DNA from: Theionarchaea archaeon
GTDB lineage: Archaea > Methanobacteriota_B > Thermococci > Methanofastidiosales > SZ-28-30
Assembly (NCBI GenBank): GCA_018992685.1
Contig: JACVGT010000014.1
Location: 67,349 to 131,348 of the forward strand
Length of the DNA: 64,000 bases
Direction: 5' to 3'
Made by a program: the position numbers and the translations under genes. The notes under the pieces are model-generated. The model had not been told where the DNA came from. It searched no databases and saw only the letters and a program-made list of their open reading frames with translations. Shown here piece by piece: positions 1 to 64,000 of the stretch. Numbering within the stretch: the stretch's first letter is position 1; the number at the start of each line of letters is the position of its first letter.

Positions 1-420
1 AAAAGAAGGAAGTCTGATCTTGACTGTGGTATCCAGATGGGGTACTTTGTATTTTTCCCCACCAATAACGTCGATCAAGGGCAGTTCAAATCGACGGACT
101 GTCTCTCCGTCTGCCCTTTGAAAGGTGAGAGTCATTCTGGTTTCATTTGCTTCCACCGTAAGAACGTCATCTGGTCGTGAACGATTGATGATTTTTCTGT
201 TCTCATCCACATCCAGTCCCAGAGAAGTCTCTTCGGTGACTTCATATTCTTCAAAATGCTCCTTCCCCATATGAAAGTCCACCATGCTGATGTGGGAGGG
301 GTCCATAGCAGTGAATTTGATGCCCTCTGGCGCAGCCTCAATGGATACTTCCTCTATGATGCTGGCCAGAGCATTGATTATCTTTTTCCACGTTTTGGCT
401 TCCAGTTTTGCGCGAAACAT
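1..420 (-). CDS. pcn: DNA polymerase sliding clamp PCNA (N-terminal 140 residues)
   Basis: This is the homotrimeric ring that tethers replicative polymerases, FEN1 and ligase to DNA. The visible protein starts MFRAKLEAKTWKKIINALAS and continues with EGIKFTAMDPSHISMVDFHM, the classic first half of the PCNA fold. The basic and acidic segment DVDENRKIINRSRPDDVL lies further on. A full protein is about 245 residues, so the C-terminal domain lies beyond the left edge. The start is supported by a GGTGGTGG ribosome binding site directly upstream (421-430) and a TATA box at about 453-464. The gene is cut by the window, not broken. Identification is secure. Confidence 0.95.
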   Translation of the reverse strand, partial: MFRAKLEAKTWKKIINALASIIEEVSIEAAPEGIKFTAMDPSHISMVDFHMGKEHFEEYEVTEETSLGLDVDENRKIINRSRPDDVLTVEANETRMTLTFQRADGETVRRFELPLIDVIGGEKYKVPHLDTTVKIRLPSF

Positions 421-452
421 TCCACCACCAATTGAGTCAGAGAGGGTTTTGT

Positions 453-464
453 GTTATTTAAAGG
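453..464 (-). promoter_or_regulatory. TATA box for PCNA
   Basis: On the minus strand this reads CCTTTAAATAAC, an archaeal TATA element about 38 bases before the PCNA start codon. That leaves room for a short leader carrying the GGTGG ribosome binding site. The rest of the 421-701 gap holds no gene I can support. Confidence 0.55.
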
Positions 465-701
465 TTTGTACTGCGAGATGTCCTCTCGGGCGCTGTGTCA
501 GGCAACCTCTGATTCTGGGGAACATTAACAGTGCAGAAGCGCTTGGGAAGGTGACTCAGGAGAGTTCATCGAATAAGCCACGGAACCATCATAACCGTAG
601 TGGTTCTTCAGGGACAGAAGGCCGGACATGCAGCCACAGCACAGGTGAAAAAAGTGCATTCGAAAGGACGCGTCTCGACGCCTCTGACTCCACGTGCAGC
701 T

Positions 702-2204
702 CTATAATGGTTCAATGGTCTGAGGGGGTTTGTGAGACACAAAATAGGCGACTGACACTACCTCTGGAATTTCATTTGTTATTCTGGTGGACATTCTCTC
801 CAGTACATCCCAATCAACCTTCACAAAGTTGGCAGTCATGGCATCTAGCGATTGTACAATCCTTATGCCCACAACATTTCCCAGGTTTCGTTCATCTCCC
901 ACTACACCCACGACCTTGTCCTCAAACAGAACAGCAAATCCCTGCCATACCTCATTATAGAGTCCTGCGGCCTTCAATTCATCTTCCACAATTGTGCAGG
1001 CCTTCCTGCAGATGATAATAGACTGATCATTGACTTCTCCCAGCACTCTCACAGCCAGACCTGGACCCGGAAAAGGGTGCTTCCTCAGGATGTCATCTGG
1101 CAGTCCCAGTGTTTTTCCCACTTCACGGACTTCGTCCTTGTACAGGTCCTGCAGGGGCTCCACCACCTGTTCAAATTCCATGACCTCAGGCAGTGCTCCC
1201 ACATTGTGGTGGGACTTGATGACATCAGCATGCTGCGTGATACCACTTTCGATCCTGTCAGGATAGATGGTCCCCTGTACCAGCGTGGTTGCCTTCACTT
1301 TACGAGCCTCTTCCTCAAATATTCGAATAAACTCCTCTCCAATTACTCTTCGTTTCTCTTCAGGATCGAGAACCCCTTTCAATTTTGAGAAGAACCTGTC
1401 CTTTGCAGATATGACTTCCAACGTTACCTTTCCTTCAAACCACGTTCTTACCTGCTCTACTTCACCTGCAGGAAGCAGCCCGTGATCCACAAAAACTGCT
1501 GTTAACCGTGTACCTATGGCTCTACTCACCAGAGTGGCAGCGACACTGGAATCAACACCTCCACTCAGCCCGATAACTGCATTCCCTGGAATCTTCTCTC
1601 GTAGCTCTGCCACAGTCTGCCTGGTGAAATCTTCCAGATGCCAGTCTCTCGTTGCACCTGCAATTTCCAGAAAATTCGACAACATTTTCATTCCATTTTC
1701 TGTGTGGTGAACCTCAGGGTGCCACTGGACTGCATACATGGTATTACAGCGGAAGGCCGCAAACTCACTGTTCTCCGTGGATGCAATCCTTGAGAATCCA
1801 GGTGGTAGTGCTTCCACCCTATCTCCATGGCTCATCCAGACTTTCTGCGTTATGTCCAGCTCCTTGAAAAGAGGATCATCTACGACAAACGCATCAGCTG
1901 TGCCGTATTCTCTCTCTTTTCCTTTTACTACCTTCCCTCCAAAGTGCTGGGCAATTAAATGCAGACCATAGCAAATCCCCAGGGTTGGAATCTTCTCGGC
2001 GAACAGCCAATCTAAAAGTGCATCATTCCGGGGTGCATTCTCGCGATACACACTGGAAGGTCCTCCAGAAAGGATAACTGCCTCCACATCAGTGTCTGCA
2101 ACATCCTGGTAGAATGGGAATATCTCTGAATACACATTGAGCTGACGAATCCGCCTGGCAATCAGGTGGGTGTACTGGCTGCCAAAGTCCATCACGGCGA
2201 GCAT
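702..2204 (-). CDS. guaA: GMP synthase, glutamine-hydrolysing, single chain
   Basis: Converts XMP to GMP using ATP and glutamine-derived ammonia. The N-terminal class I glutamine amidotransferase domain spans residues 1 to about 185, with the nucleophile motif GICYGLHLIA and the triad His in VQWHPEVHHTE. The ATP-pyrophosphatase domain follows with the P-loop GLSGGVDSSVAATL. The C-terminal dimerisation domain ends in THKPPQTIEPL-like sequence (SHKPPQTIEPL). At 500 residues from the chosen start it is the fused bacterial-style form. Many archaea instead carry two separate subunits. The start at 2204 sits about 27 bases from a TATA box and begins MLAVMDFGSQYTHLIARR, as expected for the family. 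Longer upstream extension is not family-like. Confidence 0.95.
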   Translation of the reverse strand: MLAVMDFGSQYTHLIARRIRQLNVYSEIFPFYQDVADTDVEAVILSGGPSSVYRENAPRNDALLDWLFAEKIPTLGICYGLHLIAQHFGGKVVKGKEREYGTADAFVVDDPLFKELDITQKVWMSHGDRVEALPPGFSRIASTENSEFAAFRCNTMYAVQWHPEVHHTENGMKMLSNFLEIAGATRDWHLEDFTRQTVAELREKIPGNAVIGLSGGVDSSVAATLVSRAIGTRLTAVFVDHGLLPAGEVEQVRTWFEGKVTLEVISAKDRFFSKLKGVLDPEEKRRVIGEEFIRIFEEEARKVKATTLVQGTIYPDRIESGITQHADVIKSHHNVGALPEVMEFEQVVEPLQDLYKDEVREVGKTLGLPDDILRKHPFPGPGLAVRVLGEVNDQSIIICRKACTIVEDELKAAGLYNEVWQGFAVLFEDKVVGVVGDERNLGNVVGIRIVQSLDAMTANFVKVDWDVLERMSTRITNEIPEVVSVAYFVSHKPPQTIEPL

Positions 2205-2226
2205 ATATCCATCAATAAGGAGAAAG

Positions 2227-2236
2227 CTTATAAAGA
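2227..2236. promoter_or_regulatory. Shared bidirectional TATA box
   Basis: The near-symmetric CTTATAAAGA lies about 27 bases from the guaA start on the minus strand (2204) and about 26 bases from an ATG of the divergent regulator on the plus strand (2257). One element could therefore serve two leaderless transcripts. Spacing is read directly; shared use is inference. Confidence 0.5.
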
Positions 2237-2256
2237 TAATTGACATGCTTGTGGTT

Positions 2257-2955
2257 ATGAACATGGTGGAGAGCATGAAGTTGAGGATACGTTCTGTAGA
2301 GTATCTGCAGATGCTCAAGAGAAAGTTCACCTATTCTCAGCTGGGTGAGATGTTTGAGCTGCCTGCCACTGTCCTCAACCGGTACATCATGGGCAGGGTC
2401 CTTCCCAATGAAGAGAGAGCAAGAGAATTCATTGCCCACTTTAGAGAGTACTACAACCTGGAGCAGGAGATACGAGACAGGATCCACTGTGATCGCGAAG
2501 GATATTTTGACAATTCCCCTATTCTGTATGACACGCTTCTACTCTTGGAAATTGCAGATCAGGTGGCAGAACGATTCCAGGAAACAGAGAAGATTTTGAC
2601 CTCTGAGACAGATGGAATCCCGGTAGCGTGCAGCATTGCAGCTCGTCTTGGAGTTGATGCTGTCTATGCCAGAAAGAACAGAGAAGTGGGGGTCACTGAT
2701 TATGTTGAGGAGACCTATGTACCCAGTTCCTCAGGAAACCTCATGTCCCTGTATCTTCCCAAGAATGCAATTCAGAAGAATGAAAAAGTTCTCATAGTCG
2801 ACGACGTCCTGAGATCAGGAGAAACCCAGAGAGCCCTGATTAACCTGGCGGAAAAAAGTGGAGCTTCTATTTATGGGATTTTCATGGTTATCAGTGTGGG
2901 TGATGCAGATCTCGTGAAGGGTGAGAGTTTCTTCTCTTTGGTTACCCTTCAGTAG
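2257..2955 (+). CDS. HTH plus phosphoribosyltransferase-like regulator
   Basis: The N-terminal region (LQMLKRKFTYSQLGEMFELP, then VLNRYIMGRVLP) is a helix-turn-helix. It is followed by a type I PRTase domain with the PRPP-binding motif VLIVDDVLRSGETQRAL near residues 175-190. This architecture resembles archaeal PRTase-type transcription regulators such as GfcR, in which the PRTase fold senses a ligand. Divergence from guaA suggests purine or PRPP sensing, but that is inference. ATG codons at 2245, 2257, 2263 and 2275 are all possible. 2257 fits a leaderless transcript from the TATA at 2227-2236, and 2275 has a weak GGTGGA site. An apt/PyrE-like enzyme without regulatory role is the alternative. 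Confidence 0.75.
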   Translation: MNMVESMKLRIRSVEYLQMLKRKFTYSQLGEMFELPATVLNRYIMGRVLPNEERAREFIAHFREYYNLEQEIRDRIHCDREGYFDNSPILYDTLLLLEIADQVAERFQETEKILTSETDGIPVACSIAARLGVDAVYARKNREVGVTDYVEETYVPSSSGNLMSLYLPKNAIQKNEKVLIVDDVLRSGETQRALINLAEKSGASIYGIFMVISVGDADLVKGESFFSLVTLQ

Positions 2956-3142
2956 GGAATGCAAAGGTCATGCTGCCAGGTTGTATCTCTTTCTATCAGG
3001 TGTCTCAGTCATCCTCTTGGACACACATGCACCTGTTCTGGCAATCTATTAGAAGGAAAATCTGCTACCATTTACAAATGTAAGCCCTTGTATGGTTCTG
3101 ATCATGCAAAAATATATATGTTCTATTCAGAAGAAGGTAGTA

Positions 3143-3592
3143 ATGTATAAGAAGATTCTAATTGCCACAGATGGATCTGAACACTCGGAGAGAGCTGAGG
3201 CCCATGGATTGATGCTCGCCAAGAGATCTGGTGCACTGGTGACTGCATTGTACGTCGTGGAAGTGGTGCATCCTGCGCGATCCATTGGCGGTCCTCCTTC
3301 GTTGCTCCTTGAAGAGCAGAAAGAAGGGCTCATGGAAGAGGGTAAGAAAATAGTGGACAGAGTTGTGCAGAAGGGAAAAGACATGGGGGTCGAGGTGCAT
3401 CCCATGGTTGAGGAGGGGCACCCCGCCCAGGAGATTATCGATCACGCCGCGGACTATGACCTGGTGGTCGTGGGCACACTGGGGAGGACGGGACTATCTC
3501 ATCTGTTACTGGGGAGTGTTGCTGAGAGAGTGGTGAGACATGCACCTGCACCCGTTTTGGTGGTGAGAACTCGAAAAGATGAACCAGGCTGA
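3143..3592 (+). CDS. Universal stress protein A family
   Basis: 149 residues with the complete Usp fold. It starts MYKKILIATDGSEHSERAE, and the ATP-binding C-terminal loop reads VVVGTLGRTGLSHLLLGSVA followed by HAPAPVLVVR. The G-x2-G-x9-G-S pattern indicates the nucleotide-binding subclass. ATP-binding Usp proteins act in stress and energy regulation, with targets rarely known. A TATA-like stretch AAATATATAT at about 3109-3119 precedes the start by roughly 25-30 bases, supporting the ATG at 3143 over a longer upstream reading. It overlaps the next gene by 14 bases, so the two are probably co-transcribed. Confidence 0.9.
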   Translation: MYKKILIATDGSEHSERAEAHGLMLAKRSGALVTALYVVEVVHPARSIGGPPSLLLEEQKEGLMEEGKKIVDRVVQKGKDMGVEVHPMVEEGHPAQEIIDHAADYDLVVVGTLGRTGLSHLLLGSVAERVVRHAPAPVLVVRTRKDEPG

Positions 3593-3779
3593 ACTCTCCG
3601 GATTCTCCCGTCTTTCTGTCCCTTTACAGCTGGCAGCTTCCACGTTGATAATGGGAATCATCGGAATGAAGGTGGGGAGATGGATATACGGGGATTTTGG
3701 GGGGGCCCTGGGATTGATGATTGGACTAATCGCAGGGTTCTTCATCTACATTGCGGTAATTGTAAAGAGAGAACAGTAG
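3579..3779 (+). CDS. Small membrane protein, AtpZ/AtpI-like
   Basis: 66 residues with two hydrophobic segments (about 14-33 and 40-60). The pattern GMKVGRWIYGDFGGALGLMI resembles the G-x3-G-x-W-x4-FG signature of the small AtpZ/AtpI proteins found next to bacterial F-type ATP synthases. No ATP synthase gene is nearby here. It starts inside the 3' end of the universal stress gene and is followed closely by a zinc-ribbon gene. The resemblance is short, so the family call is tentative. What is secure is a real two-helix membrane protein in an operon-like position. Confidence 0.55.
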   Translation: MNQAELSGFSRLSVPLQLAASTLIMGIIGMKVGRWIYGDFGGALGLMIGLIAGFFIYIAVIVKREQ

Positions 3780-3809
3780 GTTTTTATGCTCGAAGGAATA
3801 GGTACCACC

Positions 3810-4064
3810 ATGAAGAACTGTCCTCACTGCGCAGCTTCAAACTCCGAAAAGGCTGGTTTCTGCTGGAGATGCTACAAACCACTGGATTCTTTCAGCTATG
3901 AAGGATTCATATCCCTGCGGCAGAGAATCAGAGAGAAAGTGCGGGATATTGTACAGTATAGGGATATTCGAGAGCTCCTGAGAGAGAAGATCAAACTGCT
4001 GGCAGAGAGGGAGAGTGAGGAACGGGGTGAGCTGCTTACTGAAGGACTGCCAAGGAGTCGGTGA
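3810..4064 (+). CDS. Zinc-ribbon protein with charged helical tail
   Basis: The start MKNCPHCAASNSEKAGFCWR provides two CxxC pairs (CPHC and CWRC), a rubredoxin-like zinc ribbon. It is followed by about 55 residues rich in Arg, Glu and Lys (REKVRDIVQYRDIRELLREK) that should form one long helix. ATG 3810 gives a compact protein of 84 residues and lies about 25 bases after the TTTTTATG stretch. An ATG at 3786 in the same frame would add eight residues. Function is unknown; double zinc-knuckle proteins of this size often mediate protein or nucleic-acid contacts. Confidence 0.6.
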   Translation: MKNCPHCAASNSEKAGFCWRCYKPLDSFSYEGFISLRQRIREKVRDIVQYRDIRELLREKIKLLAERESEERGELLTEGLPRSR

Positions 4065-4160
4065 GAGAGGACACGTTCATACCACGAGTGTGACAGCTTC
4101 GCGGTGGACAATCTACGGGAAAGGGAAAAGCTTTTCTTATCTTCATTCTGAGGAAGGGTC

Positions 4161-4892
4161 ATGGGTTATGAAGCATCCGCACAGTACTATGATCTTTTTG
4201 GAGAAAAACCAGATCTAGAATATTATAAACAGCTGGCAGAGAAAGCTGGAAAAGCTCTCGAGATAGGGGTTGGAACCGGGCGGGTAGCTCTGGAACTGGC
4301 GAAGGTGGGTGTTGAGGTATGGGGGATTGATAATTCCCCGGCAATGCTGAAAATCGCAGAGGCCAAAATCAAAGAATTGCCAACCCATGCACAGGATAAG
4401 ATCAAGCTTGTGCAGGCTGACATGATTTCATTTGATCTTTGTCGAAAGTTTCCACTGGCGTATATGCCATCTTCCACATTGAGCCACTGCATCACCACGG
4501 AAGATCAGGTGAAAGCACTCCGCTGCGTCCATGATCACCTGCAAGAAGACGGGATCTTTGCATTTGACATATTGCTTCCATCCTCCAGGTTCGATGGCGC
4601 TCTCAGACCTGCTGGAAGGCAGCCAATGGGAGACCGGACTGTCATGCGGTGGATTTCCAATCGTTCAGATCCTGCAAGTCAGGTACTACATACGATTCTG
4701 ATCTTTGAAGTGTACGAGAACAACATTCTGATAGAAAAGGTCATGGAATCTTCTACGGTGAGCCTCATCACCAGACGAGAAGTCGAGCTCCTCCTGGAGA
4801 AAGCCAACTTTGAAATTGAAACCCAGTTCGGTGACTTCTCCTACTCTGAGAATATCACTGATCTTCTGGTTATACAGGCACGAAAACCCTAA
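4161..4892 (+). CDS. Class I SAM-dependent methyltransferase
   Basis: 243 residues. Motif I is seen as ALEIGVGTGRVALELAK near residue 35-50, motif II as VWGIDNSPAMLKIAEAK and motif III as KLVQADMISFDL. The C-terminal half has a beta-rich insert typical of small-molecule methyltransferases (Methyltransf_25 type). The substrate cannot be read from sequence. An AT-rich AAGCTTTTCTTATC lies about 30 bases upstream, consistent with a leaderless start. The next gene begins 31 bases after the stop but has its own TATA-like box. Confidence 0.8.
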   Translation: MGYEASAQYYDLFGEKPDLEYYKQLAEKAGKALEIGVGTGRVALELAKVGVEVWGIDNSPAMLKIAEAKIKELPTHAQDKIKLVQADMISFDLCRKFPLAYMPSSTLSHCITTEDQVKALRCVHDHLQEDGIFAFDILLPSSRFDGALRPAGRQPMGDRTVMRWISNRSDPASQVLHTILIFEVYENNILIEKVMESSTVSLITRREVELLLEKANFEIETQFGDFSYSENITDLLVIQARKP

Positions 4893-4923
4893 ACCTTTTT
4901 ATTCTCCCCACAGTGGTAGTCGC

Positions 4924-5862
4924 ATGATCTGGGACATCACCATTATCGCTCTTGGATTCTTCTTTCTGTGGAAGGGCAGCGAGTACTTTGTGACGGCGGC
5001 TGCAGAAATTGCCAGGCGTATAGGGGTCTCTGATTTAGTCATCGGCCTAACTCTGGTATCGGCCAGTACCACGTTGCCTGAATTCATGGCCTCTGTCATG
5101 GCGTCCCATCTCGGATCTGGCGGAATATGTGTTGGGAATGCAGTCGGCAGCAACATAACAAATATCGCTCTCATTCTGGGAATCTGCATGATACTTGAAG
5201 GATACCGGGTGGAACCTGTGGTATTGAAAAGGTATGGTGCTGTCCTCTTACTGGTGTGCTGTCTGTTTGTAGTTTTCTGTCTGGGTGGTGTGTCCCGTCT
5301 GGAAGGGGGTCTCCTCTTAACATTATTCTTTGTATATTTGTTTGTGTTGAGCAGGGAGAAGCATACGAGACGAGAAATGGTGGAAGTATCCATTGAGTTG
5401 AGGGATATCCACAGGGAACCAGTGTGGAAGATACTGGTGAAATTTGTGGGAGGAGGTGCTGCTATCTTCATAGGAGCACGGTATCTGGTCCAGTCAGCTC
5501 TGAACATTGCTGCTGCGTTGCAGGTACAGGAATCAGCCATCGGGGCTACTATTGTGGCATTGGGGACATCATTGCCCGAATTCGCAGTAGCACTGAGAGC
5601 TTTGAAGGAGGATTTTGAGGAGATATCAGTAGGGAATATTCTAGGTGCCAACACGTTCAATATATTGTGGGTTGTTGGGGTTTCTGCATTGGTGAGACCT
5701 TTGGCCCTGGACAGCAACCTACTGTACTTCAATATACCCATGATGATGGGAGTTACCCTGCTCCTTCTAGGATTCATGAGCAGGGGGTATCAGTTGAGGA
5801 GATGGCAGGGCATGTTGTTCGTAGGATTGTATTTGCTGTTTGTGATAACTAATTTTGTGTGA
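4924..5862 (+). CDS. Sodium/calcium exchanger family antiporter (CaCA, YrbG-like)
   Basis: An integral membrane cation antiporter of 312 residues with about ten hydrophobic helices. The two inverted alpha repeats are plain: SASTTLPEFMASVMASH with GNAVGSNITNIALILG, and ALGTSLPEFAVALRALK with GNILGANTFNILWVVG. Each carries the acidic residue (PEF) that binds the ion. Start ATG 4924 begins MIWDITIIALGFFFLWKG directly into helix 1 and lies about 24 bases after CTTTTTAT, a TATA-like element. A reading that starts upstream inside the methyltransferase gene is not family-like. Ion specificity (Ca, Na or H) is unknown. Confidence 0.9.
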   Translation: MIWDITIIALGFFFLWKGSEYFVTAAAEIARRIGVSDLVIGLTLVSASTTLPEFMASVMASHLGSGGICVGNAVGSNITNIALILGICMILEGYRVEPVVLKRYGAVLLLVCCLFVVFCLGGVSRLEGGLLLTLFFVYLFVLSREKHTRREMVEVSIELRDIHREPVWKILVKFVGGGAAIFIGARYLVQSALNIAAALQVQESAIGATIVALGTSLPEFAVALRALKEDFEEISVGNILGANTFNILWVVGVSALVRPLALDSNLLYFNIPMMMGVTLLLLGFMSRGYQLRRWQGMLFVGLYLLFVITNFV

Positions 5863-5909
5863 GAAGCTGGGACAACCAGGACCTGCTGACGGTGGGAGTG
5901 GTGCAGAGC

Positions 5910-5938
5910 TTCTGTTGACAGAAGTACCAGTGGTTTTT
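5910..5938 (+). terminator. Possible hairpin and T-tract after the exchanger gene
   Basis: CTTCTGT and ACAGAAG form a 7-bp stem with a two-base loop (about 5911-5926). A T6 run follows roughly ten bases later. Archaeal termination needs mainly the T-run, so the hairpin may be incidental. Confidence 0.3.
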
Positions 5939-6078
5939 TGAAGGTGAGAACACTGAATTTATGGCGGAGGACACTATAGATGGGCTGTATGCAGTACCTC
6001 TCTTGAGAGATTTCAGGTGGTCGTTGATGGATCACGGTAGAACCTCTACGTTTAAAAAGAGATGTCCCATGACTATGC

Positions 6079-6912
6079 ATGGATATTTGGGAAGCTTCTG
6101 AATACGCATGTATCATTGAGGCAGGAACCTTCAAACCCGGAAACGTGCATTCGAGACGAGAAGAGTTTCTGGATTTTGTGATGAGTGCTCTCCTGCTGGG
6201 AAAGAGCATTCGAAACATGCTGAGCCAGAATGAGATACACATGGGAAAATTCATTAGGGAAGCAGTAATGGAAAGGTCAAGAGTGGTGCCTTCGAATACG
6301 AATTTGGGAATTATCCTGCTTCATATTCCACTTGCGGTGGCAGCTTCGGTAAATCGAAAAAACATGCAACAGGCTCTGGATACACTAGTTCGTACCGCTA
6401 CAGTAGGGGATGCTGAGCATGTGGCCGAGGCTCTCAGGATTTCAAACGCACGCCTGGGAACTCCTTTGGAGGGTCCTGACATGAGGAATGAACAGGTTGC
6501 TGTTGAAATCCACAAGAAGGGGCTGACTTTGCCTGATTTGTTTTTGCTGTCTTCCTCCTGGGATATGATAGCATCGGAGTGGGTAACAGGGTTTCCAATC
6601 ACCTTTTCATGCGCAAAGAGGTTGGTGGAGGGTGATTCTGTCCTCAGTGTGTACATGGACATACTCTGTAACTACCCTGACTCACTCGTACAGCGGAAAT
6701 TCGGGAAAGAAGTGGCAGAAAGAATCAGGTCAGACGCAGCGAACATGCGTTCTGTTGAGGACATGAAGGAATGGGATGCATTGCTACACACTGAGGGGAT
6801 CAATCCTGGGACGACAGCAGATCTGGTGGCATCCAGTATTTTTGTTGCTCTCCTGGATGACGAGAGTCTGCTCCAGAGGTTGGTGAAAGACACCCGTTCT
6901 TATCAGCACTAG
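6079..6912 (+). CDS. CitG/MdcB-like triphosphoribosyl-dephospho-CoA synthase homologue
   Basis: 277 residues with family landmarks: GTFKPGNVHSRREEFLDF near the N-terminus, NTNLGIILLHIPLA around 75-90 and INPGTTADLVASSIF near the C-terminus. In bacteria CitG makes the precursor of the citrate lyase prosthetic group. Many archaea without citrate lyase carry homologues whose role is unsettled, so a biochemical name would be over-reach. TTTAAAAAG at about 6051 lies the right distance for a leaderless start at ATG 6079. Two ATGs at 6069 and 6075 are in another frame. It stands alone before the tRNA gene. Confidence 0.75.
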   Translation: MDIWEASEYACIIEAGTFKPGNVHSRREEFLDFVMSALLLGKSIRNMLSQNEIHMGKFIREAVMERSRVVPSNTNLGIILLHIPLAVAASVNRKNMQQALDTLVRTATVGDAEHVAEALRISNARLGTPLEGPDMRNEQVAVEIHKKGLTLPDLFLLSSSWDMIASEWVTGFPITFSCAKRLVEGDSVLSVYMDILCNYPDSLVQRKFGKEVAERIRSDAANMRSVEDMKEWDALLHTEGINPGTTADLVASSIFVALLDDESLLQRLVKDTRSYQH

Positions 6913-7081
6913 GGAAAGGCTGAAAACACGAGATACTGGAAATAGAAAACTCCAGGGGATTCCTATATGGATGATTTATCGATAATGAAATACTGAAAAG
7001 AGATCTTGCAGGAAAAGATGGATAGATGACTTAACAGGCAGAAGAATATTCATTCGGAGCTGAAACTGCAGGAGCAAAACC

Positions 7082-7090
7082 TTATATATA
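7082..7090 (+). promoter_or_regulatory. TATA box for tRNA-Met
   Basis: TTATATATA is centred 26 bases before the first base of the mature tRNA, the standard archaeal spacing. The 6913-7081 gap otherwise shows nothing I can support. Confidence 0.65.
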
Positions 7091-7111
7091 TCATGTCAGA
7101 GGAAACATCAT

Positions 7112-7218
7112 GCCGGGGTGGCTTAGCCTGGTTATAGCGCTCGGCTCATAAGCTCAATGAAATTGGATTCATCACCTGAGACACCGAGAGGTCGCGGGTT
7201 CGGATCCCGCCCCCGGCA
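7112..7218 (+). tRNA. Elongator tRNA-Met (CAU) with a 32-base intron
   Basis: The acceptor stem GCCGGGG (7112-7118) pairs with CCCCGGC (7211-7217), followed by discriminator A 7218; CCA is not encoded. The D stem is GCT/AGC. The anticodon stem CTCGG (7140-7144) pairs with CCGAG (7184-7188), the anticodon CAT is at 7147-7149, and the T stem is GCGGG/CCCGC (7194-7198, 7206-7210). The first pair is G-C and the anticodon stem lacks three G-C pairs, so this is elongator rather than initiator. The extra bases 7151-7182 fall after position 37. CTCA 7145-7148 pairs with TGAG 7177-7180, leaving two 3-base bulges (7149-7151 and 7181-7183), the bulge-helix-bulge geometry. The inner helix is weak, so the motif is relaxed. 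Confidence 0.93.
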
Positions 7219-7454
7219 TCATATGACTTGTTCCGATCTCTAACTTTCCATTTCTTCCTAATCTCATAAGATTGCTGTTTTTAGGAATCTTTCATTTCAG
7301 TTGTTTTCAACGCCTTGAGGAGACCTTGCTCGCCTGTATCACATTCAAATGATCTTCGTAGCCAGTCACAGTCTGATTTGACCAAAGGTGGTTTTAGAGA
7401 CTCCCATCACTGTTTGATCAGAGACATCATAATAATCTAAGATTATCGCTCTCT

Positions 7455-7901
7455 TCATCCGACAATGACCGTCCCATCTTCTTGTATCTCGATGTCCTGT
7501 CCATTCTCCACGCGATCCAGAAACTCCCTGCCCAATTGATCTACAGTGACAATTCGCTTTTCTAGCCAAATTTCAGCTAGAATTATCCCAGATGCAGCAA
7601 GTGAATCAATGCCCTCTGAAAAAAGCATGGCTTTCGGCATAAGTCTTCTATTAGCTGCCGTCTCCAGCAACAGGCCTCCCGCAGTCGAACCGATAGTCCC
7701 AGGAAGACAGAGGATCTTGCCTGTCATCACTTTTTGATACAGCTCAGGATTGTCATGATCTCCACAGACTGCTTTTCCAGTCACGTTGAAGAGTAGACTG
7801 CTGCGAAAAGATGCCAGAATGTTGAAAGGACTATGCGTAACCAACGCTTCACCTTCAATATGTCCTGGAAGAACTGCCCTTCCCTGAAAAGTCTTGCTCA
7901 T
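7455..7901 (-). CDS. Phosphomevalonate dehydratase small subunit (aconitase X swivel domain, DUF126)
   Basis: 148 residues forming the AcnX small subunit. Landmarks are FQGRAVLPGHIEGEALVTHS at the N-terminus and GKILCLPGTIGSTAGGLLLE in the middle. With the large subunit it dehydrates mevalonate 5-phosphate to trans-anhydromevalonate phosphate, the key step of the modified archaeal mevalonate pathway. Its ATG overlaps the TGA of the large subunit by four bases, so the two are translationally coupled. Other AcnX enzymes dehydrate hydroxyproline derivatives; archaeal split forms like this one are normally the mevalonate enzyme. No other mevalonate gene is in the window. Confidence 0.88.
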   Translation of the reverse strand: MSKTFQGRAVLPGHIEGEALVTHSPFNILASFRSSLLFNVTGKAVCGDHDNPELYQKVMTGKILCLPGTIGSTAGGLLLETAANRRLMPKAMLFSEGIDSLAASGIILAEIWLEKRIVTVDQLGREFLDRVENGQDIEIQEDGTVIVG

Positions 7902-9211
7902 TGTACTCCCCCTGGTACATTTCCGGTGGTAACTATCTTCAGAATGTCCTCGTCTATGAAAAACCTGGCTGAAGAATATCCACGCAATTTGCTGGAGTTG
8001 GTGATTACAGCAATTCTTGAGGACAGTGGGTTATTCATTTGTGCGAGAGGACAGACAGAGCTTAGATTGGCACCAACAGTCTTCATCTGCTCATGTTCTG
8101 TACTGTACTGTTTCTTGAACAGTTCCACAACATCGGGAGCAGCACACAAGACTGTGTCTACTGTGACTTTTGAATTCCTCACTTCATGTACGGCATTCTG
8201 TATCTGGTGTACCCACCAACGGACTTGTTGCAGGCTGAGATGTGGACAGCCAATGAAACAAAGCTGGGGTCTGGCATCTGCGTGTTTCCACTGCATTGGA
8301 TAGCTATGCATTACCCGTTCAAGTTCTGCATCATCGACAACATAGGTTTGATGATCCTTGATCAAGAGGTTCCGCTGAAGCTTCAAAGCTTCAGGAGTGA
8401 CATTTTCTACATGAAAAAGCCCCACTGCACCATTGGTTGCCGCAGCCGCTCCCATATCCTTCAAGTAATCTCTGGCGGTTTCTGAAAGTCCTCTGCCCAA
8501 AAAACGGTCCAGACCAATAATGAAAGGAGTACTTTCAGCAACACGTAATCCGATGGCGCTGCCCAACAACTGAGGATTCGGAAGGTTGGAGGTCTTCACA
8601 TCTACCAGCCAGGTGGCACGTCGTCCTTCGTCTGTCACTAACCCAAAGAATGGCACTTTGCCCACAATGTTACACAGCAAATCGATTCCAGCAGAATTGC
8701 GGTGAGTCCGCGCTCCTAACACTGAATTAACATAGACCACAGCTGAGGATTCAGACCACGCCGATATATCTCCTTCCTGTGGTGTGTTCCCGACTTCAGG
8801 TAGGTAACTGGTACAGGTGAACGCCCTGTCGTTCATCAGCCCTAACTGGATCAGTTTCTTCTCGTAGTCTCCCTGCCCAGCATACATGTACCTGAAGATA
8901 ATCTTCTGTAGTAGGCTGCATTTGACGTTCTTGAAATCCATGGGACGCGGATCTGTCGTAAAGGGTCTTGTTGTCTTGATTCCTGCTGCTATCAATTCAT
9001 CTACCATCTCAAAGTAAGGACCTAGTATACCAGAACTCGCAGAAAGAACCAGATGTGGGTTTGCATCAATCTTCACCAATTTTCGTGCTCCAAATGTTTC
9101 TCCATAGGCTATCACAGACTTCATTACCTTTCGCATGGTTTCTCCATGCAACCCATTCAAGACGTCCTGTTCGTCTTGGGTCAGTTCCATGGTGGAATGA
9201 TGTCTATTCAT
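7898..9211 (-). CDS. Phosphomevalonate dehydratase large subunit (aconitase X catalytic)
   Basis: 437 residues of the AcnX (DUF521) catalytic subunit. It holds the iron-sulfur cluster and substrate. Cysteines in the expected contexts are visible: AFTCTSYLPEVGNTPQEGD, LCFIGCPHLSLQQ and ANLSSVCPLAQMNNP. The catalytic signature WSESSAVVYVNSVLGARTHR is intact. Start ATG 9211 has a GGGAGG ribosome binding site about 8 bases upstream; an ATG at 9190 is possible but lacks one. The gene follows V4R and roadblock genes on the same strand after a 101-base gap. It feeds isopentenyl diphosphate production for ether lipids, in line with the isoprenoid genes elsewhere in the window. Confidence 0.9.
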   Translation of the reverse strand: MNRHHSTMELTQDEQDVLNGLHGETMRKVMKSVIAYGETFGARKLVKIDANPHLVLSASSGILGPYFEMVDELIAAGIKTTRPFTTDPRPMDFKNVKCSLLQKIIFRYMYAGQGDYEKKLIQLGLMNDRAFTCTSYLPEVGNTPQEGDISAWSESSAVVYVNSVLGARTHRNSAGIDLLCNIVGKVPFFGLVTDEGRRATWLVDVKTSNLPNPQLLGSAIGLRVAESTPFIIGLDRFLGRGLSETARDYLKDMGAAAATNGAVGLFHVENVTPEALKLQRNLLIKDHQTYVVDDAELERVMHSYPMQWKHADARPQLCFIGCPHLSLQQVRWWVHQIQNAVHEVRNSKVTVDTVLCAAPDVVELFKKQYSTEHEQMKTVGANLSSVCPLAQMNNPLSSRIAVITNSSKLRGYSSARFFIDEDILKIVTTGNVPGGVQ

Positions 9212-9312
9212 GATCTTCCTCCCGATTGCTTTTCATCAACATACTACTACCGTGTTGAATTCTCATCAGCTATTATCTCAGTCAGGAACTTTCCCCTCCA
9301 TTTCTTCCTCAT

Positions 9313-9951
9313 CTAACTCTCTCTTGTGCGTGCTTTCGCAATCCTGAATATATCAGCTGACCTACCGGTAGCTCTACACTCAACCTCTTTCACCTCATGG
9401 TCATGACCTGTAATCCACCTCATGAGGTATCGGATCATTCCAGTGTAGACACCGCATACAGGTTCCTCTGAGGTTACTCCATCACTCTCGAACCGATCCT
9501 TGTGAATGAGGTAGAAGTAGTCGTCATCCTCTTTCAGTTCGATAATTGGTCCACTCACCGTTGATGTGAACCATTCGTTTCCTGTCTCTACCAACTTATT
9601 GAGAAGCAGATGCATTTTCGTTCTTTCTGGAGCAAGACGGGCCGCAATCAGTAAGGCTTTCACCAATCCTGAGCGACCTTCGATGCCGACACGGGCAAAT
9701 TCTCGACCAACTCGAAGGGAGAGAGTCCGAGAACCTTTTTTTCCAAATAAGTCATAGAGAGATAGAAATAGATCTCTCGCATCTTTCACTGGAATTTCTA
9801 ACAAATCGTTGTCTGGTGGAAAATTATCAATGTATCTCTCTAAATGAGCAAAGTTCAAAACTGATTTCAGTCCATTGGGTCCAATAGTATTCTCAACAGT
9901 CTGAAGCCAGCATCTCATCATGAAATTATCTGTCTTCTTTTCTTCTGCCAT
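9313..9951 (-). CDS. V4R (4-vinyl reductase-like) small-molecule-binding domain protein
   Basis: 212 residues. The C-terminal half carries the V4R pattern, with CGVYTGMIRYLMRWITGHDH and EVKEVECRATGRSADIFRI. Families with V4R bind small hydrophobic molecules and often work with signalling partners. ATG 9951 is set by a strong AGGAGGTG site; an upstream in-frame reading from 9990 lacks one. It follows the roadblock gene by 31 bases and is very likely co-transcribed with it. Pairing of a roadblock protein with a ligand-binding domain suggests a sensory or GTPase-linked unit. The ligand is unknown. Confidence 0.75.
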   Translation of the reverse strand: MAEEKKTDNFMMRCWLQTVENTIGPNGLKSVLNFAHLERYIDNFPPDNDLLEIPVKDARDLFLSLYDLFGKKGSRTLSLRVGREFARVGIEGRSGLVKALLIAARLAPERTKMHLLLNKLVETGNEWFTSTVSGPIIELKEDDDYFYLIHKDRFESDGVTSEEPVCGVYTGMIRYLMRWITGHDHEVKEVECRATGRSADIFRIAKARTRES

Positions 9952-9982
9952 GGATCTGCACCTCCTAGTGTGATATGTATTT

Positions 9983-10366
9983 TCAAACAAGCTTTGATAT
10001 CTCTTCAGCAGTTCTCTTCATATCTAGAAATACTAGTCCAAGTTTGGCATCTCTTCTTGCCAGAGCAGTCAGCACAGCATTTTCTCCTGAAGCCATTAGA
10101 ACCACATAACCATTTTCACCCTTTACATACACTTCGGAGAGACCACCACGAGCCAACTCGCTAGCTGTTCTCTCTCCTAACGATAGCATCGCAGCTGACA
10201 TGGCAGCTACTCTATCTTCTTCTACATCTCTCGGTAGCTCGGATGCAATCATTAGTCCGTCCACAGAAACCACAGCAGAAGCCTCAATATCGGGAGTAGT
10301 TGCTTCCAGATCTTTCAAAAGAGTTGACAACTCTTCAACTCTTGATTTCTTGGCTATTTGACTCAC
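9983..10366 (-). CDS. Roadblock/LC7 domain protein (MglB-like)
   Basis: 127 residues covering one roadblock fold. Typical segments are SAVVSVDGLMIASELPRDVE, ERTASELARGGLSEVYVKGE and GENAVLTALARRDAKLGLVF. Roadblock proteins dimerise and regulate Ras-like GTPases (the MglA/MglB system) or build membrane scaffolds. No GTPase gene is visible nearby. The start is GTG 10366 (reading MSQIAKKSRVEELST) with a GAGG-containing upstream stretch; no better in-frame ATG is seen. First gene of the transcription unit that continues into the V4R gene. Confidence 0.85.
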   Translation of the reverse strand: MSQIAKKSRVEELSTLLKDLEATTPDIEASAVVSVDGLMIASELPRDVEEDRVAAMSAAMLSLGERTASELARGGLSEVYVKGENGYVVLMASGENAVLTALARRDAKLGLVFLDMKRTAEEISKLV

Positions 10367-10656
10367 CTCATTTCATTTTATTCTCTATGTGGGTGTTTCT
10401 CTTCTCTCCTTTTCCTTTTTATCCGCTACGTTTTGGAGCATATAAATCTTACGGAAAATTGGAACCCCACATCATCCCACGGGACCATTAGAAGATGAAG
10501 AATGAAGAGATTTTAATTGGAAGTGGTTCTGATTCTGAGGGAATGCTGTCAGTCTTCTCGTCCAGAAGTGAAATCAACCTACAATGTAATGTTGCTTAAA
10601 AATAAAGAGTAGGTAACCTACAAAAAAGACTGTTGTCACCAAATCGTGCTTTCTAG

Positions 10657-10956
10657 CTACAGTTCCCTTTTTCGGATCAAAGAGTTCCCCACAGTAAGTG
10701 TATCCGTGTCCTTAATACCCGTGACAGTGGCTATTTTCCCTCCAATTAACCTCATTCCCCTTTCCAGACTCTCTTGGAGGAAATGTCGCTCAATATCCAG
10801 GACCAGAAGAATGTCATGCCTCCCAAATATACTGTGCACTTCTGTCGTTTCTGGGAATTTCTTCAGCTTCTCCACTACCTCTTCGTGCTTTCCACCCTCT
10901 GTATCTACAAGCACAAAAAACCGCTGGGTTTTCTTGGGTTCAATGTATTCACTCAT
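10657..10956 (-). CDS. Stand-alone Lrp/AsnC ligand-binding (RAM) domain protein
   Basis: 99 residues corresponding to only the C-terminal effector domain of Lrp/AsnC regulators, without the helix-turn-helix. Diagnostic pieces are RFFVLVDTEGGKHEEVVEKL, TEVHSIFGRHDILLVLDIE and IATVTGIKDTDTLTVGNS. Such stand-alone proteins form octameric rings, bind amino acids and may modulate full-length regulators. The minus strand has TTATAAAATC about 25 bases before ATG 10956, so the transcript is probably leaderless. Function is inferred from the family only. Confidence 0.85.
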   Translation of the reverse strand: MSEYIEPKKTQRFFVLVDTEGGKHEEVVEKLKKFPETTEVHSIFGRHDILLVLDIERHFLQESLERGMRLIGGKIATVTGIKDTDTLTVGNSLIRKREL

Positions 10957-11220
10957 GGTAGTTTCTAACCAGGAGATTTTATAAGCATTTCCTTACTTCA
11001 GTCGTTCCTACACATTTATCCTCTTGAACCCCACATCGTGATTAAAATCTCTTCATGGCTGTCAACTTTTGAAGATCCCTCGATACAATTCGATTTACGG
11101 TGGATAATTTATGACAAATTGAGAGGTTCATCATGGGTTCCTCCAGCACAGAGAGAGGAGAAAAGGAAATGTTATATACCCTGTATGAAATGAAAAGCAT
11201 GAACCCGAGGAGGAACCCTC

Positions 11221-11976
11221 ATGAATATGGTTGAAACGGAATATCATGGTGATGTAGCTCTCATAAGGCTGGCCAGAGACACCACCAATGCCCTGAATAC
11301 CCCGTTTATTATTGAACTATCTCAGATGCTGGATATGGCGAGAAAAGATCCAGATGTGCACAGCATTGTCATTTCAAGCTCTAATAACAAGTTTTTCTGT
11401 ATCGGATATGATCTCAAGGAGTTGCATTCCGTTTCCCGCCAGGAGTTCACAGAATTCTATCACGCATTCAATCGTCTCTGCATTGAACTCCTGACTACAC
11501 CAAAACCAACCATTGCAGCAATTACCGGACATGCCATAGCCGGGGGATGTGCTCTCACACTGTGCTGTGACTACCGGTATATTGCTGAAGGCCATAAGTT
11601 GATGGGATTCAATGTATTAAGACTGGGTATCCCTGTTCCTTATCTTGTGGAGTGGCTCCTGCACCACATCGTTGGAGCACGAACTGCCAGGAATGTTGTA
11701 GACTCCGGCCAGTTTTTTACACCTGATCTCTTGTTAGAGATGGGTCTCGTGGACGCTGTTCTGCCGTTGGAGACTCTTATCCCTCGATCTCTGGAGAGAG
11801 CTCAGGAACTGGGCAGTATGCCGCATAAAGCATTCGCTGTGACCAAACGCAACCGCAGTGAAGTGTTAGAGTACCAAATTCTGGTCAAGCTTGAGGAGAA
11901 AAACCAGGAATTCATAGATTGTTGGTTTTCAGAAGAGGCGCAGACTCTGTTGAAAGATGCAGTGAAGAAATTCTAA
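11221..11976 (+). CDS. Enoyl-CoA hydratase/isomerase family (crotonase)
   Basis: 251 residues with the crotonase fold. The CoA-binding and oxyanion-hole segments are FFCIGYDLKELHSVS and ITGHAIAGGCALTLCCDYRY. The family position for the first catalytic Glu in classical hydratases is not clearly acidic (LGIPVPYLVEWLL), so it may be an isomerase, hydrolase or divergent member. A strong GAGGAGGA site lies just before ATG 11221, and GTTATATACC provides a TATA box. It is the only obvious beta-oxidation-type enzyme here, so the substrate cannot be guessed from context. Confidence 0.8.
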   Translation: MNMVETEYHGDVALIRLARDTTNALNTPFIIELSQMLDMARKDPDVHSIVISSSNNKFFCIGYDLKELHSVSRQEFTEFYHAFNRLCIELLTTPKPTIAAITGHAIAGGCALTLCCDYRYIAEGHKLMGFNVLRLGIPVPYLVEWLLHHIVGARTARNVVDSGQFFTPDLLLEMGLVDAVLPLETLIPRSLERAQELGSMPHKAFAVTKRNRSEVLEYQILVKLEEKNQEFIDCWFSEEAQTLLKDAVKKF

Positions 11977-12024
11977 GAATATGTTTACTGAAAAGCTTAT
12001 ATCCTTCAGTGTCTAGCTTTTTGC

Positions 12025-12921
12025 ATGACATACATCATCAACAGTTACCAGGAAGCTTTCGTTGAAGATCAAGAACGAGTGGGAAAGGAAGTCACCAAAA
12101 ACTGGAAGTCCTTTGAACAGTCCAGTGTTGATCAGCTGCGACAAGTGTATTCAGCACCTGATTTTGATCCTGAGACCAGATTTTACTGTTTTAGAGATAA
12201 TGAATTAGTGGGATTTTTGACCTCCAACATAATAAAAGACGTAACACCCAGGAAGGCCAACCTGGAATTCCCCCTGGTCTTGCCTGCGCATGAAGAGGCT
12301 GAATCTCTCTTATTTGAGAAAGCGCTGGATGTACTCAGGGGAAAAGGTGTTAAAGTGGTGAGAACCCGGGTGAGTAAAGCCTGGGGAAAGACATATGACA
12401 TGGCACAAAGGTGGGGATATACATTTGTGGAGGAGCAGGGAGTAACATACAGTGCAGACCTGACTGGAGTGTCAATACCGGAGAGCACTGGATTGGACAG
12501 AGTTGAAGAGTATGATTATCAGAGAGACTGTCAGCAGATGGTTGACATCTTCGTGAAACACTACGGCATGACCCCAGAGCAGGCACAGGCGAATTTTGAC
12601 GCACTGGCCGATGCTGCAGATCAAGTTATTTCTCATGTGGTAATTCGGAAGAATGGGCAAATTACAGGCCGAGCCCTGGCACTCCGTTACAGGAATGATC
12701 CTACCCGTGGACATACAGGGGCTTTTTTTGTTACTGATGAAAAGCAGCGCCTTCCGCTTGTGGCCCGAATAGTGAAGGACTGTATGGCAAAGAGGGTTAC
12801 CACTCTTGAGGCTGCCCTTTTTGGGGACATGCTCAAGGATAAGGACGTAATTTCCAGCATGTTTGAATCCCTGGGGTTTGTTCACCAGGCTACCATATCC
12901 TTCTATGAAAAAAGGATTTAG
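12025..12921 (+). CDS. Tandem GNAT-fold acetyltransferase-like protein
   Basis: 298 residues. The two halves each look like a GNAT domain: FYCFRDNELVGFLTSNIIKD with EESLLFEKALDVLRGKGVKV-like helix in the first, and HVVIRKNGQITGRALALRYR with a strand-helix tail in the second. The second half keeps the beta4-beta5 core but no clear Q/R-x2-G-x-G/A acetyl-CoA loop, so activity is uncertain. AAGCTTATATCC at about 11993 is the right distance for a leaderless start at ATG 12025. Substrate unknown. Confidence 0.6.
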   Translation: MTYIINSYQEAFVEDQERVGKEVTKNWKSFEQSSVDQLRQVYSAPDFDPETRFYCFRDNELVGFLTSNIIKDVTPRKANLEFPLVLPAHEEAESLLFEKALDVLRGKGVKVVRTRVSKAWGKTYDMAQRWGYTFVEEQGVTYSADLTGVSIPESTGLDRVEEYDYQRDCQQMVDIFVKHYGMTPEQAQANFDALADAADQVISHVVIRKNGQITGRALALRYRNDPTRGHTGAFFVTDEKQRLPLVARIVKDCMAKRVTTLEAALFGDMLKDKDVISSMFESLGFVHQATISFYEKRI

Positions 12922-13003
12922 ATTCACGGTGGTCTCCAGGAATTCTGTGATGATGACACGGTGTTCCAGAGAGGAATGACATGGATGATTTCAAACGCTG
13001 TAT

Positions 13004-13228
13004 CTTGCGAGGCAACTCCTTCACCTCGCCACAAGGGCAGAGGTAGCTGCAGTCATTCTCAATGACGGTTTCATTGTTGGCACTTGGCAGATGAAAAAAG
13101 AGGGGGACTCGTATTTGTTTCATGCAGAGCCCTTAACAGGCTTTGAAGAGTATGAGACGGCCTCGATTGAAAAAAGGATAGATGAGATTGCCCATTTTCT
13201 GGGAACTGATGATTACGAGATTCGCTAG
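13004..13228 (+). pseudogene. C-terminal remnant of a winged-helix (HTH_42/AlkZ-like) protein
   Basis: An open frame without a start codon encodes LARQLLHLATRAEVAAVILN followed by DGFIVGTWQMKKEGDSYLFH and ends at TAG 13226. The piece DGFIVGTW plus a following strand-rich tail matches the C-terminal end of winged-helix DNA-binding domain proteins (YcaQ/AlkZ/AlkX group). In the same frame a stop codon lies 15 bases upstream, and no continuation of the family is found before it. I read this as the leftover of a decayed gene. A short recently frameshifted gene is the alternative. Family assignment rests on one motif. Confidence 0.45.
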
Positions 13229-13957
13229 GTAAGACTTTGCTCTTCACTGCTGCCCTCTCCCTCTGAGAATCTCTTACAGTACTGGCGAGAAGTGAAATTT
13301 CTAATTCTTCTTCTTGCCGGGGAAGAGGGCGAATTTTGAAGACATCCTTTCTTCCCATTCTTTCAATTTGGTGCTCCACGTTTCCATTTTCGTCACCTCG
13401 ATTCGGTTTTTCAGAGCTCATTGAGTAATATCCTGAGACCAGGTTCAATACTCAATCAGGTTCAAAACTCAACCAGAAATTGATCGATCTCAGATAGTGC
13501 TTCAGTAATATCAACCGACAGTATTTCTCTTTTCGTACCTTCTGTGTGAATTCTTGCCTCGACAGTCAGTTCAAAATCTCCTCAATATACTTCTGCATGT
13601 TCATTCTGAATCCTCAGAACAAATCACAGCCGAAGCATGGGGGTTGTGCCCTTCTTGCCTTTGCAGAATCTGACTATCTTTCAATCTCGATATGTGATTC
13701 TATTAGTTCCCTCCTTTATGAAGCTTTCTATAGGGGTCAAGAGATGTTGGGCTCAACGATGTCAGTCTCGAACGTGCCTTTTCTGGTTCTTTGAAAAGTC
13801 TCCGGGCAGAGTGGAGTGTTACCAGGGCATGCAGGTTTTTGATTTCCAACACTCCTGTAATCCCCTAGCGGGAAAAACACGGAGTCACCTTATAACAGAA
13901 TAGATACCTTCAGCAGGAAAGAAGACAAATGGCAGCCAAAATAAAAGAAAGAAAAAA
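13229..13957. other. Gene-poor stretch
   Basis: About 730 bases between the winged-helix remnant and the next membrane protein gene. Plus-strand readings of 80-90 codons here (13546-13903) have unnatural composition and no ribosome binding site. A 28-codon minus-strand frame is listed separately. Together with the remnant this looks like a decaying region. Confidence 0.5.
13301..13387 (-). CDS. Possible 28-residue small protein
   Basis: The minus strand carries GAGGTGACGAAA directly before an ATG, a good ribosome binding site and spacing. It is followed by a frame reading METWSTKLKEWEERMSSKFA and ending FPGKKKN before TAG. The product would be a short amphipathic, basic peptide. I see no clear TATA box. 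No homologue can be named; the case rests only on the ribosome binding site and composition. Confidence 0.3.
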   Translation of the reverse strand: METWSTKLKEWEERMSSKFALFPGKKKN

Positions 13958-14653
13958 TTACTTTCTATCAAGATACAGCACCGTATATGCCACGATTGCA
14001 TACATTCCTACAAAAACACTGAGCAAGCCACCAATCCAAGGGACAAGACCAACGACAAGGCCAAGTACAAGGAAGACTAACACAAGAATCAAGACTTCAA
14101 AGAAGTTTTCCTTGGCAATGCTGTAGCTCCTGCTGAATGCTGTTCCCAGATCAAGATCATCAACCACTATTCCCTGTTTCACAAAGATGAGCAAGATCAT
14201 GACGATCAACGCACCGATGCAGAAGACGAAAAATCCAAGAATTGTCAGCAAAGTCACGATTATGGAAGCAATCAGCAGGATGAGTATTTTTCCTGCTCCA
14301 ATTTCGTTCCACACTTCAGACAGCGACAGCTTCTTCCCTTGAGTAGCATTATACGCAATCCTGATAGCAAATGCGTCAATCACTACGCCAAATATCCAGC
14401 TGAGTATCCCAAAGACTGATATAAGTCCGAGGAATGACAATGCCGTGCCCAGGAAGTACTCTGGATCAACCTCGAATCCCCTGAATCCAGGCTGCATCAT
14501 CCCTTGCTGAAAGAACACTCCCACTGTAGTGAGGATACCGATCAATGATAGTATCACAGGTATCAGGTACAGCACGATGATGATCGGATTCTTTCCGATG
14601 ATGTCCAAAGCCTCAGAGAGTATTTCTCCTATTCCTTTCTTTTCATTTGTCAT
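13958..14653 (-). CDS. Polytopic membrane protein, unknown function
   Basis: 231 residues with about six hydrophobic helices, among them IIIVLYLIPVILSLIGILTT, ALSFLGLISVFGILSWIFGV and ILILLIASIIVTLLTILGFF. The soluble N-terminus (TNEKKGIGEILSEALDIIGK) and the helix-loop pattern resemble the membrane domain of glycerophosphodiesterase-like and DUF7544-type archaeal proteins. No catalytic motif is visible. ATG 14653 is preferred because AGGTG lies upstream and a TATA-like AAGTTATTTAAG lies beyond it. A 10-codon upstream extension lacks support. A T-rich tract follows the stop on the minus strand (about 13932-13957). Confidence 0.7.
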   Translation of the reverse strand: MTNEKKGIGEILSEALDIIGKNPIIIVLYLIPVILSLIGILTTVGVFFQQGMMQPGFRGFEVDPEYFLGTALSFLGLISVFGILSWIFGVVIDAFAIRIAYNATQGKKLSLSEVWNEIGAGKILILLIASIIVTLLTILGFFVFCIGALIVMILLIFVKQGIVVDDLDLGTAFSRSYSIAKENFFEVLILVLVFLVLGLVVGLVPWIGGLLSVFVGMYAIVAYTVLYLDRK

Positions 14654-14905
14654 GGTAACACCTGAAGATATAGGAGAATTCACACTTAAATAACTTTTCG
14701 CTTCCAGAGAGGGTGCTATGTAACTTTTTGGCTTCTGTCAGGATTTTACTTTGTGTTTTGGCAGGATATGAAATAGTTCCCATGATTTGCTGAAATAGAA
14801 CACGTGCGGCTTGAGGTGGTATTCACCAATGTGTAGATAGTACTGAATTAGCTGAAGAAGATGAGTCGTGTGAAAAGATACTTAAGGGACCTTGCCCCTC
14901 ACACA

Positions 14906-15697
14906 ATGATGAAGATTGCTGTGGCTGGAAAGGGTGGAGTAGGAAAGACCACCCTGACAGCACTACTCTCAACACTGTATAGAAATGAAGGACGCACAGT
15001 CCTGGCTATTGATGCAGATTCAAATCCCAATCTCGCTGACATTCTTGGTGTTTCAACCCATATTGTTCCCTTGACTGATCAGAAAGAGTTGGTAGAAGAA
15101 AGAACCCAGAGCACATTGGGAGGGTTTGGAGGCATTTTCAAGTTGAATCCTCGAGTCGACGATATTGCCTCCAAGTATGCAGTTGAGCATCAAGGAATTA
15201 AGGTGTTGGTTATGGGATCAGTGAAAGTGGCAGAAAGTGGGTGTGCGTGCCCCGCCAATGTACTGGTAAAGAATTTATTGAGTCACATACTCCTCACCGA
15301 AAAGGATGTGGTGATCTGTGACATGGAAGCAGGAGTTGAGCACCTGGGACGGGGAACTGCCAAGGCAGTCGATGCCATGGTGGTGGTGGTTGAGCCCGGG
15401 AGAAGAAGCGTGGAAACGGCCAATCGTATCTATCGCCTGGCAAGGGACCTGGGAATTCAGAACATTTTTGCTGTGGGAAATAAGGTGAGAAACCAAGAAG
15501 AAAAAGAATTTCTCGAGGATATGGTGGACATGGAGGTTCTGGGCACCATCATGTATGACGAGAGGATCATTGAATCGGATATGAGAGGGAGCCTACCACA
15601 ACATGACAACCTGGTTTCAGAGATTAGAGTCATAAAGGAGAATTTGGAAACGCAGGTAAAAAAGTCAGTTCCTACCAAGAATAGCAACGAATACTAA
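14906..15697 (+). CDS. cooC: CooC-type CO dehydrogenase maturation ATPase
   Basis: A deviant-Walker P-loop ATPase of the MinD/SIMIBI class, 263 residues. The P-loop GKGGVGKTT is at residues 8-16, the switch region AIDADSNPNLADILGV follows, and the metal-binding CxC appears in AESGCACPANVLV. In CooC this CxC binds nickel or zinc at the dimer interface for insertion into the C-cluster of CO dehydrogenase. No CO dehydrogenase subunit is in the window. Start chosen at ATG 14906 (or 14909), because TACTTAAGGG about 25 bases upstream acts as TATA; the longer upstream reading adds a non-family N-terminus. Confidence 0.85.
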   Translation: MMKIAVAGKGGVGKTTLTALLSTLYRNEGRTVLAIDADSNPNLADILGVSTHIVPLTDQKELVEERTQSTLGGFGGIFKLNPRVDDIASKYAVEHQGIKVLVMGSVKVAESGCACPANVLVKNLLSHILLTEKDVVICDMEAGVEHLGRGTAKAVDAMVVVVEPGRRSVETANRIYRLARDLGIQNIFAVGNKVRNQEEKEFLEDMVDMEVLGTIMYDERIIESDMRGSLPQHDNLVSEIRVIKENLETQVKKSVPTKNSNEY

Positions 15698-15722
15698 GTA
15701 AAAAGCGAAAAAAAGGAAAAAG
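15695..15722 (-). terminator. T-rich terminator of the malic enzyme gene
   Basis: On the minus strand the bases just after the malic enzyme stop read as repeated runs of T (CTTTTTCCTTTTTTTCGC), the usual archaeal intrinsic termination signal. Confidence 0.55.
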
Positions 15723-15725
15723 TGA

Positions 15726-17084
15726 TTATTCGGGGGCTTCTGGAATGTATCCTTTTTCCATGAGCAGCCCGGTCTGGGCCCGGGATTTTCTGATAATTTC
15801 CATGGCCTCTTCCATCAGAGTCTGGCGAGACGCTTTTCTCCTGGCAATGCCCTGCTCAATGGCCTTGAGTCCTACAGCCACAGCTTCTCTGGGGAACACT
15901 TCCCACTCATCCATGGTGGGGACAATGTATTCCTCATGAATACCATTATCCTCAGCAGTCTTGGCCAGCTCAAGAGCAGCTGCAATGCACATCTCGTCTG
16001 TGATAGTTTTCGCCATGACGTCCAGCGTACCTCTGAAGATACCGGGGAATCCCAGTGAATTGTTAATCTGGTTGGCAAAATCCGATCTGCCAGTCGCCAC
16101 GATGTAGGCACCTCCCTCTTTGGCTTCCCACGGCCAGATTTCAGGAATAGGATTTGCGGTGGCAAATACAATGGACTTGTCTGCCATGCCTTTGACTTCT
16201 TCAGAAGTGATGGTGCCAGGACCCGGTTTTGAGGCGGCAAGACAGATATCAGCACCCTTCAAAGCATCCTTAATGGTTCCCGACCGCTGTTCCTTGTTGG
16301 AGTTGACAGCCATATCCCACTTTAAGGGGTTATTCTTTTTATCTGCTTCCAGGTCTTTTCTCTGAGCGTTGAGAATACCTTTCGAATCCACCATGATGAT
16401 ATTACCCTTGGTGGCTCCCGCAGCAATCAGTACTCTGGATATGGCAATATTGGCAGCACCTGCTCCGATCATAGTAATGGATGCTTCTTTTATCTTTTTC
16501 CCAACCAGCCTGAGGGCGTTGATGGCTCCTGCCACCACGATGGTAGCAGTACCCTGTTGGTCATCATGCCACACAGGGATATCCATCTCAGGATCAGATC
16601 GCAATGTATCCAGGATATAGAAGCACTTGGGTTTTTCAATATCTTCCAGGTTAATACCGCCGAAGGAAGGTTTCAGAAGCTTTACCGTCTTGATAATATC
16701 GTCAGGATCTCTGGTATCCAAGCAGATAGGGTATGCGTCCACACCACCCAGGTACTTGAAAAGCATAGCCTTTCCTTCCATAACAGGCATCCCCGCTTCG
16801 GGCCCGATATTTCCCAGGCCTAGTACACGGGTTCCATCTGTCACAACAGCTACAGCGTTCCACTTATTGGTGTATTTGAACACCAACTCTTTGTCCTTTG
16901 CGATCTCTTTGCAGGGAGCGGCAACCCCTGGCGTATACCAGATGGCAAAATCATCAAAGGAGCGGACACATGCTTTAGGGTTAACTTCGATTTTTCCCCT
17001 GTAAAAAGGATGAAGTTTCATTGCATCTTCATTCGGTTTCATAGCCTTTTTCAGGAGTTCTTCTTTAGTCATTTTTTCATTCAT
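15726..17084 (-). CDS. Malic enzyme (oxaloacetate-decarboxylating malate dehydrogenase)
   Basis: Converts malate to pyruvate and CO2 with NAD(P). The 452-residue chain has the malic domain with AIWYTPGVAAPCKEIAKDKE and GLGNIGPEAGMPVMEGKAML, the metal-binding segment VWHDDQQGTATIVVAGAINA, and the Rossmann motif MIGAGAANIAISRVL. It is the short bacterial/archaeal form. The start has a GGGAGGT site 8 bases upstream and a TATA box CCTTTATAAATCC further out. The gene is monocistronic. Coenzyme preference cannot be read with confidence. It would supply pyruvate for the 2-oxoacid dehydrogenase complex at 37.9 kb. Confidence 0.95.
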   Translation of the reverse strand: MNEKMTKEELLKKAMKPNEDAMKLHPFYRGKIEVNPKACVRSFDDFAIWYTPGVAAPCKEIAKDKELVFKYTNKWNAVAVVTDGTRVLGLGNIGPEAGMPVMEGKAMLFKYLGGVDAYPICLDTRDPDDIIKTVKLLKPSFGGINLEDIEKPKCFYILDTLRSDPEMDIPVWHDDQQGTATIVVAGAINALRLVGKKIKEASITMIGAGAANIAISRVLIAAGATKGNIIMVDSKGILNAQRKDLEADKKNNPLKWDMAVNSNKEQRSGTIKDALKGADICLAASKPGPGTITSEEVKGMADKSIVFATANPIPEIWPWEAKEGGAYIVATGRSDFANQINNSLGFPGIFRGTLDVMAKTITDEMCIAAALELAKTAEDNGIHEEYIVPTMDEWEVFPREAVAVGLKAIEQGIARRKASRQTLMEEAMEIIRKSRAQTGLLMEKGYIPEAPE

Positions 17085-17359
17085 GGGAATACCTCCCGTT
17101 GCAGATTTGTGTTGGATTTATAAAGGTTTTCTCTGTATTCCGCAAATGCGAAGTTTGGATGTTCTTTCAGTCTCTTTTCCAGTCAGAATCAGACTTCATT
17201 CCTATCACTCCTACATCCTTCTCTCGGACAATTCACAGAGAAGTTGCAGTCATGACCTCCAATGAGAGTTTCTCCCGATGTCTTTTCATTCCTAGACCCA
17301 GTTCCCGGCACGTCTCTTCCCGTTCTGTTCGGAAGACGTATCGTCTGTTTCAGATCTCT

Positions 17360-17728
17360 TTATGTCTTCCTTTCCAGATCAAATTCATAGTCTCTCTTTT
17401 CCAGATTTTGAAACTTGTATACCAGCTTGTGAGCACACAAACAAAAAGTGCAGTTCTTGCATTCGGGAGCAATGTATTCAAGGATAATCCTGTTGCCCAA
17501 GATCTGGCAGTCTCCGTCTGTGATCTCTTCGGCACAGTTAATGTTGACGTAGACTGTGACCATCAGTGTTTCACCATCTATCCACTGAACATCTTTCACA
17601 CCCATGTCTGTGTTATAGGGGTCAATGCTGCTGTCACAGGGGCCAGCAGAAAACTCTAAATGAGGAGACTGGCTGATGCATCCACAGAACAGGGCCACAA
17701 GCATGAACAGGTAATACTTCGGATTCAT
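17360..17728 (-). CDS. Small predicted lipoprotein
   Basis: 122 residues. The N-terminus MNPKYYLFMLVALFCGCISQ is a signal peptide ending in a lipobox-like LFCGC, so the mature protein would be anchored through Cys at about residue 17. The remainder contains several cysteines in a CKNCTFCLC cluster that could bind metal or form disulfides. Minus-strand GATTTAAGTATAAAAACC precedes the start, consistent with a leaderless transcript. No domain is recognised. Confidence 0.6.
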   Translation of the reverse strand: MNPKYYLFMLVALFCGCISQSPHLEFSAGPCDSSIDPYNTDMGVKDVQWIDGETLMVTVYVNINCAEEITDGDCQILGNRIILEYIAPECKNCTFCLCAHKLVYKFQNLEKRDYEFDLERKT

Positions 17729-17892
17729 GCTTTTCTACTCCGGTTTTTATACTTAAATCTATCGGGGGGATGCAGCTGACTTTTTATGTCACCAGGGTCT
17801 GGAGTAAAAGACTGCATGACATCCCTGAGCGCAGGCAATCTCTTGCTACATACTTTCAAAAAGTTTATATTGCAGCCGGGAACCTGATACCC

Positions 17893-18462
17893 ATGAATCG
17901 ACGACAATGGTATGAAGAACATACCCTGAGAATAGGCCGTACAATAGCTCGTACTGGGCTAACACCCAATCAGTTAACTCTTCTCTCTTTGGTTCCTGCA
18001 GTCGTGAGTGCATACTTCTTCGCCAGTAGAAGAGAACTTGTGGGCGGACTCTTCTTGGTAATCATGTTAGTGTTTGATGTTTTTGATGGATCTGTAGCCA
18101 GAGCTCAAAACAAAAAAACTGATTATGGATTCGTCCTGGATGCTACCATTGATCGCTACTGTGAGATCATCGTTCTTTTTGGGATTCTCCTTGGAGGGTT
18201 TGCTGAAGGATGGGTCGTCTTATTGTGCTTTTCTGGTATGATTATGGCGTCATATGTGAGAGCTCGCATTGAATCCAAAGGTATATCTGCCATGAGCATT
18301 GGGCTCATGGAACGTATGCAGAAAATGACGATACTGCTCATAGGGGTCGTGCTGTACGGGTTCTTTGACAAAAGTATCACTGTGGCACTGTTACTTACTG
18401 GAATTCTTTCACATGTTACTGCTGCGCAGAGGCTCGCTTACTGCAGGAGGGAATTCTCATGA
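17893..18462 (+). CDS. CDP-alcohol phosphatidyltransferase, probably archaetidylinositol phosphate synthase
   Basis: An integral membrane enzyme of 189 residues. The family motif D-x2-DG-x2-AR-x8-G-x3-D-x3-D is intact in DVFDGSVARAQNKKTDYGFV followed by LDATIDRY. About six helices follow and surround it. Members join CDP-archaeol to an alcohol such as inositol phosphate, glycerol phosphate or serine. The overlap (ATGA) with a PfkB-type kinase resembling myo-inositol 3-kinase points to inositol phosphate, since that kinase product is the substrate of archaetidylinositol phosphate synthase. Start ATG 17893 is about 27 bases after AGTTTATATT; the longer frame has a non-family N-terminus. Confidence 0.75.
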   Translation: MNRRQWYEEHTLRIGRTIARTGLTPNQLTLLSLVPAVVSAYFFASRRELVGGLFLVIMLVFDVFDGSVARAQNKKTDYGFVLDATIDRYCEIIVLFGILLGGFAEGWVVLLCFSGMIMASYVRARIESKGISAMSIGLMERMQKMTILLIGVVLYGFFDKSITVALLLTGILSHVTAAQRLAYCRREFS

Positions 18463-19346
18463 TGGTGGCTATTGGAAATCCCGTTTATGATCTCATCAAT
18501 ACACCTCTCACTCGAACCACGGAAAGAGTGTTATCTGGCTGTTCCACCAATGCATGCATTGTGTGCAGCCAACTCATGTATGACACGGCTCTGGTGGGCT
18601 GCGTGGGGGATGACTACAAGAAACAGACAGAAGAGATTCTCATGGGGTTCGGAGTGAACCCTTGGCTGTATCCCTCAAGAGAGACGGGTGGATTCTCCCT
18701 GCTCTACGATGATCAAGGGAACAGGGAGCTGGCCATTCTGGGACGGGCAGATCCCATCAAAGACGTTCCACAAGAGGTTCTCAATGCAGATGTTCTCCTG
18801 TTTGGACCAATCTTGCAAGAGATAGATCCTTCGCTGGTTGTTAGACTGTCTGAATCATCGCCCCTGCTCTTCTGTGACCCTCAGGGGTTTCTCAGAGGTA
18901 TCGAGAATGACCAGATTACCCACTTCTTTCCCGAATCCTTCAAAGAGATCCTTCCTCTGTTCGATGTCATCAAACCCAATGAACTGGAAGCATACATCAT
19001 GACAGGAAAAAACCCCTTAGAATATCCAGAACAGGTCATGGAATCACTGTATGAGTTTGGGACTGAAATCTGTATTGTTACCCTGGCAGGGAACGGATCT
19101 CTCATTTACGATGGCTCCGAGCTTCTGAAAATACTTCCCTATGCCACAGAAGCCAGAGACCCCACTGGAGCAGGGGATACCTACGCTGCAGGATTCATAG
19201 TGGAATACATGCGCACCAGAAACCTGTACAAATCCGGACTGTTTGCTTCCTGCACTGCGTCTATATGGGTAGAGAAAATTGGGCCATATGTAGAGATCAC
19301 AGAAGAAAAAGTGAGAAAAAGAGTAGAAATCCTAGAACAACGTTGA
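18459..19346 (+). CDS. PfkB/ribokinase-family sugar kinase, probably myo-inositol 3-kinase
   Basis: 295 residues with the ribokinase fold. It shows the N-terminal substrate lid VAIGNPVYDLINTPLTRT, the mid-protein IKPNELEAYIM and the C-terminal anion hole and catalytic base in RDPTGAGDTYAAGFIVEYM. The overall pattern resembles the archaeal myo-inositol 3-kinase group known from Thermococcus. It begins inside the stop codon of the CDP-alcohol transferase gene, so the two are translationally coupled. Specificity for inositol is inferred from family resemblance and context. Adenosine, sugar or other PfkB substrates are the alternatives. Confidence 0.75.
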   Translation: MMVAIGNPVYDLINTPLTRTTERVLSGCSTNACIVCSQLMYDTALVGCVGDDYKKQTEEILMGFGVNPWLYPSRETGGFSLLYDDQGNRELAILGRADPIKDVPQEVLNADVLLFGPILQEIDPSLVVRLSESSPLLFCDPQGFLRGIENDQITHFFPESFKEILPLFDVIKPNELEAYIMTGKNPLEYPEQVMESLYEFGTEICIVTLAGNGSLIYDGSELLKILPYATEARDPTGAGDTYAAGFIVEYMRTRNLYKSGLFASCTASIWVEKIGPYVEITEEKVRKRVEILEQR

Positions 19347-20672
19347 ACCAGTAAAAGTAAACTCTCCAACCCGGAGAGCAGGGGCACAGACAGCAGCCTT
19401 TGCATACTCCATTCGGAGAATCCCCAGTTCATCACCTATCCCTTGAACGGTGGACAGTGCGCCCAGGACGCTCTGAGTGAATCGCATGTTCTTCAACCCT
19501 TTTACAATTTCTCCATTTTCGATGAGAAAAGTCCCGTCCCTGGTCATTCCGGTGATGACTGTCTTGAGGCGGTGCATGGGGTTAATATAGTGGAATCGGG
19601 TGACCAGAATGGCGCGTTTGCATTCGGAGATCAAATCTTCGAGACTGGATTTGCCTTCACCCATGAACATGTTGGCGGAAAATGGGCCTGTCCCAAAGGG
19701 TAGGTCTATAGCATGTCCGGTATTCTGCGTCCCCGCTTTCTGTGCGTAATATGAATCATACACAACATTACGCGCAATCCCCTGTTCTATGAGATCCACT
19801 TTCTGCCTGGGAACACCTTCTGCATCAAAGGGAAGTGGGAATCCCCTCTCATCCAGTCCATCATCCCATATGGAGATGCTGCTATCTGCCACCTGATCTC
19901 CAAGATGATCTGAAAAAGCACTTCGCCCTTCAAGGTACGGTTGAGCACCAAAGGTCATCATGGCCAGATACATCAGCATTTCACACACTGCCTGTTCTTC
20001 CAGAACTACCTGGTAGGAACCTGGATTTGCGGGTTCAGTTTTTCTGCTGTTCAAAGCCTTGTGGCATGCCTTCTCAGTCAATGCCTCAGAGTTAAGGTCT
20101 TTGTGGTTGCGGGAAAACCTCTGAGCTATTCCCGTTCCTTCGCCCAATCGGGTGTTGATCTTGAAGCAGGAGAGGGTCCCCCTGAAAAAGGCCTCTATTC
20201 CCAGAGAATTGGCTACAGCGATTTCTTCCGTCCCAGTGTAGTGGGTACCAGACACACTCTCCATGCCCATGGTTTCTGCCTGATCTATAGCTGCCTTCAC
20301 CACCAAAGCACGGGCATCTGGTTCCACGTCAGCTGTCTCCTTAAAGAACCCCTTCACTGACGGTACCGGATCAGGTGACGGCAACGACACGAAATCAGGA
20401 ATCTCTCTTTGGACCCGGGCAATGTCGTCAGCTCTTCTCACAGCCTCAGCCATGGATTCAGGATCAAGTTGATTGGTCTGAGCCTTTCCAATTTTCTTTC
20501 CAAAGACAGATCGTATGGTGAGCTCTGCATTGTCTTCCACGACATTCTGATGGATGTAATTGTTGGCAAACCGAGTCAACCCCCAGGACATACCTGATAG
20601 GCGGGCTTCACACTGATCTGCTTTGGACATTTTCACTGCTTTCTCCACAATAGATAAATACTCCTCCTTCAT
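19332..20672 (-). CDS. tldE: TldE/PmbA metalloprotease-complex subunit
   Basis: 446 residues of the TldD/TldE family, without the HExxxH motif, so the non-catalytic partner. Characteristic pieces are GMESVSGTHYTGTEEIAVAN, GTGPFSANMFMGEGKSSLED and HRLKTVITGMTRDGTFLIEN. The TldD/TldE heterodimer cleaves unfolded peptides inside a sealed chamber and acts in maturation of some modified peptides. Its ATG overlaps the TldD stop. The 3' end overlaps the convergent inositol kinase gene by 15 bases. Confidence 0.92.
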   Translation of the reverse strand: MKEEYLSIVEKAVKMSKADQCEARLSGMSWGLTRFANNYIHQNVVEDNAELTIRSVFGKKIGKAQTNQLDPESMAEAVRRADDIARVQREIPDFVSLPSPDPVPSVKGFFKETADVEPDARALVVKAAIDQAETMGMESVSGTHYTGTEEIAVANSLGIEAFFRGTLSCFKINTRLGEGTGIAQRFSRNHKDLNSEALTEKACHKALNSRKTEPANPGSYQVVLEEQAVCEMLMYLAMMTFGAQPYLEGRSAFSDHLGDQVADSSISIWDDGLDERGFPLPFDAEGVPRQKVDLIEQGIARNVVYDSYYAQKAGTQNTGHAIDLPFGTGPFSANMFMGEGKSSLEDLISECKRAILVTRFHYINPMHRLKTVITGMTRDGTFLIENGEIVKGLKNMRFTQSVLGALSTVQGIGDELGILRMEYAKAAVCAPALRVGEFTFTGSTLF

Positions 20673-22087
20673 TAACCCACCCCCGTCCTGATGTTTCTAA
20701 ATCGCGCTGGAGCTGCCCCATGGCCCACAAACATGGTTTGAGAGGGCTCACCTTTTCCGCAATTCGGAACGCCCCATAAGTGCCAGTCTTTCGATATTGC
20801 ATCACAGGCCCCCCAGAATTCAGGAGTCAGTGCAGTGTAGCTGGGATTCTTGATGACATCCGTCAGTTCACCATCTTTGATCTTGTATCCAATTTCACAT
20901 CCGAACTGGAAGTTAATTCTCCTGTCGTCAATGCTCCAGCTTTTATTGGTCTGCATGAAGATACCCTCCTGGATATCTTCCAGCAGTTCTTCAAAGGTAT
21001 AGTCTCCTGGCATCAAGTTAACATTAGTCATTCGAATTATTGGCATGAAGTTGAAATCAGTAGCCCGCATAGCCCCATTGCTTCTTTCTCCCATCTGGTG
21101 CGCAGTCTCTCTGGATGTCAGGTACCCTGAGAAGATGCCCCTGTCCACCAGAGTGGTTTTGCATGCCTTAACGCCTTCATCATCATAGCCAAATGTCCCA
21201 AGCCCGCCGGGTGTGGTAGAATCTGCCACGATGGTTACAGAGGGGGATCCATACCTGTAGTGACCCAGTTTTTCTTGAGTGAGGAAGCTCGTTCCTGCAT
21301 AGCTGGCTTCGAATCCGAGAACTCGATCCAGTTCAGTGGGGTGGCCACACGATTCGTGAACCTGCAGAGCCAACTGAGAGGAATCCAGCACAATATCCAT
21401 TGTGCCTGAGGGACATGTTTCAGCATCCACCAACTTGATGGCTTCTTCTGCCGTCTCTTCACAGTGATCATACAAACTGAGCGCTTCAACAAATTCATAC
21501 CCTTGCTGAGAGAAATTCCCATCAAATGAAGTGGGGTATGACCGTTTCTGCACGTCTCCTCCCTTAACCACTATGGCTGTGATACCTGCACCGCAGAAAG
21601 TGGTGTCCTGATGGATTTTGGCGCCTTCAGAACTGGAAAACCACTTTTCCTGAGACCTTGTGCGCATGGAAGCTTGAGCCACCTTGACATCCTTGTGTTC
21701 AAGGAGAGCTCTGCCACAATCTGACAGAAGGGATAATTTCTCTTCCATGGGTACTGAAAAGGGATCTTTTTTCATGGGAGCTTTCCAGGAACCAGTGCAA
21801 GGGGTCAGATCTGACAGCTTGATGTCCTCTTTCTTCGCAAGGGCACTGCCTCGTGCTACCTTGACTGCCCTCGTCGCAGTCTGTTCCGGATCTTGACCAG
21901 CAGCAAAGCCCCAAGCCCCCCTCAGGAGAACACGTACTCCATACCCCTGGTTTACCTTTGAGGATACCTTCTCCGGGTTGCGCCCTCTGACTCGAATCTC
22001 TTCTTCGCGATTTACCACAAACCGTACATCACAGTAGTCAGCACCTTCGTTTACAGCTACAGCAATTACTTTCTCTAGATCTTCCAT
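20672..22087 (-). CDS. tldD: TldD zinc metalloprotease subunit
   Basis: 471 residues. The catalytic zinc motif is present in QLALQVHESCGHPTELDRVL (HExxxH), followed by the expected GTFGYDDEGVKACKTTLVDR region. TldD supplies the active site and TldE the rest of the chamber. The gene lies 12 bases after a winged-helix regulator gene and overlaps tldE, so the three form one operon. No obvious peptide precursor gene is adjacent, so the substrate is unknown. Confidence 0.93.
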   Translation of the reverse strand: MEDLEKVIAVAVNEGADYCDVRFVVNREEEIRVRGRNPEKVSSKVNQGYGVRVLLRGAWGFAAGQDPEQTATRAVKVARGSALAKKEDIKLSDLTPCTGSWKAPMKKDPFSVPMEEKLSLLSDCGRALLEHKDVKVAQASMRTRSQEKWFSSSEGAKIHQDTTFCGAGITAIVVKGGDVQKRSYPTSFDGNFSQQGYEFVEALSLYDHCEETAEEAIKLVDAETCPSGTMDIVLDSSQLALQVHESCGHPTELDRVLGFEASYAGTSFLTQEKLGHYRYGSPSVTIVADSTTPGGLGTFGYDDEGVKACKTTLVDRGIFSGYLTSRETAHQMGERSNGAMRATDFNFMPIIRMTNVNLMPGDYTFEELLEDIQEGIFMQTNKSWSIDDRRINFQFGCEIGYKIKDGELTDVIKNPSYTALTPEFWGACDAISKDWHLWGVPNCGKGEPSQTMFVGHGAAPARFRNIRTGVG

Positions 22088-22099
22088 AACAGTCCTCTC

Positions 22100-22678
22100 C
22101 TAGTTAGATCCTTTCATCTTCCTTATGAACTGGAACACCCTCCCCCTGAAATCTTCATTTTCTTCCATTCGAAGAAGGATGAGAAACAGTTCCAGCTTCT
22201 TGAGCATGATGATATCCAAAGGTTCGTCGATTTCTTCATATTCTCCAAATAACTCGCTGCGCAGGGCGGTAACGAAGCGTCGACCTTCCGTAATCAAATC
22301 GTCATCAATGTGGATATCCGCGCCCATCTTCTTCATCAGGTGGTAGAGCTTCTCCATCCTCTTGGCAGAGTACGTTTCCAAGAGTCTGGAGGTTTCTTCA
22401 GTTTCGGGCACCAGTATGAAGAAGTGAGCAGTTCGTGCATAGACTTTTTCTGGAATGTGATGAGTTTTCTTCTCTCCCCTCACTTCCACGAATCCCGCTT
22501 CTTCCAGTTTGCTCATGTGCCGATAAATGGTGGACTGGTCTTTCTGCAACACGTCAGCTATCTGGGAAACAGTCAGTTCACTGAATCTGAGAAGAGACAG
22601 AATATTCCTTCTGGTCTCGTCAACGACAATCTTGATCTTTTCGGGGTCTTTCAGGACACGGGTTTCTGATCTCTTCAT
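22100..22678 (-). CDS. ArsR-like winged-helix transcription regulator
   Basis: 192 residues. The N-terminal winged helix reads RRNILSLLRFSELTVSQIAD, then QKDQSTIYRHMSKLEEAGFV and a wing VRGEKKTHHIPEKVYART. The C-terminal half is helical and probably dimerises or binds a ligand. ATG 22678 gives MKRSETRVLKDPEKIKIVVD and lies 26 bases from a TATA box at 22699-22709; an in-frame upstream ATG at 22693 would sit too close to the box. First gene of the tldD-tldE operon, so autoregulation of the operon is plausible. Confidence 0.85.
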   Translation of the reverse strand: MKRSETRVLKDPEKIKIVVDETRRNILSLLRFSELTVSQIADVLQKDQSTIYRHMSKLEEAGFVEVRGEKKTHHIPEKVYARTAHFFILVPETEETSRLLETYSAKRMEKLYHLMKKMGADIHIDDDLITEGRRFVTALRSELFGEYEEIDEPLDIIMLKKLELFLILLRMEENEDFRGRVFQFIRKMKGSN

Positions 22679-23114
22679 GAGTAAGAGTGGCATAAAGAGT
22701 ATATAAAGGTATTGATGTGCAAGGATGCAGGAGTTTGACTTGCTGAGGAGGGGTGAAGGATTTTGCGAACTACGAATGGCAGAATAACTGAAGATGTTCA
22801 CGGGAATTCTATGTAAAGGCTCATGAAAAAGAGAGGAGAACCGTGCATACTTCGCAAGTGTCGCATTAAAACTAAATGCCCAACTAGGACCTGTTTCTGA
22901 TAGGCCTTTCTCTCGGGCCGAATTCTGTTTTCTCTCAAATGCAGGTTTCTCATCCTCTAATTCTCAGAACCTGTGCCGTGATGCTTAACCACGTGCTCTC
23001 TTGTGGGGTTCTCAGATTCCGAGATTCTGATTCTCACACTCTGCAGTGTTGTCTTGTCATTTTGGATTGATAATCTTCTAAATATAATCGATACAGATAT
23101 ATAATGCCGAGGTG
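22679..23114. other. Intergenic stretch with the tldD operon promoter
   Basis: The minus-strand TATA box CCTTTATATAC at 22699-22709 drives the regulator-tldD-tldE unit. From about 22760 to 23080 I see no gene, tRNA or repeat. AATATAATCG and AGATATATAA near 23080-23104 are TATA-like elements for the tiny gene that follows. Confidence 0.5.
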
Positions 23115-23210
23115 ATGTGCATGTGTGTAATATACACACTCATTCTCGGCATGGTCGGGATCATCCTCCTTGGAGGTCCTGTTCCCGGGGATGTACCGTA
23201 CCCCGGATAA
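23115..23210 (+). CDS. Tiny single-span membrane peptide (31 residues)
   Basis: The frame reads MCMCVIYTLILGMVGIILLG and then GPVPGDVPYPG before TAA. It is one transmembrane helix followed by a Gly/Pro-rich tail. A GAGGTG site touches the first ATG, and a second ATG at 23121 sits about 24 bases after AGATATATAA, so either SD-led or leaderless initiation is possible. Two cysteines flank the start. Too short for family assignment. Promoter, start and composition together suggest a real small protein. Confidence 0.45.
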   Translation: MCMCVIYTLILGMVGIILLGGPVPGDVPYPG

Positions 23211-23597
23211 GAGAAAGTGAAACACGATAGATGTCTAGGTATACTCAATATTCCTTTTCTTTTTTTGAACGTTCCTGTTTTCAGAAAGCGAGAGTTGATG
23301 TCATTTTCCGAGAATATCTCTGTGCTCAAACTTTTTCATGCATAGGACCCTGCGCTTCCAGAAGGAGACAGATGCTTTTCAGCTCATACAAGAGGAAGGG
23401 TTCCTGCAGACACGAGAAGAATCCACGCCGTCATCTCACAATTTTCAGCCAGGATTCGAATCTGACGTTCCCTAGACTGTGAGGTTTCTAGCCGCGATAT
23501 TCAATACAAGAGCAGATTGCTGTGGTTGATGCCAGGAGGATTACTCAAGAACGCTGAGAGCATAAACCCTTTTATAACCTCAGAATACATACCACCA
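23211..23597. other. Intergenic stretch upstream of taw1
   Basis: Contains a T7 run at about 23265-23271 that could end the small-peptide transcript, and the taw1 TATA box AACCCTTTTATAACC at about 23564-23578. I see no further gene. Confidence 0.4.
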
Positions 23598-24500
23598 ATG
23601 GACGACGAACTGAAGAACTTGTTGAAAAGGCAACACTACAGAATTGTAGGAAATCATTCCGCAGTGAAGCTCTGTCATTGGCTTCGGAAAAGCCTTCTAG
23701 AAGATCGGTTCTGCTACAAACAGAAGTTCTATGGAATCAGGTCCCACGGTTGCCTTCAAATGACTCCTGCGGTCATTGCGTGCACACAGAAGTGTCTATT
23801 TTGCTGGAGGCCCACTCAATTCACTGAAACGGCCCTTCCTGAATATGATCCCCCAGATTATATTGTTGAAGAAAGCTTGAAAGCTCAAAAGGCGTTGCTG
23901 GCAGGATATTTCGGGTTGCCAGGAAGGGTTTCTGCACGGAAACTCAAAGAAGCTCAAGATCCTGGTAATGTAGCTATCTCTCTGGCCGGAGAGCCCACCC
24001 TGTACCCTGAACTTTCTGAACTGATACGTCAATATAAATCCCGGGGAATGACCACATTCCTAGTCTCGAATGGTACCAACCCGGAAATTCTTGAGTCGCT
24101 GGAACTTCCCTGGAATCTGTATCTGACGCTGGCTGCTCCCACGGAAGCCATCTACAAGAAACTGTGTCACCCACAGACAAACGGATGGTCAGAAATCATG
24201 GAGACAGTGTCGATGTTCTCTCAGCTTGAGACTCAGAGGGTGATTCGGCTCACTTTGGTGAATCAATTCAACATGGTACATCCTGAAGGTTATGCCCGGC
24301 TCATCGAGAGAGCAGCTCCAGATTTTGTGGAAGCCAAGGCGTACATGTTTGTAGGCTACTCCAGACACAGGATGACTATTGAGAATATGCCTTCTTTTCT
24401 GCAGGTTCAAGAGTTTGCTCATGCAATTGAGGAGCATTCGTCCTATGAGGTTTGTGATTCTCAGAGTGAGAGCAGGGTGGTCTTGCTCAGGCGATCATGA
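23598..24500 (+). CDS. taw1: 4-demethylwyosine synthase, radical SAM tRNA enzyme
   Basis: Makes the tricyclic 4-demethylwyosine at G37 of tRNA-Phe from N1-methylguanosine and pyruvate. From ATG 23598 the protein is 300 residues. The radical SAM cluster motif CTQKCLFC places cysteines at 62, 66 and 69. Cys 26, 39 and 52 lie where the second 4Fe-4S cluster of the Pyrococcus enzyme is bound. These positions coincide with the known archaeal enzyme, which strongly supports this start; a TATA box lies about 25 bases upstream. Later segments SLAGEPTLYPELSELI and VSNGTNPEIL are family-typical. Confidence 0.95.
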   Translation: MDDELKNLLKRQHYRIVGNHSAVKLCHWLRKSLLEDRFCYKQKFYGIRSHGCLQMTPAVIACTQKCLFCWRPTQFTETALPEYDPPDYIVEESLKAQKALLAGYFGLPGRVSARKLKEAQDPGNVAISLAGEPTLYPELSELIRQYKSRGMTTFLVSNGTNPEILESLELPWNLYLTLAAPTEAIYKKLCHPQTNGWSEIMETVSMFSQLETQRVIRLTLVNQFNMVHPEGYARLIERAAPDFVEAKAYMFVGYSRHRMTIENMPSFLQVQEFAHAIEEHSSYEVCDSQSESRVVLLRRS

Positions 24501-24599
24501 ATGGAGCTACTACAACCTTCTCTCATGTGAATGGAGATTCTCTTGTCATCTGAGCAAACCATTATAATGTATTCCCGAAATGGAAAAGCAGGTGTTATC

Positions 24600-25004
24600 A
24601 TGATGCGGCTGATTGTGAGAGGAATTGAAGCTAGAAGATTCTTGAAAGAAGGAGAAACGTTCCCAGAAGTGGGAATCAAAAACAATAGTTCCATAATAAA
24701 CATGGAAAAAGAAGATGACGGAATATCCATAGATTTCGTATTCAACACCATTTACAATCCTTCTATAGCCACCATAAAGATAGATGGGACATTGTTTTAT
24801 CGAGGAGAGGATGCTGATACGATTCTTGAACAGTGGAGAGCCAGCAAAACCATAAAAAATGTTCACATACAGAATGCAATCATAGAGAAGGGATTAATGG
24901 AGGCAGTTATTCTTGCAAAAGAACTCAATGTTGTACCTCCCATTCCCTTGCCTCGGATCAAGGAAGAGGAGAAAAAAGTTGAAGAGGAATTCTACCATGG
25001 ATAG
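24600..25004 (+). CDS. Hypothetical protein, SecB-like pattern, upstream of SepRS
   Basis: 134 residues, start MMRLIVRGIEARRFLKEGET (ATG 24600 or 24603). The central strands IDFVFNTIYNPSIATIKIDG and LFYRGEDADTILEQWRASKT, the helix IIEKGLMEAVILAKEL, and the ending VVPPIPLPRIKEEEKKVEEE recall the SecB/archaeal SecB-like chaperone layout. The similarity is judged by eye and is tentative. The 3' end overlaps the SepRS start by eight bases, so the two are translationally coupled. A role in holding or delivering SepRS or another partner would be speculation. Confidence 0.5.
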   Translation: MMRLIVRGIEARRFLKEGETFPEVGIKNNSSIINMEKEDDGISIDFVFNTIYNPSIATIKIDGTLFYRGEDADTILEQWRASKTIKNVHIQNAIIEKGLMEAVILAKELNVVPPIPLPRIKEEEKKVEEEFYHG

Positions 25005-26466
25005 TCCGATAGAACCTTCAAAGAAAGACTTTGAACAGGGGTGGAAAGGGGAGAGTTCGAGATTCTATGGATCCAAAGGATTTGTTCTACCCTCTCGAAA
25101 GGGTAAACGACATCCTCTTTCAGTACACCTGAGGAAGATAGAGGATATCCTTCTGGACATGGGGTTCGACCAGGTCTTTCTCAAACCTGTGTGGGATGAA
25201 AAGCATGTCCACTTGCAGTACGGACCTGAAGCCCCTGCGATCTTGGATCGATTATACTACCTGGCATCACTGCCCCGTCCTGATATTGGTGTCCCCCAGG
25301 AGATCGAGAATGCCATACTGGAGAGATGTGCTCCCGACATGGGGGAGTTGAAGCAGATTTTCAGGGACTACAAGATGGGTATGATTGATTCAGGGGAGTT
25401 GGTTGAGACGTTTGTCCACAGGTTAGGAATTGCCACGGAAGACGCCCTGTATGTCCTGTCGTTATTTCCCGAGCTGGCAGACATAAAGCCAGACCCGACC
25501 TCCAAAACGTTGATCAGTCATTTTACCACAGCCTGGTTTCCCACGTTAGCATCTTTGAGGAGGGACCCTCCAGTGCTCTTGTATACCTGGGGATGGCGAT
25601 TCAGAAGAGAGCAAAAAGAAGATGCCAGTCATTTGAGAGCCCACTATAACCTCAGTCTGGTAGTCATGGGGGACCTGGGCATTGAGGATGGAAAGGAAAT
25701 CGTGAGAGAGTTCTTCACGCGACTGGGCATGGAGGTCCAATTCGCCCTCAAGGAGAATCAACCAAGCTATTACGCATACAACACCAATTATGAAGTATTC
25801 TGGAAAGGTATGGAAGTAGCAGATATTGGCATGTTCTCTCCCATTGCTTTGGATCACTATAAGATTGAATATCCCGTGTTTAATGCGGGTCCGGGGCTGG
25901 GGCGAATAGTCATGCTCAAAGAAGGGATATCCGACTTGAGACAGGTCCACTTCCCGGAGCTCTATGGGAGGAAATATTCAGATGGCGAAATTCTGGAATC
26001 TCTCTATTTGATTAAGAAGGCCGTAAACACTGAATTGGTGTCAAAGATTGTGGAAGCTGCCCGACAGCACAAAGATGCTGCAAGCCCCTGCAGGTTCACA
26101 GTGTACAAGGACAAAACCATTCAGATCGAGGTTGTGGAAGAAGAGGAAAACACAAGATTAATTGGACCTGCAGGATTCAATGAGTTATATGTATATGATG
26201 GATCAATATATGGCGTTCCACCTGAATCTAAGAATAAGAGAATCCAGGAAATTCTTGAGAGGGGGGTGACTGCTCATCTTTGCTACATGGAAGCGTTTGC
26301 TCATTCTGTGGTTTCTTCTCTGGAAGAAGGTACACACCGCGTGGGCATGGTCAAGAGTATGTCTGACATTAATGTAGACATTCCCTCCCATATCAGAGAC
26401 CATATCAGAGCTCAAGGAAGAATTGACGTGAGAGGCCCGATGTTTTGCACTGTGGTGATTTCTTGA
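24997..26466 (+). CDS. sepS: O-phosphoseryl-tRNA(Cys) synthetase
   Basis: A class II aminoacyl-tRNA synthetase that charges tRNA-Cys with phosphoserine, later converted to Cys-tRNA by SepCysS. From ATG 24997 (GAGGAATTC upstream) the chain is 489 residues. It has FGSKGFVLP-like motif (FYGSKGFVLPSRKGKRHPLS), motif 2 WGWRFRREQKEDASHLRAHY and motif 3 in FNAGPGLGRIVMLKEGISDL. This is PheRS-alpha-like but lacks its partner. Presence of SepRS confines the organism mainly to methanogens, Archaeoglobi and related uncultured archaea. SepCysS is not in the window. Confidence 0.96.
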   Translation: MDSPIEPSKKDFEQGWKGESSRFYGSKGFVLPSRKGKRHPLSVHLRKIEDILLDMGFDQVFLKPVWDEKHVHLQYGPEAPAILDRLYYLASLPRPDIGVPQEIENAILERCAPDMGELKQIFRDYKMGMIDSGELVETFVHRLGIATEDALYVLSLFPELADIKPDPTSKTLISHFTTAWFPTLASLRRDPPVLLYTWGWRFRREQKEDASHLRAHYNLSLVVMGDLGIEDGKEIVREFFTRLGMEVQFALKENQPSYYAYNTNYEVFWKGMEVADIGMFSPIALDHYKIEYPVFNAGPGLGRIVMLKEGISDLRQVHFPELYGRKYSDGEILESLYLIKKAVNTELVSKIVEAARQHKDAASPCRFTVYKDKTIQIEVVEEEENTRLIGPAGFNELYVYDGSIYGVPPESKNKRIQEILERGVTAHLCYMEAFAHSVVSSLEEGTHRVGMVKSMSDINVDIPSHIRDHIRAQGRIDVRGPMFCTVVIS

Positions 26467-26534
26467 ATAGTTTTCCCCTGCTCTTGGTAAATGTTTTTAA
26501 CTTTGGGTTGACTGTTAGGGGTCGGGGTGATAAC

Positions 26535-26708
26535 ATGAGTGATGTGAAACCAGATTTTGTGGTTCGAGTGGTGAAGGATGTTGGGGGCAAAGACAGATGG
26601 ACTGATGTTGGGGTGGCCTATAGGAATGCACGAGGATCTATCACCATTTACTTGTCAGCTTTGCCTCTCAATGATAAGATGTTACTGATCCCTTCCAAGG
26701 GTGAGTGA
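26535..26708 (+). CDS. Small conserved-looking protein of unknown function
   Basis: 57 residues: MSDVKPDFVVRVVKDVGGKD, then a strand-rich core VGVAYRNARGSITIYLSALP and LNDKMLLIPSKGE. The pattern resembles DUF736-like proteins of plasmids, but the match is short. GGGGTGATAAC precedes ATG 26535, and TGTTTTTAAC at about 26489-26498 is a TATA-like element. The stop overlaps the region where the endonuclease V homologue begins, so they are likely co-expressed. Confidence 0.5.
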   Translation: MSDVKPDFVVRVVKDVGGKDRWTDVGVAYRNARGSITIYLSALPLNDKMLLIPSKGE

Positions 26709-27326
26709 GTGATTGGAAAAGGAGGTGAAAGATTCCAACATCTTCTCTCAGAGTATGTTCGGGAAGAGGACTGCTTTGAGAAAGTGGTAACACTGGCTGG
26801 GGTAGATGTCTCCTACAAGGGAGACATTGCCTCAGTCGCCTGTGTAGCCATGGAAGAGGGAGTGGTGACCCAGGAAGTAACCTGGATTGGCCAGCCCTCT
26901 TTCCCCTATGTGAGCTCTTTTTTTGCATTGCGGGAATTTCCTTTGATATATGAAGCGGTTAGAAGGGTTCCATGTGATTTGCTGTTTGTCCACGGGCACG
27001 GGAGAGCTCATCCCAGGAAATTTGGGCTTGCCTGCCACACTGGGTTGTACTTTCAGAGGCCTACTGTAGGAGTAGCAGGCCGGATTCTGGTGGGCGAGTT
27101 TGACAATTCCTATGGGGATTGGACGTATCTGCATTTTCAGAATGAGGCTGTTGGTGCTCTAGTGAGAACACAAGAAAAGATGAATCCCATTGTGGTTAGT
27201 GTGGGGCACATGATATCACTGAAGTCAGCAGTTGACTACACTCGTCTGAGCGTGATGGCTCACAGGTTCCCAGAGGTTGTGCACTTGGCTCACCTACTTT
27301 CCAGGAAGACGCTGGATTCCAGATAA
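26709..27326 (+). CDS. nfi: Endonuclease V homologue with an altered active site
   Basis: 205 residues with the endonuclease V fold that normally cleaves one base 3' of deoxyinosine. AGVDVSYKGD keeps the first metal-binding Asp (D33) and YVSSFFALREFPLI keeps the Glu (E76). The third acidic residue, normally in a VDGHG or VDGNG motif, is replaced: the sequence reads FVHGHGRAHPRKFGLACHTG with His at position 95. The flanking HPR and GLACHTG are otherwise intact. The start is GTG 26709, immediately after the preceding stop. Cleavage may be impaired or changed. Family membership is secure, activity is not. Confidence 0.85.
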   Translation: MIGKGGERFQHLLSEYVREEDCFEKVVTLAGVDVSYKGDIASVACVAMEEGVVTQEVTWIGQPSFPYVSSFFALREFPLIYEAVRRVPCDLLFVHGHGRAHPRKFGLACHTGLYFQRPTVGVAGRILVGEFDNSYGDWTYLHFQNEAVGALVRTQEKMNPIVVSVGHMISLKSAVDYTRLSVMAHRFPEVVHLAHLLSRKTLDSR

Positions 27327-27423
27327 CTTCTTCAGGGTGCAGTCCGGTGAATTGCGATAATATCCATGTTCACATTATGAAAAGGGTTTTAAGGTATCCA
27401 CAAAACATCAACTGGTGATTCAC

Positions 27424-28872
27424 ATGTTTGAGTTAAAAGGAGTCAATGTGGCTCTGGCCACTCCCTTTACCAAGGATTCTGTTGATGAAGAAGCTTTCAA
27501 AAATCTCATCCACTACTGCAAGGCGCAAGGTGTCCATGGGATTGTACCCTGTGGCTCCACAGGTGAATTCTCCAACATGACTTTTGAAGAGAAAGAGCGA
27601 GCCATAGAGATTGCAGTTGAAGAGGCCCAGGGGATGAAGGTCATTGCAGGAACAGGGGATTCAGGAACAGATAAAACCATTGGAATGACGAAGGCAGCCG
27701 AGGACATAGGTGCAGATGCCTGTCTGGTGGTTACCCCTTTTTACATGAAACCAGCAGACAAGGGGATGTTTGAACACTTTGCAGCGTTGGAGGAGTCAGT
27801 TGATCTCCCCATTGTCCTGTACAATATTCCTCCTTTGACAGGTGTTACTCTGCCCTGGAAGGTTGTCGAAGATCTTGCCGAATTGGAAGGCATTGTGGGC
27901 ATCAAAGACTCTTCTGGGAACATGTCGTATATCATGACGTTACTGGAGAAGGTTTCATCTAAGATAAACGTGGTGTGTGGATGGGATGAAATTGTTCTTC
28001 CCTCCCTTGCCGCAGGCGCAGACGGAATGATTTTGGCCTCAGCCAATATAATCGGTGATTACTGGGTGAAAATCTACAATGCCATGCAGAACAAGGAGTA
28101 CGAAAAGGCTGTGGAAATCCAGAAAAGAATCCAGAAATTAACCCGGATCATATGTGCTACAGGTGCTCTTGGGACAAAAGCGGGGCTGAACTACTTGGGT
28201 GTAAAGGTGGGGAAATGCAGGAACCCTCTCATGATTGGTGATACCTTGTCATATGAGAATAAGGAAGAGATTAGAATCGAACTTGAAAAACTGGGGAAAA
28301 TCAAAGCAGAAGAAATTACCTTCAAACTGGAAGGAAAAGAGGTAAAGTCACGGTTTACCACAGCGGGGATTACACCTGCAGTCATTGATGATTTCTCCCT
28401 GAGAATTGGAGAAGCTCTATGTGGCGAAGGGGCAGAAGTAGCTCACATTGATTTGTTGATCGGAGAACGGAAAGGTCCTGTGGGAGAGGCCTATGCCACC
28501 GTGCTGGCTTCTGATAAAAATGCATTGCAGGTCATATTGGAGCCAAATGTCCTGGTAAAACCCAATACACTGATTATCCCGACGGTGAAAATGAAGGACA
28601 TGCGTCATGCCTCTATTGTCTATGGTCCTGCTCAGGCAGGCGTCGCTAAAGCACTGGCAGATTCAGTTCAGGATGGTATTCTGCCCGAAGAAGTGCTGTT
28701 AATTGTCAATGTGTTTGTACATCCTTCAGCCTCGAACAGAAAGCAGGTATACATAAACAATTACAAGGCCACCCGTCACGCCATCAGGAGAGCAATAGAA
28801 GGAAGACCGACCAGGGAAGAGATCATGGAAGTCAAAGACAATGCACGTCATCCCTTCAGGTACTCTCCTTGA
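27424..28872 (+). CDS. Pyruvate-dependent aldolase (DapA/NAL family) fused to formaldehyde-activating enzyme
   Basis: 482 residues, two domains. Residues 1-300 are a DHDPS/N-acetylneuraminate-lyase barrel with Tyr133 (VLYNIPPLTG) and Schiff-base Lys161 (GIKDSSGNM), numbered exactly as in E. coli DapA. The substrate loop is CGSTGEFSNM instead of the DapA GTTGES, and the DapA Arg138 that binds aspartate semialdehyde is Leu. It is therefore probably not a true dihydrodipicolinate synthase. Residues 320-482 form a complete Fae domain with LRIGEALCGEGAEVAHIDLL (His341) and [16 protein letters not shown]. Fae condenses formaldehyde with tetrahydromethanopterin. ATG 27424 follows a TATA-like GTTTTAAGG; GTG 27415 is possible. 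A gene fusion this clean suggests coupled formaldehyde handling. Confidence 0.88.
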   Translation: MFELKGVNVALATPFTKDSVDEEAFKNLIHYCKAQGVHGIVPCGSTGEFSNMTFEEKERAIEIAVEEAQGMKVIAGTGDSGTDKTIGMTKAAEDIGADACLVVTPFYMKPADKGMFEHFAALEESVDLPIVLYNIPPLTGVTLPWKVVEDLAELEGIVGIKDSSGNMSYIMTLLEKVSSKINVVCGWDEIVLPSLAAGADGMILASANIIGDYWVKIYNAMQNKEYEKAVEIQKRIQKLTRIICATGALGTKAGLNYLGVKVGKCRNPLMIGDTLSYENKEEIRIELEKLGKIKAEEITFKLEGKEVKSRFTTAGITPAVIDDFSLRIGEALCGEGAEVAHIDLLIGERKGPVGEAYATVLASDKNALQVILEPNVLVKPNTLIIPTVKMKDMRHASIVYGPAQAGVAKALADSVQDGILPEEVLLIVNVFVHPSASNRKQVYINNYKATRHAIRRAIEGRPTREEIMEVKDNARHPFRYSP

Positions 28873-28930
28873 CTTCTTTTCCTTTTCCCTTTTCATTTCC
28901 TCTTTCATTTTCACTTCCGTTTTCTTGAAT
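28866..28930 (+). terminator. Pyrimidine-rich terminator of the aldolase-Fae gene
   Basis: Directly after the stop lies a 60-base tract with repeated T-runs (CTTCTTTTCCTTTTCCC and onward), typical of archaeal termination. The tract lies between convergent genes. Confidence 0.5.
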
Positions 28931-29127
28931 AAGTCCCTTTTGGCCATCACTATCTCCGAAGAAGATTCTTGCACTTGTTCTGAAACTACCGAGGAGTGTA
29001 GAGATTGAAAATCATACCAGAATGTGGAAAGCAGCCCAATCAAGAGCCCTCCAAATGGAAGGGAAAACTTCGTCCCTATAAAAAGAGAGAGAAAGAATTT
29101 GTTACTGTGATCATTGCTCTTGGACGA

Positions 29128-31020
29128 TCAGCCCACAAAAATGGGTCTCTTTGAAAGCATCTTGGGCAAAGGAAGTGGCTTGAACGGCATACTCTCTGCC
29201 GTCTCGTTGACCTCTTTCGCCAGAGCATCCAGATTCATCTTCTCCTGTTTTCCCGTCTTCCTCACTCGCACCATGAACTGACCAGATTCGACTTCCTGGT
29301 CTCCGACGACCAGTATATAGGGAACCCATTCTTTTTCTCCATTCCGGATTCTCTTTCCCACACTCTCAGTTGTATCATCAATGTCCACCCGTACACATTG
29401 GTTCTCAAGCTGAGATGCAACCTCTTCACAGAATTTCAGATGCGCATCAGTTACAGGCACAAGTCTCACCTGAGTTGGTGATACCCACACAGGAAGCATG
29501 GGCTTCTTTCCTGCCTGTTGATCAAAATACGCCTTCTCCAGAAGTGCATACATTACCCGCTCAGTTGCTCCAGAAGGAGACAGGTGCATGAGAACAAAAT
29601 CCTTCTTTTTCCCATCCTGATCTATATAGCCCAGCCCATATCTCTGGGAATTCTCCACATCAATTTGATCAGTGGTCAGTGCACTTGCCTTGCTCAAAGC
29701 ATCGACAAAGTTCCATTCATACTTCAGTATGAAGTAGAAGAACTGTTTCTCCCACATTTCGATGAGGGCAGGCTTCCCCCATGTTCTCACCAGTCCAGCC
29801 ACGAACTCCTTGTTCTCACTATAGAAGTCCCTGGTTACTCTGATGGCAAATTCCAGGTCATCAGGCACTGTCAGTCCGAAGGATTCCTGAAGTTCCCAGG
29901 ACACCCTGAACCGAGTTTCCATCTCTTTCTTGGCCTGCTCAATGTCCTTGCAGAAGGCATGACAGTCAGGCATGGTGAAAGCTCTCAACCTCCTGAGTCC
30001 GGTCAGTTCTCCCCGCTGTTCAACTCTGAAACTGTATCTAGTTAATTCATATAGCTTGAGAGGGAGTTGCCTATAGGAGATACTCATGTCATGCGCCATG
30101 AGGAATTGACCAAAGCAGGCAGCAAAGCGCAGGAACACTCTCTTATTAGGAGTCTGTATAGTGTATTGACGTGCCGGAAACCTGTGCAGGTAGCTCTTCA
30201 GAGAAGGATGCTCAAAATCGTACATGATGGGAGCCTCGATCTCCATGGCACCGTATTCATTCATTTTCCTGTTGACTGTTTCCTCGATCATGCTCTTTAT
30301 GAACCTGCCTTTGGGATAATACCTGAGGTTTCCTGGATCAGACCCTGGCTCATAGTCCACGAGCTCTAGTCTTCTCATGAAGGTGACATGGGGAGGTTCC
30401 TGTGTCACTGCTCGTACCTTTGCCATTTCATACTGGCAGAACAATCTCAATCTCTCGTGGTTTGAGAAGTCAAATCCAAATAGACTCCCTCTATCAGATT
30501 CCAACTCATGCAGTTCCCCGTTGGTGTCAAGTATGTACCAGCGAGATTCCAGTTCCTTCTCCTTTTCTAGAGCTTCTGAAACTGTTTCCTTCTCCTCTTC
30601 CTCAGGGCCGAATTCTCTGGAAAGTTCAGAAAGGGGGTGGCCTTTGCACTTCACTGTGAATGCCTTATACCAGCCAAACGGAGCACGTTCAACCTCGAAT
30701 TCCTGTGCTCTCAACAGCTCCTCAGCATTTTTCAAAACAGTGAGGGCTGTACCCGGATTTCCTGGGGTCGATGTGAGATGAACGTAAGGGTAGAGCACAA
30801 TCCGTGTGGTTCCAACCTGTTCGGCAATATTCTTCACCTCGCTGACATAGCGAGTGGTTGTCGCCTCTGGATTCACTTCATCCTTTTTTTCCACAGCAGA
30901 GAATACAACAAGGCATTCCTCAATTGCTTTGTGCTTTTCTGCAGTGTCTTCGGCCTCCTTCATGGCCTTCTTCTTCACCTCAAATTCAACGAAATCCGAG
31001 TGTATAGCCAGTATTCTCAT
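29128..31020 (-). CDS. thrS: Threonyl-tRNA synthetase, archaeal type
   Basis: 630 residues. The N-terminal 140 residues are the archaeal editing domain related to D-aminoacyl-tRNA deacylase (MRILAIHSDFVEFEVKKKAM, then VLYPYVHLTSTPGNPGTALT). The catalytic class II core has motif 2 around YELTRYSFRVEQRGELTGLR and the zinc ligands near FAACFGQFLMAHDM. The anticodon-binding domain ends the chain (LPVWVSPTQVRLVPVTDAHL). Full length for this type. The minus-strand TTTAAATAAG about 30-50 bases upstream is a likely TATA box. Monocistronic. Confidence 0.96.
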   Translation of the reverse strand: MRILAIHSDFVEFEVKKKAMKEAEDTAEKHKAIEECLVVFSAVEKKDEVNPEATTTRYVSEVKNIAEQVGTTRIVLYPYVHLTSTPGNPGTALTVLKNAEELLRAQEFEVERAPFGWYKAFTVKCKGHPLSELSREFGPEEEEKETVSEALEKEKELESRWYILDTNGELHELESDRGSLFGFDFSNHERLRLFCQYEMAKVRAVTQEPPHVTFMRRLELVDYEPGSDPGNLRYYPKGRFIKSMIEETVNRKMNEYGAMEIEAPIMYDFEHPSLKSYLHRFPARQYTIQTPNKRVFLRFAACFGQFLMAHDMSISYRQLPLKLYELTRYSFRVEQRGELTGLRRLRAFTMPDCHAFCKDIEQAKKEMETRFRVSWELQESFGLTVPDDLEFAIRVTRDFYSENKEFVAGLVRTWGKPALIEMWEKQFFYFILKYEWNFVDALSKASALTTDQIDVENSQRYGLGYIDQDGKKKDFVLMHLSPSGATERVMYALLEKAYFDQQAGKKPMLPVWVSPTQVRLVPVTDAHLKFCEEVASQLENQCVRVDIDDTTESVGKRIRNGEKEWVPYILVVGDQEVESGQFMVRVRKTGKQEKMNLDALAKEVNETAESMPFKPLPLPKMLSKRPIFVG

Positions 31021-31193
31021 TTCAATACACCTTTTCTTAAGTTATGTAGGTAACTACCTAGTCTTATTTAAAGATAGTGGTAAAGACGTGTTCTCTCATG
31101 GTATCTTTCTTCTTTTGAAAAAGAGAACCTTCATCACTCTTGGTATTGTGCGCATCCTTAAGTAGACTGCTGACGACTTTTCACAGTGATACC

Positions 31194-32006
31194 ATGAACT
31201 CCGTTGGTACAATCATGGAGGAGGCAACAGCCTTCATATACAGCAACGGGACACCCCTTGAGATTGCAAGGCTCGACAGTATTCTCAAGAGAACGTCATC
31301 CACGGTCCTGAGAACTATTGAGGTCCTTCAAAATGACGACGGCGGGTTCCCCTACAATATGGAGTCCGGCAAGATATCCACCCTCAACACCACTGAGTTT
31401 GTGCTGGTGTGGCTTCATGATCTGGCTCTCCTGGATTCAGAAATGGGAAGAAAAGCATTCCGATTTATTCTGTCCATGCAGAGCCCTGATGGTACCTGGA
31501 ACGAAAAGGACGAAATCCTCCCATACAGTCCCCCTCCCTGGATGGTTCCCCACAACGAATATGCCATAGCCTTCACAACTGCCAATTCCGCTTTCTGGCT
31601 GGGAGTCAAGGGGCTGAAGACAGAACCCTTTTTCAGAGCATGTACGTTTCTTACGTCGTCTCAGAACGAATCTGGCAAATTCCCTGGGTTCCTCCACACC
31701 ACCTGGATCAGCGCCTCGGTGTTGGCCTTGGAGAAAGATTGGACGTCTCCTCATGTAGTTAGAGCCATGTCCTACTTGGAGGGACTCTCACTGGAGCAGT
31801 GGGAAGCCTCTCAGATCAGCTGGATGCTGTGGTATTTCTCTCTGGCTGGCATTCCCGCGCACCTCCCTCTTCTCAGGAGTGCATTCACAGAGCTTCTCAC
31901 CCGGCAGAACGAAGACGGGAGCTTCACGGCTGAAGATGGTGATTCCTACTCTGTCAACACCACGCTTGAAGTAGTCAAGGTCATTCTAGCCAACACATCT
32001 CTATGA
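31194..32006 (+). CDS. Alpha-toroid protein of the prenyltransferase/squalene-oxidase repeat superfamily
   Basis: 270 residues with repeated QW-like turns: VLQNDDGGFPYNME, SMQSPDGTWNEKDE, SSQNESGKFPGFLH and RQNEDGSFTAEDGD, each followed by a helix pair. These are the hallmark of alpha/alpha toroids found in terpene cyclases and protein prenyltransferases. No DxDD acid motif is seen, so it is not an obvious cyclase. At about half the usual cyclase length it may be one barrel. ATG 31194 follows CCTTAAGTA. Together with the class I isoprenoid-like protein at 33820 it suggests an isoprenoid-related locus. Function unknown. Confidence 0.7.
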   Translation: MNSVGTIMEEATAFIYSNGTPLEIARLDSILKRTSSTVLRTIEVLQNDDGGFPYNMESGKISTLNTTEFVLVWLHDLALLDSEMGRKAFRFILSMQSPDGTWNEKDEILPYSPPPWMVPHNEYAIAFTTANSAFWLGVKGLKTEPFFRACTFLTSSQNESGKFPGFLHTTWISASVLALEKDWTSPHVVRAMSYLEGLSLEQWEASQISWMLWYFSLAGIPAHLPLLRSAFTELLTRQNEDGSFTAEDGDSYSVNTTLEVVKVILANTSL

Positions 32007-32038
32007 GGTCTTCCACCTTCCCCACGTGATCGGTATAA

Positions 32039-33493
32039 CTAGCTAGAGTCTCCCCGCAGATCCACCACTCGCAGTGCTTTCCACTTCTCCACCAATTCAT
32101 CCTCTAAAACCAGGGTATCCACTGTCTTCACAGAGGGTGTAATCTCAAAGATATTCTTAATCCTGGAGATGATGAGCTTCTCGATGTCAGACTCCTTCCC
32201 CTTTTCTATGCCTGCTTTTATGATAACCTCATCAAGTGAATACGGGTCTTTGGGATCAGTCCTGGTGATAATTGCTTGGTAGACCTCAAGTCCGGGAATC
32301 TCTGAGAGGAGATCATCTACTGCATTCAGGTCAAGGTTGGTCCCCTTGACACGGGCAATATTGATCCTGGTGGAATATTCATGCATTCTTCCAATGGGGC
32401 TCATGATTCTGGGAGATGTTCTTCCACATTCACACTTCTCAGACACAATTCCGCGCTCAGCCACATCGTGAGTAAGAAATCGTAGAAACACTGTGCCTCT
32501 GAAATCGATGTGAGTGAACGCCAGGACTCCTCTCTCGCCTTCACCAACTGGTTCCAGTGTCTTTTCATCCAGAATCTCCCAGATATGCACATCGGGATGC
32601 AGATGGAACCCACTTCCTGGGGCGCATTCCACAAAGCTGGTCTTACACTCAGATGATCCATACCCTTCCAGCACGCGGCATTCTGCACCAACTGCTCCCA
32701 GATTGTCCAGTATTCGCTTCTTCATACCTTCTGGAAATCGCTCACCAGCACACAGCACGTTTTTCAGATTGTGGAACGAGATGTCATGACCCTCTTCCTT
32801 CATACGAACTGCTGCTTCTGAAAGGTGCTTGGTGTATGTTGGGACTCCTACCATATCAGTAACACCAAACTTGTCAATAATTAAGACTTGCTTGTCAGTC
32901 ATTCCAGCCCCAAACCGGATAGACAGGGCACCAATAGTATCAGAGGCTGCAACACACTGCCAGAATGCCATGTGCAGTCCAGCAGGGAAGGCGATATGGA
33001 AAATAGAGTCCTCTGTGCCCCCAATGGTAGTTCCAATCCGTGCTCCACATTCTGCAAAGATCTCTGAGTCCTTCTTGGTATAGAAGACGGGTGTAGGCAT
33101 ACCGGATGCCCGCCCCGATGATACCACAAACATGACAGGTTTAAATTCTTCCTTGAGTTCTGAGGTAACTCTCTGCATGCTCATCAGCTTATCATAGAAA
33201 GCAGCTCTCAACTTGGTGGAAGTGGGGAGGGTCTTCCTTAGGGTGACTTCAGTAGGCTGCAAAATGAAATCTTTTGGCTGTTCCATCAGGTTCTCCTTCT
33301 TGGTCAAGGGGATCTTGGTCAGGTCGCCAAGAGTTCGGATGTCGCTGGGAGACAACCCGTTCTCTCTGAACAACTTTCTGTAAAAGGGACTGTGGTGATA
33401 TGCCAGTCTGACCATGTTGTGGAGTTTTCGCTCCTGCATTGATTTCATTGTTTCTTTGTCCATGGTCTCTATTTCCGGGTTCCAGAATTTCAT
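32039..33493 (-). CDS. PaaK-like adenylate-forming acyl-CoA ligase
   Basis: 484 residues, phenylacetate-CoA ligase superfamily. The N-terminal signature YHHSPFYRKLFRENGLSPSD, the phosphate-binding segment VVSSGRASGMPTPVFYTKKD and the adenylation motif RVLEGYGSSECKTSFVECAP are seen. There is a zinc-like CECGRTSPRI motif and a C-terminal lid domain. It should activate an aromatic or other carboxylic acid with ATP, then CoA. The substrate is unknown. CATTATATACT precedes ATG 33493 on the minus strand. It sits between two isoprenoid-type genes on the other strand, but no functional link is visible. Confidence 0.85.
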   Translation of the reverse strand: MKFWNPEIETMDKETMKSMQERKLHNMVRLAYHHSPFYRKLFRENGLSPSDIRTLGDLTKIPLTKKENLMEQPKDFILQPTEVTLRKTLPTSTKLRAAFYDKLMSMQRVTSELKEEFKPVMFVVSSGRASGMPTPVFYTKKDSEIFAECGARIGTTIGGTEDSIFHIAFPAGLHMAFWQCVAASDTIGALSIRFGAGMTDKQVLIIDKFGVTDMVGVPTYTKHLSEAAVRMKEEGHDISFHNLKNVLCAGERFPEGMKKRILDNLGAVGAECRVLEGYGSSECKTSFVECAPGSGFHLHPDVHIWEILDEKTLEPVGEGERGVLAFTHIDFRGTVFLRFLTHDVAERGIVSEKCECGRTSPRIMSPIGRMHEYSTRINIARVKGTNLDLNAVDDLLSEIPGLEVYQAIITRTDPKDPYSLDEVIIKAGIEKGKESDIEKLIISRIKNIFEITPSVKTVDTLVLEDELVEKWKALRVVDLRGDSS

Positions 33494-33819
33494 ACCATTA
33501 GAATTATGCTATAGTATATAATGTTTGTGCTGCTGCGCCTTATGTACCTAAAGGCTCACCCTACAAGGAGAAGTTCCCTTTTTTTGACAGTAATCTGAGA
33601 TTCAGTTGCCCTCTCGGCGGGCATTGAAAAAGAAAAAGAAGAAAAAGGGGGTTTTCTTCTGCTACCGTTGCAGAGATCTGCAGGTTCTGCTTGAAATCCC
33701 TATCTCCTCCCCTTGGCTGTTAACGTACTGTTCTCATATAGGGAGTACCATCCTGTCTCCCCTGCCCTCTAACATGCCAGTCAGTCATGTTTATATATGT
33801 CAAGGTAGGCGTATCAGCA
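33494..33819. other. Divergent intergenic region
   Basis: Holds the minus-strand TATA box of the PaaK-like gene near 33510-33520, a T7 run at 33578-33584, an A/G-rich stretch at 33627-33652, and the plus-strand TATA box GTTTATATATG at 33789-33799 for the next gene. A 112-codon plus-strand reading beginning in the A/G-rich stretch has unnatural composition and I do not accept it. Confidence 0.45.
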
Positions 33820-34974
33820 ATGGCTCTAGAGGAAAGAGAAACCTTCTCTATGATGGTGCGCATCATATGGATGCTCCTGTCGCACAAACATGCTTCCCTC
33901 AGATTCAGGAGGATATCCCCTCTGGTGAAAAAAGCACTGAATGAGTATGAAGAGAAGATGAATTCCCTGGCAAAGAGTCCTCACTGCTTGGGAAGCACTG
34001 CACTCATGAAGCACGGACTGCTCAAGGAAAGGTACTGGAGAGCAGGGATTCTTATGGCAGCAGCCACGTCTCTTCCTGTCCTGTATGAGACTGTTACTGA
34101 AGAAGAACTGGTTCAGGCGGTATGTGCCAAAGCTTCAGTGAGTACCAGCGCAAAGCTCCTGGACAACCTCAACGATATGGTCCACACATATGCTCAGGCA
34201 GTACATTCCTTATCTGGGTACGAATCTGCTCTTGCAAGAGGGAGCTACCATCCTGATGGCACCTCTGACGTAGCACGAGCTGAATCTTCTGCACACGAGA
34301 TTGCCTCGTGGGTGCACACCATCATGATGACCGTATGTGGGAACCCCCCATGTGCAAGAGACATTGAACTACTCATATCGGGGCAGATTGCTTCAATTCA
34401 GCACAAGAGAGGGGACTATCCCTCCATGCAAACGTATCTTTCCCAGGTATGCGAGCGCAGCATCGGAAATATGTGGATTGATGTTGATCTGACCTTTCTG
34501 CCTCAGGATAAGAGTTCTTCACTGAAAAAAGGAAATGACTATATTTTCAAGTCATATCTGCTGTATGACGATATTCAGGACATTAGAGAGGATATTAGGA
34601 CCAATTCGGTAAATTCAGCACTTATCATGGGAATGGAAAGGGGGTTACTCCGTGGGGAAGAAATCGTCCCCGAGAAGACTGAAGATATTATCCGTAACCT
34701 GGATGAAGCGGGGATTTTCTGGGACATCCTATCTCTTGGAGATCTCATTTTCCTGGAAGGGTTGGAAACTGTATCTCAATGTGGCAGTTCCATCGACAGG
34801 AAAGGATTGGCTGCCAGTCTCGGATTGATTAGGATGTTTAACTTGCGCAGGACACTCAAGAGGGAGAGAAGCATTCCTGTTCTCGGCGAGTTTCTGGCTG
34901 GCCGAAGAAGATTAGTCCAGGTGAGGGAGACCGTCCCTGACCGCATTCAGGATCTGGCAAACTGTGTCGCATAA
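33820..34974 (+). CDS. Class I isoprenoid-synthase-fold protein
   Basis: 384 residues, almost all helical. An aspartate-rich motif LLYDDIQDIREDIRTNSVNS fits the DDxxD metal-diphosphate site of trans-prenyl synthases and class I terpene enzymes. An earlier AKLLDNLNDMVHTYAQAV could be the first, weaker site. Such enzymes ionise prenyl diphosphates with Mg2+. Substrate and product are unknown. ATG 33820 begins MALEERETFSMMVRIIWMLL and lies 25 bases after a TATA box. The two upstream in-frame extensions are not supported. Assignment to the superfamily is fairly good, to any named enzyme not possible. Confidence 0.6.
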   Translation: MALEERETFSMMVRIIWMLLSHKHASLRFRRISPLVKKALNEYEEKMNSLAKSPHCLGSTALMKHGLLKERYWRAGILMAAATSLPVLYETVTEEELVQAVCAKASVSTSAKLLDNLNDMVHTYAQAVHSLSGYESALARGSYHPDGTSDVARAESSAHEIASWVHTIMMTVCGNPPCARDIELLISGQIASIQHKRGDYPSMQTYLSQVCERSIGNMWIDVDLTFLPQDKSSSLKKGNDYIFKSYLLYDDIQDIREDIRTNSVNSALIMGMERGLLRGEEIVPEKTEDIIRNLDEAGIFWDILSLGDLIFLEGLETVSQCGSSIDRKGLAASLGLIRMFNLRRTLKRERSIPVLGEFLAGRRRLVQVRETVPDRIQDLANCVA

Positions 34975-35019
34975 AGGTTTTGAGAAAGGGTTTTAATCCA
35001 TGTCGCCTTTTTCCCCCAC

Positions 35020-35250
35020 ATGGCAGAAGAAATTCGACGATTAATGGATCACACGTCTGCACGGATCTATGCCGGACTTGCGATTGCCTTTCTGGTTGTG
35101 TATACTACACTGGCGATTCATGAACATTTTACTGGAAGTGATGCCTGGACACTCTACTATCTGGGACTAGGATTTGGACTGTTCCTTCTCTTTTTTGTTG
35201 CTTCAGGCAGAACCATGAGACAGGCAATTGGTGGCCGCAAGACACGATAA
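35020..35250 (+). CDS. Small two-helix membrane protein
   Basis: 76 residues. Two transmembrane helices, YAGLAIAFLVVYTTLAI and YYLGLGFGLFLLFFVASG, lie between a charged N-terminus and a basic tail GRTMRQAIGGRKTR. GGGTTTTAATCC about 30 bases upstream acts as TATA, consistent with a leaderless start. No family recognised. Confidence 0.6.
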   Translation: MAEEIRRLMDHTSARIYAGLAIAFLVVYTTLAIHEHFTGSDAWTLYYLGLGFGLFLLFFVASGRTMRQAIGGRKTR

Positions 35251-35280
35251 TTCAACTCCTGACGTGGGTCCAGGGTGATC

Positions 35281-35511
35281 ATGCCACTTGTGAGTCAATA
35301 CCATCTTAAGGAGTGGCAGCTAAGAATCTGCATGCGTCAAGTCGTTGAGGTTACTGAGCAGCCGTGCACGCAGAAGGAAGGGGCTATCGTCAGGCGAATC
35401 ACGTATTCTGATGGAACGACAGAGGTCCGAGTTTCAGGTGACTGCTGGGGGTGTGACTACTTTTCAGTATGGATGAAATGTATAAAATACGAAAAAAGAG
35501 CTCATGAATGA
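35281..35511 (+). CDS. Small cysteine-containing protein, unknown
   Basis: 76 residues starting MPLVSQYHLKEWQLRICMRQ. The middle TYSDGTTEVRVSGDCWGCDY carries a CxxC pair, with two further cysteines nearby. It could bind a metal. GGGTGATC before ATG 35281 supports the start. The 3' end overlaps the convergent mobB gene by ten bases. No homologue named. Confidence 0.5.
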   Translation: MPLVSQYHLKEWQLRICMRQVVEVTEQPCTQKEGAIVRRITYSDGTTEVRVSGDCWGCDYFSVWMKCIKYEKRAHE

Positions 35512-35936
35512 ATAATCTTTTCTACAATGTCTTCTGGAATGTATTCTCCATCTACAGTCGCCAGAACTGTTCCAGAAACACTGAGGGATTCACCTGGAGT
35601 CGTTATTACAATTTTTTTTGTTGGTACTGATTTAAATCCTTCAACGAGGATGATATCTGCTCTGGAAGACGCCAAGATTTCTTCTAGAGCAAATTCTTCA
35701 TGCGTGAGGTGATAGGTCAATCCAGGTGAGGTCAGCCACACCTCATCAGCCCCCGCTTCAGAGAAGGTGAACGTGTCTTTGCCTTTGTGGTCAAAGTCCC
35801 TGAACGAGAGTAGGTGGCCTGCATGCTTGATCACACATACCGTATACCCCCTGTCCTTCAACAGAGGGATAATCCGGGACAGGAGCAACGTCTTTCCGCT
35901 TTTTGAGGTTCCCACAATGGACACTACAATAGTCAT
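35502..35936 (-). CDS. mobB: Molybdopterin-guanine dinucleotide biosynthesis protein B
   Basis: 144 residues, a P-loop GTPase-like accessory protein. It begins MTIVVSIVGTSKSGKTLLLS (Walker A). The motif CVIKHAGHLLSFRDFDHKGK is MobB-specific, and IILVEGFKS is the Walker B-like segment. It helps MobA attach GMP to molybdopterin for Mo or W enzymes. It overlaps mobA by four bases. An FdhD homologue gene is divergent upstream, which fits a molybdenum/tungsten cofactor locus. Confidence 0.92.
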   Translation of the reverse strand: MTIVVSIVGTSKSGKTLLLSRIIPLLKDRGYTVCVIKHAGHLLSFRDFDHKGKDTFTFSEAGADEVWLTSPGLTYHLTHEEFALEEILASSRADIILVEGFKSVPTKKIVITTPGESLSVSGTVLATVDGEYIPEDIVEKIIHS

Positions 35937-36526
35937 AGCAGTTCCTCCACCATCAGTTCTGCAGCCTGTAGGTCTGATAACATATTAATGTTTCTGAAAC
36001 TCAAGAGGTCAGGATCAAAGTCTCGCAGTTTTTCGAAGGGCACAAACCGGGGGAGAGGAAGATGTCTGACGAGGTCAAACAGCCGATTCTCGCGCTGACC
36101 GATGATAGCAGTACACGCCTCTCTGACATCATATGTCCGGTACACACAGCACAGGGGCTCGATGAACTCCCCTTCCCGGGGAAGACAGCAACTGTACCCT
36201 ATGGCATTCTCAAACAAGAATGTAATAACCTTGGGATTCAGGAATGGCATGTCACATCCTGTTACAAAGGTATATTCTGACTTTACCATTGAAAATCCAG
36301 CTTGAAACCCGGCCAGGGGACCAATTCCCGGAGTCATGTCCTCCACCACACGGTAACCAAAGGATTGGAGGTTGCAGCCTCCCGAAATGACGATCTCGTC
36401 CACACATGGGCGAATTGACTCGAGCACCCACTCAAGAAGCGATTTTCCGTTCAAAGGTAAGAGTGCTTTCTGTTCTTTTCTACAGCGAAGTGATTTCCCG
36501 CCTGCCAGAATGAGTGCAGCTCTCAT
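35933..36526 (-). CDS. mobA: Molybdenum cofactor guanylyltransferase
   Basis: 197 residues with the nucleotidyltransferase signature LILAGGKSLRCRKEQKALLP, followed by GIGPLAGFQAGFSMVK and the metal-binding VTGCDMPFLNP. It transfers GMP from GTP to molybdopterin. ATG 36526 has a GAGGGGA site; a GTG nine bases upstream lacks one. Operon with mobB. The promoter AT-rich stretch CCTTTTTTTAATG lies upstream on the minus strand. Confidence 0.92.
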   Translation of the reverse strand: MRAALILAGGKSLRCRKEQKALLPLNGKSLLEWVLESIRPCVDEIVISGGCNLQSFGYRVVEDMTPGIGPLAGFQAGFSMVKSEYTFVTGCDMPFLNPKVITFLFENAIGYSCCLPREGEFIEPLCCVYRTYDVREACTAIIGQRENRLFDLVRHLPLPRFVPFEKLRDFDPDLLSFRNINMLSDLQAAELMVEELL

Positions 36527-36679
36527 TCCCCTCACATGGAAATAGCATTAAAAAAAGGTTGCCGTTGATCAATGACAAGCCATACACGATACCTCCTTAG
36601 CCGTACGTCCGATTCACCGGAACACTTGTGCGATGTTTATCTTAACAACCTATAAATAGGAAAAAGAGCTCCCTATAAG

Positions 36680-37387
36680 ATGAGAAAAGTCCATGTGATC
36701 CGATTTGACACAATCCGTGGGAAGAGAACGGAAGCAGAAGAATGGGTAGTTTCAGAGAAAAAGTATCATCTAACAGCTGATGGCCGTGAGGTCTCAGTAA
36801 TCCCAGCCTCTCCCGGTATGGAAAAACAACTCGCCATTGGATACCTCGCAGGAAGGGGAATTGCCTTCGATTATGAATCAACAATTGTACATGGGAATAC
36901 CATCACGGTGGAGGTGCATGAGGACATCAATGAATATGTGGAGATTTCTCCTCGAAAGACACGTGCCCTGAGTAGTGGCTTACCGAAGATTCCCGCATCG
37001 CTCATTGTCCAGGCGGGTTCCCGACTCCAGAGGGATTCCGAAATCTGGAAAAAAACCAATGCAACTCATTCCGCTGCGCTGTTCCAGAAGAACGGAACTC
37101 TCATCCAGTTGATTGAAGATGTTGCACGGCGAAGCGCCTTTGATAAGGTCATTGGTCAGGCACTCCTGGACTCTCGTGATCTTTCTTCAACTTTTGCTGT
37201 CTTGAGCTGCCGAATCACAGAAGACGTAGTAATCAAAGCTGCAACCGTGGGAATTCCGATTGTAGCGTCTCTGTCAACGGTGATTGAACCTGCAGTCACA
37301 ACGGCTCACACTCTCGGTATAACACTGTTGGGATACAACCAGGAGGATCACGTAGTAGCCTTTGCACACCCTGAAAGGGTGCTCTGA
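36680..37387 (+). CDS. fdhD: FdhD-like protein lacking the sulfur-transfer cysteines
   Basis: 235 residues of the FdhD family, which in bacteria passes sulfur from a desulfurase to formate dehydrogenase cofactor. PASPGMEKQLAIGYLAGRGI matches the N-terminal family motif and TNATHSAALFQKNG the usual TGGVHAAAL region. Where FdhD has a CGxCG cysteine loop, this protein reads ALSSGLPKIPASL (about residues 97-106), so both cysteines are absent. It may have lost sulfurtransferase activity or act differently. ATG 36680 lies 25 bases from CCTATAAATAGG. It is divergent from mobA/mobB. Confidence 0.78.
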   Translation: MRKVHVIRFDTIRGKRTEAEEWVVSEKKYHLTADGREVSVIPASPGMEKQLAIGYLAGRGIAFDYESTIVHGNTITVEVHEDINEYVEISPRKTRALSSGLPKIPASLIVQAGSRLQRDSEIWKKTNATHSAALFQKNGTLIQLIEDVARRSAFDKVIGQALLDSRDLSSTFAVLSCRITEDVVIKAATVGIPIVASLSTVIEPAVTTAHTLGITLLGYNQEDHVVAFAHPERVL

Positions 37388-37490
37388 CCTGGAGAAGAGG
37401 GAATGCCATGTGATGAGGGCAGAGAATATTTTTCCCGTGCTCTCGGTACACGTTTTTATGTGGTGAGTCTCCTGATTACGTGGTGTAAAT

Positions 37491-37691
37491 ATGGCGGAAA
37501 AAGAACTGCTCCTCAAGATGGAACCTCAGATTCAGGCCAATAGGAGGAATTTACCCTTTCCCCGTCTTCTCGTGGAAGGGATTCTTCACACGGCACGTCC
37601 CCTGGCAGAAAAAGAGGCCATATTGGGGGAATTATTTGGAGTACCTGTCGAACAGGGTCAGCATACCTTGAAAGAGATTGCTGCAAGCTAA
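37491..37691 (+). CDS. Small helical protein, unknown
   Basis: 66 residues, MAEKELLLKMEPQIQANRRN onwards, predicted mostly helical and soluble with no cysteine or membrane segment. ACGTTTTTATG and GGTGTAAAT precede ATG 37491, supporting real expression. It precedes the 2-oxoacid dehydrogenase operon by 230 bases, without a clear link. Confidence 0.45.
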   Translation: MAEKELLLKMEPQIQANRRNLPFPRLLVEGILHTARPLAEKEAILGELFGVPVEQGQHTLKEIAAS

Positions 37692-37924
37692 TTCAGATCA
37701 CTCTTATTTCCTGAACTTTTTTTACTATATCTGGCAGTTCTCTGTGTTCTTAGTTTTCTATTGCATCTCTTCTTGCCTGCGGGAAGGAACAGGGGTCTCT
37801 AGCTTCTCTTCTGACTACCACGCCCTTTTCAGCCTTCACATTCACGCTATGGATTGTCACAGTAAGACATTTAAGGGTGTTTCACCATGGTAGGTGCATG
37901 ATGATTATACGGACAGGTGAGTGA

Positions 37925-38872
37925 ATGGAAGATATTGAAATGTACAAGAAAATGCTGGAAATCAGAATGTTTGAGGAGAAAGTGTATGACCTTTTCGCTC
38001 AGAACCTCATCCCAGGAACCATGCATCTGTACATGGGACAGGAGGCGGTGGCTGTGGGGGTATGCGCAGCCCTCACTCCCAATGATTTTATCACCTCCAC
38101 TCACCGGGGACACGGCCACTGTATTGCTAAGGGTGCCTCTCTCAAGAAGATGATGGCTGAAATTTTCGGAAAGAAAACAGGCTACTGCAAAGGAAAGGGG
38201 GGGAGCATGCACATAACAGATAAGAATATCGGCATGCTGGGAGCAAATGCAGTCGTGGGAGGCGCTATTCCCATCGCTGTTGGAGCTGGACTCTCCTGCA
38301 AACTGAAATACCCGGAACGGGTGACAGCATGCTTTTTTGGCGACGGGGCATCAAACCAGGGAACTTTCCATGAAGGGATAAACATGGCGTCAGTCTGGGA
38401 TCTTCCTGTGATCTTTGTGTGTGAAAACAACCTGTATGCCATGGGAACCCGGCAGTCTCTGGTGATGAACATCCAGGACATTTCACAGAGAGCAGCAGGA
38501 TACAAGATACCTGGAGTGACAGTTGACGGAAATGACGTCATGGCGGTACATGAAGAAGCACAAAGGGCAGTGGCCAGAGCCAGAAATGGGGAAGGGCCGA
38601 CGTTGCTTGAATGCAAGACGTACAGGCACAAGGGACATTCCCGGTTTGATCCCGCAAAGTACAGGCCTCCGGAAGAAGTTGCTGAGTGGATGGCCAGAGA
38701 CCCAATAGAATCCTTTAGAGACAAGCTTCTGGATAAGGGAATCCCGGAGGAGTTCTTACATAAAATTGAATCCACAGTAGAAGCTGAAATCGACGAAGCC
38801 GTCAAATTTGCTGAAGAGAGCCCTCTCCCCGAGCCTGAGGACGCACTTAAGGACGTGTGGGTGATAGAATGA
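37925..38872 (+). CDS. pdhA: 2-oxoacid dehydrogenase E1 component, alpha subunit
   Basis: 315 residues. With E1 beta it decarboxylates a 2-oxoacid on thiamine diphosphate. The TPP motif is complete: FFGDGASNQGTFHEGINMAS with VIFVCENNLYAM. The substrate-channel segment HRGHGHCIAKG and the phosphoryl-loop-like KTYRHKGHSRFDPAKYRPPE follow. Length and order match the short acetoin/pyruvate-type alpha subunit. GGTGAGTGA precedes ATG 37925, and ACATTTAAGGG at about 37862 is a TATA box. First gene of a five-gene operon. Substrate could be pyruvate, acetoin or branched 2-oxoacids. Confidence 0.92.
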   Translation: MEDIEMYKKMLEIRMFEEKVYDLFAQNLIPGTMHLYMGQEAVAVGVCAALTPNDFITSTHRGHGHCIAKGASLKKMMAEIFGKKTGYCKGKGGSMHITDKNIGMLGANAVVGGAIPIAVGAGLSCKLKYPERVTACFFGDGASNQGTFHEGINMASVWDLPVIFVCENNLYAMGTRQSLVMNIQDISQRAAGYKIPGVTVDGNDVMAVHEEAQRAVARARNGEGPTLLECKTYRHKGHSRFDPAKYRPPEEVAEWMARDPIESFRDKLLDKGIPEEFLHKIESTVEAEIDEAVKFAEESPLPEPEDALKDVWVIE

Positions 38873-39843
38873 GAGAAATCACTGTGGTTGAAGCACTGAA
38901 TGAAGCTCTGAGAGAAGAAATGCGAAGGGACGAAAATGTTGTACTGCTGGGAGAAGACATCGGAAAATACTGGCAGGGAGCTTTCAAGGTGACTAAGGGA
39001 CTGGAAGAGGAGTTCGGCTCAGATCGCGTGAGGGACACACCCATTTCAGAGAATGCAATTGTAGGGTGTGCAGTGGGTGCTGCCATGACAGGGCTGAGAC
39101 CCGTAGCTGAAATCATGTTTGGGGACCTGGTGGCTCTGGCAATGGATCAGATCTGCAACCAGGCTGCCAAGTTGCGCTACATGTCAGGGGGGCAGGTCAG
39201 GGTACCCATGGTTCTCCGTACTCCTTTTGGGGCAGGAGGATCCTATGCCTCCCATCACTCACAGAGCCTGGAAGCCTGGTTTATTCATGTGCCTGGACTG
39301 AAGGTGGTACAGCCTTCCAATGCGTATGATGCCAAGGGGCTGCTCAAAGCAAGCATTCGCGATGACAATCCCGTGGTGTTCTGTGAACATAAGTTTGTGT
39401 ACGGGCTGAAAGGGACTGTGCCAGAGGAGGACTATGTGGTTCCCCTTGGAGAAGCCAGGGTAGCACGAGAAGGTGAAGACATCACCATTGTAGCCACCTC
39501 CTTGATGGTAGAGAGAGCACTCAGGGCAGCTGCAGCGCTGGAAGAGGATGGAATTTCCTGTGAAATTGTTGATCCGCGTACTCTCAGACCACTGGATGAA
39601 GAAACGCTCTGTGCCTCAGCCAAGAAGACAGGCAAAGTTCTCATCATTCATGAGGCATGCGATACGGGCGGGATTTCTGGCGAGATCACCAAAACTCTAG
39701 TAAGGAGAGTTTTTTATTATCTGGATGCAATTGAGATACTGGCAGGAAAAGATGCTCCTATTCCATTCGCCCCAGTAATGGAAAAATGGGTAGCGCCAGA
39801 TGAAGAACGAATCAAGAAAGCCGTAAAGGAGATTGTAGTATGA
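38869..39843 (+). CDS. pdhB: 2-oxoacid dehydrogenase E1 component, beta subunit
   Basis: 324 residues. Family markers are LLGEDIGKYWQGAFKVTKGL, FGSDRVRDTPISENAIVGCA and VLRTPFGAGGSYASHHSQSL, the last containing the E1 beta active-site His region. ATG 38869 overlaps the E1 alpha stop by four bases, so translation is coupled. An upstream reading adds four residues without a site. It completes the heterotetrameric E1. Confidence 0.93.
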   Translation: MREITVVEALNEALREEMRRDENVVLLGEDIGKYWQGAFKVTKGLEEEFGSDRVRDTPISENAIVGCAVGAAMTGLRPVAEIMFGDLVALAMDQICNQAAKLRYMSGGQVRVPMVLRTPFGAGGSYASHHSQSLEAWFIHVPGLKVVQPSNAYDAKGLLKASIRDDNPVVFCEHKFVYGLKGTVPEEDYVVPLGEARVAREGEDITIVATSLMVERALRAAAALEEDGISCEIVDPRTLRPLDEETLCASAKKTGKVLIIHEACDTGGISGEITKTLVRRVFYYLDAIEILAGKDAPIPFAPVMEKWVAPDEERIKKAVKEIVV

Positions 39844-41471
39844 AGATGGTAATGCCCAAAATGGGAATGACAATGGAAGAAGGAACCATTGTTGAATGGA
39901 AAAAGCGAGAGGGAGAATTCGTTGAAAAGGGTGAGATAATTCTGGAGATCATGACTAACAAAGTAAATATTGAGGTAGAAGCACCTGCATCTGGATTTTT
40001 GAAGATTCTACGAGGAGTGGATGACGTTGTGCTGGTGGGAGAGGTTATTGCATCGATTGAAGAAAAAGTTCCAGAAGCTGTGGAAAAGGCGGAGGTTTCT
40101 CGAGCTATGGAGGATGTCCCCTGGAAGGAACCAGAATTCAAGCCAGTAAGGCAGGAGAGAGAGGTGGTGGAAATTTCTGTACAAGAAGAGAGGACACCTG
40201 CATCTCCAAGGGCCAGGAGAGTGGCCGAAGACTACGGAGTTCTGCTGGAAAATGTGAGAGGAACTGGACCAGACGGTGCCGTCACTGAAGGAGACGTGCT
40301 CAGCTATGTTGGAAAGCGGAAATCTCAGGAAGCCTTTCAATCGGGGCTACCTGGAGTCTCTCCCCTTGCAGAACGCATTGCCCGGGAGAAGGGTATTGAT
40401 CTGTCTAGGATCAAGGGTACAGGACTCGAAGGGAAAATCACAAAGGAAGACGTTTTCAGGTACATGGAAGAAAGAGAGAAACCTGAACGGCCTAGAATGC
40501 AGAAGGAGTTGGAACCAGAAAAACCAGGAATAGAGAAGGAGCGGGAACCAGAGATTCCTAGAATAGAGAAGGAGCGGGAACCAGAGATTCCTAGAATAGA
40601 GAAAGAGCGGGAACCAGAGATTCCTAGAATAGAGAAGTCTTCAGAGATTGAATTGGAACAGGCAATCGAAAAGCCAATGATAAGACCTGAACCCGTTTCA
40701 CAGCTGCCACCAATACAGACCGGGGCAACACTGGCAGAACCAGAACACCGCGTTGAAGAGCCCATTATGCACCTTGAGAAACCTCTCGGGCCTGAACCGG
40801 AAGGAAAGACTCTCCCTTTGACAGGAATACGAAAACTCACTGCAGAGAGAATGAGCAGGAGCAAAAGAGAGGCTCCTCATCTGACCCTGGGCATGGACGT
40901 GGACATGACAGAGGCCAGCAACCTGAAAACCTCTCTTGCAGTCACCTACACCGACATTCTCGTCAAGGCTGTTGCCCTTGCGTTGAGGACCCATCCCCAG
41001 CTGAACTCTACCTTATCTGAAAACAGGATCGTACTGAGAGACACTATCAACATCGGAATTGCAGTGGCCAGGGGAGAGGATCTGCTGGTGCCTGTGATCC
41101 ACAGAGCAGATGCTCTCTCTTTAAAGAAGATTTCTCAGGCAACTGCAGATATCATAGAGCGAACTCGCAAGGACCAGTTGAAAGACACCGATGTTCTAGA
41201 CGGCACTTTTACCATTTCCAACCTGGGAATGTATGATATCGACTTTTTTACACCCATTATCAACCCCCCTGAAGCTGCAATCTTGGGAGTGGGAAGAATC
41301 ACACCGCGGCCTGTGGTGGTAAGGAATCGAATTGAAATACGTGAGATAGCTACCCTCTCTTTGAGTTTCGACCACCGAATTGTTAATGGCGTACCTGCTG
41401 CCCTTTTCCTCAAGGAGGTCAGGAATCTCCTGGAACATCCCTACAGGCTGCTGATGGAGGAAGAGCCATGA
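39840..41471 (+). CDS. pdhC: 2-oxoacid dehydrogenase E2 (dihydrolipoyl acyltransferase) with two E3-binding domains
   Basis: 543 residues. The lipoyl domain is at 1-75, with the lipoylated Lys41 in EIMTNKVNIEVEAPASG. Two peripheral-subunit-binding domains follow: SPRARRVAEDYGVLLENVRG and SPLAERIAREKGIDLSRIKG. A 33-bp tandem repeat encodes the linker EKEREPEIPRI repeated (residues about 220-265). The catalytic domain runs to the C-terminus with LSFDHRIVNGVPAALFLKEV. The usual HRxxDG motif has Asn in place of the catalytic Asp. ATG overlaps the E1 beta stop. The E2 forms the multimeric core of the complex. Confidence 0.92.
   Translation: MKMVMPKMGMTMEEGTIVEWKKREGEFVEKGEIILEIMTNKVNIEVEAPASGFLKILRGVDDVVLVGEVIASIEEKVPEAVEKAEVSRAMEDVPWKEPEFKPVRQEREVVEISVQEERTPASPRARRVAEDYGVLLENVRGTGPDGAVTEGDVLSYVGKRKSQEAFQSGLPGVSPLAERIAREKGIDLSRIKGTGLEGKITKEDVFRYMEEREKPERPRMQKELEPEKPGIEKEREPEIPRIEKEREPEIPRIEKEREPEIPRIEKSSEIELEQAIEKPMIRPEPVSQLPPIQTGATLAEPEHRVEEPIMHLEKPLGPEPEGKTLPLTGIRKLTAERMSRSKREAPHLTLGMDVDMTEASNLKTSLAVTYTDILVKAVALALRTHPQLNSTLSENRIVLRDTINIGIAVARGEDLLVPVIHRADALSLKKISQATADIIERTRKDQLKDTDVLDGTFTISNLGMYDIDFFTPIINPPEAAILGVGRITPRPVVVRNRIEIREIATLSLSFDHRIVNGVPAALFLKEVRNLLEHPYRLLMEEEP
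40500..40631 (+). repeat. 33-bp tandem repeat inside the E2 gene
   Basis: Four head-to-tail copies: a degenerate one at 40500-40532 and three nearly identical ones at 40533-40565, 40566-40598 and 40599-40631. Each encodes the 11-residue unit EKEREPEIPRI. The nearly identical copies suggest recent expansion. The product is a charged, proline-containing flexible linker. Confidence 0.9.
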
Positions 41472-42784
41472 TAACGATACTTGGTGGGGGCCCTGGAGGG
41501 TACACAGCTGCCATCCGGGCAGTCCAGCTCGGCGCTGAGGTAACACTACTTGAAAAGGAAGAAGTGGGGGGAACCTGCCTGAACTGGGGCTGCGTTCCCT
41601 CTAAGGTATTCTTGAAAGGTTCTAAAATGTACAGCCAGCTTAAATTTGCTGAATCCTACGGTGTCTTTGCCAAACCATCTCCTTTTGACATGAGGAGGCT
41701 GGGAGAACGAAAGAACGAGGTCAAACAAGCGTTGGTCATGGGATTGAAGAACGTGCTCAGGTCGTATGGGGTGAATATTGTACACGGAGAGGGTCGGATG
41801 ATTGATGAACACACAGTGGTGGGTCCTGGAGGGAATATTGCGTGTGACAAGATTATTCTGGCCACGGGGTGTCAGCCGGAGGTGCCCCATTTGTTTCAAG
41901 AACTCTCCGTGACATACAAAGATGTTTTCCAGCTGCAATATCTTCCCAGAAGTGTTCTGGTGGTGAATGGGGGGGTGTTCGCTGTGGAAATGGCCTGGTT
42001 CTTTTTGGAATTGGGGTCACAGGTGACCATGGTGGCTGAAAATGTGCTGGAAAGGGATTTTGAGGATATTGAAACTCGCATAGCATCTTACCTTCAGAAC
42101 AGAGGAGTGAAATTTGTACAGGGAAGAATCGCATCCATCAAGAAACAAGGAGAACAGAAACTGGTAGAAATCGGAGAAGAAGAGATTATTGCAGAGGAGC
42201 TTATTTGGATGAATCGGAAACGCGTATTAGAGGGAATTCCAAGGAAGCTGGTGCAACATGAGAGTGTTGCTGTGAACGAGCACATGCAGACTGCCTTCCC
42301 GGCTGTGTATGCAGTGGGAGACATCACAGGGAGTTACACTGCAGGTGATGCCATGGCTCAGGGAGTTGTGGCAGCCGAGCACGCAATGGGGAATACGACT
42401 GCGTACAATCCTCGGACCGTTCCCAAGGTACTCTATGCTCCAGAAGCTGCAGTGATTGGACTGACGGAGAGAGAAGCTTCAGAGGAGTACGACGTGGTAA
42501 AGGGGAATTTCCCGTATGGAGCTTCAGGCAGAGCTCAGACGGTGGGTGCCATCAGAGGGAGAGTAACTATACTTGCGGATAAGAAGTATGGTGAAATCTT
42601 GGGGGCCCACATAGTGGGAAAAGGTGCCTCTGAGTTGATTCAGCTGATTGGGTTTGCAATGAGATTGGAAGCCACCATAGATGAGCTTTCGTCCTTGCTG
42701 TGTGCTCATCCTACTATGGTGGAAATGATACGGGATGCAGGATTGGATATTCATGGAAATGCCTTTAACCTACCCAGGAAATGA
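41468..42784 (+). CDS. lpdA: Dihydrolipoamide dehydrogenase (E3)
   Basis: 438 residues, FAD-dependent disulfide reductase. The FAD-binding start is MITILGGGPGGYTAAIRAVQ, and the redox disulfide is in VGGTCLNWGCVPSKVFLKGS. The NAD domain motif is near LVVNGGVFAVEMAWFFLELG and the second FAD motif is AVYAVGDITGSYTAGDAMAQ. The C-terminal His-Glu pair region LCAHPTMVEMIRDA is present. ATG overlaps the E2 stop by four bases. Reoxidises lipoyl groups and makes NADH. Confidence 0.94.
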   Translation: MITILGGGPGGYTAAIRAVQLGAEVTLLEKEEVGGTCLNWGCVPSKVFLKGSKMYSQLKFAESYGVFAKPSPFDMRRLGERKNEVKQALVMGLKNVLRSYGVNIVHGEGRMIDEHTVVGPGGNIACDKIILATGCQPEVPHLFQELSVTYKDVFQLQYLPRSVLVVNGGVFAVEMAWFFLELGSQVTMVAENVLERDFEDIETRIASYLQNRGVKFVQGRIASIKKQGEQKLVEIGEEEIIAEELIWMNRKRVLEGIPRKLVQHESVAVNEHMQTAFPAVYAVGDITGSYTAGDAMAQGVVAAEHAMGNTTAYNPRTVPKVLYAPEAAVIGLTEREASEEYDVVKGNFPYGASGRAQTVGAIRGRVTILADKKYGEILGAHIVGKGASELIQLIGFAMRLEATIDELSSLLCAHPTMVEMIRDAGLDIHGNAFNLPRK

Positions 42785-43478
42785 GTTACGGCTGTTGTAC
42801 CAGCATGGCGATCCGGCTGTTTCTCTGGCTTTTGAGGAAGCCATAGCCAGGTGCGGTATACCGACGTTCAGGGTGTGGGTGACCTCGAAATGTGTGGTCA
42901 TAGGACGATTCCAGGACGTGAGTGAGGAAGTGGATGTGGAATACTGCACCGAGAAAGAGCTTCCCATTCTAAGACGGTTTACAGGAGGCGGGGCTGTCGT
43001 CTTGGATGAGGGTGTTGCCTGTCTTGCTTTTTGCCTTCCAGTGCAGAAGAACCCGCTGGATGTCTTTCACGCTCTGAGTGAATGTGTTGGTAGTGCTATC
43101 GGGGCTGAGATTGATGAAAGGAATAATCTGTTCGTGAACGGGAAGAAGGTCTCAGGTGCTGCAGGCTGTAAGAAGTGGGGCTCCCTATTCCACCACTTGA
43201 CCTTGCTGATGGCATGTGACACGGAACTGATGAGAGCTCTCACACCGGGGAGTGCAAGCCAATGCAAAACTGGCAGCGATGCACGTGAAGTCCGGAATAT
43301 TGGCACGAACATGAGAGATGTACTAGTCCGAGTGGCCAGAAACATTGGGAACCTGCTTGACACCAAGGTAACACCAGGAAAGATTACTCAGGAAGAGCGA
43401 AGCCTGGCAGATTACTTGCTCAGAGAGAAGTACGCCAAGAGCGAGTGGAATTTCATGGCCATTGATCCATTACACTAG
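42753..43478 (+). CDS. lplA: Lipoate-protein ligase A catalytic subunit
   Basis: 241 residues of the biotin/lipoate ligase fold. The signatures RRFTGGGAVVLDEGVACLAF and NLFVNGKKVSGAAGCKKWGS (with lysine for lipoate activation) are seen. It would attach lipoate to Lys41 of E2. Archaeal catalytic domains often need a separate C-terminal partner (LplB), and this chain also lacks that domain. No such gene is adjacent. ATG 42753 or 42759 lies inside the 3' end of the E3 gene, closing the operon. Octanoyl transferase activity is the alternative. Confidence 0.82.
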   Translation: MEMPLTYPGNELRLLYQHGDPAVSLAFEEAIARCGIPTFRVWVTSKCVVIGRFQDVSEEVDVEYCTEKELPILRRFTGGGAVVLDEGVACLAFCLPVQKNPLDVFHALSECVGSAIGAEIDERNNLFVNGKKVSGAAGCKKWGSLFHHLTLLMACDTELMRALTPGSASQCKTGSDAREVRNIGTNMRDVLVRVARNIGNLLDTKVTPGKITQEERSLADYLLREKYAKSEWNFMAIDPLH

Positions 43479-43616
43479 GTGTAGACGAGCGATCTATTCA
43501 TGAATCCGCTTGTTATGAAGGAAACGTTACCTTTGCTTCATACACCGTTATGTTTATAAAGGATGAAAACTCTATAAAAGTCGTTGGAGCTGCAATGCTA
43601 CCAAATCTACCTCCTA

Positions 43617-43634
43617 TCTCTTTTTTTTGTTTTC
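43617..43634 (+). terminator. T-tract ending the dehydrogenase operon
   Basis: TCTCTTTTTTTTGTTTTC lies about 140 bases after the lplA stop. Two TATA-like elements (TTATAAAGG near 43555, CTATAAAAG near 43571) lie between, so a short extra transcript could also end here. Confidence 0.5.
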
Positions 43635-43679
43635 AATTGAATGGCAAAATCCTGGGTAAACGCGGAAAAAAAAAGAAAA

Positions 43680-43934
43680 TTAAATATCGTATCCAAGAAA
43701 GTACAGCAGTATGATGATCAAGACTCCCACAACTCCGCCTATAGCCGTCAAAACGACATCCCAGATTCCAATGTTTAATCCTGAAAGCAGACCCAGCCAC
43801 TTGAGCACACCCAGAATTATGAGACCGACGATGGTATTTACTGCTAAGTACACGATAGCCTTGGCAAGATAGTAGATGGCTACCACAACGAGGATCACCA
43901 AGACAAGAAGACCCAGCGTGATTACTAGAGCCAT
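43680..43934 (-). CDS. BofA-like small membrane protein
   Basis: 84 residues and almost wholly hydrophobic, with three helices: VITLGLLVLVILVVVAIYYL, AIVYLAVNTIVGLIILGVLK and VVLTAIGGVVGVLIIILLYF. The spacing and the LNIGIWDVVLTAIGGVVGVL segment match the pro-sigmaK inhibitor BofA family, which is widespread in archaea where its role is unknown. Minus-strand CTTTATAAACTC precedes ATG 43934, consistent with a leaderless transcript, and a T-rich tract follows the stop. Confidence 0.75.
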   Translation of the reverse strand: MALVITLGLLVLVILVVVAIYYLAKAIVYLAVNTIVGLIILGVLKWLGLLSGLNIGIWDVVLTAIGGVVGVLIIILLYFLGYDI

Positions 43935-44129
43935 ACGTTGATTTCAATTTAGAGTTTATAAAGATTTCTAGCATTCTTCAGTCTGTATAAGCTTGTTTTT
44001 GGATATTTGTCCACCGGTGGTAGATGGAAGTCTCAACAAGAGATTTTTCCTGTCAGTCAGAGGGTTGATTCACAGGGTCACACTAGGGTTTGGACCATAC
44101 ACTTTTTATTGCAAGCACTAATTGATACT

Positions 44130-45341
44130 ATGCCTACGCTTGTTGAGACCATCGTTTCAAAGCACAAGGAATCACCAGTCAGAGCAGGGGACGAGATTGA
44201 AGAATTGCCTGTCGATAGACTGCTTATTAATGATGTGGCAGCCGTACAGCTGGTGGAACGCTACAGGGAAATTGAGGATCTACTTCCGGCTCCTTTTGAT
44301 CCTTCATCTGTATTTGTAGTATTGGACCACGTAGTTCCCCCTTGTGATTCCGTGATAGCTGATAACCTGCAGAGAACAAAGCAATTTGCCCGTACGCTGC
44401 ACCTGAACCTCTTCAAAGAGGGGGAAGGGATCGAACACGTCCTCCTTCCTGAAAATAACCTGGTCAGTCCAGGTGATATTCTACTGGGAACGGATTCTCA
44501 CACCTGTACGAATGGGGCTTTGGGTTGTTTCGCGTTCGGTATCGGGATCACAGATGCTCTGTTCGTCCTGTTCACAGGAACTTTCTATAACTTTGTCGTA
44601 CCAGAAACAGTTTTGCTGACCTGTTCAGGCAAGCTTCAAAAGGGGGTTTATGCCAAAGACCTGATTCTGTACGTGTTGTCCCACCTTGATCAGCAAAAGA
44701 TGTTGAATAAAGTACTTCAATTCAGTGGCCCAGTCTTTGCGTCCATGCCGCTCGATGGAATGCTGACGGTTTGTAACATGACCACAGAAATCAGTGCAAA
44801 GACGGGGATCATGCCCTATGAAACTAGGGAAGACCTATCAGCAGAATTTGCAGAAAGATATACCTTTGATGTTACCCCGCTTGAACCCGTTGTGGCTGTT
44901 CCTCACTCCCCGCTGAATGGAAAGCCAGTGGCTGAACTGACCGTTGAGATCACCAAAGCATTCCTCGGGTCATGCACCAATAGCAGGCTGTCTGATCTGC
45001 AGGTAGCAGCTTCCATTCTCAGGGGTAAGAAAGTCAAAGACACAGTAGATTTGTATATTGTGCCGGGTTCCCGGAAAATCTATGAAAAAATCCAGGAGAG
45101 TGGTATCCTTTCCACCTTCATCCAGGCAGGGGCTGTTATTCTCCCCCCGAATTGCGCAGCCTGCTTTGGTAGACATATGGGGGTCTTGGGACCCAGCGAT
45201 GTGTGTATTTCTTCGGCAAACAGGAATTTCGTTGGGAGAATGGGGTCTAAGGATGCCAAAGTATATCTTGGGTCCCCAGCCACCGTGGCTGCATCTGCAT
45301 TGACAGGGATGATAACTGATCCAAGGGAGGTCCTACCATGA
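44130..45341 (+). CDS. leuC: 3-isopropylmalate/homoaconitate-type dehydratase large subunit
   Basis: 403 residues, aconitase superfamily. Motifs are GTDSHTCTNGALGCFAFGIG, FLGSCTNSRLSDLQVAASIL and PPNCAACFGRHMGVLGPSDV; the three 4Fe-4S cysteines lie in the last two. It isomerises isopropylmalate, citramalate-derived acids or homoaconitate depending on the small subunit. ATG 44130 is about 27 bases after CTTTTTATTG. It overlaps the small subunit gene by four bases. No leuA or leuB is nearby to settle the pathway. Confidence 0.9.
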   Translation: MPTLVETIVSKHKESPVRAGDEIEELPVDRLLINDVAAVQLVERYREIEDLLPAPFDPSSVFVVLDHVVPPCDSVIADNLQRTKQFARTLHLNLFKEGEGIEHVLLPENNLVSPGDILLGTDSHTCTNGALGCFAFGIGITDALFVLFTGTFYNFVVPETVLLTCSGKLQKGVYAKDLILYVLSHLDQQKMLNKVLQFSGPVFASMPLDGMLTVCNMTTEISAKTGIMPYETREDLSAEFAERYTFDVTPLEPVVAVPHSPLNGKPVAELTVEITKAFLGSCTNSRLSDLQVAASILRGKKVKDTVDLYIVPGSRKIYEKIQESGILSTFIQAGAVILPPNCAACFGRHMGVLGPSDVCISSANRNFVGRMGSKDAKVYLGSPATVAASALTGMITDPREVLP

Positions 45342-45823
45342 AAATTGAAGGGACTGCCCTACCAGTGGGAGATGACATTGATACTGATCTCATTATTCCT
45401 ACATTCGCACTACAGAAGTCAAGGGATCCCAGAACGTTCGCTGACTATGCCTTCTGCCACACCATACCGGGGTTCAAAGAGATACCTGAGAAAATCATCG
45501 TTGCTGGCCACAACTTCGGGTGCGGATCATCCCGGGAGGAAGCAGTTTTTGCCCTCCTATATGCGGATGTTAAGGCAGTTCTGGCCAGGTCTTTTGCCCC
45601 TATCTTCAAGAGAAATGCATTCAATAATGCATTACTGTCTATAGAGATGGATACGTCAAGAATCAAGAAGAGTGATCCTCTGAGAATTGATCTAGACAGG
45701 AAAACGGTATGTGACACTACAACGGGAGAAGACTACTCATTTACACTGACTGCAGCTGAAGAAACGTTGATTCAGCACGGTGGATTACTGCCCATGTTAA
45801 GGAAACGGCTTGCCAATCCGTGA
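45338..45823 (+). CDS. leuD: 3-isopropylmalate/homoaconitate-type dehydratase small subunit
   Basis: 161 residues, swivel domain. It starts MKIEGTALPVGDDIDTDLII and has AGHNFGCGSSREEAVFALLY, the family signature. The specificity loop after DTDLIIP reads TFALQKSRDPR. It does not carry the YLRT or YLVT sequences that mark isopropylmalate and homoaconitate enzymes, so specificity is open. Translationally coupled to the large subunit. Confidence 0.88.
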   Translation: MKIEGTALPVGDDIDTDLIIPTFALQKSRDPRTFADYAFCHTIPGFKEIPEKIIVAGHNFGCGSSREEAVFALLYADVKAVLARSFAPIFKRNAFNNALLSIEMDTSRIKKSDPLRIDLDRKTVCDTTTGEDYSFTLTAAEETLIQHGGLLPMLRKRLANP

Positions 45824-45885
45824 AGGACTCATGCTGGCTTGAAAGGTTAGAGGATTAGGTTCACCCGTCATGTTCTACCTGAGAA

Positions 45886-47046
45886 TCACTCCACGTTGTG
45901 TCTGCGCATTCTCAGCCCGATGAGAACGGACACAATAATGGCTGGAATGAGCAGGATGGCAGGAATTCCTACCTCGTTCTCTTCTTCAACTTCTCCTCTT
46001 TCTTCTTTCTCGAAAAGAGGTTCCTCTACTCCCGATTCCTTCTCTTCTGCTACTGGTCCTTCCTGGGGAGACACAAGGTCCTGGTCTGAAGTCTCAACTT
46101 CGCTGGGTTCAACCTGGCTGCCATCTTTCCCTTTCTGAGCATCCACATACACCATCTGAACCTTATCCAAATCTATCTCTCCCAGCCCCATTTCGTACGC
46201 AGCCGTGAGATGCCCAACATCATCACTGTCCCGCTCCAGAAGCTCACACGCATACCTGTCAATGGCGACAGGGTCCACACCAACAACAACCTCCCCGACC
46301 TCGTTCACTTTGCCGGGGCCTCGAGGTCCATTACTCATCAAAATCCGGTAGGCATCCAGTACTATCAGATCTGGCTTCACCAAACTGCTCAAATCAGCAA
46401 TGCACTGGTCCAATCCTCGGGTATGAAACTCTCCTCTGTTCCACACAACACCCATTAGATTCTTCATGGATACAGTAATTTTGGCGGAGCCGTGCACCTT
46501 CGCTATGGGTACATTGATGAATACATCTGCACCCAGGACCTCCTTTGACAGCTCCGTTTTCTTCAGTTTCCTTCCCAGTGGAATGTCCACTTCCTCATAA
46601 TCCCCACGGGAATCTATTACCTTGATTTTCCCTCCAGCCTGGACCACTGCATCTTTTATCTCTGACGTGTCCATGCACATCCGACCATTCTCCAGAGTAT
46701 TATCAACCACCACAACCTCTGAGGCACCTGCTTCCCTGCATATCTCTACAAGTCTTCCCACCAGTTCGGGGTTTGTGGTAGCTGCCCGAGAAGGCGGCTG
46801 ATTGAATGACATATTGACCTTGATTACGACTTTTTGTCCTTTCCTCACCACCTTCCCGATGCCCCCGATGCCCTTGAGAGCTGCATCCACGAGTTCTCCA
46901 GGAGTCCCATTTTGGGCAATCACCAGTTCTGTACCTGAAGACGCATGCAGTACTGGCGCAAAACGGCTGATCCTCTCAAGCAATGATGCACTCAGGAATA
47001 GTCCAGCTCCTTCTCTGAAGAATTCCCGTCTGGTCATGATGCGCAT
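45886..47046 (-). CDS. DUF362 protein with Tat signal and C-terminal membrane anchor
   Basis: 386 residues. The N-terminus MRIMTRREFFREGAGLFLSA looks like a twin-arginine signal. The DUF362 domain follows: VVIKVNMSFNQPPSRAATTN, VVVDNTLENGRMCMDTSEIK and AKVHGSAKITVSMKNLMGVV. A Glu-rich spacer (residues about 305-360) leads to a final helix IPAILLIPAIIVSVLIGLRM and a basic tail. DUF362 domains occur beside ferredoxin domains and are thought to handle iron-sulfur or redox chemistry; biochemistry is not established. GGTTTATAAATC lies upstream on the minus strand. Confidence 0.8.
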   Translation of the reverse strand: MRIMTRREFFREGAGLFLSASLLERISRFAPVLHASSGTELVIAQNGTPGELVDAALKGIGGIGKVVRKGQKVVIKVNMSFNQPPSRAATTNPELVGRLVEICREAGASEVVVVDNTLENGRMCMDTSEIKDAVVQAGGKIKVIDSRGDYEEVDIPLGRKLKKTELSKEVLGADVFINVPIAKVHGSAKITVSMKNLMGVVWNRGEFHTRGLDQCIADLSSLVKPDLIVLDAYRILMSNGPRGPGKVNEVGEVVVGVDPVAIDRYACELLERDSDDVGHLTAAYEMGLGEIDLDKVQMVYVDAQKGKDGSQVEPSEVETSDQDLVSPQEGPVAEEKESGVEEPLFEKEERGEVEEENEVGIPAILLIPAIIVSVLIGLRMRRHNVE

Positions 47047-47109
47047 AGTATGTATCTGATTGCAGATTTATAAACCTAGCCCGGCACCAGCAACGGACAG
47101 GCGCAACAT

Positions 47110-47469
47110 TCAGGCCAGCTTTTCCTCAATCATCTTGCACCATTCTTTCGCTTCTTCTATAATGACTTTTTTCAACTTTTTTCTTGATATGGCAGAATAT
47201 CTGTATATATATCCCCTCTTGAGACTGTCAGCGCGCCTGACAGCCAGCCCCTGATTCATCAGTTGGTCCAGTGCCTTCTGGACTGTGCTCCGATGTCTCT
47301 CCACTGCCTGGGCAATTTCCTTGGCAGTAACCCCTGAATGTGAAAAAAGATAGAAGAGGACTGTGCTCTCCAGATCATTCAATGAAAGAAGACAGGATAA
47401 CAGCCGATCTTCGTCCATCTTGTCAATCTGCAGTTTACTGCACAGGTTCTCATTCATGAGAAACCGCAT
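47110..47469 (-). CDS. Winged-helix transcription regulator (TrmB/GntR-like)
   Basis: 119 residues. The winged helix is ESTVLFYLFSHSGVTAKEIA with VERHRSTVQKALDQLMNQGL and a wing RRADSLKRGYIYRYSAISRK. It ends in a short helix suited to dimerisation. The ATG overlaps the thioredoxin stop, so the regulator is made together with thioredoxin and could respond to redox state. It contains several cysteines (NLCSKLQ, LLSCLLS, EWCKMI). Redox sensing is inference. Confidence 0.8.
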   Translation of the reverse strand: MRFLMNENLCSKLQIDKMDEDRLLSCLLSLNDLESTVLFYLFSHSGVTAKEIAQAVERHRSTVQKALDQLMNQGLAVRRADSLKRGYIYRYSAISRKKLKKVIIEEAKEWCKMIEEKLA

Positions 47470-47852
47470 TACAGTGCCTCCATAATCTGCTGCTCCAGAT
47501 GCTGCTGTGGAACAGCTCCCACAATGCGCTTGACTGGTGAACCTTTTTTGAACACCAGCAATGTGGGAATGCTCATGACCTGGTATCGAGCGGCGGTCTT
47601 GGGGTTTTCGTCCACATTCAACTTGGCGAAAACCACCCTGCCTGCCATCTTCTCAGCCAGTGCTTCTACGGCTGGCTCGATCATCTTGCAGGGCATGCAC
47701 CAGCTAGCCCACAAATCCACAACCACAGCATCATAGTTCCTGAGAGCGTCCTCAAAATCGCTGTCGGTAACCTTGATGGGTTTCTTGGGCATATTTGCCT
47801 CATCCTGAAGCTTTTCCAATTTTTCCTGACGAATACGTTGACGTTCATCCAT
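47469..47852 (-). CDS. trxA: Thioredoxin
   Basis: 127 residues. The active site WASWCMPCKMIEPAVEALAE is present, with the cis-Pro loop YQVMSIPTLLVFKKGSPVKR. An N-terminal charged extension (about residues 1-22, MDERQRIRQEKLEKLQDEAN) precedes the fold. CCTTTATAACCG upstream on the minus strand acts as TATA. It leads a two-gene operon with the winged-helix regulator. Confidence 0.93.
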   Translation of the reverse strand: MDERQRIRQEKLEKLQDEANMPKKPIKVTDSDFEDALRNYDAVVVDLWASWCMPCKMIEPAVEALAEKMAGRVVFAKLNVDENPKTAARYQVMSIPTLLVFKKGSPVKRIVGAVPQQHLEQQIMEAL

Positions 47853-48039
47853 GGGTATGGTGCTTGGTGCACGGTTATAAAGGTTTCGATTATTTATGCA
47901 ACATCTTTGCGCAACTTTTCTTCTAGATGAAAACCTGTTCTTTCGTCACGGGGACTCAGTTAAAGAAGTGAACCCGTATCACTGTTGGGAATTCTGCAGT
48001 ACAACAAACCTTTATATTTAGCAGCTCTAACAGGAGACT

Positions 48040-48774
48040 ATGAGCGAGGAGCTGCAGAAGGAAGAACGCCAGGAACTGCTTGAAAAACTGGGGATATCCC
48101 TACCGAAAGATGAAGAATTTGAAGAACTCCTTGAACGGGAAGGAATTGGATATTTGATTAGGAAAGATGTTCAGGAATCTTTTTCTCCTGGCGAAATTGA
48201 AAGGATTAACAAGAATATTGACAGTATTCTGGCTGATCTTGCAGCTTCTCCCACTGGTCTTTCGGGAACTGAAAGAATCATCAGTGAAGTGCTCCAGAAA
48301 GAGGCCAAGAACCTGGGTACGTTTGTTGTTCAGGGAATACAGTGTGACATGAGAGAAAAAGGATATGGCTGGAAAGGGACCACTTCCATATTTATGTCAG
48401 CTGAAGACTGGTCCAAGGCGACCAAGCAGGTGGAACTGATTGCCCGGCTTACTTTGATGAAGCTGGCCAGAAACAGGGGACTGGTCCCCAAGGTGACAAT
48501 CAATTTTGAGAAACAGAAAGGAGATGCGGAAGGACAATCTGCACTCACGCCGGCTGAAGCTGCAGCTCAGATTGAGGCATTCGCCAGGAAGTTGCTGGGA
48601 GACGACTATATCATGGTGAAGAAACGCCTGCAGAAGAACTTCACGAACAAGGAGGACTTGATGGATGCCTGCTCTGAGGTACAGCGTATTGTCACTCTGT
48701 TCATTGATGAGAGTCTGGCAAACAGCTTTAGAGATAGAGTTGCAGATATTGTGTACAGGATTCAAGGTGGTTAA
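48040..48774 (+). CDS. Unknown protein coupled to a KaiC-like ATPase
   Basis: 244 residues, soluble, with a charged helical N-terminus (SEELQKEERQELLEKLGISL) and a long helical C-terminus containing FARKLLGDDYIMVKKRLQKN. No catalytic motif is recognised. It ends at TAA directly before the start of the KaiC-like gene (ATG 48775), so the pair is translationally coupled. CCTTTATATTTAG lies about 30 bases before ATG 48040. It may be a regulator or substrate of the ATPase; this is inference. Confidence 0.65.
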   Translation: MSEELQKEERQELLEKLGISLPKDEEFEELLEREGIGYLIRKDVQESFSPGEIERINKNIDSILADLAASPTGLSGTERIISEVLQKEAKNLGTFVVQGIQCDMREKGYGWKGTTSIFMSAEDWSKATKQVELIARLTLMKLARNRGLVPKVTINFEKQKGDAEGQSALTPAEAAAQIEAFARKLLGDDYIMVKKRLQKNFTNKEDLMDACSEVQRIVTLFIDESLANSFRDRVADIVYRIQGG

Positions 48775-49479
48775 ATGAGAAGAGTCAAGACGGGTGTTCC
48801 AGGATTGGACAAAATGCTGCACGGAGGATTGATAGCGGGGAGGCCATACGTCATTGCAGGCCCTCCCGGTTCAGGGAAGACTATTCTGGGTATGCATTTT
48901 TTACTCCAGGGAATTGAAGATGGGGTCAGGGGGCTGTACATTTCATTATCTGAACCAGCAGGAGAAATAAGAGACAACATGAGTGCCTTTGGATGGGACA
49001 TCTCCCGCGTAAGAATTCTGGATGTATCTCCTGAGGGGGGGACAGGTGTGTGGGTACTCCCCACAGATGGACTACTGGAGAGTGTTCGGTTCAATGTGGC
49101 CAACCTCAATAATCTGATAACCTCTGAATTGACCGTGCATAAGGTGGGGAATATTGTCATTGATTCCATTACTGCCCTGAAAGAGTTGTGTGAAAGAGAG
49201 AGGGACATACGGGTGGATCTGTTATCTCTCATGAATTACCTTTCAGAAAATAGGTGTACATCCCTTCTCATAAGCGAGTCTCTAGGAGAGGCTGTAGAGG
49301 TGGAAAGCTTCCTGGCCAGGGGAACGGTGAGACTACAGACAGTTTTCCTCAATGGCAAGAGAAAGCGCTCCATCCTGGTAGAGAAAATGAGGGGAACCGG
49401 ATTTGATGAAGAAGCGCGCCCCATGAAGATAACAAGAAGGGGCATTGAGGTATATCCTTCTGAATCTCTGCTGGAATAA
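48775..49479 (+). CDS. KaiC/RadA-like P-loop ATPase, single domain
   Basis: 234 residues, one RecA-type domain. It starts VKTGVPGLDKMLHGGLIAGR, with Walker A AGPPGSGKTILGMHFLLQGI and Walker B region NIVIDSITALKELCERERDI. The C-terminus KITRRGIEVYPSESLLE is the common end of archaeal KaiC-like proteins. Such proteins are linked with signalling, motility and membrane processes. Catalytic Glu pair residues after the Walker A strand (SLSEPAGEI) are present. Confidence 0.88.
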   Translation: MRRVKTGVPGLDKMLHGGLIAGRPYVIAGPPGSGKTILGMHFLLQGIEDGVRGLYISLSEPAGEIRDNMSAFGWDISRVRILDVSPEGGTGVWVLPTDGLLESVRFNVANLNNLITSELTVHKVGNIVIDSITALKELCERERDIRVDLLSLMNYLSENRCTSLLISESLGEAVEVESFLARGTVRLQTVFLNGKRKRSILVEKMRGTGFDEEARPMKITRRGIEVYPSESLLE

Positions 49480-49523
49480 TCATATCTAAAAGAATCAGAA
49501 ATAAAACAAAAGAAAAAAGGGGA

Positions 49524-49967
49524 TCAATGCATCGTTGAGCACCCAAGTGCGGGACCCAGGCTGCCTGGATTGTACGGCACTGGAATGAAGGCTGCGTATA
49601 CGGTATTGGTCCCATATTCGTTGCTTGCAGAGACACCGATGTAGGCAACCTTTCCCTGTTCACTATCACTGATTGACAGGGGGATTCTCTCGAATAGATC
49701 TGGCCCAAACTTCGGATCGTATCCAGGGACTGGGATACCATTAAATTCAATGTATAACTCATTCGTGGTACCTGATGCATACACCAAGAGGTAGATAATA
49801 CCTCCATTTGGAATAGACGGCAGCTCAACCTCTCTGCACTGTTCAGGGTGAACGAACATTGTAACCTGTTTGGGATGGATAATGGCTACTCGTGGAACTT
49901 CATTTGCGCCTACAAATGATGTAAAGATCACCAAAGCAACAAAGGCTGCAAATATTCCTTTTTTCAC
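49524..49967 (-). CDS. Secreted protein of a paralogous pair (copy A)
   Basis: 147 residues. The signal peptide is MKKGIFAAFVALVIFTSFVG, cleaved near AN-EVPRV. The mature domain has PRVAIIHPKQVTMFVHPEQC, LYIEFNGIPVPGYDPKFGPD and a C-terminal LGCSTMH. Two cysteines are conserved with copy B (in HPEQC and LGC) and could form a disulfide. A beta-sandwich seems likely from the strand pattern. The gene is followed by a T-rich tract on the minus strand. No family recognised. Confidence 0.65.
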   Translation of the reverse strand: MKKGIFAAFVALVIFTSFVGANEVPRVAIIHPKQVTMFVHPEQCREVELPSIPNGGIIYLLVYASGTTNELYIEFNGIPVPGYDPKFGPDLFERIPLSISDSEQGKVAYIGVSASNEYGTNTVYAAFIPVPYNPGSLGPALGCSTMH

Positions 49968-50153
49968 ATTTACACCTCTTTCTTACTTTATATTTGATTT
50001 AATCCTTTATATACCTTTCGTTTTCTATAAAAATTTACTTTACCCGGAATTAGCAGGAGATGTCCTTCCTGGAGTGCAAAGGGGAGAGATACGAGGAATG
50101 AGAAGGGAAGCGGTTGAAAAAAGGATGAAAGAGAGATGGAAAAGCCAGCCCAG

Positions 50154-50609
50154 TCAGTACATTGTGGTACACCCGTAGGCAGCAGTCATCTCGCCGCCCC
50201 CTGTGGGAATGGGTATGAATACTGAATACACCGTGTTTGCCCCGTATTGGTTGACAGCGCGGGCCATGACGTAACAGGGCTTGTGTTGATACTGTTCTTC
50301 GATGATGACAGGAATAATCTCCAGGGTTTCAGGAGTGACTTTTGGATAGTAGATAATGGTGCCCGTTTCGTCCCTGATGGATTGGCCATTGAATTCGATA
50401 TAGAGCTCATGGGCTCCACTGGTATACACCTGGAGGTAAACAGTCCCATCATTGGGAATAGAAGGGAGTTCTCTGCTCTCGCAGATAGGGGGATAGATGA
50501 ATACTTTCGCCTGTTGCGGACGCTGAATAGCTACTCGGGGAACACTTCCCGCCTGTACTGCTGATGCTGTAAGGAGGATCAGCACCAGGACTCCAATCAC
50601 GTTCTTCAT
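50154..50609 (-). CDS. Secreted protein of a paralogous pair (copy B)
   Basis: 151 residues with signal peptide MKNVIGVLVLILLTASAVQA. Matching regions to copy A are PRVAIQRPQQAKVFIYPPIC, ELPSIPNDGTVYLQVYTSGA, HELYIEFNGQSI, ANTVYSVFIPIPTG and the end YGCTTMY. AGGTGTTCCC precedes ATG 50609, and CTATATATTCC at about 50640-50650 is the TATA box. The two copies are clearly diverged duplicates lying in tandem. Role outside the cell, possibly binding a surface or polymer, is unknown. Confidence 0.68.
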   Translation of the reverse strand: MKNVIGVLVLILLTASAVQAGSVPRVAIQRPQQAKVFIYPPICESRELPSIPNDGTVYLQVYTSGAHELYIEFNGQSIRDETGTIIYYPKVTPETLEIIPVIIEEQYQHKPCYVMARAVNQYGANTVYSVFIPIPTGGGEMTAAYGCTTMY

Positions 50610-50650
50610 GGGAACACCTTTTTCTCTCTTTGGAGAAGGAATATATAGAC

Positions 50651-51025
50651 TTTTCTTTTACAGAAAAGGAGTCGAGGTTTCTCTTTGCAGTCCAGGTTGC
50701 GGTGGATACTTGGAGGCTGCAAACGATAGAGAAGAACTTTCAAGCATGCATTTTCAGATTGTGGCTCGGTCCTTTGATGGAAGATCCGCTCCCAGGACTC
50801 TAATCCGTGGCACGTGTACCCTTGGAATACGGTGGATAATCAACATAGCAAGGAATCCTGGACACACAAATGGCAGAACTCCGAATTTGCCCAATTCGAC
50901 AGCATCGTGACAAGGAAACTCATCATTATCCACCGAGTTTCGAATAGATTCATGCAGAAAAAGACTGGAAAATCCCTTCACAAGAAGAGCCATAACCTTA
51001 TATAGGAATGTGAACAATAGTTATC
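50651..51025. other. Intergenic region with a long inverted repeat
   Basis: Holds an 11-bp inverted repeat (listed separately) and the TATA box CCTTATATAGG at about 50996-51006 for the Fae-Hps gene. I see no acceptable coding frame on either strand. Confidence 0.5.
50830..50935. repeat. 106-bp element bounded by an 11-bp inverted repeat
   Basis: CGGTGGATAAT at 50830-50840 is the exact reverse complement of ATTATCCACCG at 50925-50935. Inside, CGAATT and AATTCG (about 50882-50898) form a second small hairpin. The same 12-mer ACGGTGGATAAT occurs once more at 11097-11108 upstream of the crotonase gene. It could be a structured RNA, an operator or a small mobile remnant. Confidence 0.5.
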
Positions 51026-52234
51026 ATGAAAATTGGAGAAGCCTTAGTAGGGGATGGACTGGAAGTCGCTCATATTGATCTGATTATTGGAGAAAAGGAC
51101 AGTGCAGTTGGGCAGGCTTTTGTAAGCAGCCTTGCTCAGCCTTCCTACGGTCATACCCCTATGCTGGGCGTCATACGTCCCAACCTGCCCTCTAAACCAT
51201 CCACCCTTATTGTGCCCAAAGTCACCATAAGAGGGTTCAAAGATGCAGGAAAAATGTTCGGCCCTGCCCAGGCAGGAGTTGCCAAGGCAGTGGCTGATGC
51301 AGTGGAGGAGGGACTGATTCCACGAGAACACTGCGAGGACTGGGTTGTCATTGTTTCTGTGTTTATTCACAAAGATGCTTCAGATTATCGGAAGATTTAT
51401 CAATATAACTACGGAGCAACGAAACTGGCCATAAAGAGGGCCATGGAAGACTATCCTTCGGTTGAGAAAGTCATAAGAGAGAAGGATAGGGCTACTCACC
51501 CCATCATGGGATTCAGAGTGTACCGGCTGTGGAATTCACCCTATCTGCAGGTTGCTCTTGACCTGACCAGCGAAGAACAGGTCAAGAATATCATCGAAAA
51601 ACTGCCTCTCAGGGAGCGATTGCTGCTGGAAGCGGGTACGCCTCTCATAAAGAACTGCGGCATTGAAATCGTGGAAAAGATTAGGGCAATGCGACAGGAA
51701 TCTTTCATTATTGCAGACCTGAAAACACTGGATGTGGGAAGGTTAGAGGTGAAAATGGCAGCAGATGCAACAGCAGATGCAGTGTGTATTTCAGGACTCG
51801 GTCCCAATGCATCGGTGGAAAAATCCATTCAGGAAGCGTACAGGCAGGGCATTTACTCGATTGTGGACTTTATGAATGTTACAGATATTGAGAAAAAACT
51901 GAAATCTCTGAAATATAAGCCCGATATCGCCCTCATTCACCGCAATGTGGATGTGGAGACTGCGGCCAGAGAACGAGGGGAGGAGCCGGAGACCAAATGG
52001 GGAAATATTACAGCTATCAAGAAGCTGGTCAAGCTTGTTTCAGTGGCAGGCGGCATCACGCCTCAGACCTGTGGAGAGGCACTGGACAAAGGTGCTGATA
52101 TTATAGTAGTTGGCAGGTACATTATCAGGTCGTATGATCCCTACCAGGCAGCCCGGGACTTCTTGGAGAAAATGCCTCCTGATCCTGATACTATGCGACT
52201 AATCCTGGACGAAGATGAAGTGGTAGGAACATAA
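51026..52234 (+). CDS. fae-hps: Bifunctional formaldehyde-activating enzyme / 3-hexulose-6-phosphate synthase
   Basis: 402 residues. The Fae domain (1-165) has [20 protein letters not shown] and [20 protein letters not shown]. The Hps domain (about 170-402) carries [20 protein letters not shown] and the catalytic [20 protein letters not shown]. Hps joins formaldehyde to ribulose 5-phosphate; in archaea the reverse direction supplies pentoses. Fae captures the released formaldehyde on tetrahydromethanopterin. This fused form is known from several archaea. TTATATAGG lies about 25 bases before ATG 51026. It is paralogous in its Fae half to the aldolase-Fae fusion at 27.4 kb. Confidence 0.95.
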
Positions 52235-52390
52235 TTCTCAGTGATTTCTTTTCTTCTCTCTCTCATTTGCTGATACGTACGATAGGCTATTTGTAACAGT
52301 ACCTGATTGTATTCAGCTACCAGTTACCAAAACATTTATATTGCGTCGATTAGTAGTATATGTTAATGTTACAGATAAGAGGTGATGAAC

Positions 52391-52681
52391 ATGCCAATTG
52401 CTCTTGCACCTGTTGATAGAATCTTGCGGAAAGCGGGAGCTGAAAGAGTGTCAAGAGATGCTGCTCTTGAACTGAGAGAAATCGTAGAGAATTTTGCACA
52501 CAGGATTGCTAAAGAAGCTGTCAAGAGATCCAGTGAATCCGGGAGAAAGACAGTATTCAAAGAAGACGTCCTGCAGGCACCGGCATCAGTGGTGGGAAGA
52601 GTTAAAGAGAACATCTTGATAGATGTAGAGACGGAGATTTTGAGGGAGCTTGAAGATCTAATACCCCCTCGGCAAGGATAA
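52391..52681 (+). CDS. Archaeal histone with C-terminal extension
   Basis: 96 residues. The first 67 form the histone fold: MPIALAPVDRILRKAGAERV, SRDAALELREIVENFAHRIA and GRKTVFKEDVLQA. The remaining 29 residues (VKENILIDVETEILRELEDL and IPPRQG) make a helical acidic tail longer than in HMfA or HMfB. A GGTG site precedes ATG 52391, and TTTATATTGCG at about 52333-52343 is TATA-like. Compacts DNA as dimers and longer stacks; the tail may set oligomer form. Confidence 0.88.
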   Translation: MPIALAPVDRILRKAGAERVSRDAALELREIVENFAHRIAKEAVKRSSESGRKTVFKEDVLQAPASVVGRVKENILIDVETEILRELEDLIPPRQG

Positions 52682-52682
52682 T

Positions 52683-52712
52683 AGCCTCATATCCCCTCTC
52701 CTTTTTTGTTGG
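52683..52712 (+). terminator. T-tract after the histone gene
   Basis: CTCTCCTTTTTTGTTGG follows the histone stop by about 15 bases, a typical archaeal stop signal. Confidence 0.45.
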
Positions 52713-52791
52713 TGCCGCTCAGACAGACTGTTTGCCCCTGATTTGCTAGAGTGACAGAAACCTTTTTAAAACAGAATCACAGACTACTTCC

Positions 52792-53091
52792 ATGGAAATT
52801 CAGATTCTCGAAGAAAAGAACAATCCATTACTGGAACGCAGAGAAATTCAGCTGAGGATAATTCAGGATGCGGGGAGTCCCAAAATAGCTGATGTGAGAA
52901 GGAAGATCGCCGCTCAGCTCTCACTGGATGAGTCTTTGTTCGTAGTTCAGAACGTGAGGGCAGAATATGGGATGAATGAATCACGCTGCCTGCTCAAGGT
53001 GTATGCGTCAAAGAACCGGCTGCAGACGGTGGAGGCAGATCACGTCATCAAAAAGAACGGGCTCGTGGAGGGATCTGATGAAAGCAAATGA
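52792..53091 (+). CDS. rps24e: Ribosomal protein S24e
   Basis: 99 residues: [20 protein letters not shown], then [20 protein letters not shown], the full S24e fold. A component of the archaeal small ribosomal subunit. ACCTTTTTAAAACAG about 25 bases upstream is the TATA box, giving a leaderless start. It overlaps rps27ae by 14 bases, as in many archaea. Confidence 0.95.
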
Positions 53092-53230
53092 ACTGTATGA
53101 GCTAAAAGACGGCAAATTGACTAGAAAGAATCCTCTGTGCCCTCGCTGTGGTCAAGGAACTTTCATGGCAGACCATGGAGATCGCCTCACCTGTGGAAGA
53201 TGTGGATATACCAAGTGGAAAGGTACTTGA
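53078..53230 (+). CDS. rps27ae: Ribosomal protein S27ae
   Basis: 50 residues with the zinc ribbon [20 protein letters not shown] followed by [10 protein letters not shown]; four cysteines in two CxxC pairs. It forms part of the small ribosomal subunit beak region. GGAGGGATCTG upstream of ATG 53078 gives a good ribosome binding site. Operon with S24e. Archaea lack the ubiquitin part found in eukaryotes. Confidence 0.95.
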
Positions 53231-53377
53231 GCCTGGTTGAGTTCCCGACTAGTTTTTCCGGCAGAGTTGTCTGGTAGAGGAATACTCTTTTTTGAGCAGA
53301 GTGGTACCGAGAGATGACATGAAAGGGTCTTTGGGGACATGCAAAAGTATCTTATACTCTGAGGTCTTTTCTGAGAC

Positions 53378-54346
53378 ATGATTTGCCTGGGTATCGAAAG
53401 TACTGCGCACACTTTTGGAGTGGGAATTGTCACAGAAGATGAAGTTCTGGCCAATGAAAGTGATAGTTATTCAGGAGTCGGTATCCATCCCAGAGAAGCT
53501 GCAGATCATCATGCGGAAGTGGCAGGACGCGTATTGAAACAGGCGTTGAAGAAGGCAGATATTGGGGTTACTGATACTGATGTAGTTTCCTTTTCAAAAG
53601 GGCCTGGGTTGGGTCCCTGTTTGAGAATTGCAGCTACGTGTGCACGTACCATATCGCTGCAGTCCGGAATTCCCATCGTAGGAGTGAACCACTGCATTGC
53701 ACATGTGGAAGTGGGAAGGTGGGTAACAGAAGCCTGTGACCCCGTTACATTATATGTTTCGGGAGGTAATACACAGATCATCGCATATGCAGGTGGAAGA
53801 TACAGAGTATTCGGAGAGACTCTGGATATTGGGATTGGAAACATGCAGGATATCTTCGGCAGGGAAGCAGGATTGCCCTTCCCATGCTACAGGGAGATGG
53901 ACAAAATGGTGAGGACAGGTGTGTACATACCAGGGCTTCCGTACACAGTAAAAGGGAATGACTTTTCGTTCTCAGGGCTGCTAACACAGGCACTGAAAAT
54001 GGTTCAGGAACACACCGTGGAAAATGCAGCCAAGTCGCTCATGGAAAATGCATATGCCATGGTGGTAGAGGCTACTGAACGAGCCATGGCGCATACCGAG
54101 AAAACAGAATTGCTGCTGACAGGAGGCGTTGCTGCTTCTCCTCGGCTGCAGGAGATGTGCTGCACCATGTGCAGAGAAAGAGATGCTTCTTTCTATGTAC
54201 CTCCTCACAGTCTGTGTAGGGACAATGGTGCCATGATTGCCCACCAGGGACTGCTAGAATACTCCCATGGGAAAAGAATGAGGCTGGAAGATACAGTAGT
54301 CAGCCAAAAATGGAGGACTGACGAAGTTGAAATCACCTGGCGTTGA
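53378..54346 (+). CDS. kae1: tRNA t6A threonylcarbamoyltransferase Kae1
   Basis: 322 residues. It transfers threonylcarbamoyl from TC-AMP to A37 of ANN-reading tRNAs, within the KEOPS complex. The ASKHA fold is seen with CLGIESTAHTFGVGIVTEDE, metal ligands in VNHCIAHVEVGR (HxxxH), and nucleotide loops VSGGNTQIIAYAGGRY and LLTGGVAASPRLQEMCC. It is a stand-alone Kae1; in several euryarchaea it is fused to Bud32. The Bud32 gene lies 1.2 kb downstream, separated by the opposite-strand Sua5 gene. TATA-like TATCTTATACTCTG precedes the start. Confidence 0.95.
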   Translation: MICLGIESTAHTFGVGIVTEDEVLANESDSYSGVGIHPREAADHHAEVAGRVLKQALKKADIGVTDTDVVSFSKGPGLGPCLRIAATCARTISLQSGIPIVGVNHCIAHVEVGRWVTEACDPVTLYVSGGNTQIIAYAGGRYRVFGETLDIGIGNMQDIFGREAGLPFPCYREMDKMVRTGVYIPGLPYTVKGNDFSFSGLLTQALKMVQEHTVENAAKSLMENAYAMVVEATERAMAHTEKTELLLTGGVAASPRLQEMCCTMCRERDASFYVPPHSLCRDNGAMIAHQGLLEYSHGKRMRLEDTVVSQKWRTDEVEITWR

Positions 54347-54366
54347 TTGCCTGCATCATACAGACA

Positions 54367-55437
54367 TCATACTCGCACAATATTGAACCCTGCTGATTTT
54401 CTCAACCTATTCATGATTGCCAATCCAATCTCGGCAGTGACTACCCCTTCTGCTATGATAATATCCACTCCTTGTTCATCGAAAGCACGAAGCACATCAA
54501 ACAAGTTCCTGGCTACAGTTCCCAGGTTCCTGCGGGAACCTACTACCTTAATGAGACCCTGATTGTAGCAATGCGCTGTTTCTTCGGTTGCCATTACTCC
54601 TACCTTCAGTCCTTGACGTATTTTCTGGTTCAGGAGCTGGTTAATTTTTTCTACCATGGGCCCTACCTGACCTTCCACCACAATCACTTCAGCATGAGGT
54701 GAGTAATGTTTGTACTTCATGCCAGGTGCGCGGGCTTCTGCTTCCGTTTTTGCTGCTGCAGCTGCTACAGGATGAACCTCCACGTTACCCAGAACTGCTC
54801 TAAGATCTTCTAGAGTAATGCCCCCCGGTCTCAGAATAGTGGGCACCTCCCCTGTTAGATCAAGAACAGTAGACTCAACTCCCACATCACACGGCCCTCC
54901 ATCAAGGAGAACTTCTATCTTTCCTGCCAGGTCTTGATACACATGCTGAGCTGTGGTGGGACTTACCCCACCTGAGATATTTGCGCTGGGAGCAGATATG
55001 GGAACCCCTGATTCAGCAATGAGTGCCAAAGCTACGTTGTGATCAGGCATCCTCACTGTTATCTCATCTATGTTCTCCGGTCTGGGCACATGTGGGGCTT
55101 TCTTCAGCAGCAACGTGAGGGGTCCAGGCCAGAACCGTTTGGTTAATACCTCTGTGGAATCTGGTATTTCCCTTGCCAAATCATACACTGCATCTTTCTC
55201 AGACACATGGACAATGAGTGGATTGTCATATGGTCTGTTTTTGGCCTGGAAGATTCTCAAGACAGCTCTGACGTCGAAAGTATTTGCACCCAGCCCGTAC
55301 ACTGTTTCTGTGGGAAATGCAACCAATCCACCTTCCCTAATCACCTGTGCTGCAATCCTGATTTTGTAGAGTTCCGGGGTTTCCCTGTCCACAGTAATGA
55401 CCTGGGTTTTCACGACGGGTCCAGTCTTCGTTTCCAT
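54367..55437 (-). CDS. sua5: Threonylcarbamoyl-AMP synthase Sua5
   Basis: 356 residues. The N-terminal YrdC-type domain has GGLVAFPTETVYGLGANTFD, KNRPYDNPLIVHVS and PISAPSANISGGVSPTTAQH. The C-terminal Sua5 domain (about 240-356) includes KYKHYSPHAEVIVVEG. It makes threonylcarbamoyl-AMP from threonine, bicarbonate and ATP, the substrate for Kae1. It lies between kae1 and bud32 on the other strand, so the t6A pathway is clustered. Confidence 0.95.
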   Translation of the reverse strand: METKTGPVVKTQVITVDRETPELYKIRIAAQVIREGGLVAFPTETVYGLGANTFDVRAVLRIFQAKNRPYDNPLIVHVSEKDAVYDLAREIPDSTEVLTKRFWPGPLTLLLKKAPHVPRPENIDEITVRMPDHNVALALIAESGVPISAPSANISGGVSPTTAQHVYQDLAGKIEVLLDGGPCDVGVESTVLDLTGEVPTILRPGGITLEDLRAVLGNVEVHPVAAAAAKTEAEARAPGMKYKHYSPHAEVIVVEGQVGPMVEKINQLLNQKIRQGLKVGVMATEETAHCYNQGLIKVVGSRRNLGTVARNLFDVLRAFDEQGVDIIIAEGVVTAEIGLAIMNRLRKSAGFNIVRV

Positions 55438-55572
55438 TTCAACATCCTCACGCTGTAGATCTATTCTCCTAATGAGTATACAAGTATATAAGTACTGGGC
55501 AGGTAATCAGGAAAAGGAATTCATAAGCCAAAGAAGTCAAAAAGATTCAGGCTTCCTTCGTGATGTGATTGG

Positions 55573-56190
55573 ATGATACGTATCAGGAAAGGTGCAGAAG
55601 CTGACCTGTATCTCACAGAGTTTTCAGCATTGTATTTCCCCTGGAACAGTGAAAAGGTCCTCATTAAGAAAAGAATCAGCAAAGGGTACAGACAACCAGA
55701 GCTTGATCATGAACTCAGGCAGAGAAGGACGATCCATGAAGCAAAGCTTCTTCATGAAGCCAAAGCATATGTTCATACCCCCGTTCTCTATGAGATAGAC
55801 ACAGAAGACTGTACCATCACAATGGAGTACGTTGAGGGAGCGAGGGCGAAAGATGACATGACAGAAGACATGGCAGAAGAGATTGGTGCGTGCATTGCCC
55901 GCCTACATGAAGGAGGAATTGTGCATGGCGATTTAACCACCTCTAATATCATTCTGAAAGGGTCCCGCATCTACTTCATTGATTTCGGACTGGGAGAAGT
56001 CACCACGGAAATAGAGCCTCAGGCAGTTGATTTGCATCTTTTGAAACAGGCCCTAGAGAGCACTCATTATACACACTGGAGGAAATTATGGAAGAAAATT
56101 CTGGAAGGATACAAAACTCGTTCTGGATCCCATGATGTAATTAAAAGGATCAGAGAAATCGAGAAAAGGGGACGATATTCCAAACGTTAG
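55573..56190 (+). CDS. bud32: KEOPS-associated kinase/ATPase Bud32
   Basis: 205 residues, a minimal protein-kinase fold. Motifs are KVLIKKRISKGYRQPELDHE (Lys of the ATP site), the catalytic loop EGGIVHGDLTTSNIILKG and the metal-binding YFIDFGLGEVTTEIE. It works as an ATPase partner of Kae1 in KEOPS. The 3' end overlaps the next gene on the other strand by four bases. Confidence 0.95.
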   Translation: MIRIRKGAEADLYLTEFSALYFPWNSEKVLIKKRISKGYRQPELDHELRQRRTIHEAKLLHEAKAYVHTPVLYEIDTEDCTITMEYVEGARAKDDMTEDMAEEIGACIARLHEGGIVHGDLTTSNIILKGSRIYFIDFGLGEVTTEIEPQAVDLHLLKQALESTHYTHWRKLWKKILEGYKTRSGSHDVIKRIREIEKRGRYSKR

Positions 56191-56477
56191 GGCTCCAGTC
56201 CCTCATACCTTTTCTGTTTGGTTGCAAGGCTTTCCAGCACTTCTGTGAGCTTATTAATGTGTTCTTTGAGCCGCATGGTATCCTTGGCCATGAGCTCAGT
56301 CCGTTCTTTGAGCTTTTCTATCTGTCTTCCCTGTTCAGCTATCTTCCTTTCAAGGTTTCCCGTGTTTTCTGCCTTTTTGCCCTGAAGATAATTAATGTAT
56401 CGTTCCAGCTTTTTTTGATGTTCCCGCAATTCCTCAACATCATGAAATAAACGGGGCAATCGGTAGCTGTAATCCAT
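56187..56477 (-). CDS. Coiled-coil protein, unknown
   Basis: 96 residues with heptads over about 75 residues: LRHDVEELREHQ-like (LFHDVEELREHQKKLERYIN), then EQGRQIEKLKERTELMAKDT and INKLTEVLESLATKQKRYEG. ATG 56477 lies about 25 bases from TTATATATCC on the minus strand, which sets the start; the longer frame starting at 56528 would run through the promoter. No function can be assigned. Confidence 0.6.
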   Translation of the reverse strand: MDYSYRLPRLFHDVEELREHQKKLERYINYLQGKKAENTGNLERKIAEQGRQIEKLKERTELMAKDTMRLKEHINKLTEVLESLATKQKRYEGLEP

Positions 56478-56654
56478 AAATCTTGTGGTAAGACCGGATA
56501 TATAAGTCTTGTGCTGTGATGAGATCAACGATCACTTGAGAGATCATACCGTGGAGAACTACAGAGTTTACCAATGCCAATGGACTACCAAAAGGTTTAT
56601 ATTTACAGTCATAAGGTATTTTATGAGAATTAATGTTCTACGAGGAGGGGTGTG

Positions 56655-58793
<2,139 letters not shown>

Positions 58794-59300
58794 ACGGATG
58801 TATACGATTCACCTTAAAAGGTGTTTTGCTAGCATCATTTTTGGCAGGAGGAACCGATCCAACGGAGAGGATGGGTGTGATTAACCCACCAGATTATCCC
58901 GAAGCTAGATTCAACATATGCTGGAACCGGCAGCAAAATGGCCTTCCGAAATTTTCAAGTGAACTTCGATATTTCCACTCTATATGGAAATTTTACAGAA
59001 AAAACATCAATCCTTCGGTAAGATGATTGCAATTCCTTCAACGAAAAAAACAACTGCATGTTGGTACCATAAACCTTTTAAAGGGGACTCAACCAATGTG
59101 AAAGCGGAGGAAAAGGATGAGAGACAAGGTACTGTGTAGAGGACGAGCTAGACAGAATGTGGCTCGGGCAAGAGCCGTCTTTTTATCAGATAGGAATTTG
59201 TCATTGGACAGAAATAACCACTTTAGAGTCTTTTTCAGATATTTCTGCTCATTATTCCTCTATACCTTTGGTACCCCTCTCAGACAAGGGAGGTGTGAAG
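58794..59300. other. Intergenic stretch upstream of the diterpene cyclase locus
   Basis: Contains a TATA-like AAACCTTTTAAAGG at about 59069-59083. After it, GCGGAGGAAAAGG and ATG 59117 open an Arg-rich frame to 59326 that looks unnatural. A second frame with more protein-like sequence (WLGQEPSFYQIGICHWTE) runs in from about 59100 without its own start and joins the gene at 59301. A frameshifted upstream gene is possible. A 51-codon reading at 58871-59026 is not convincing. Confidence 0.4.
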
Positions 59301-59528
59301 ATGAAGATGAAGATGAGTATAGATGAGTTTTTGGATTTTTTTGATCTCGGTGGGACCCAGATGCGAGGAAAAATCCAAAGGGTTTTTCCTGAGGGCGTCC
59401 CAAAGCCGGAATTGGACACTATTTGTGCAGCAGATTCCCTTTTCAGGAGATCTGTAATTGATTTTGGCGGTTTGAGCTCGCATTCCGGAGGTGGGAAATA
59501 TGCAAAACACGGTTTTGCAGTCAACTGA
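59301..59528 (+). CDS. Small protein encoded just upstream of the diterpene cyclase
   Basis: 75 residues from ATG 59301, which has a strong GGGAGGTG site 8 bases upstream. It starts MKMKMSIDEFLDFFDLGGTQ, goes on with RVFPEGVPKPELDTICAADS and ends with a Gly/Ser/His-rich segment. It overlaps the cyclase start by 29 bases, so the two are likely translated together. The frame is open further upstream, so a longer or frameshifted gene is possible. No family recognised. Confidence 0.45.
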   Translation: MKMKMSIDEFLDFFDLGGTQMRGKIQRVFPEGVPKPELDTICAADSLFRRSVIDFGGLSSHSGGGKYAKHGFAVN

Positions 59529-60969
59529 AATTGTGAAACATGACGGAGGAAAAATGAGCAGTTCAGCATATGATACTGCGTGGGTGGCACGGGTCACAGA
59601 CCAACAGGGGACATCAGTATTTCCAGAATGTGTTCAATGGATTCTGGAAAACCAGAAACAGGATGGAAGCTGGGGCAGTCAGATTCTGGATTATCATGAC
59701 AGGATACTTTCTACCTTGAGTGCCATCATAGCTCTCAAAGAGCTAGATGGGATTCGGTACAAGGACCATATCCAGAAAGGAGAAAGCTACATCTGGAGGA
59801 ACATGAGGAAAATGAGGAAGGACAACTGTGTATTCGTCGGAGGAGAGCTCCTCTTGCCTTCACTCATGGAACACGCAGAATCAATAGGGCTGAATCTTCC
59901 ATATTACGTGAAAGTCTATGAGAGGAAGTGCAGGGCAAAACTTGAGAAAATTGACAGATCCTTATGGTATTCGCCCTTAACATCTCTTTCATTCTCGTTT
60001 GAATTTTTGGGAGATGAGGTGGATGTGGAGCGCCTGCCATACATCAGACTGCCCAATGGGTCTGTGGGGAACTCCCCTGCAGCCACTGCTTTCTACCTCA
60101 AACATAGAAAGGATGAGGAGGCTGTCCAGTATCTGAGGAGAATTCTCTGCCTAAGAGGAGATGGCTCAGTCATGGAAGCATTCCCCATTGAAGCATTTGA
60201 ATTGGGATGGGTCATGTACAACCTTATGCTGGCAGGTCTTTATCTTGAGCAATACAATGAAATCTGCACGTATCTGACGAAAAACTTGAAGCCTTCAGGG
60301 ATTGGCATGTCTACAGGATTTCCCGTTCCAGATTTGGACGATACAGCAATACTCCTGAAAGCACTGCACAGAATGCAACACTGTGTAGATTTCAGCATAA
60401 TTGACGAATATGACATGGGGGAGTACTACGCCACGTACACCTTTGAGGTAGGTGCTTCAGTTAGCACTAACATTCACATGTTGGATCTTGTCAAGAGCTG
60501 CCCTCAATTTCCGCGGAGAAATGAGAACATAGATAAGTTGATAGCGTTCATTAAGAAAGAAATGCATTCTCCAGGTTATTGGGCCGATAAGTGGCACATT
60601 TCGCCGTATTATACCACCAGTCATGGAATCATGGCCTTAAGTGGGTTAGACTCAGACCTGGCTGGGAAAGCTGTATCCTGGATTCTGCAATCTCAAAACG
60701 AGAATGGAAAATGGGGAAGAAATGGAGGAACATTGGAGGAAACGGCATTGGCTTTGCAGGCCCTGATGTACTACCATCGCAACGTTGAACCCATTGACAT
60801 GGAAGGAATTTCCAAAGCCATGAAGTTTCTTCATGTCGATGTGTCTTCTCTGACCTCTCTGGATTTACCCGACATGTGGATATGCAAGGTCTTGTACACT
60901 CCCACACGAATTGTTCAATCTTCGATAGCTAGCACGCAATTACTGGGGGGAATAGAGAACTGTGGATAG
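59500..60969 (+). CDS. Class II diterpene cyclase (copalyl-diphosphate-synthase-like)
   Basis: 489 residues, the length of bacterial class II diterpene cyclases. Family landmarks in order: SAYDTAWVARV near residue 22, a QDGSWG turn at 54-59, NSPAATAFYL at 191-200, FPIEAFELGWVMYNL at 228, the catalytic DxDD as PDLDDTA (278-281), STNIHMLDLV, HISPYYTTSHGIMAL, and QNENGKWGRNGGTLEETALA. The DxDD acid protonates the terminal alkene of geranylgeranyl (or farnesyl) diphosphate to start cyclisation, leaving the diphosphate on. No DDxxD class I site is in this chain. ATG 59500 has GGAGGTG six bases upstream. A HAD hydrolase gene follows by 204 bases. Rare in archaea. Confidence 0.9.
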   Translation: MQNTVLQSTEIVKHDGGKMSSSAYDTAWVARVTDQQGTSVFPECVQWILENQKQDGSWGSQILDYHDRILSTLSAIIALKELDGIRYKDHIQKGESYIWRNMRKMRKDNCVFVGGELLLPSLMEHAESIGLNLPYYVKVYERKCRAKLEKIDRSLWYSPLTSLSFSFEFLGDEVDVERLPYIRLPNGSVGNSPAATAFYLKHRKDEEAVQYLRRILCLRGDGSVMEAFPIEAFELGWVMYNLMLAGLYLEQYNEICTYLTKNLKPSGIGMSTGFPVPDLDDTAILLKALHRMQHCVDFSIIDEYDMGEYYATYTFEVGASVSTNIHMLDLVKSCPQFPRRNENIDKLIAFIKKEMHSPGYWADKWHISPYYTTSHGIMALSGLDSDLAGKAVSWILQSQNENGKWGRNGGTLEETALALQALMYYHRNVEPIDMEGISKAMKFLHVDVSSLTSLDLPDMWICKVLYTPTRIVQSSIASTQLLGGIENCG

Positions 60970-61173
60970 CCTCCCGAGATGACGTCTCCCTATAGACACG
61001 ATGGGCCGTGGGGTTGTAGCTGAACAATTGGGAGCGCTTGTTTGAAGAATCCAGAAATGCCAGGTGCACCAGCTGACCGCATCAAATCGACCAGTGACAG
61101 TAACCCTGTTGATTTATATATCTGATAAGCCTTGTACTTTCATCACGATTGGAGATATCAGGAGGACTTTCAA

Positions 61174-61881
61174 GTGTCAATCGAAGCTGTACTCTTTGAT
61201 CTAGACGACACGCTAATCAGAAGATCTATGAAGAAGCCAGAAGACTTACACAGAGTTCTAAATCAGAAAAACATATCAGTTTCTCTGGAAGAGGTAAGAA
61301 GGGCATGTTGCCGACTGGAAAGTGAACTACAGGAAAGTCTGGGATATAAATTGAAGACTCAGCGTGGAAAGGTTCCTCATTCCACACTTTACCACATATG
61401 GAAATCATATTTCTATAAAGCGATCGGAATAGAAGCTCATAAGATGAATGGGAAACACGAAATTGATCTAGGCTGGGCAGATATCTGTGATACCGAAATC
61501 TATCCTGACGTAATTCCTTTTTTGGCAAATCTGAAGTCTCAAGGGATTAGGGTGGGGATTATTTCAAATGCCTATGAAAGGGAAGTGGAACAAATACTAG
61601 AGATCGCGGGATTGGACAGGGAGTTCTTTGATATCATTGTCGGGCCGGATACTGCATCTAGTATTAAGCCGGAGCCGGAAATCTTCCTGCATGTATTGAG
61701 GATTCTTGGGGTCGAACCTGCCCACGCAATCTATGTGGGAAATGATCTAGAGAGAGATTATGTAGGAGCTGAAGAAGTAGGCATGAAATCTTTTTTGATC
61801 TTGAGATCAGAAAATGAGAAAGTAAACGAAAATGTAAGACTCATCAGGAATCTCACGTCTCTGAAAGAGCAGTTGGACTAG
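61174..61881 (+). CDS. HAD-superfamily phosphatase next to the diterpene cyclase
   Basis: 235 residues from GTG 61174, set by GGAGGAC about 8 bases upstream; an upstream TTG start would give a non-family N-terminus. HAD motifs: I, AVLFDLDDTLIRRSM (DxDDT); II, VGIISNAYER; III, SSIKPEPEIFLHVL with catalytic Lys; IV, IYVGNDLERDYVGAEEVGM. The cap is helical and of C1 type. It hydrolyses a phosphate monoester; the substrate is not visible. Fungal and bacterial HAD-like enzymes that remove phosphate from class II cyclase products are known, and the position right after the cyclase gene suggests a similar role. GATTTATATATC at about 61110 could give it a separate promoter. Confidence 0.8.
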   Translation: MSIEAVLFDLDDTLIRRSMKKPEDLHRVLNQKNISVSLEEVRRACCRLESELQESLGYKLKTQRGKVPHSTLYHIWKSYFYKAIGIEAHKMNGKHEIDLGWADICDTEIYPDVIPFLANLKSQGIRVGIISNAYEREVEQILEIAGLDREFFDIIVGPDTASSIKPEPEIFLHVLRILGVEPAHAIYVGNDLERDYVGAEEVGMKSFLILRSENEKVNENVRLIRNLTSLKEQLD

Positions 61882-62060
61882 TACCCCGATCTTCTTTGAG
61901 GTTCCCCGATACTCTCTAGTCTATCATCATCGAATTGAACATGATTTTCTGGTGTAATGCCTGGCTTCTAATGTTGCTCTGGCTTTCCCAGCCATGCTCG
62001 ATGAGACTCAGTTTTCTAGAAAAAAAATGTAACTTCGCTAAAAAAAGAAAAGATGAAAAA

Positions 62061-62717
62061 TCATCTTCTTGTAACTTTCCCGATAGCCATTCCGTAGAAT
62101 ATGACAATCCATGCAACTGCATGAAGCAGATGAGTTGCCGCTTCAACAGCAACCGAAAGTGCCAATCCAAAGATGACGGCAGTCAATGCATCTAAGGCCC
62201 ATCCATAAGCCAGCAGTGAAACTGTTCTTCTCCGTGGATCGCCTGCTTCGAGTCTCCTGTATACCCGATAGAAGAGAAATGCTATGGAGAACTTGATCGG
62301 TCCCATCACAATGATCCCTGATAGAACAGTAGCTCCAGCAATGAAATCTTGTTCGTCAGCAAATATGCTAAAAAGTGCAATAATCGAAAAGAATATCACC
62401 AGAAGGATGACCGAAAATTTCTCTCTGAAAAAAGATCCTGAGCTGAAAAACAGTTGGGATGCTCCATAGTACAATAGTACCATTGCCAAAGCCAACACCA
62501 TGAATCCAAGGGTCATTGCAAGTACTCCGACTTGAGTGGGACCAGATACTTCAACGAGAATGGGTTGAATCTGCGTCAAAGAATACAGGAAGAGCCCCAC
62601 TGCCCAAGCGAGTGATGCACGTAGCCTCTTGGCAAAGTAGTCACGGAAAAAATAGAGCGAAAGTACCAATCCTGCCGCAATGGCAACTACGTAGGTTCCG
62701 GTAACCAAGTAGTTCAT
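62061..62717 (-). CDS. Seven-helix membrane protein, unknown
   Basis: 218 residues from ATG 62717 (AGGTGA upstream). Seven hydrophobic segments can be counted, starting YLVTGTYVVAIAAGLVLSLY and ending LLHAVAWIVIFYGMAIGKVT. The layout resembles 7TM sensor domains of histidine kinases and related proteins, but no kinase or cytoplasmic domain is attached. No retinal-binding Lys can be assigned. A T-rich tract on the minus strand (about 62020-62058) ends the gene. Function unknown. Confidence 0.65.
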   Translation of the reverse strand: MNYLVTGTYVVAIAAGLVLSLYFFRDYFAKRLRASLAWAVGLFLYSLTQIQPILVEVSGPTQVGVLAMTLGFMVLALAMVLLYYGASQLFFSSGSFFREKFSVILLVIFFSIIALFSIFADEQDFIAGATVLSGIIVMGPIKFSIAFLFYRVYRRLEAGDPRRRTVSLLAYGWALDALTAVIFGLALSVAVEAATHLLHAVAWIVIFYGMAIGKVTRR

Positions 62718-62833
62718 GAATTCACCTTTTGGGTTTTGTTTGAGGGTCGAGTCATAGCTCGTACTATTAGGATAATGTGACGGACTCATATTTAAGTCTA
62801 TCTGTTAGGATGGCTTCGGGACAGAATTCATTT

Positions 62834-62995
62834 TCACTTCTTTAGGATTATGACATAAGCCCTCCTGCCGATATATTCTCTTGGAGCACCAATCTTTGCG
62901 CTGTTTCCAAACGGAGTTATTTCTTTCTCATATACCATTTCTGCTTCATCGGTGAGCACGATCTTCTCATTGTCAATGATCTCAATTTTCCTCAT
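62834..62995 (-). CDS. DUF2080 transposon-encoded small protein
   Basis: 53 residues: MRKIEIIDNEKIVLTDEAEM, then EKEITPFGNSAKIGAPREYI with GRRAYVIILKK. The ITPFGNSAKIGAPREYIG pattern is that of DUF2080 proteins, which accompany DDE transposases in archaeal insertion sequences. It resembles short AbrB-like antitoxin folds. The ATG lies about 27 bases from the shared TATA box at 63018-63028. Divergent to the transposase gene. Likely a regulator of transposition, by analogy. Confidence 0.78.
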   Translation of the reverse strand: MRKIEIIDNEKIVLTDEAEMVYEKEITPFGNSAKIGAPREYIGRRAYVIILKK

Positions 62996-63017
62996 ATATA
63001 GGATATCCAAGGATATC

Positions 63018-63028
63018 CTTATAAAGGT
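63018..63028. promoter_or_regulatory. Shared symmetric TATA box between DUF2080 and transposase genes
   Basis: CCTTATAAAGG is nearly symmetric. Its centre lies about 27 bases from the DUF2080 start (62995) and 24 bases from the transposase ATG (63047), so one box could drive both leaderless transcripts. Two copies of the palindrome GGATATCC (63001-63008 and 63011-63018) adjoin it and look like an operator. Confidence 0.55.
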
Positions 63029-63046
63029 TTCTCTCATTGTAACTTT

Positions 63047-64000
63047 ATGAGGATCACAAAGAAGGAGGTACAAGACGCGATCAATACGTTAAAAATAGTG
63101 AGAAAGAAGATTTTTGAGGGGAGAAAACCAGACTACTCCCATACAGAGTGGGAACAGAAGAGAAAGAAGGTGAATGAAAAACTGAGAAAGCTCTATGCAT
63201 TCGTTGATGAGGCAGTCAGTACCATTGCCATTACACACTCCCGTGGCAGACCAAGAACTCTTGACCTGGCAAAGAGGACCATACTCTTCCTGTTTACTGT
63301 GCTCATTAACAAGAGCAACAGAGATACTGCTGCATTACTCGAATTTTTCGAGCCATTTTTTGGATTCAAAGTCAACTACAAGTACATAGAAAGACTCTAC
63401 TCTGATGAACAGGTCAAGGCGGCCTTACACAATATCTTCTACCTGCTACTGGTAGCTGAAGGGATATCTGGTAAGTTCGCAGGTGATGGTACGGGATATT
63501 CTCTAACCATTACGAAGCACTACCGGTCCACTCCTCAAAAGAAGGCAAAAGATTACCGGTATGCCTTCAGGTTGATTGACCTGGAGACTGGCATGTACAC
63601 AGGGGTTGGATACTCCACACGATCAGAAATGGATGCGTTCAACAAGGCCATGAGTATGCTCTCTGATTCTGGAATATCAATCACTTCCATTGCTCTAGAC
63701 AAGTACTACAGCTCACGAAAGGTATTAAAGCTCTTTGGTGAAGAAACAGCAGTATACGTCATCCCCAAAAACAATATTTCGAGAATAGGACCAAAATGGG
63801 CGAAAATCTTCAAAACGATCATGGAAAACCCTGTTGAATACCTGGAAAAGTACTTCCAGAGAAACCTGAGTGAAACAGGCTTCTCAGCAGATAAGAGACG
63901 ATTTGGATGGACACTACGCCAGAAACGAGAGGATAGACAGGAAACAGCCATGTTTTCCATTGCCCTTCTGCATAATCTCTTTGCAGTACGAGTGTCAACG
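63047..64000 (+). mobile_element. Insertion sequence: DDE transposase (3' end beyond window)
   Basis: Open for 318 codons from ATG 63047 to the window edge with no stop. The protein begins MRITKKEVQDAINTLKIVRK. A catalytic Asp fits FAGDGTGYSLTITKHY, a second IALDKYYSSRKVLKL, and the Glu lies in NLSETGFSADKRRFGWTLRQ, giving a DDE set. Together with the divergent DUF2080 gene this is a full archaeal insertion-sequence head. The left terminal repeat should lie between about 62800 and 62834, but I cannot fix it without the right end. The exact IS family is not assigned. Confidence 0.82.

Follow-up and report, generated by a model that had tools for sequence, protein, structure and literature searches.

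A Cyclase Gene in an Archaeal Setting

Plants, fungi, and bacteria are known to possess class II diterpene cyclases, and archaea make geranylgeranyl diphosphate (GGPP) for their membrane lipids. A cyclase-like gene in an archaeal genome, lying between a small open reading frame (ORF) and a HAD-superfamily gene, raises the questions of whether it truly belongs to this kind of enzyme, how it came to be there, what it would make of GGPP, and which enzyme would complete the pathway. The reading that we consider likely is that it encodes a working class II cyclase that would convert GGPP to a bicyclic C20 diphosphate other than copalyl diphosphate, to be finished by another enzyme, and that the gene represents an archaeal branch of a mobile family. 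No description of an archaeal class II diterpene cyclase was found in the open-access literature, subscription papers being outside the scope of the search, and a recent survey of bacteria does not mention archaea (PMC11469919). The three genes, whose positions in the window (the whole 64-kb stretch of DNA analyzed) had been given correctly by the initial annotation, are as follows:

59301–59528, + strand: 75-aa ORF with a good Shine-Dalgarno sequence and a 29-nt overlap with the start of the cyclase gene
59500–60969, + strand: class II diterpene cyclase gene (start ATG at 59500, stop at 60969, 489 aa, beta-gamma architecture)
61174–61881, + strand: HAD-superfamily hydrolase gene (best start GTG at 61174, Shine-Dalgarno CAGGAGG, 235 aa, DLDDT motif intact)

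Judged by sequence, motifs, and predicted fold, the 489-residue protein is a beta-gamma class II diterpene cyclase. In alignment A4, the SxYDTAW landmark appears as SAYDTAWVA near the N-terminus and the QxxDGSWG landmark as QKQDGSWG at residues 52–59, while the DxDD catalytic acid motif is present as DLDD at residues 278–281, as the initial annotation had claimed along with other class II landmarks. The middle aspartate (Asp280) is invariant among 86 relatives, and the remaining columns that are invariant across this set (Glu168, Trp365-His366, Glu413-Glu414, and others) are retained as well. Searches with phmmer matched the protein to Mycobacterium tuberculosis Rv3377c (2e-58 to PDB 6vpt, searched against the PDB) and to Arabidopsis copalyl diphosphate synthase (CPS; 8e-42), and the Pfam domain SQHop_cyclase_C was recognized at 2e-15. 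These matches, together with 447 relatives found by tblastn, rule out a chance ORF at 59500–60969. The score of 40.6 bits is far under the NCBIfam equivalog cut-off of 431.1 for squalene-hopene cyclase (TIGR01507).

An AlphaFold model built from an alignment of 12 relatives (pLDDT 86.7, pTM 0.89) has the beta-gamma double alpha-barrel fold without an alpha domain and superimposes on 6vpt across 465 of the 489 residues (Z 44.7, 30% identity), followed by Streptomyces ent-CPS (Z 37.0) and Arabidopsis CPS (Z 35.4). Clearly lower scores were obtained for drimenyl diphosphate synthase (27.6), squalene-hopene cyclase (26.0), and a HAD-fused drimenol synthase (21.7). These values bear on the drimane-type product proposed in the initial annotation, which would make the protein a sesquiterpene cyclase acting on FPP, a proposal favored by the HAD gene next door. 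The HAD-fused drimenol synthases AsDMS and AstC likewise combine class II chemistry with HAD involvement, but those enzymes carry DxDTT and a fused N-terminal HAD domain (HAD-TCbeta), whereas here the two genes are separate and the motif is DxDD; since the fold scores also favor diterpene cyclases, a drimane-type enzyme appears most improbable.

The archaeal identity of the host, for which the initial annotation thought contamination unlikely, is borne out by the surrounding genes. On one side of the cyclase, the contig carries archaeal genes for a Fae-HPS fusion, Sua5, and a Bud32-type kinase. On the other side, the membrane-protein gene next after the HAD gene has relatives within the genus, and the HAD protein shares 40% identity with a second HAD protein of the source genome, a paralogue for which the genus offers a syntenic orthologue at 73% identity. 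Bacterial contamination is thereby ruled out. The end of the window is also the end of the contig (131348), which falls inside an IS5-like transposase gene 3 kb from the cyclase, and the source genome is 91% complete.

Several other features of the window were recorded. A gene for a DUF2080 transposon-encoded protein and that of the IS5-like transposase occupy 62834–64000, about 1 kb past the HAD gene, and at 56652–58308 a triosephosphate isomerase gene is directly followed by that of a 329-aa GAPDH, which looks like a bacterial type and is missing from the same-genus genome. A 288-aa alpha-toroid protein encoded at 31140–32006 gives weak matches to squalene-cyclase and prenyltransferase profiles, all under the Pfam cut-offs.

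Distribution and Phylogeny of the Cyclase

The rarity of such cyclases in archaea, asserted in the initial annotation, holds in the genomes searched. Among 115 species of its own phylum, the cyclase occurs in the source genome only, the one further match in this search being a short one (23% identity) to a toroid domain, and no orthologue is present in the one same-genus genome. A model search of 398 sampled genomes from another archaeal phylum recovered a strong copy in two of them (loci L016 and L130, the latter in genome G293). While a single-sequence scan of genome contigs yielded no relatives, an alignment-based degenerate-pattern scan with tblastn across contigs from ~85,000 species genomes yielded 447, the best of which are 37–39% identical to the cyclase. 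The 80 best of these 447, on which the flank counts below are based, are mostly from Chloroflexota and include two archaeal records, L016 (Thaumarchaeota/Nitrososphaerota, from groundwater) and L022 (Thermoplasmata/Thermoplasmatota). A further locus, L023, labelled as a bacterium, was considered as a possible archaeon and rejected on its bacterial-looking L31 and release-factor genes, which were read by eye.

The phylogeny proposed in the initial annotation as a check was carried out and placed the source cyclase with L016, L022, and L130 (~36–41% identity) in one clade with support of 95/82 in a careful maximum-likelihood tree, from which, as from the other trees, the M. tuberculosis proteins were left out. 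Forcing the source cyclase onto its nearest Chloroflexota relative lowered the likelihood by 27 units and was mildly rejected (p-AU 0.035). A topology uniting the other three archaeal sequences without the source cyclase could not be rejected (p-AU 0.264), which leaves more than one branching order possible within the archaeal clade. These sequences place the cyclase in an archaeal branch within a family found mainly in Chloroflexota. The position of this branch among bacterial, largely Chloroflexota, sequences fits transfer from bacteria and subsequently among archaea; the tree is unrooted, and the direction of transfer is thus inferred.

Partner Genes of Related Cyclases

The genes surrounding related cyclases show which enzymes usually accompany them. 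Partners within ~6 kb of the cyclase were counted by BLAST and jackhmmer in the 80 best of the 447 relatives. A gene of the Rv3378c family (assigned by a nearly full-length phmmer match of 6e-84 to PDB 3wqk) lies near the cyclase at 56 of these 80 loci, adjacent and on the same strand at 42, and a class I terpene synthase gene (assigned by Pfam PF19086) at 11. The two partner types never occur together, and 13 of the 80 loci have neither, with the contig ending close by in several. Adjoining Rv3378c-like and class II cyclase genes are found in many Anaerolineae (Chloroflexota loci L020–L094, e.g., L074:5034-5945), and at ~50 Chloroflexota loci (e.g., L074:7446-9137) a PAS/histidine-kinase gene directly follows the cyclase, often together with a response regulator. 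Others initially looked beyond the mycobacteria for orthologues of Rv3376, Rv3377c, or Rv3378c and reported finding none (PMC11476799). The Anaerolineae cyclases beside Rv3378c-like genes (e.g., L074, L025, and L031) belong to the same family as the source cyclase (32–39% identity); their operons with the Rv3378c-like gene, many of which continue into a sensor kinase and a response regulator, have no counterpart at the source locus.

Both archaeal loci among these 80 also contain an Rv3378c-like gene. At L016, it is separated from the cyclase gene by those of a PEP-utiliser mobile-domain protein and an unassigned 375-aa protein, and L130 has the same order of cyclase, PEP-utiliser mobile domain, and 375-aa protein before its contig ends (compare L016:7423-8933 and L130:1-671, where the 375-aa proteins are 54% identical over 98 aa). 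At L022, the neighbors of the cyclase are an MFS transporter gene and the Rv3378c-like gene. The source locus differs from all of these in having a HAD gene.

Partner enzymes in the source genome were sought by model searches alone. No Rv3378c-like match was found at E values up to 10, with a model that gave matches in 4 of 9 other genomes, and no class I synthase was found at E values up to 1 in a search that had no control; with the assembly 91% complete, neither absence is final. These searches have some bearing on whether the gene could be an inactive remnant of a recent transfer, a reading consistent with the lack of a recognized partner, with its restriction to one species of the phylum, and with a codon score at the low edge of the genes in the window, which suggests that the gene may be a recent and possibly idle arrival. 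Against this, the 489-aa frame is open and preceded by a Shine-Dalgarno sequence, and all catalytic columns are intact, which makes a remnant very unlikely.

Active-Site Residues and the Predicted Product

When plants and bacteria make copalyl diphosphate for hormone pathways, the synthase ends the reaction with a His-Asn dyad (motifs LHS and PNV; PMC11795633, PMC5441855). In fold and DxDD chemistry, the source cyclase resembles the ent-copalyl diphosphate synthases of bacteria (PDB 5bp8) and plants (PDB 3pya). Unlike these enzymes, it lacks the LHS/PNV base dyad, with Phe165 at the position of plant CPS His263 and Glu226 at that of its Asn partner in the phmmer alignment. Because these residues replace the dyad, the product is probably not copalyl diphosphate. 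Exchange of the histidine for Phe or Tyr in Arabidopsis CPS yields kolavenyl diphosphate, and the reverse change in a Salvia kolavenyl synthase (F255H) yields ent-copalyl diphosphate (PMC5441855, PMC11795633). Other enzymes with Phe or Tyr give other products (PMC5441855), so that Phe at the base position does not in itself fix the product.

Among the relatives, the residue at this position tends to vary with the partner gene. Histidine occupies it in all 15 class-I-partnered cyclases (4 of them plasmid-borne) and phenylalanine in 42 of 56 Rv3378c-partnered cyclases, including most of those from Anaerolineae; of the archaeal cyclases, the source enzyme, L016, and L130 have Phe and L022 has Asn. 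The pattern is suggestive of an association between Phe and an Rv3378c-like partner, with only about three changes of partner on the tree, too few for a statistical test. The source cyclase also has Tyr466 at the position of the base Tyr479 in the M. tuberculosis enzyme, and thus combines this tyrosine with a non-His residue at the CPS position in the manner of Rv3377c, although the tyrosine is near-universal in the family (77 of 86 relatives); since it is common to the His-type relatives too, it does not discriminate between product types. Judging from these residues, the product is probably a bicyclic C20 diphosphate that is either rearranged (halimane or clerodane) or hydroxylated, with the choice among these about evenly balanced.

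The most likely course of the reaction is that the DxDD aspartate would protonate the terminal double bond of GGPP, and that the chain would then close to a bicyclic C20 cation and be quenched with the diphosphate retained, so that the product would be either rearranged (halimane/clerodane-type) or hydroxylated (labdane-type). A separate enzyme would remove or transfer the diphosphate, the neighboring HAD protein being the best local candidate, and the cyclase gene itself would move between lineages.

The residues also help to weigh two other proposals for the second step. A CPS-like cyclase could feed a class I diterpene synthase of the same genome that has escaped recognition, as suggested by the class I partners of some relatives and by an unassigned 395-aa protein, encoded at 33787–34974 of the window, that seems to be helical, contains DNLND and DDIQDIREDIRTNSVN, and could be a divergent class I-type isoprenoid enzyme. 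The histidine of every class-I-partnered cyclase, set against the phenylalanine here, and the negative class I search argue against such a pathway. Neither Pfam nor the PDB gave a match to the 395-aa protein, and its single-sequence AlphaFold model is unusable (pLDDT 42), so it was rejected as a class I synthase; a CPS-like pathway is, on balance, unlikely.

Alternatively, the cyclase could make a halimadienyl-type diphosphate for an Rv3378c-like transferase or hydrolase whose gene falls outside the assembled sequence or was lost from this genome. Rv3377c, the halimadienyl (tuberculosinyl) diphosphate synthase of M. tuberculosis, is the best match in both sequence and fold and shares with the source cyclase the beta-gamma architecture, DxDD, Phe at the CPS-His position, the base Tyr, and a nearby HAD gene. 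The frequency of Rv3378c-like neighbors, including those at L016 and L022, the fit of Phe165 and Tyr466, the incompleteness of the genome, and the proximity of the window end to the cyclase all favor this proposal, as does a near relative (locus L017 in genome G118) in which the Rv3378c-like gene is on a separate contig. Unlike Rv3377c, however, the source cyclase has an archaeal host and no Rv3378c-like match in its genome, despite a model that performed elsewhere, and a tuberculosinol-like pathway can be advanced only tentatively.

The HAD Gene as a Candidate Partner

That a HAD-superfamily gene follows the cyclase, as first annotated, was confirmed by its DxDxT motif and by Pfam (Hydrolase, 8.4e-24), with HAD-SF-IA-v1 also above its cut-off. 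It is separated from the cyclase by a gap of 204 bp that contains a possible signal of its own:

61113–61121, + strand: TATA-like TTTATATAT upstream of the HAD gene, read from the sequence

The genus-wide paralogue has DLGET or DLGGT in place of DLDDT, so the source HAD protein may be the catalytically orthodox copy, with a different job. It is a plausible candidate phosphatase with a putative link to the cyclase, and it may yield an alcohol from the cyclase product. There are precedents for such a role, as the HAD-like proteins AstI and AstK strip drimanyl diphosphate in an Aspergillus drimane pathway (PMC5024094), and in M. tuberculosis the HAD gene Rv3376 lies beside the cyclase. Deletion of Rv3376 lowers but does not stop terpene-nucleoside production (PMC11476799), which indicates that the M. 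tuberculosis HAD protein is accessory rather than essential.

The initial annotation combined the cyclase and the adjacent phosphatase into a two-gene pathway to a free bicyclic diterpene alcohol and called for a check of whether the pair is conserved. The pairing is favored by the adjacency of the genes on the same strand, by the intact DLDDT, by these precedents, and, at first sight, by the same-genus genome, which has no cyclase orthologue and no HAD protein above 42% identity to that of the source. The phosphodiesterase and GAPDH neighbors are missing from that genome too, however, and the shared absence was discarded as evidence for a unit. Among the 80 best of the 447 relatives, a HAD gene was found in the flanks of only three (L042:10654-11394, L055:6295-6951, and L087:2704-3321) and beside the cyclase in none, which rules out the HAD gene as a conserved partner. 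At L055, the HAD gene directly follows a weakly matching Rv3378c-like gene. With the 204-bp gap, the separate TATA-like sequence, and 10 HAD matches in genome G000 also speaking against it, the two-gene pathway is possible but doubtful, and the reading preferred here, a cyclase whose non-copalyl product is finished by another enzyme, leaves the HAD protein as one candidate for that step.

Upstream ORFs and Expression Signals

The region preceding the cyclase gene contains the following additional features:

59074–59084, + strand: TATA-like CCTTTTAAAGG, read from the sequence
59117–59326, + strand: 69-aa ORF with GGAGG upstream and a GGAGGAAAAGGATG start, overlapping the 75-aa ORF
59159–59186, + strand: terminator-like hairpin with a T-run, between the TATA-like CCTTTTAAAGG and the 75-aa ORF
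59289–59295, + strand: Shine-Dalgarno sequence GGAGGTG of the 75-aa ORF
59487–59493, + strand: Shine-Dalgarno sequence GGAGGTG of the cyclase gene

The small overlapping gene described in the initial annotation is present; neither Pfam nor NCBIfam gave a match for its product, and the loci of the relatives compared contain no homologue. GGAGGTG has just 7 + strand occurrences in the 64 kb, and to find it immediately ahead of the 75-aa ORF and again of the cyclase supports the view that the two are translated and perhaps coupled, so that the 75-aa ORF is possibly a translationally coupled leader gene, with CCTTTTAAAGG as a possible promoter for the two. The 69-aa ORF may be spurious, codon use having no power to sort real from spurious small ORFs in this genome. 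Together with the hairpin it might form a leader with attenuation, or both might be due to chance; terminator-like hairpins with a T-run occur at a chance rate in the region. An Rfam search around the cyclase locus gave no credible match.

Implications for Archaeal Diterpenoids

The archaeal cyclase is a well-supported addition to a known kind of enzyme, found in an unusual place and as part of a small archaeal clade. A broader proposal, which we put forward with considerable reserve, is that archaea of at least three phyla use a cyclase branch of their own to divert lipid GGPP into rearranged bicyclic diterpenoids of the halimane or clerodane type and differ in the partners employed, two lineages relying on Rv3378c-like transferases (possibly making terpene nucleosides) and the source lineage on a HAD phosphatase (releasing a free alcohol). 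Archaea may make ring-shaped diterpenes that have so far not been looked for, and would be a candidate source of cyclic diterpenoids in anoxic sediments. The existence of a small clade of intact-looking cyclases spanning three phyla makes archaeal diterpenoids directly testable, and a single residue, Phe165, gives a concrete prediction of the product. The usual association of Chloroflexota cyclases with an Rv3378c-like partner may also bear on the origin of the terpene-nucleoside genes of M. tuberculosis.
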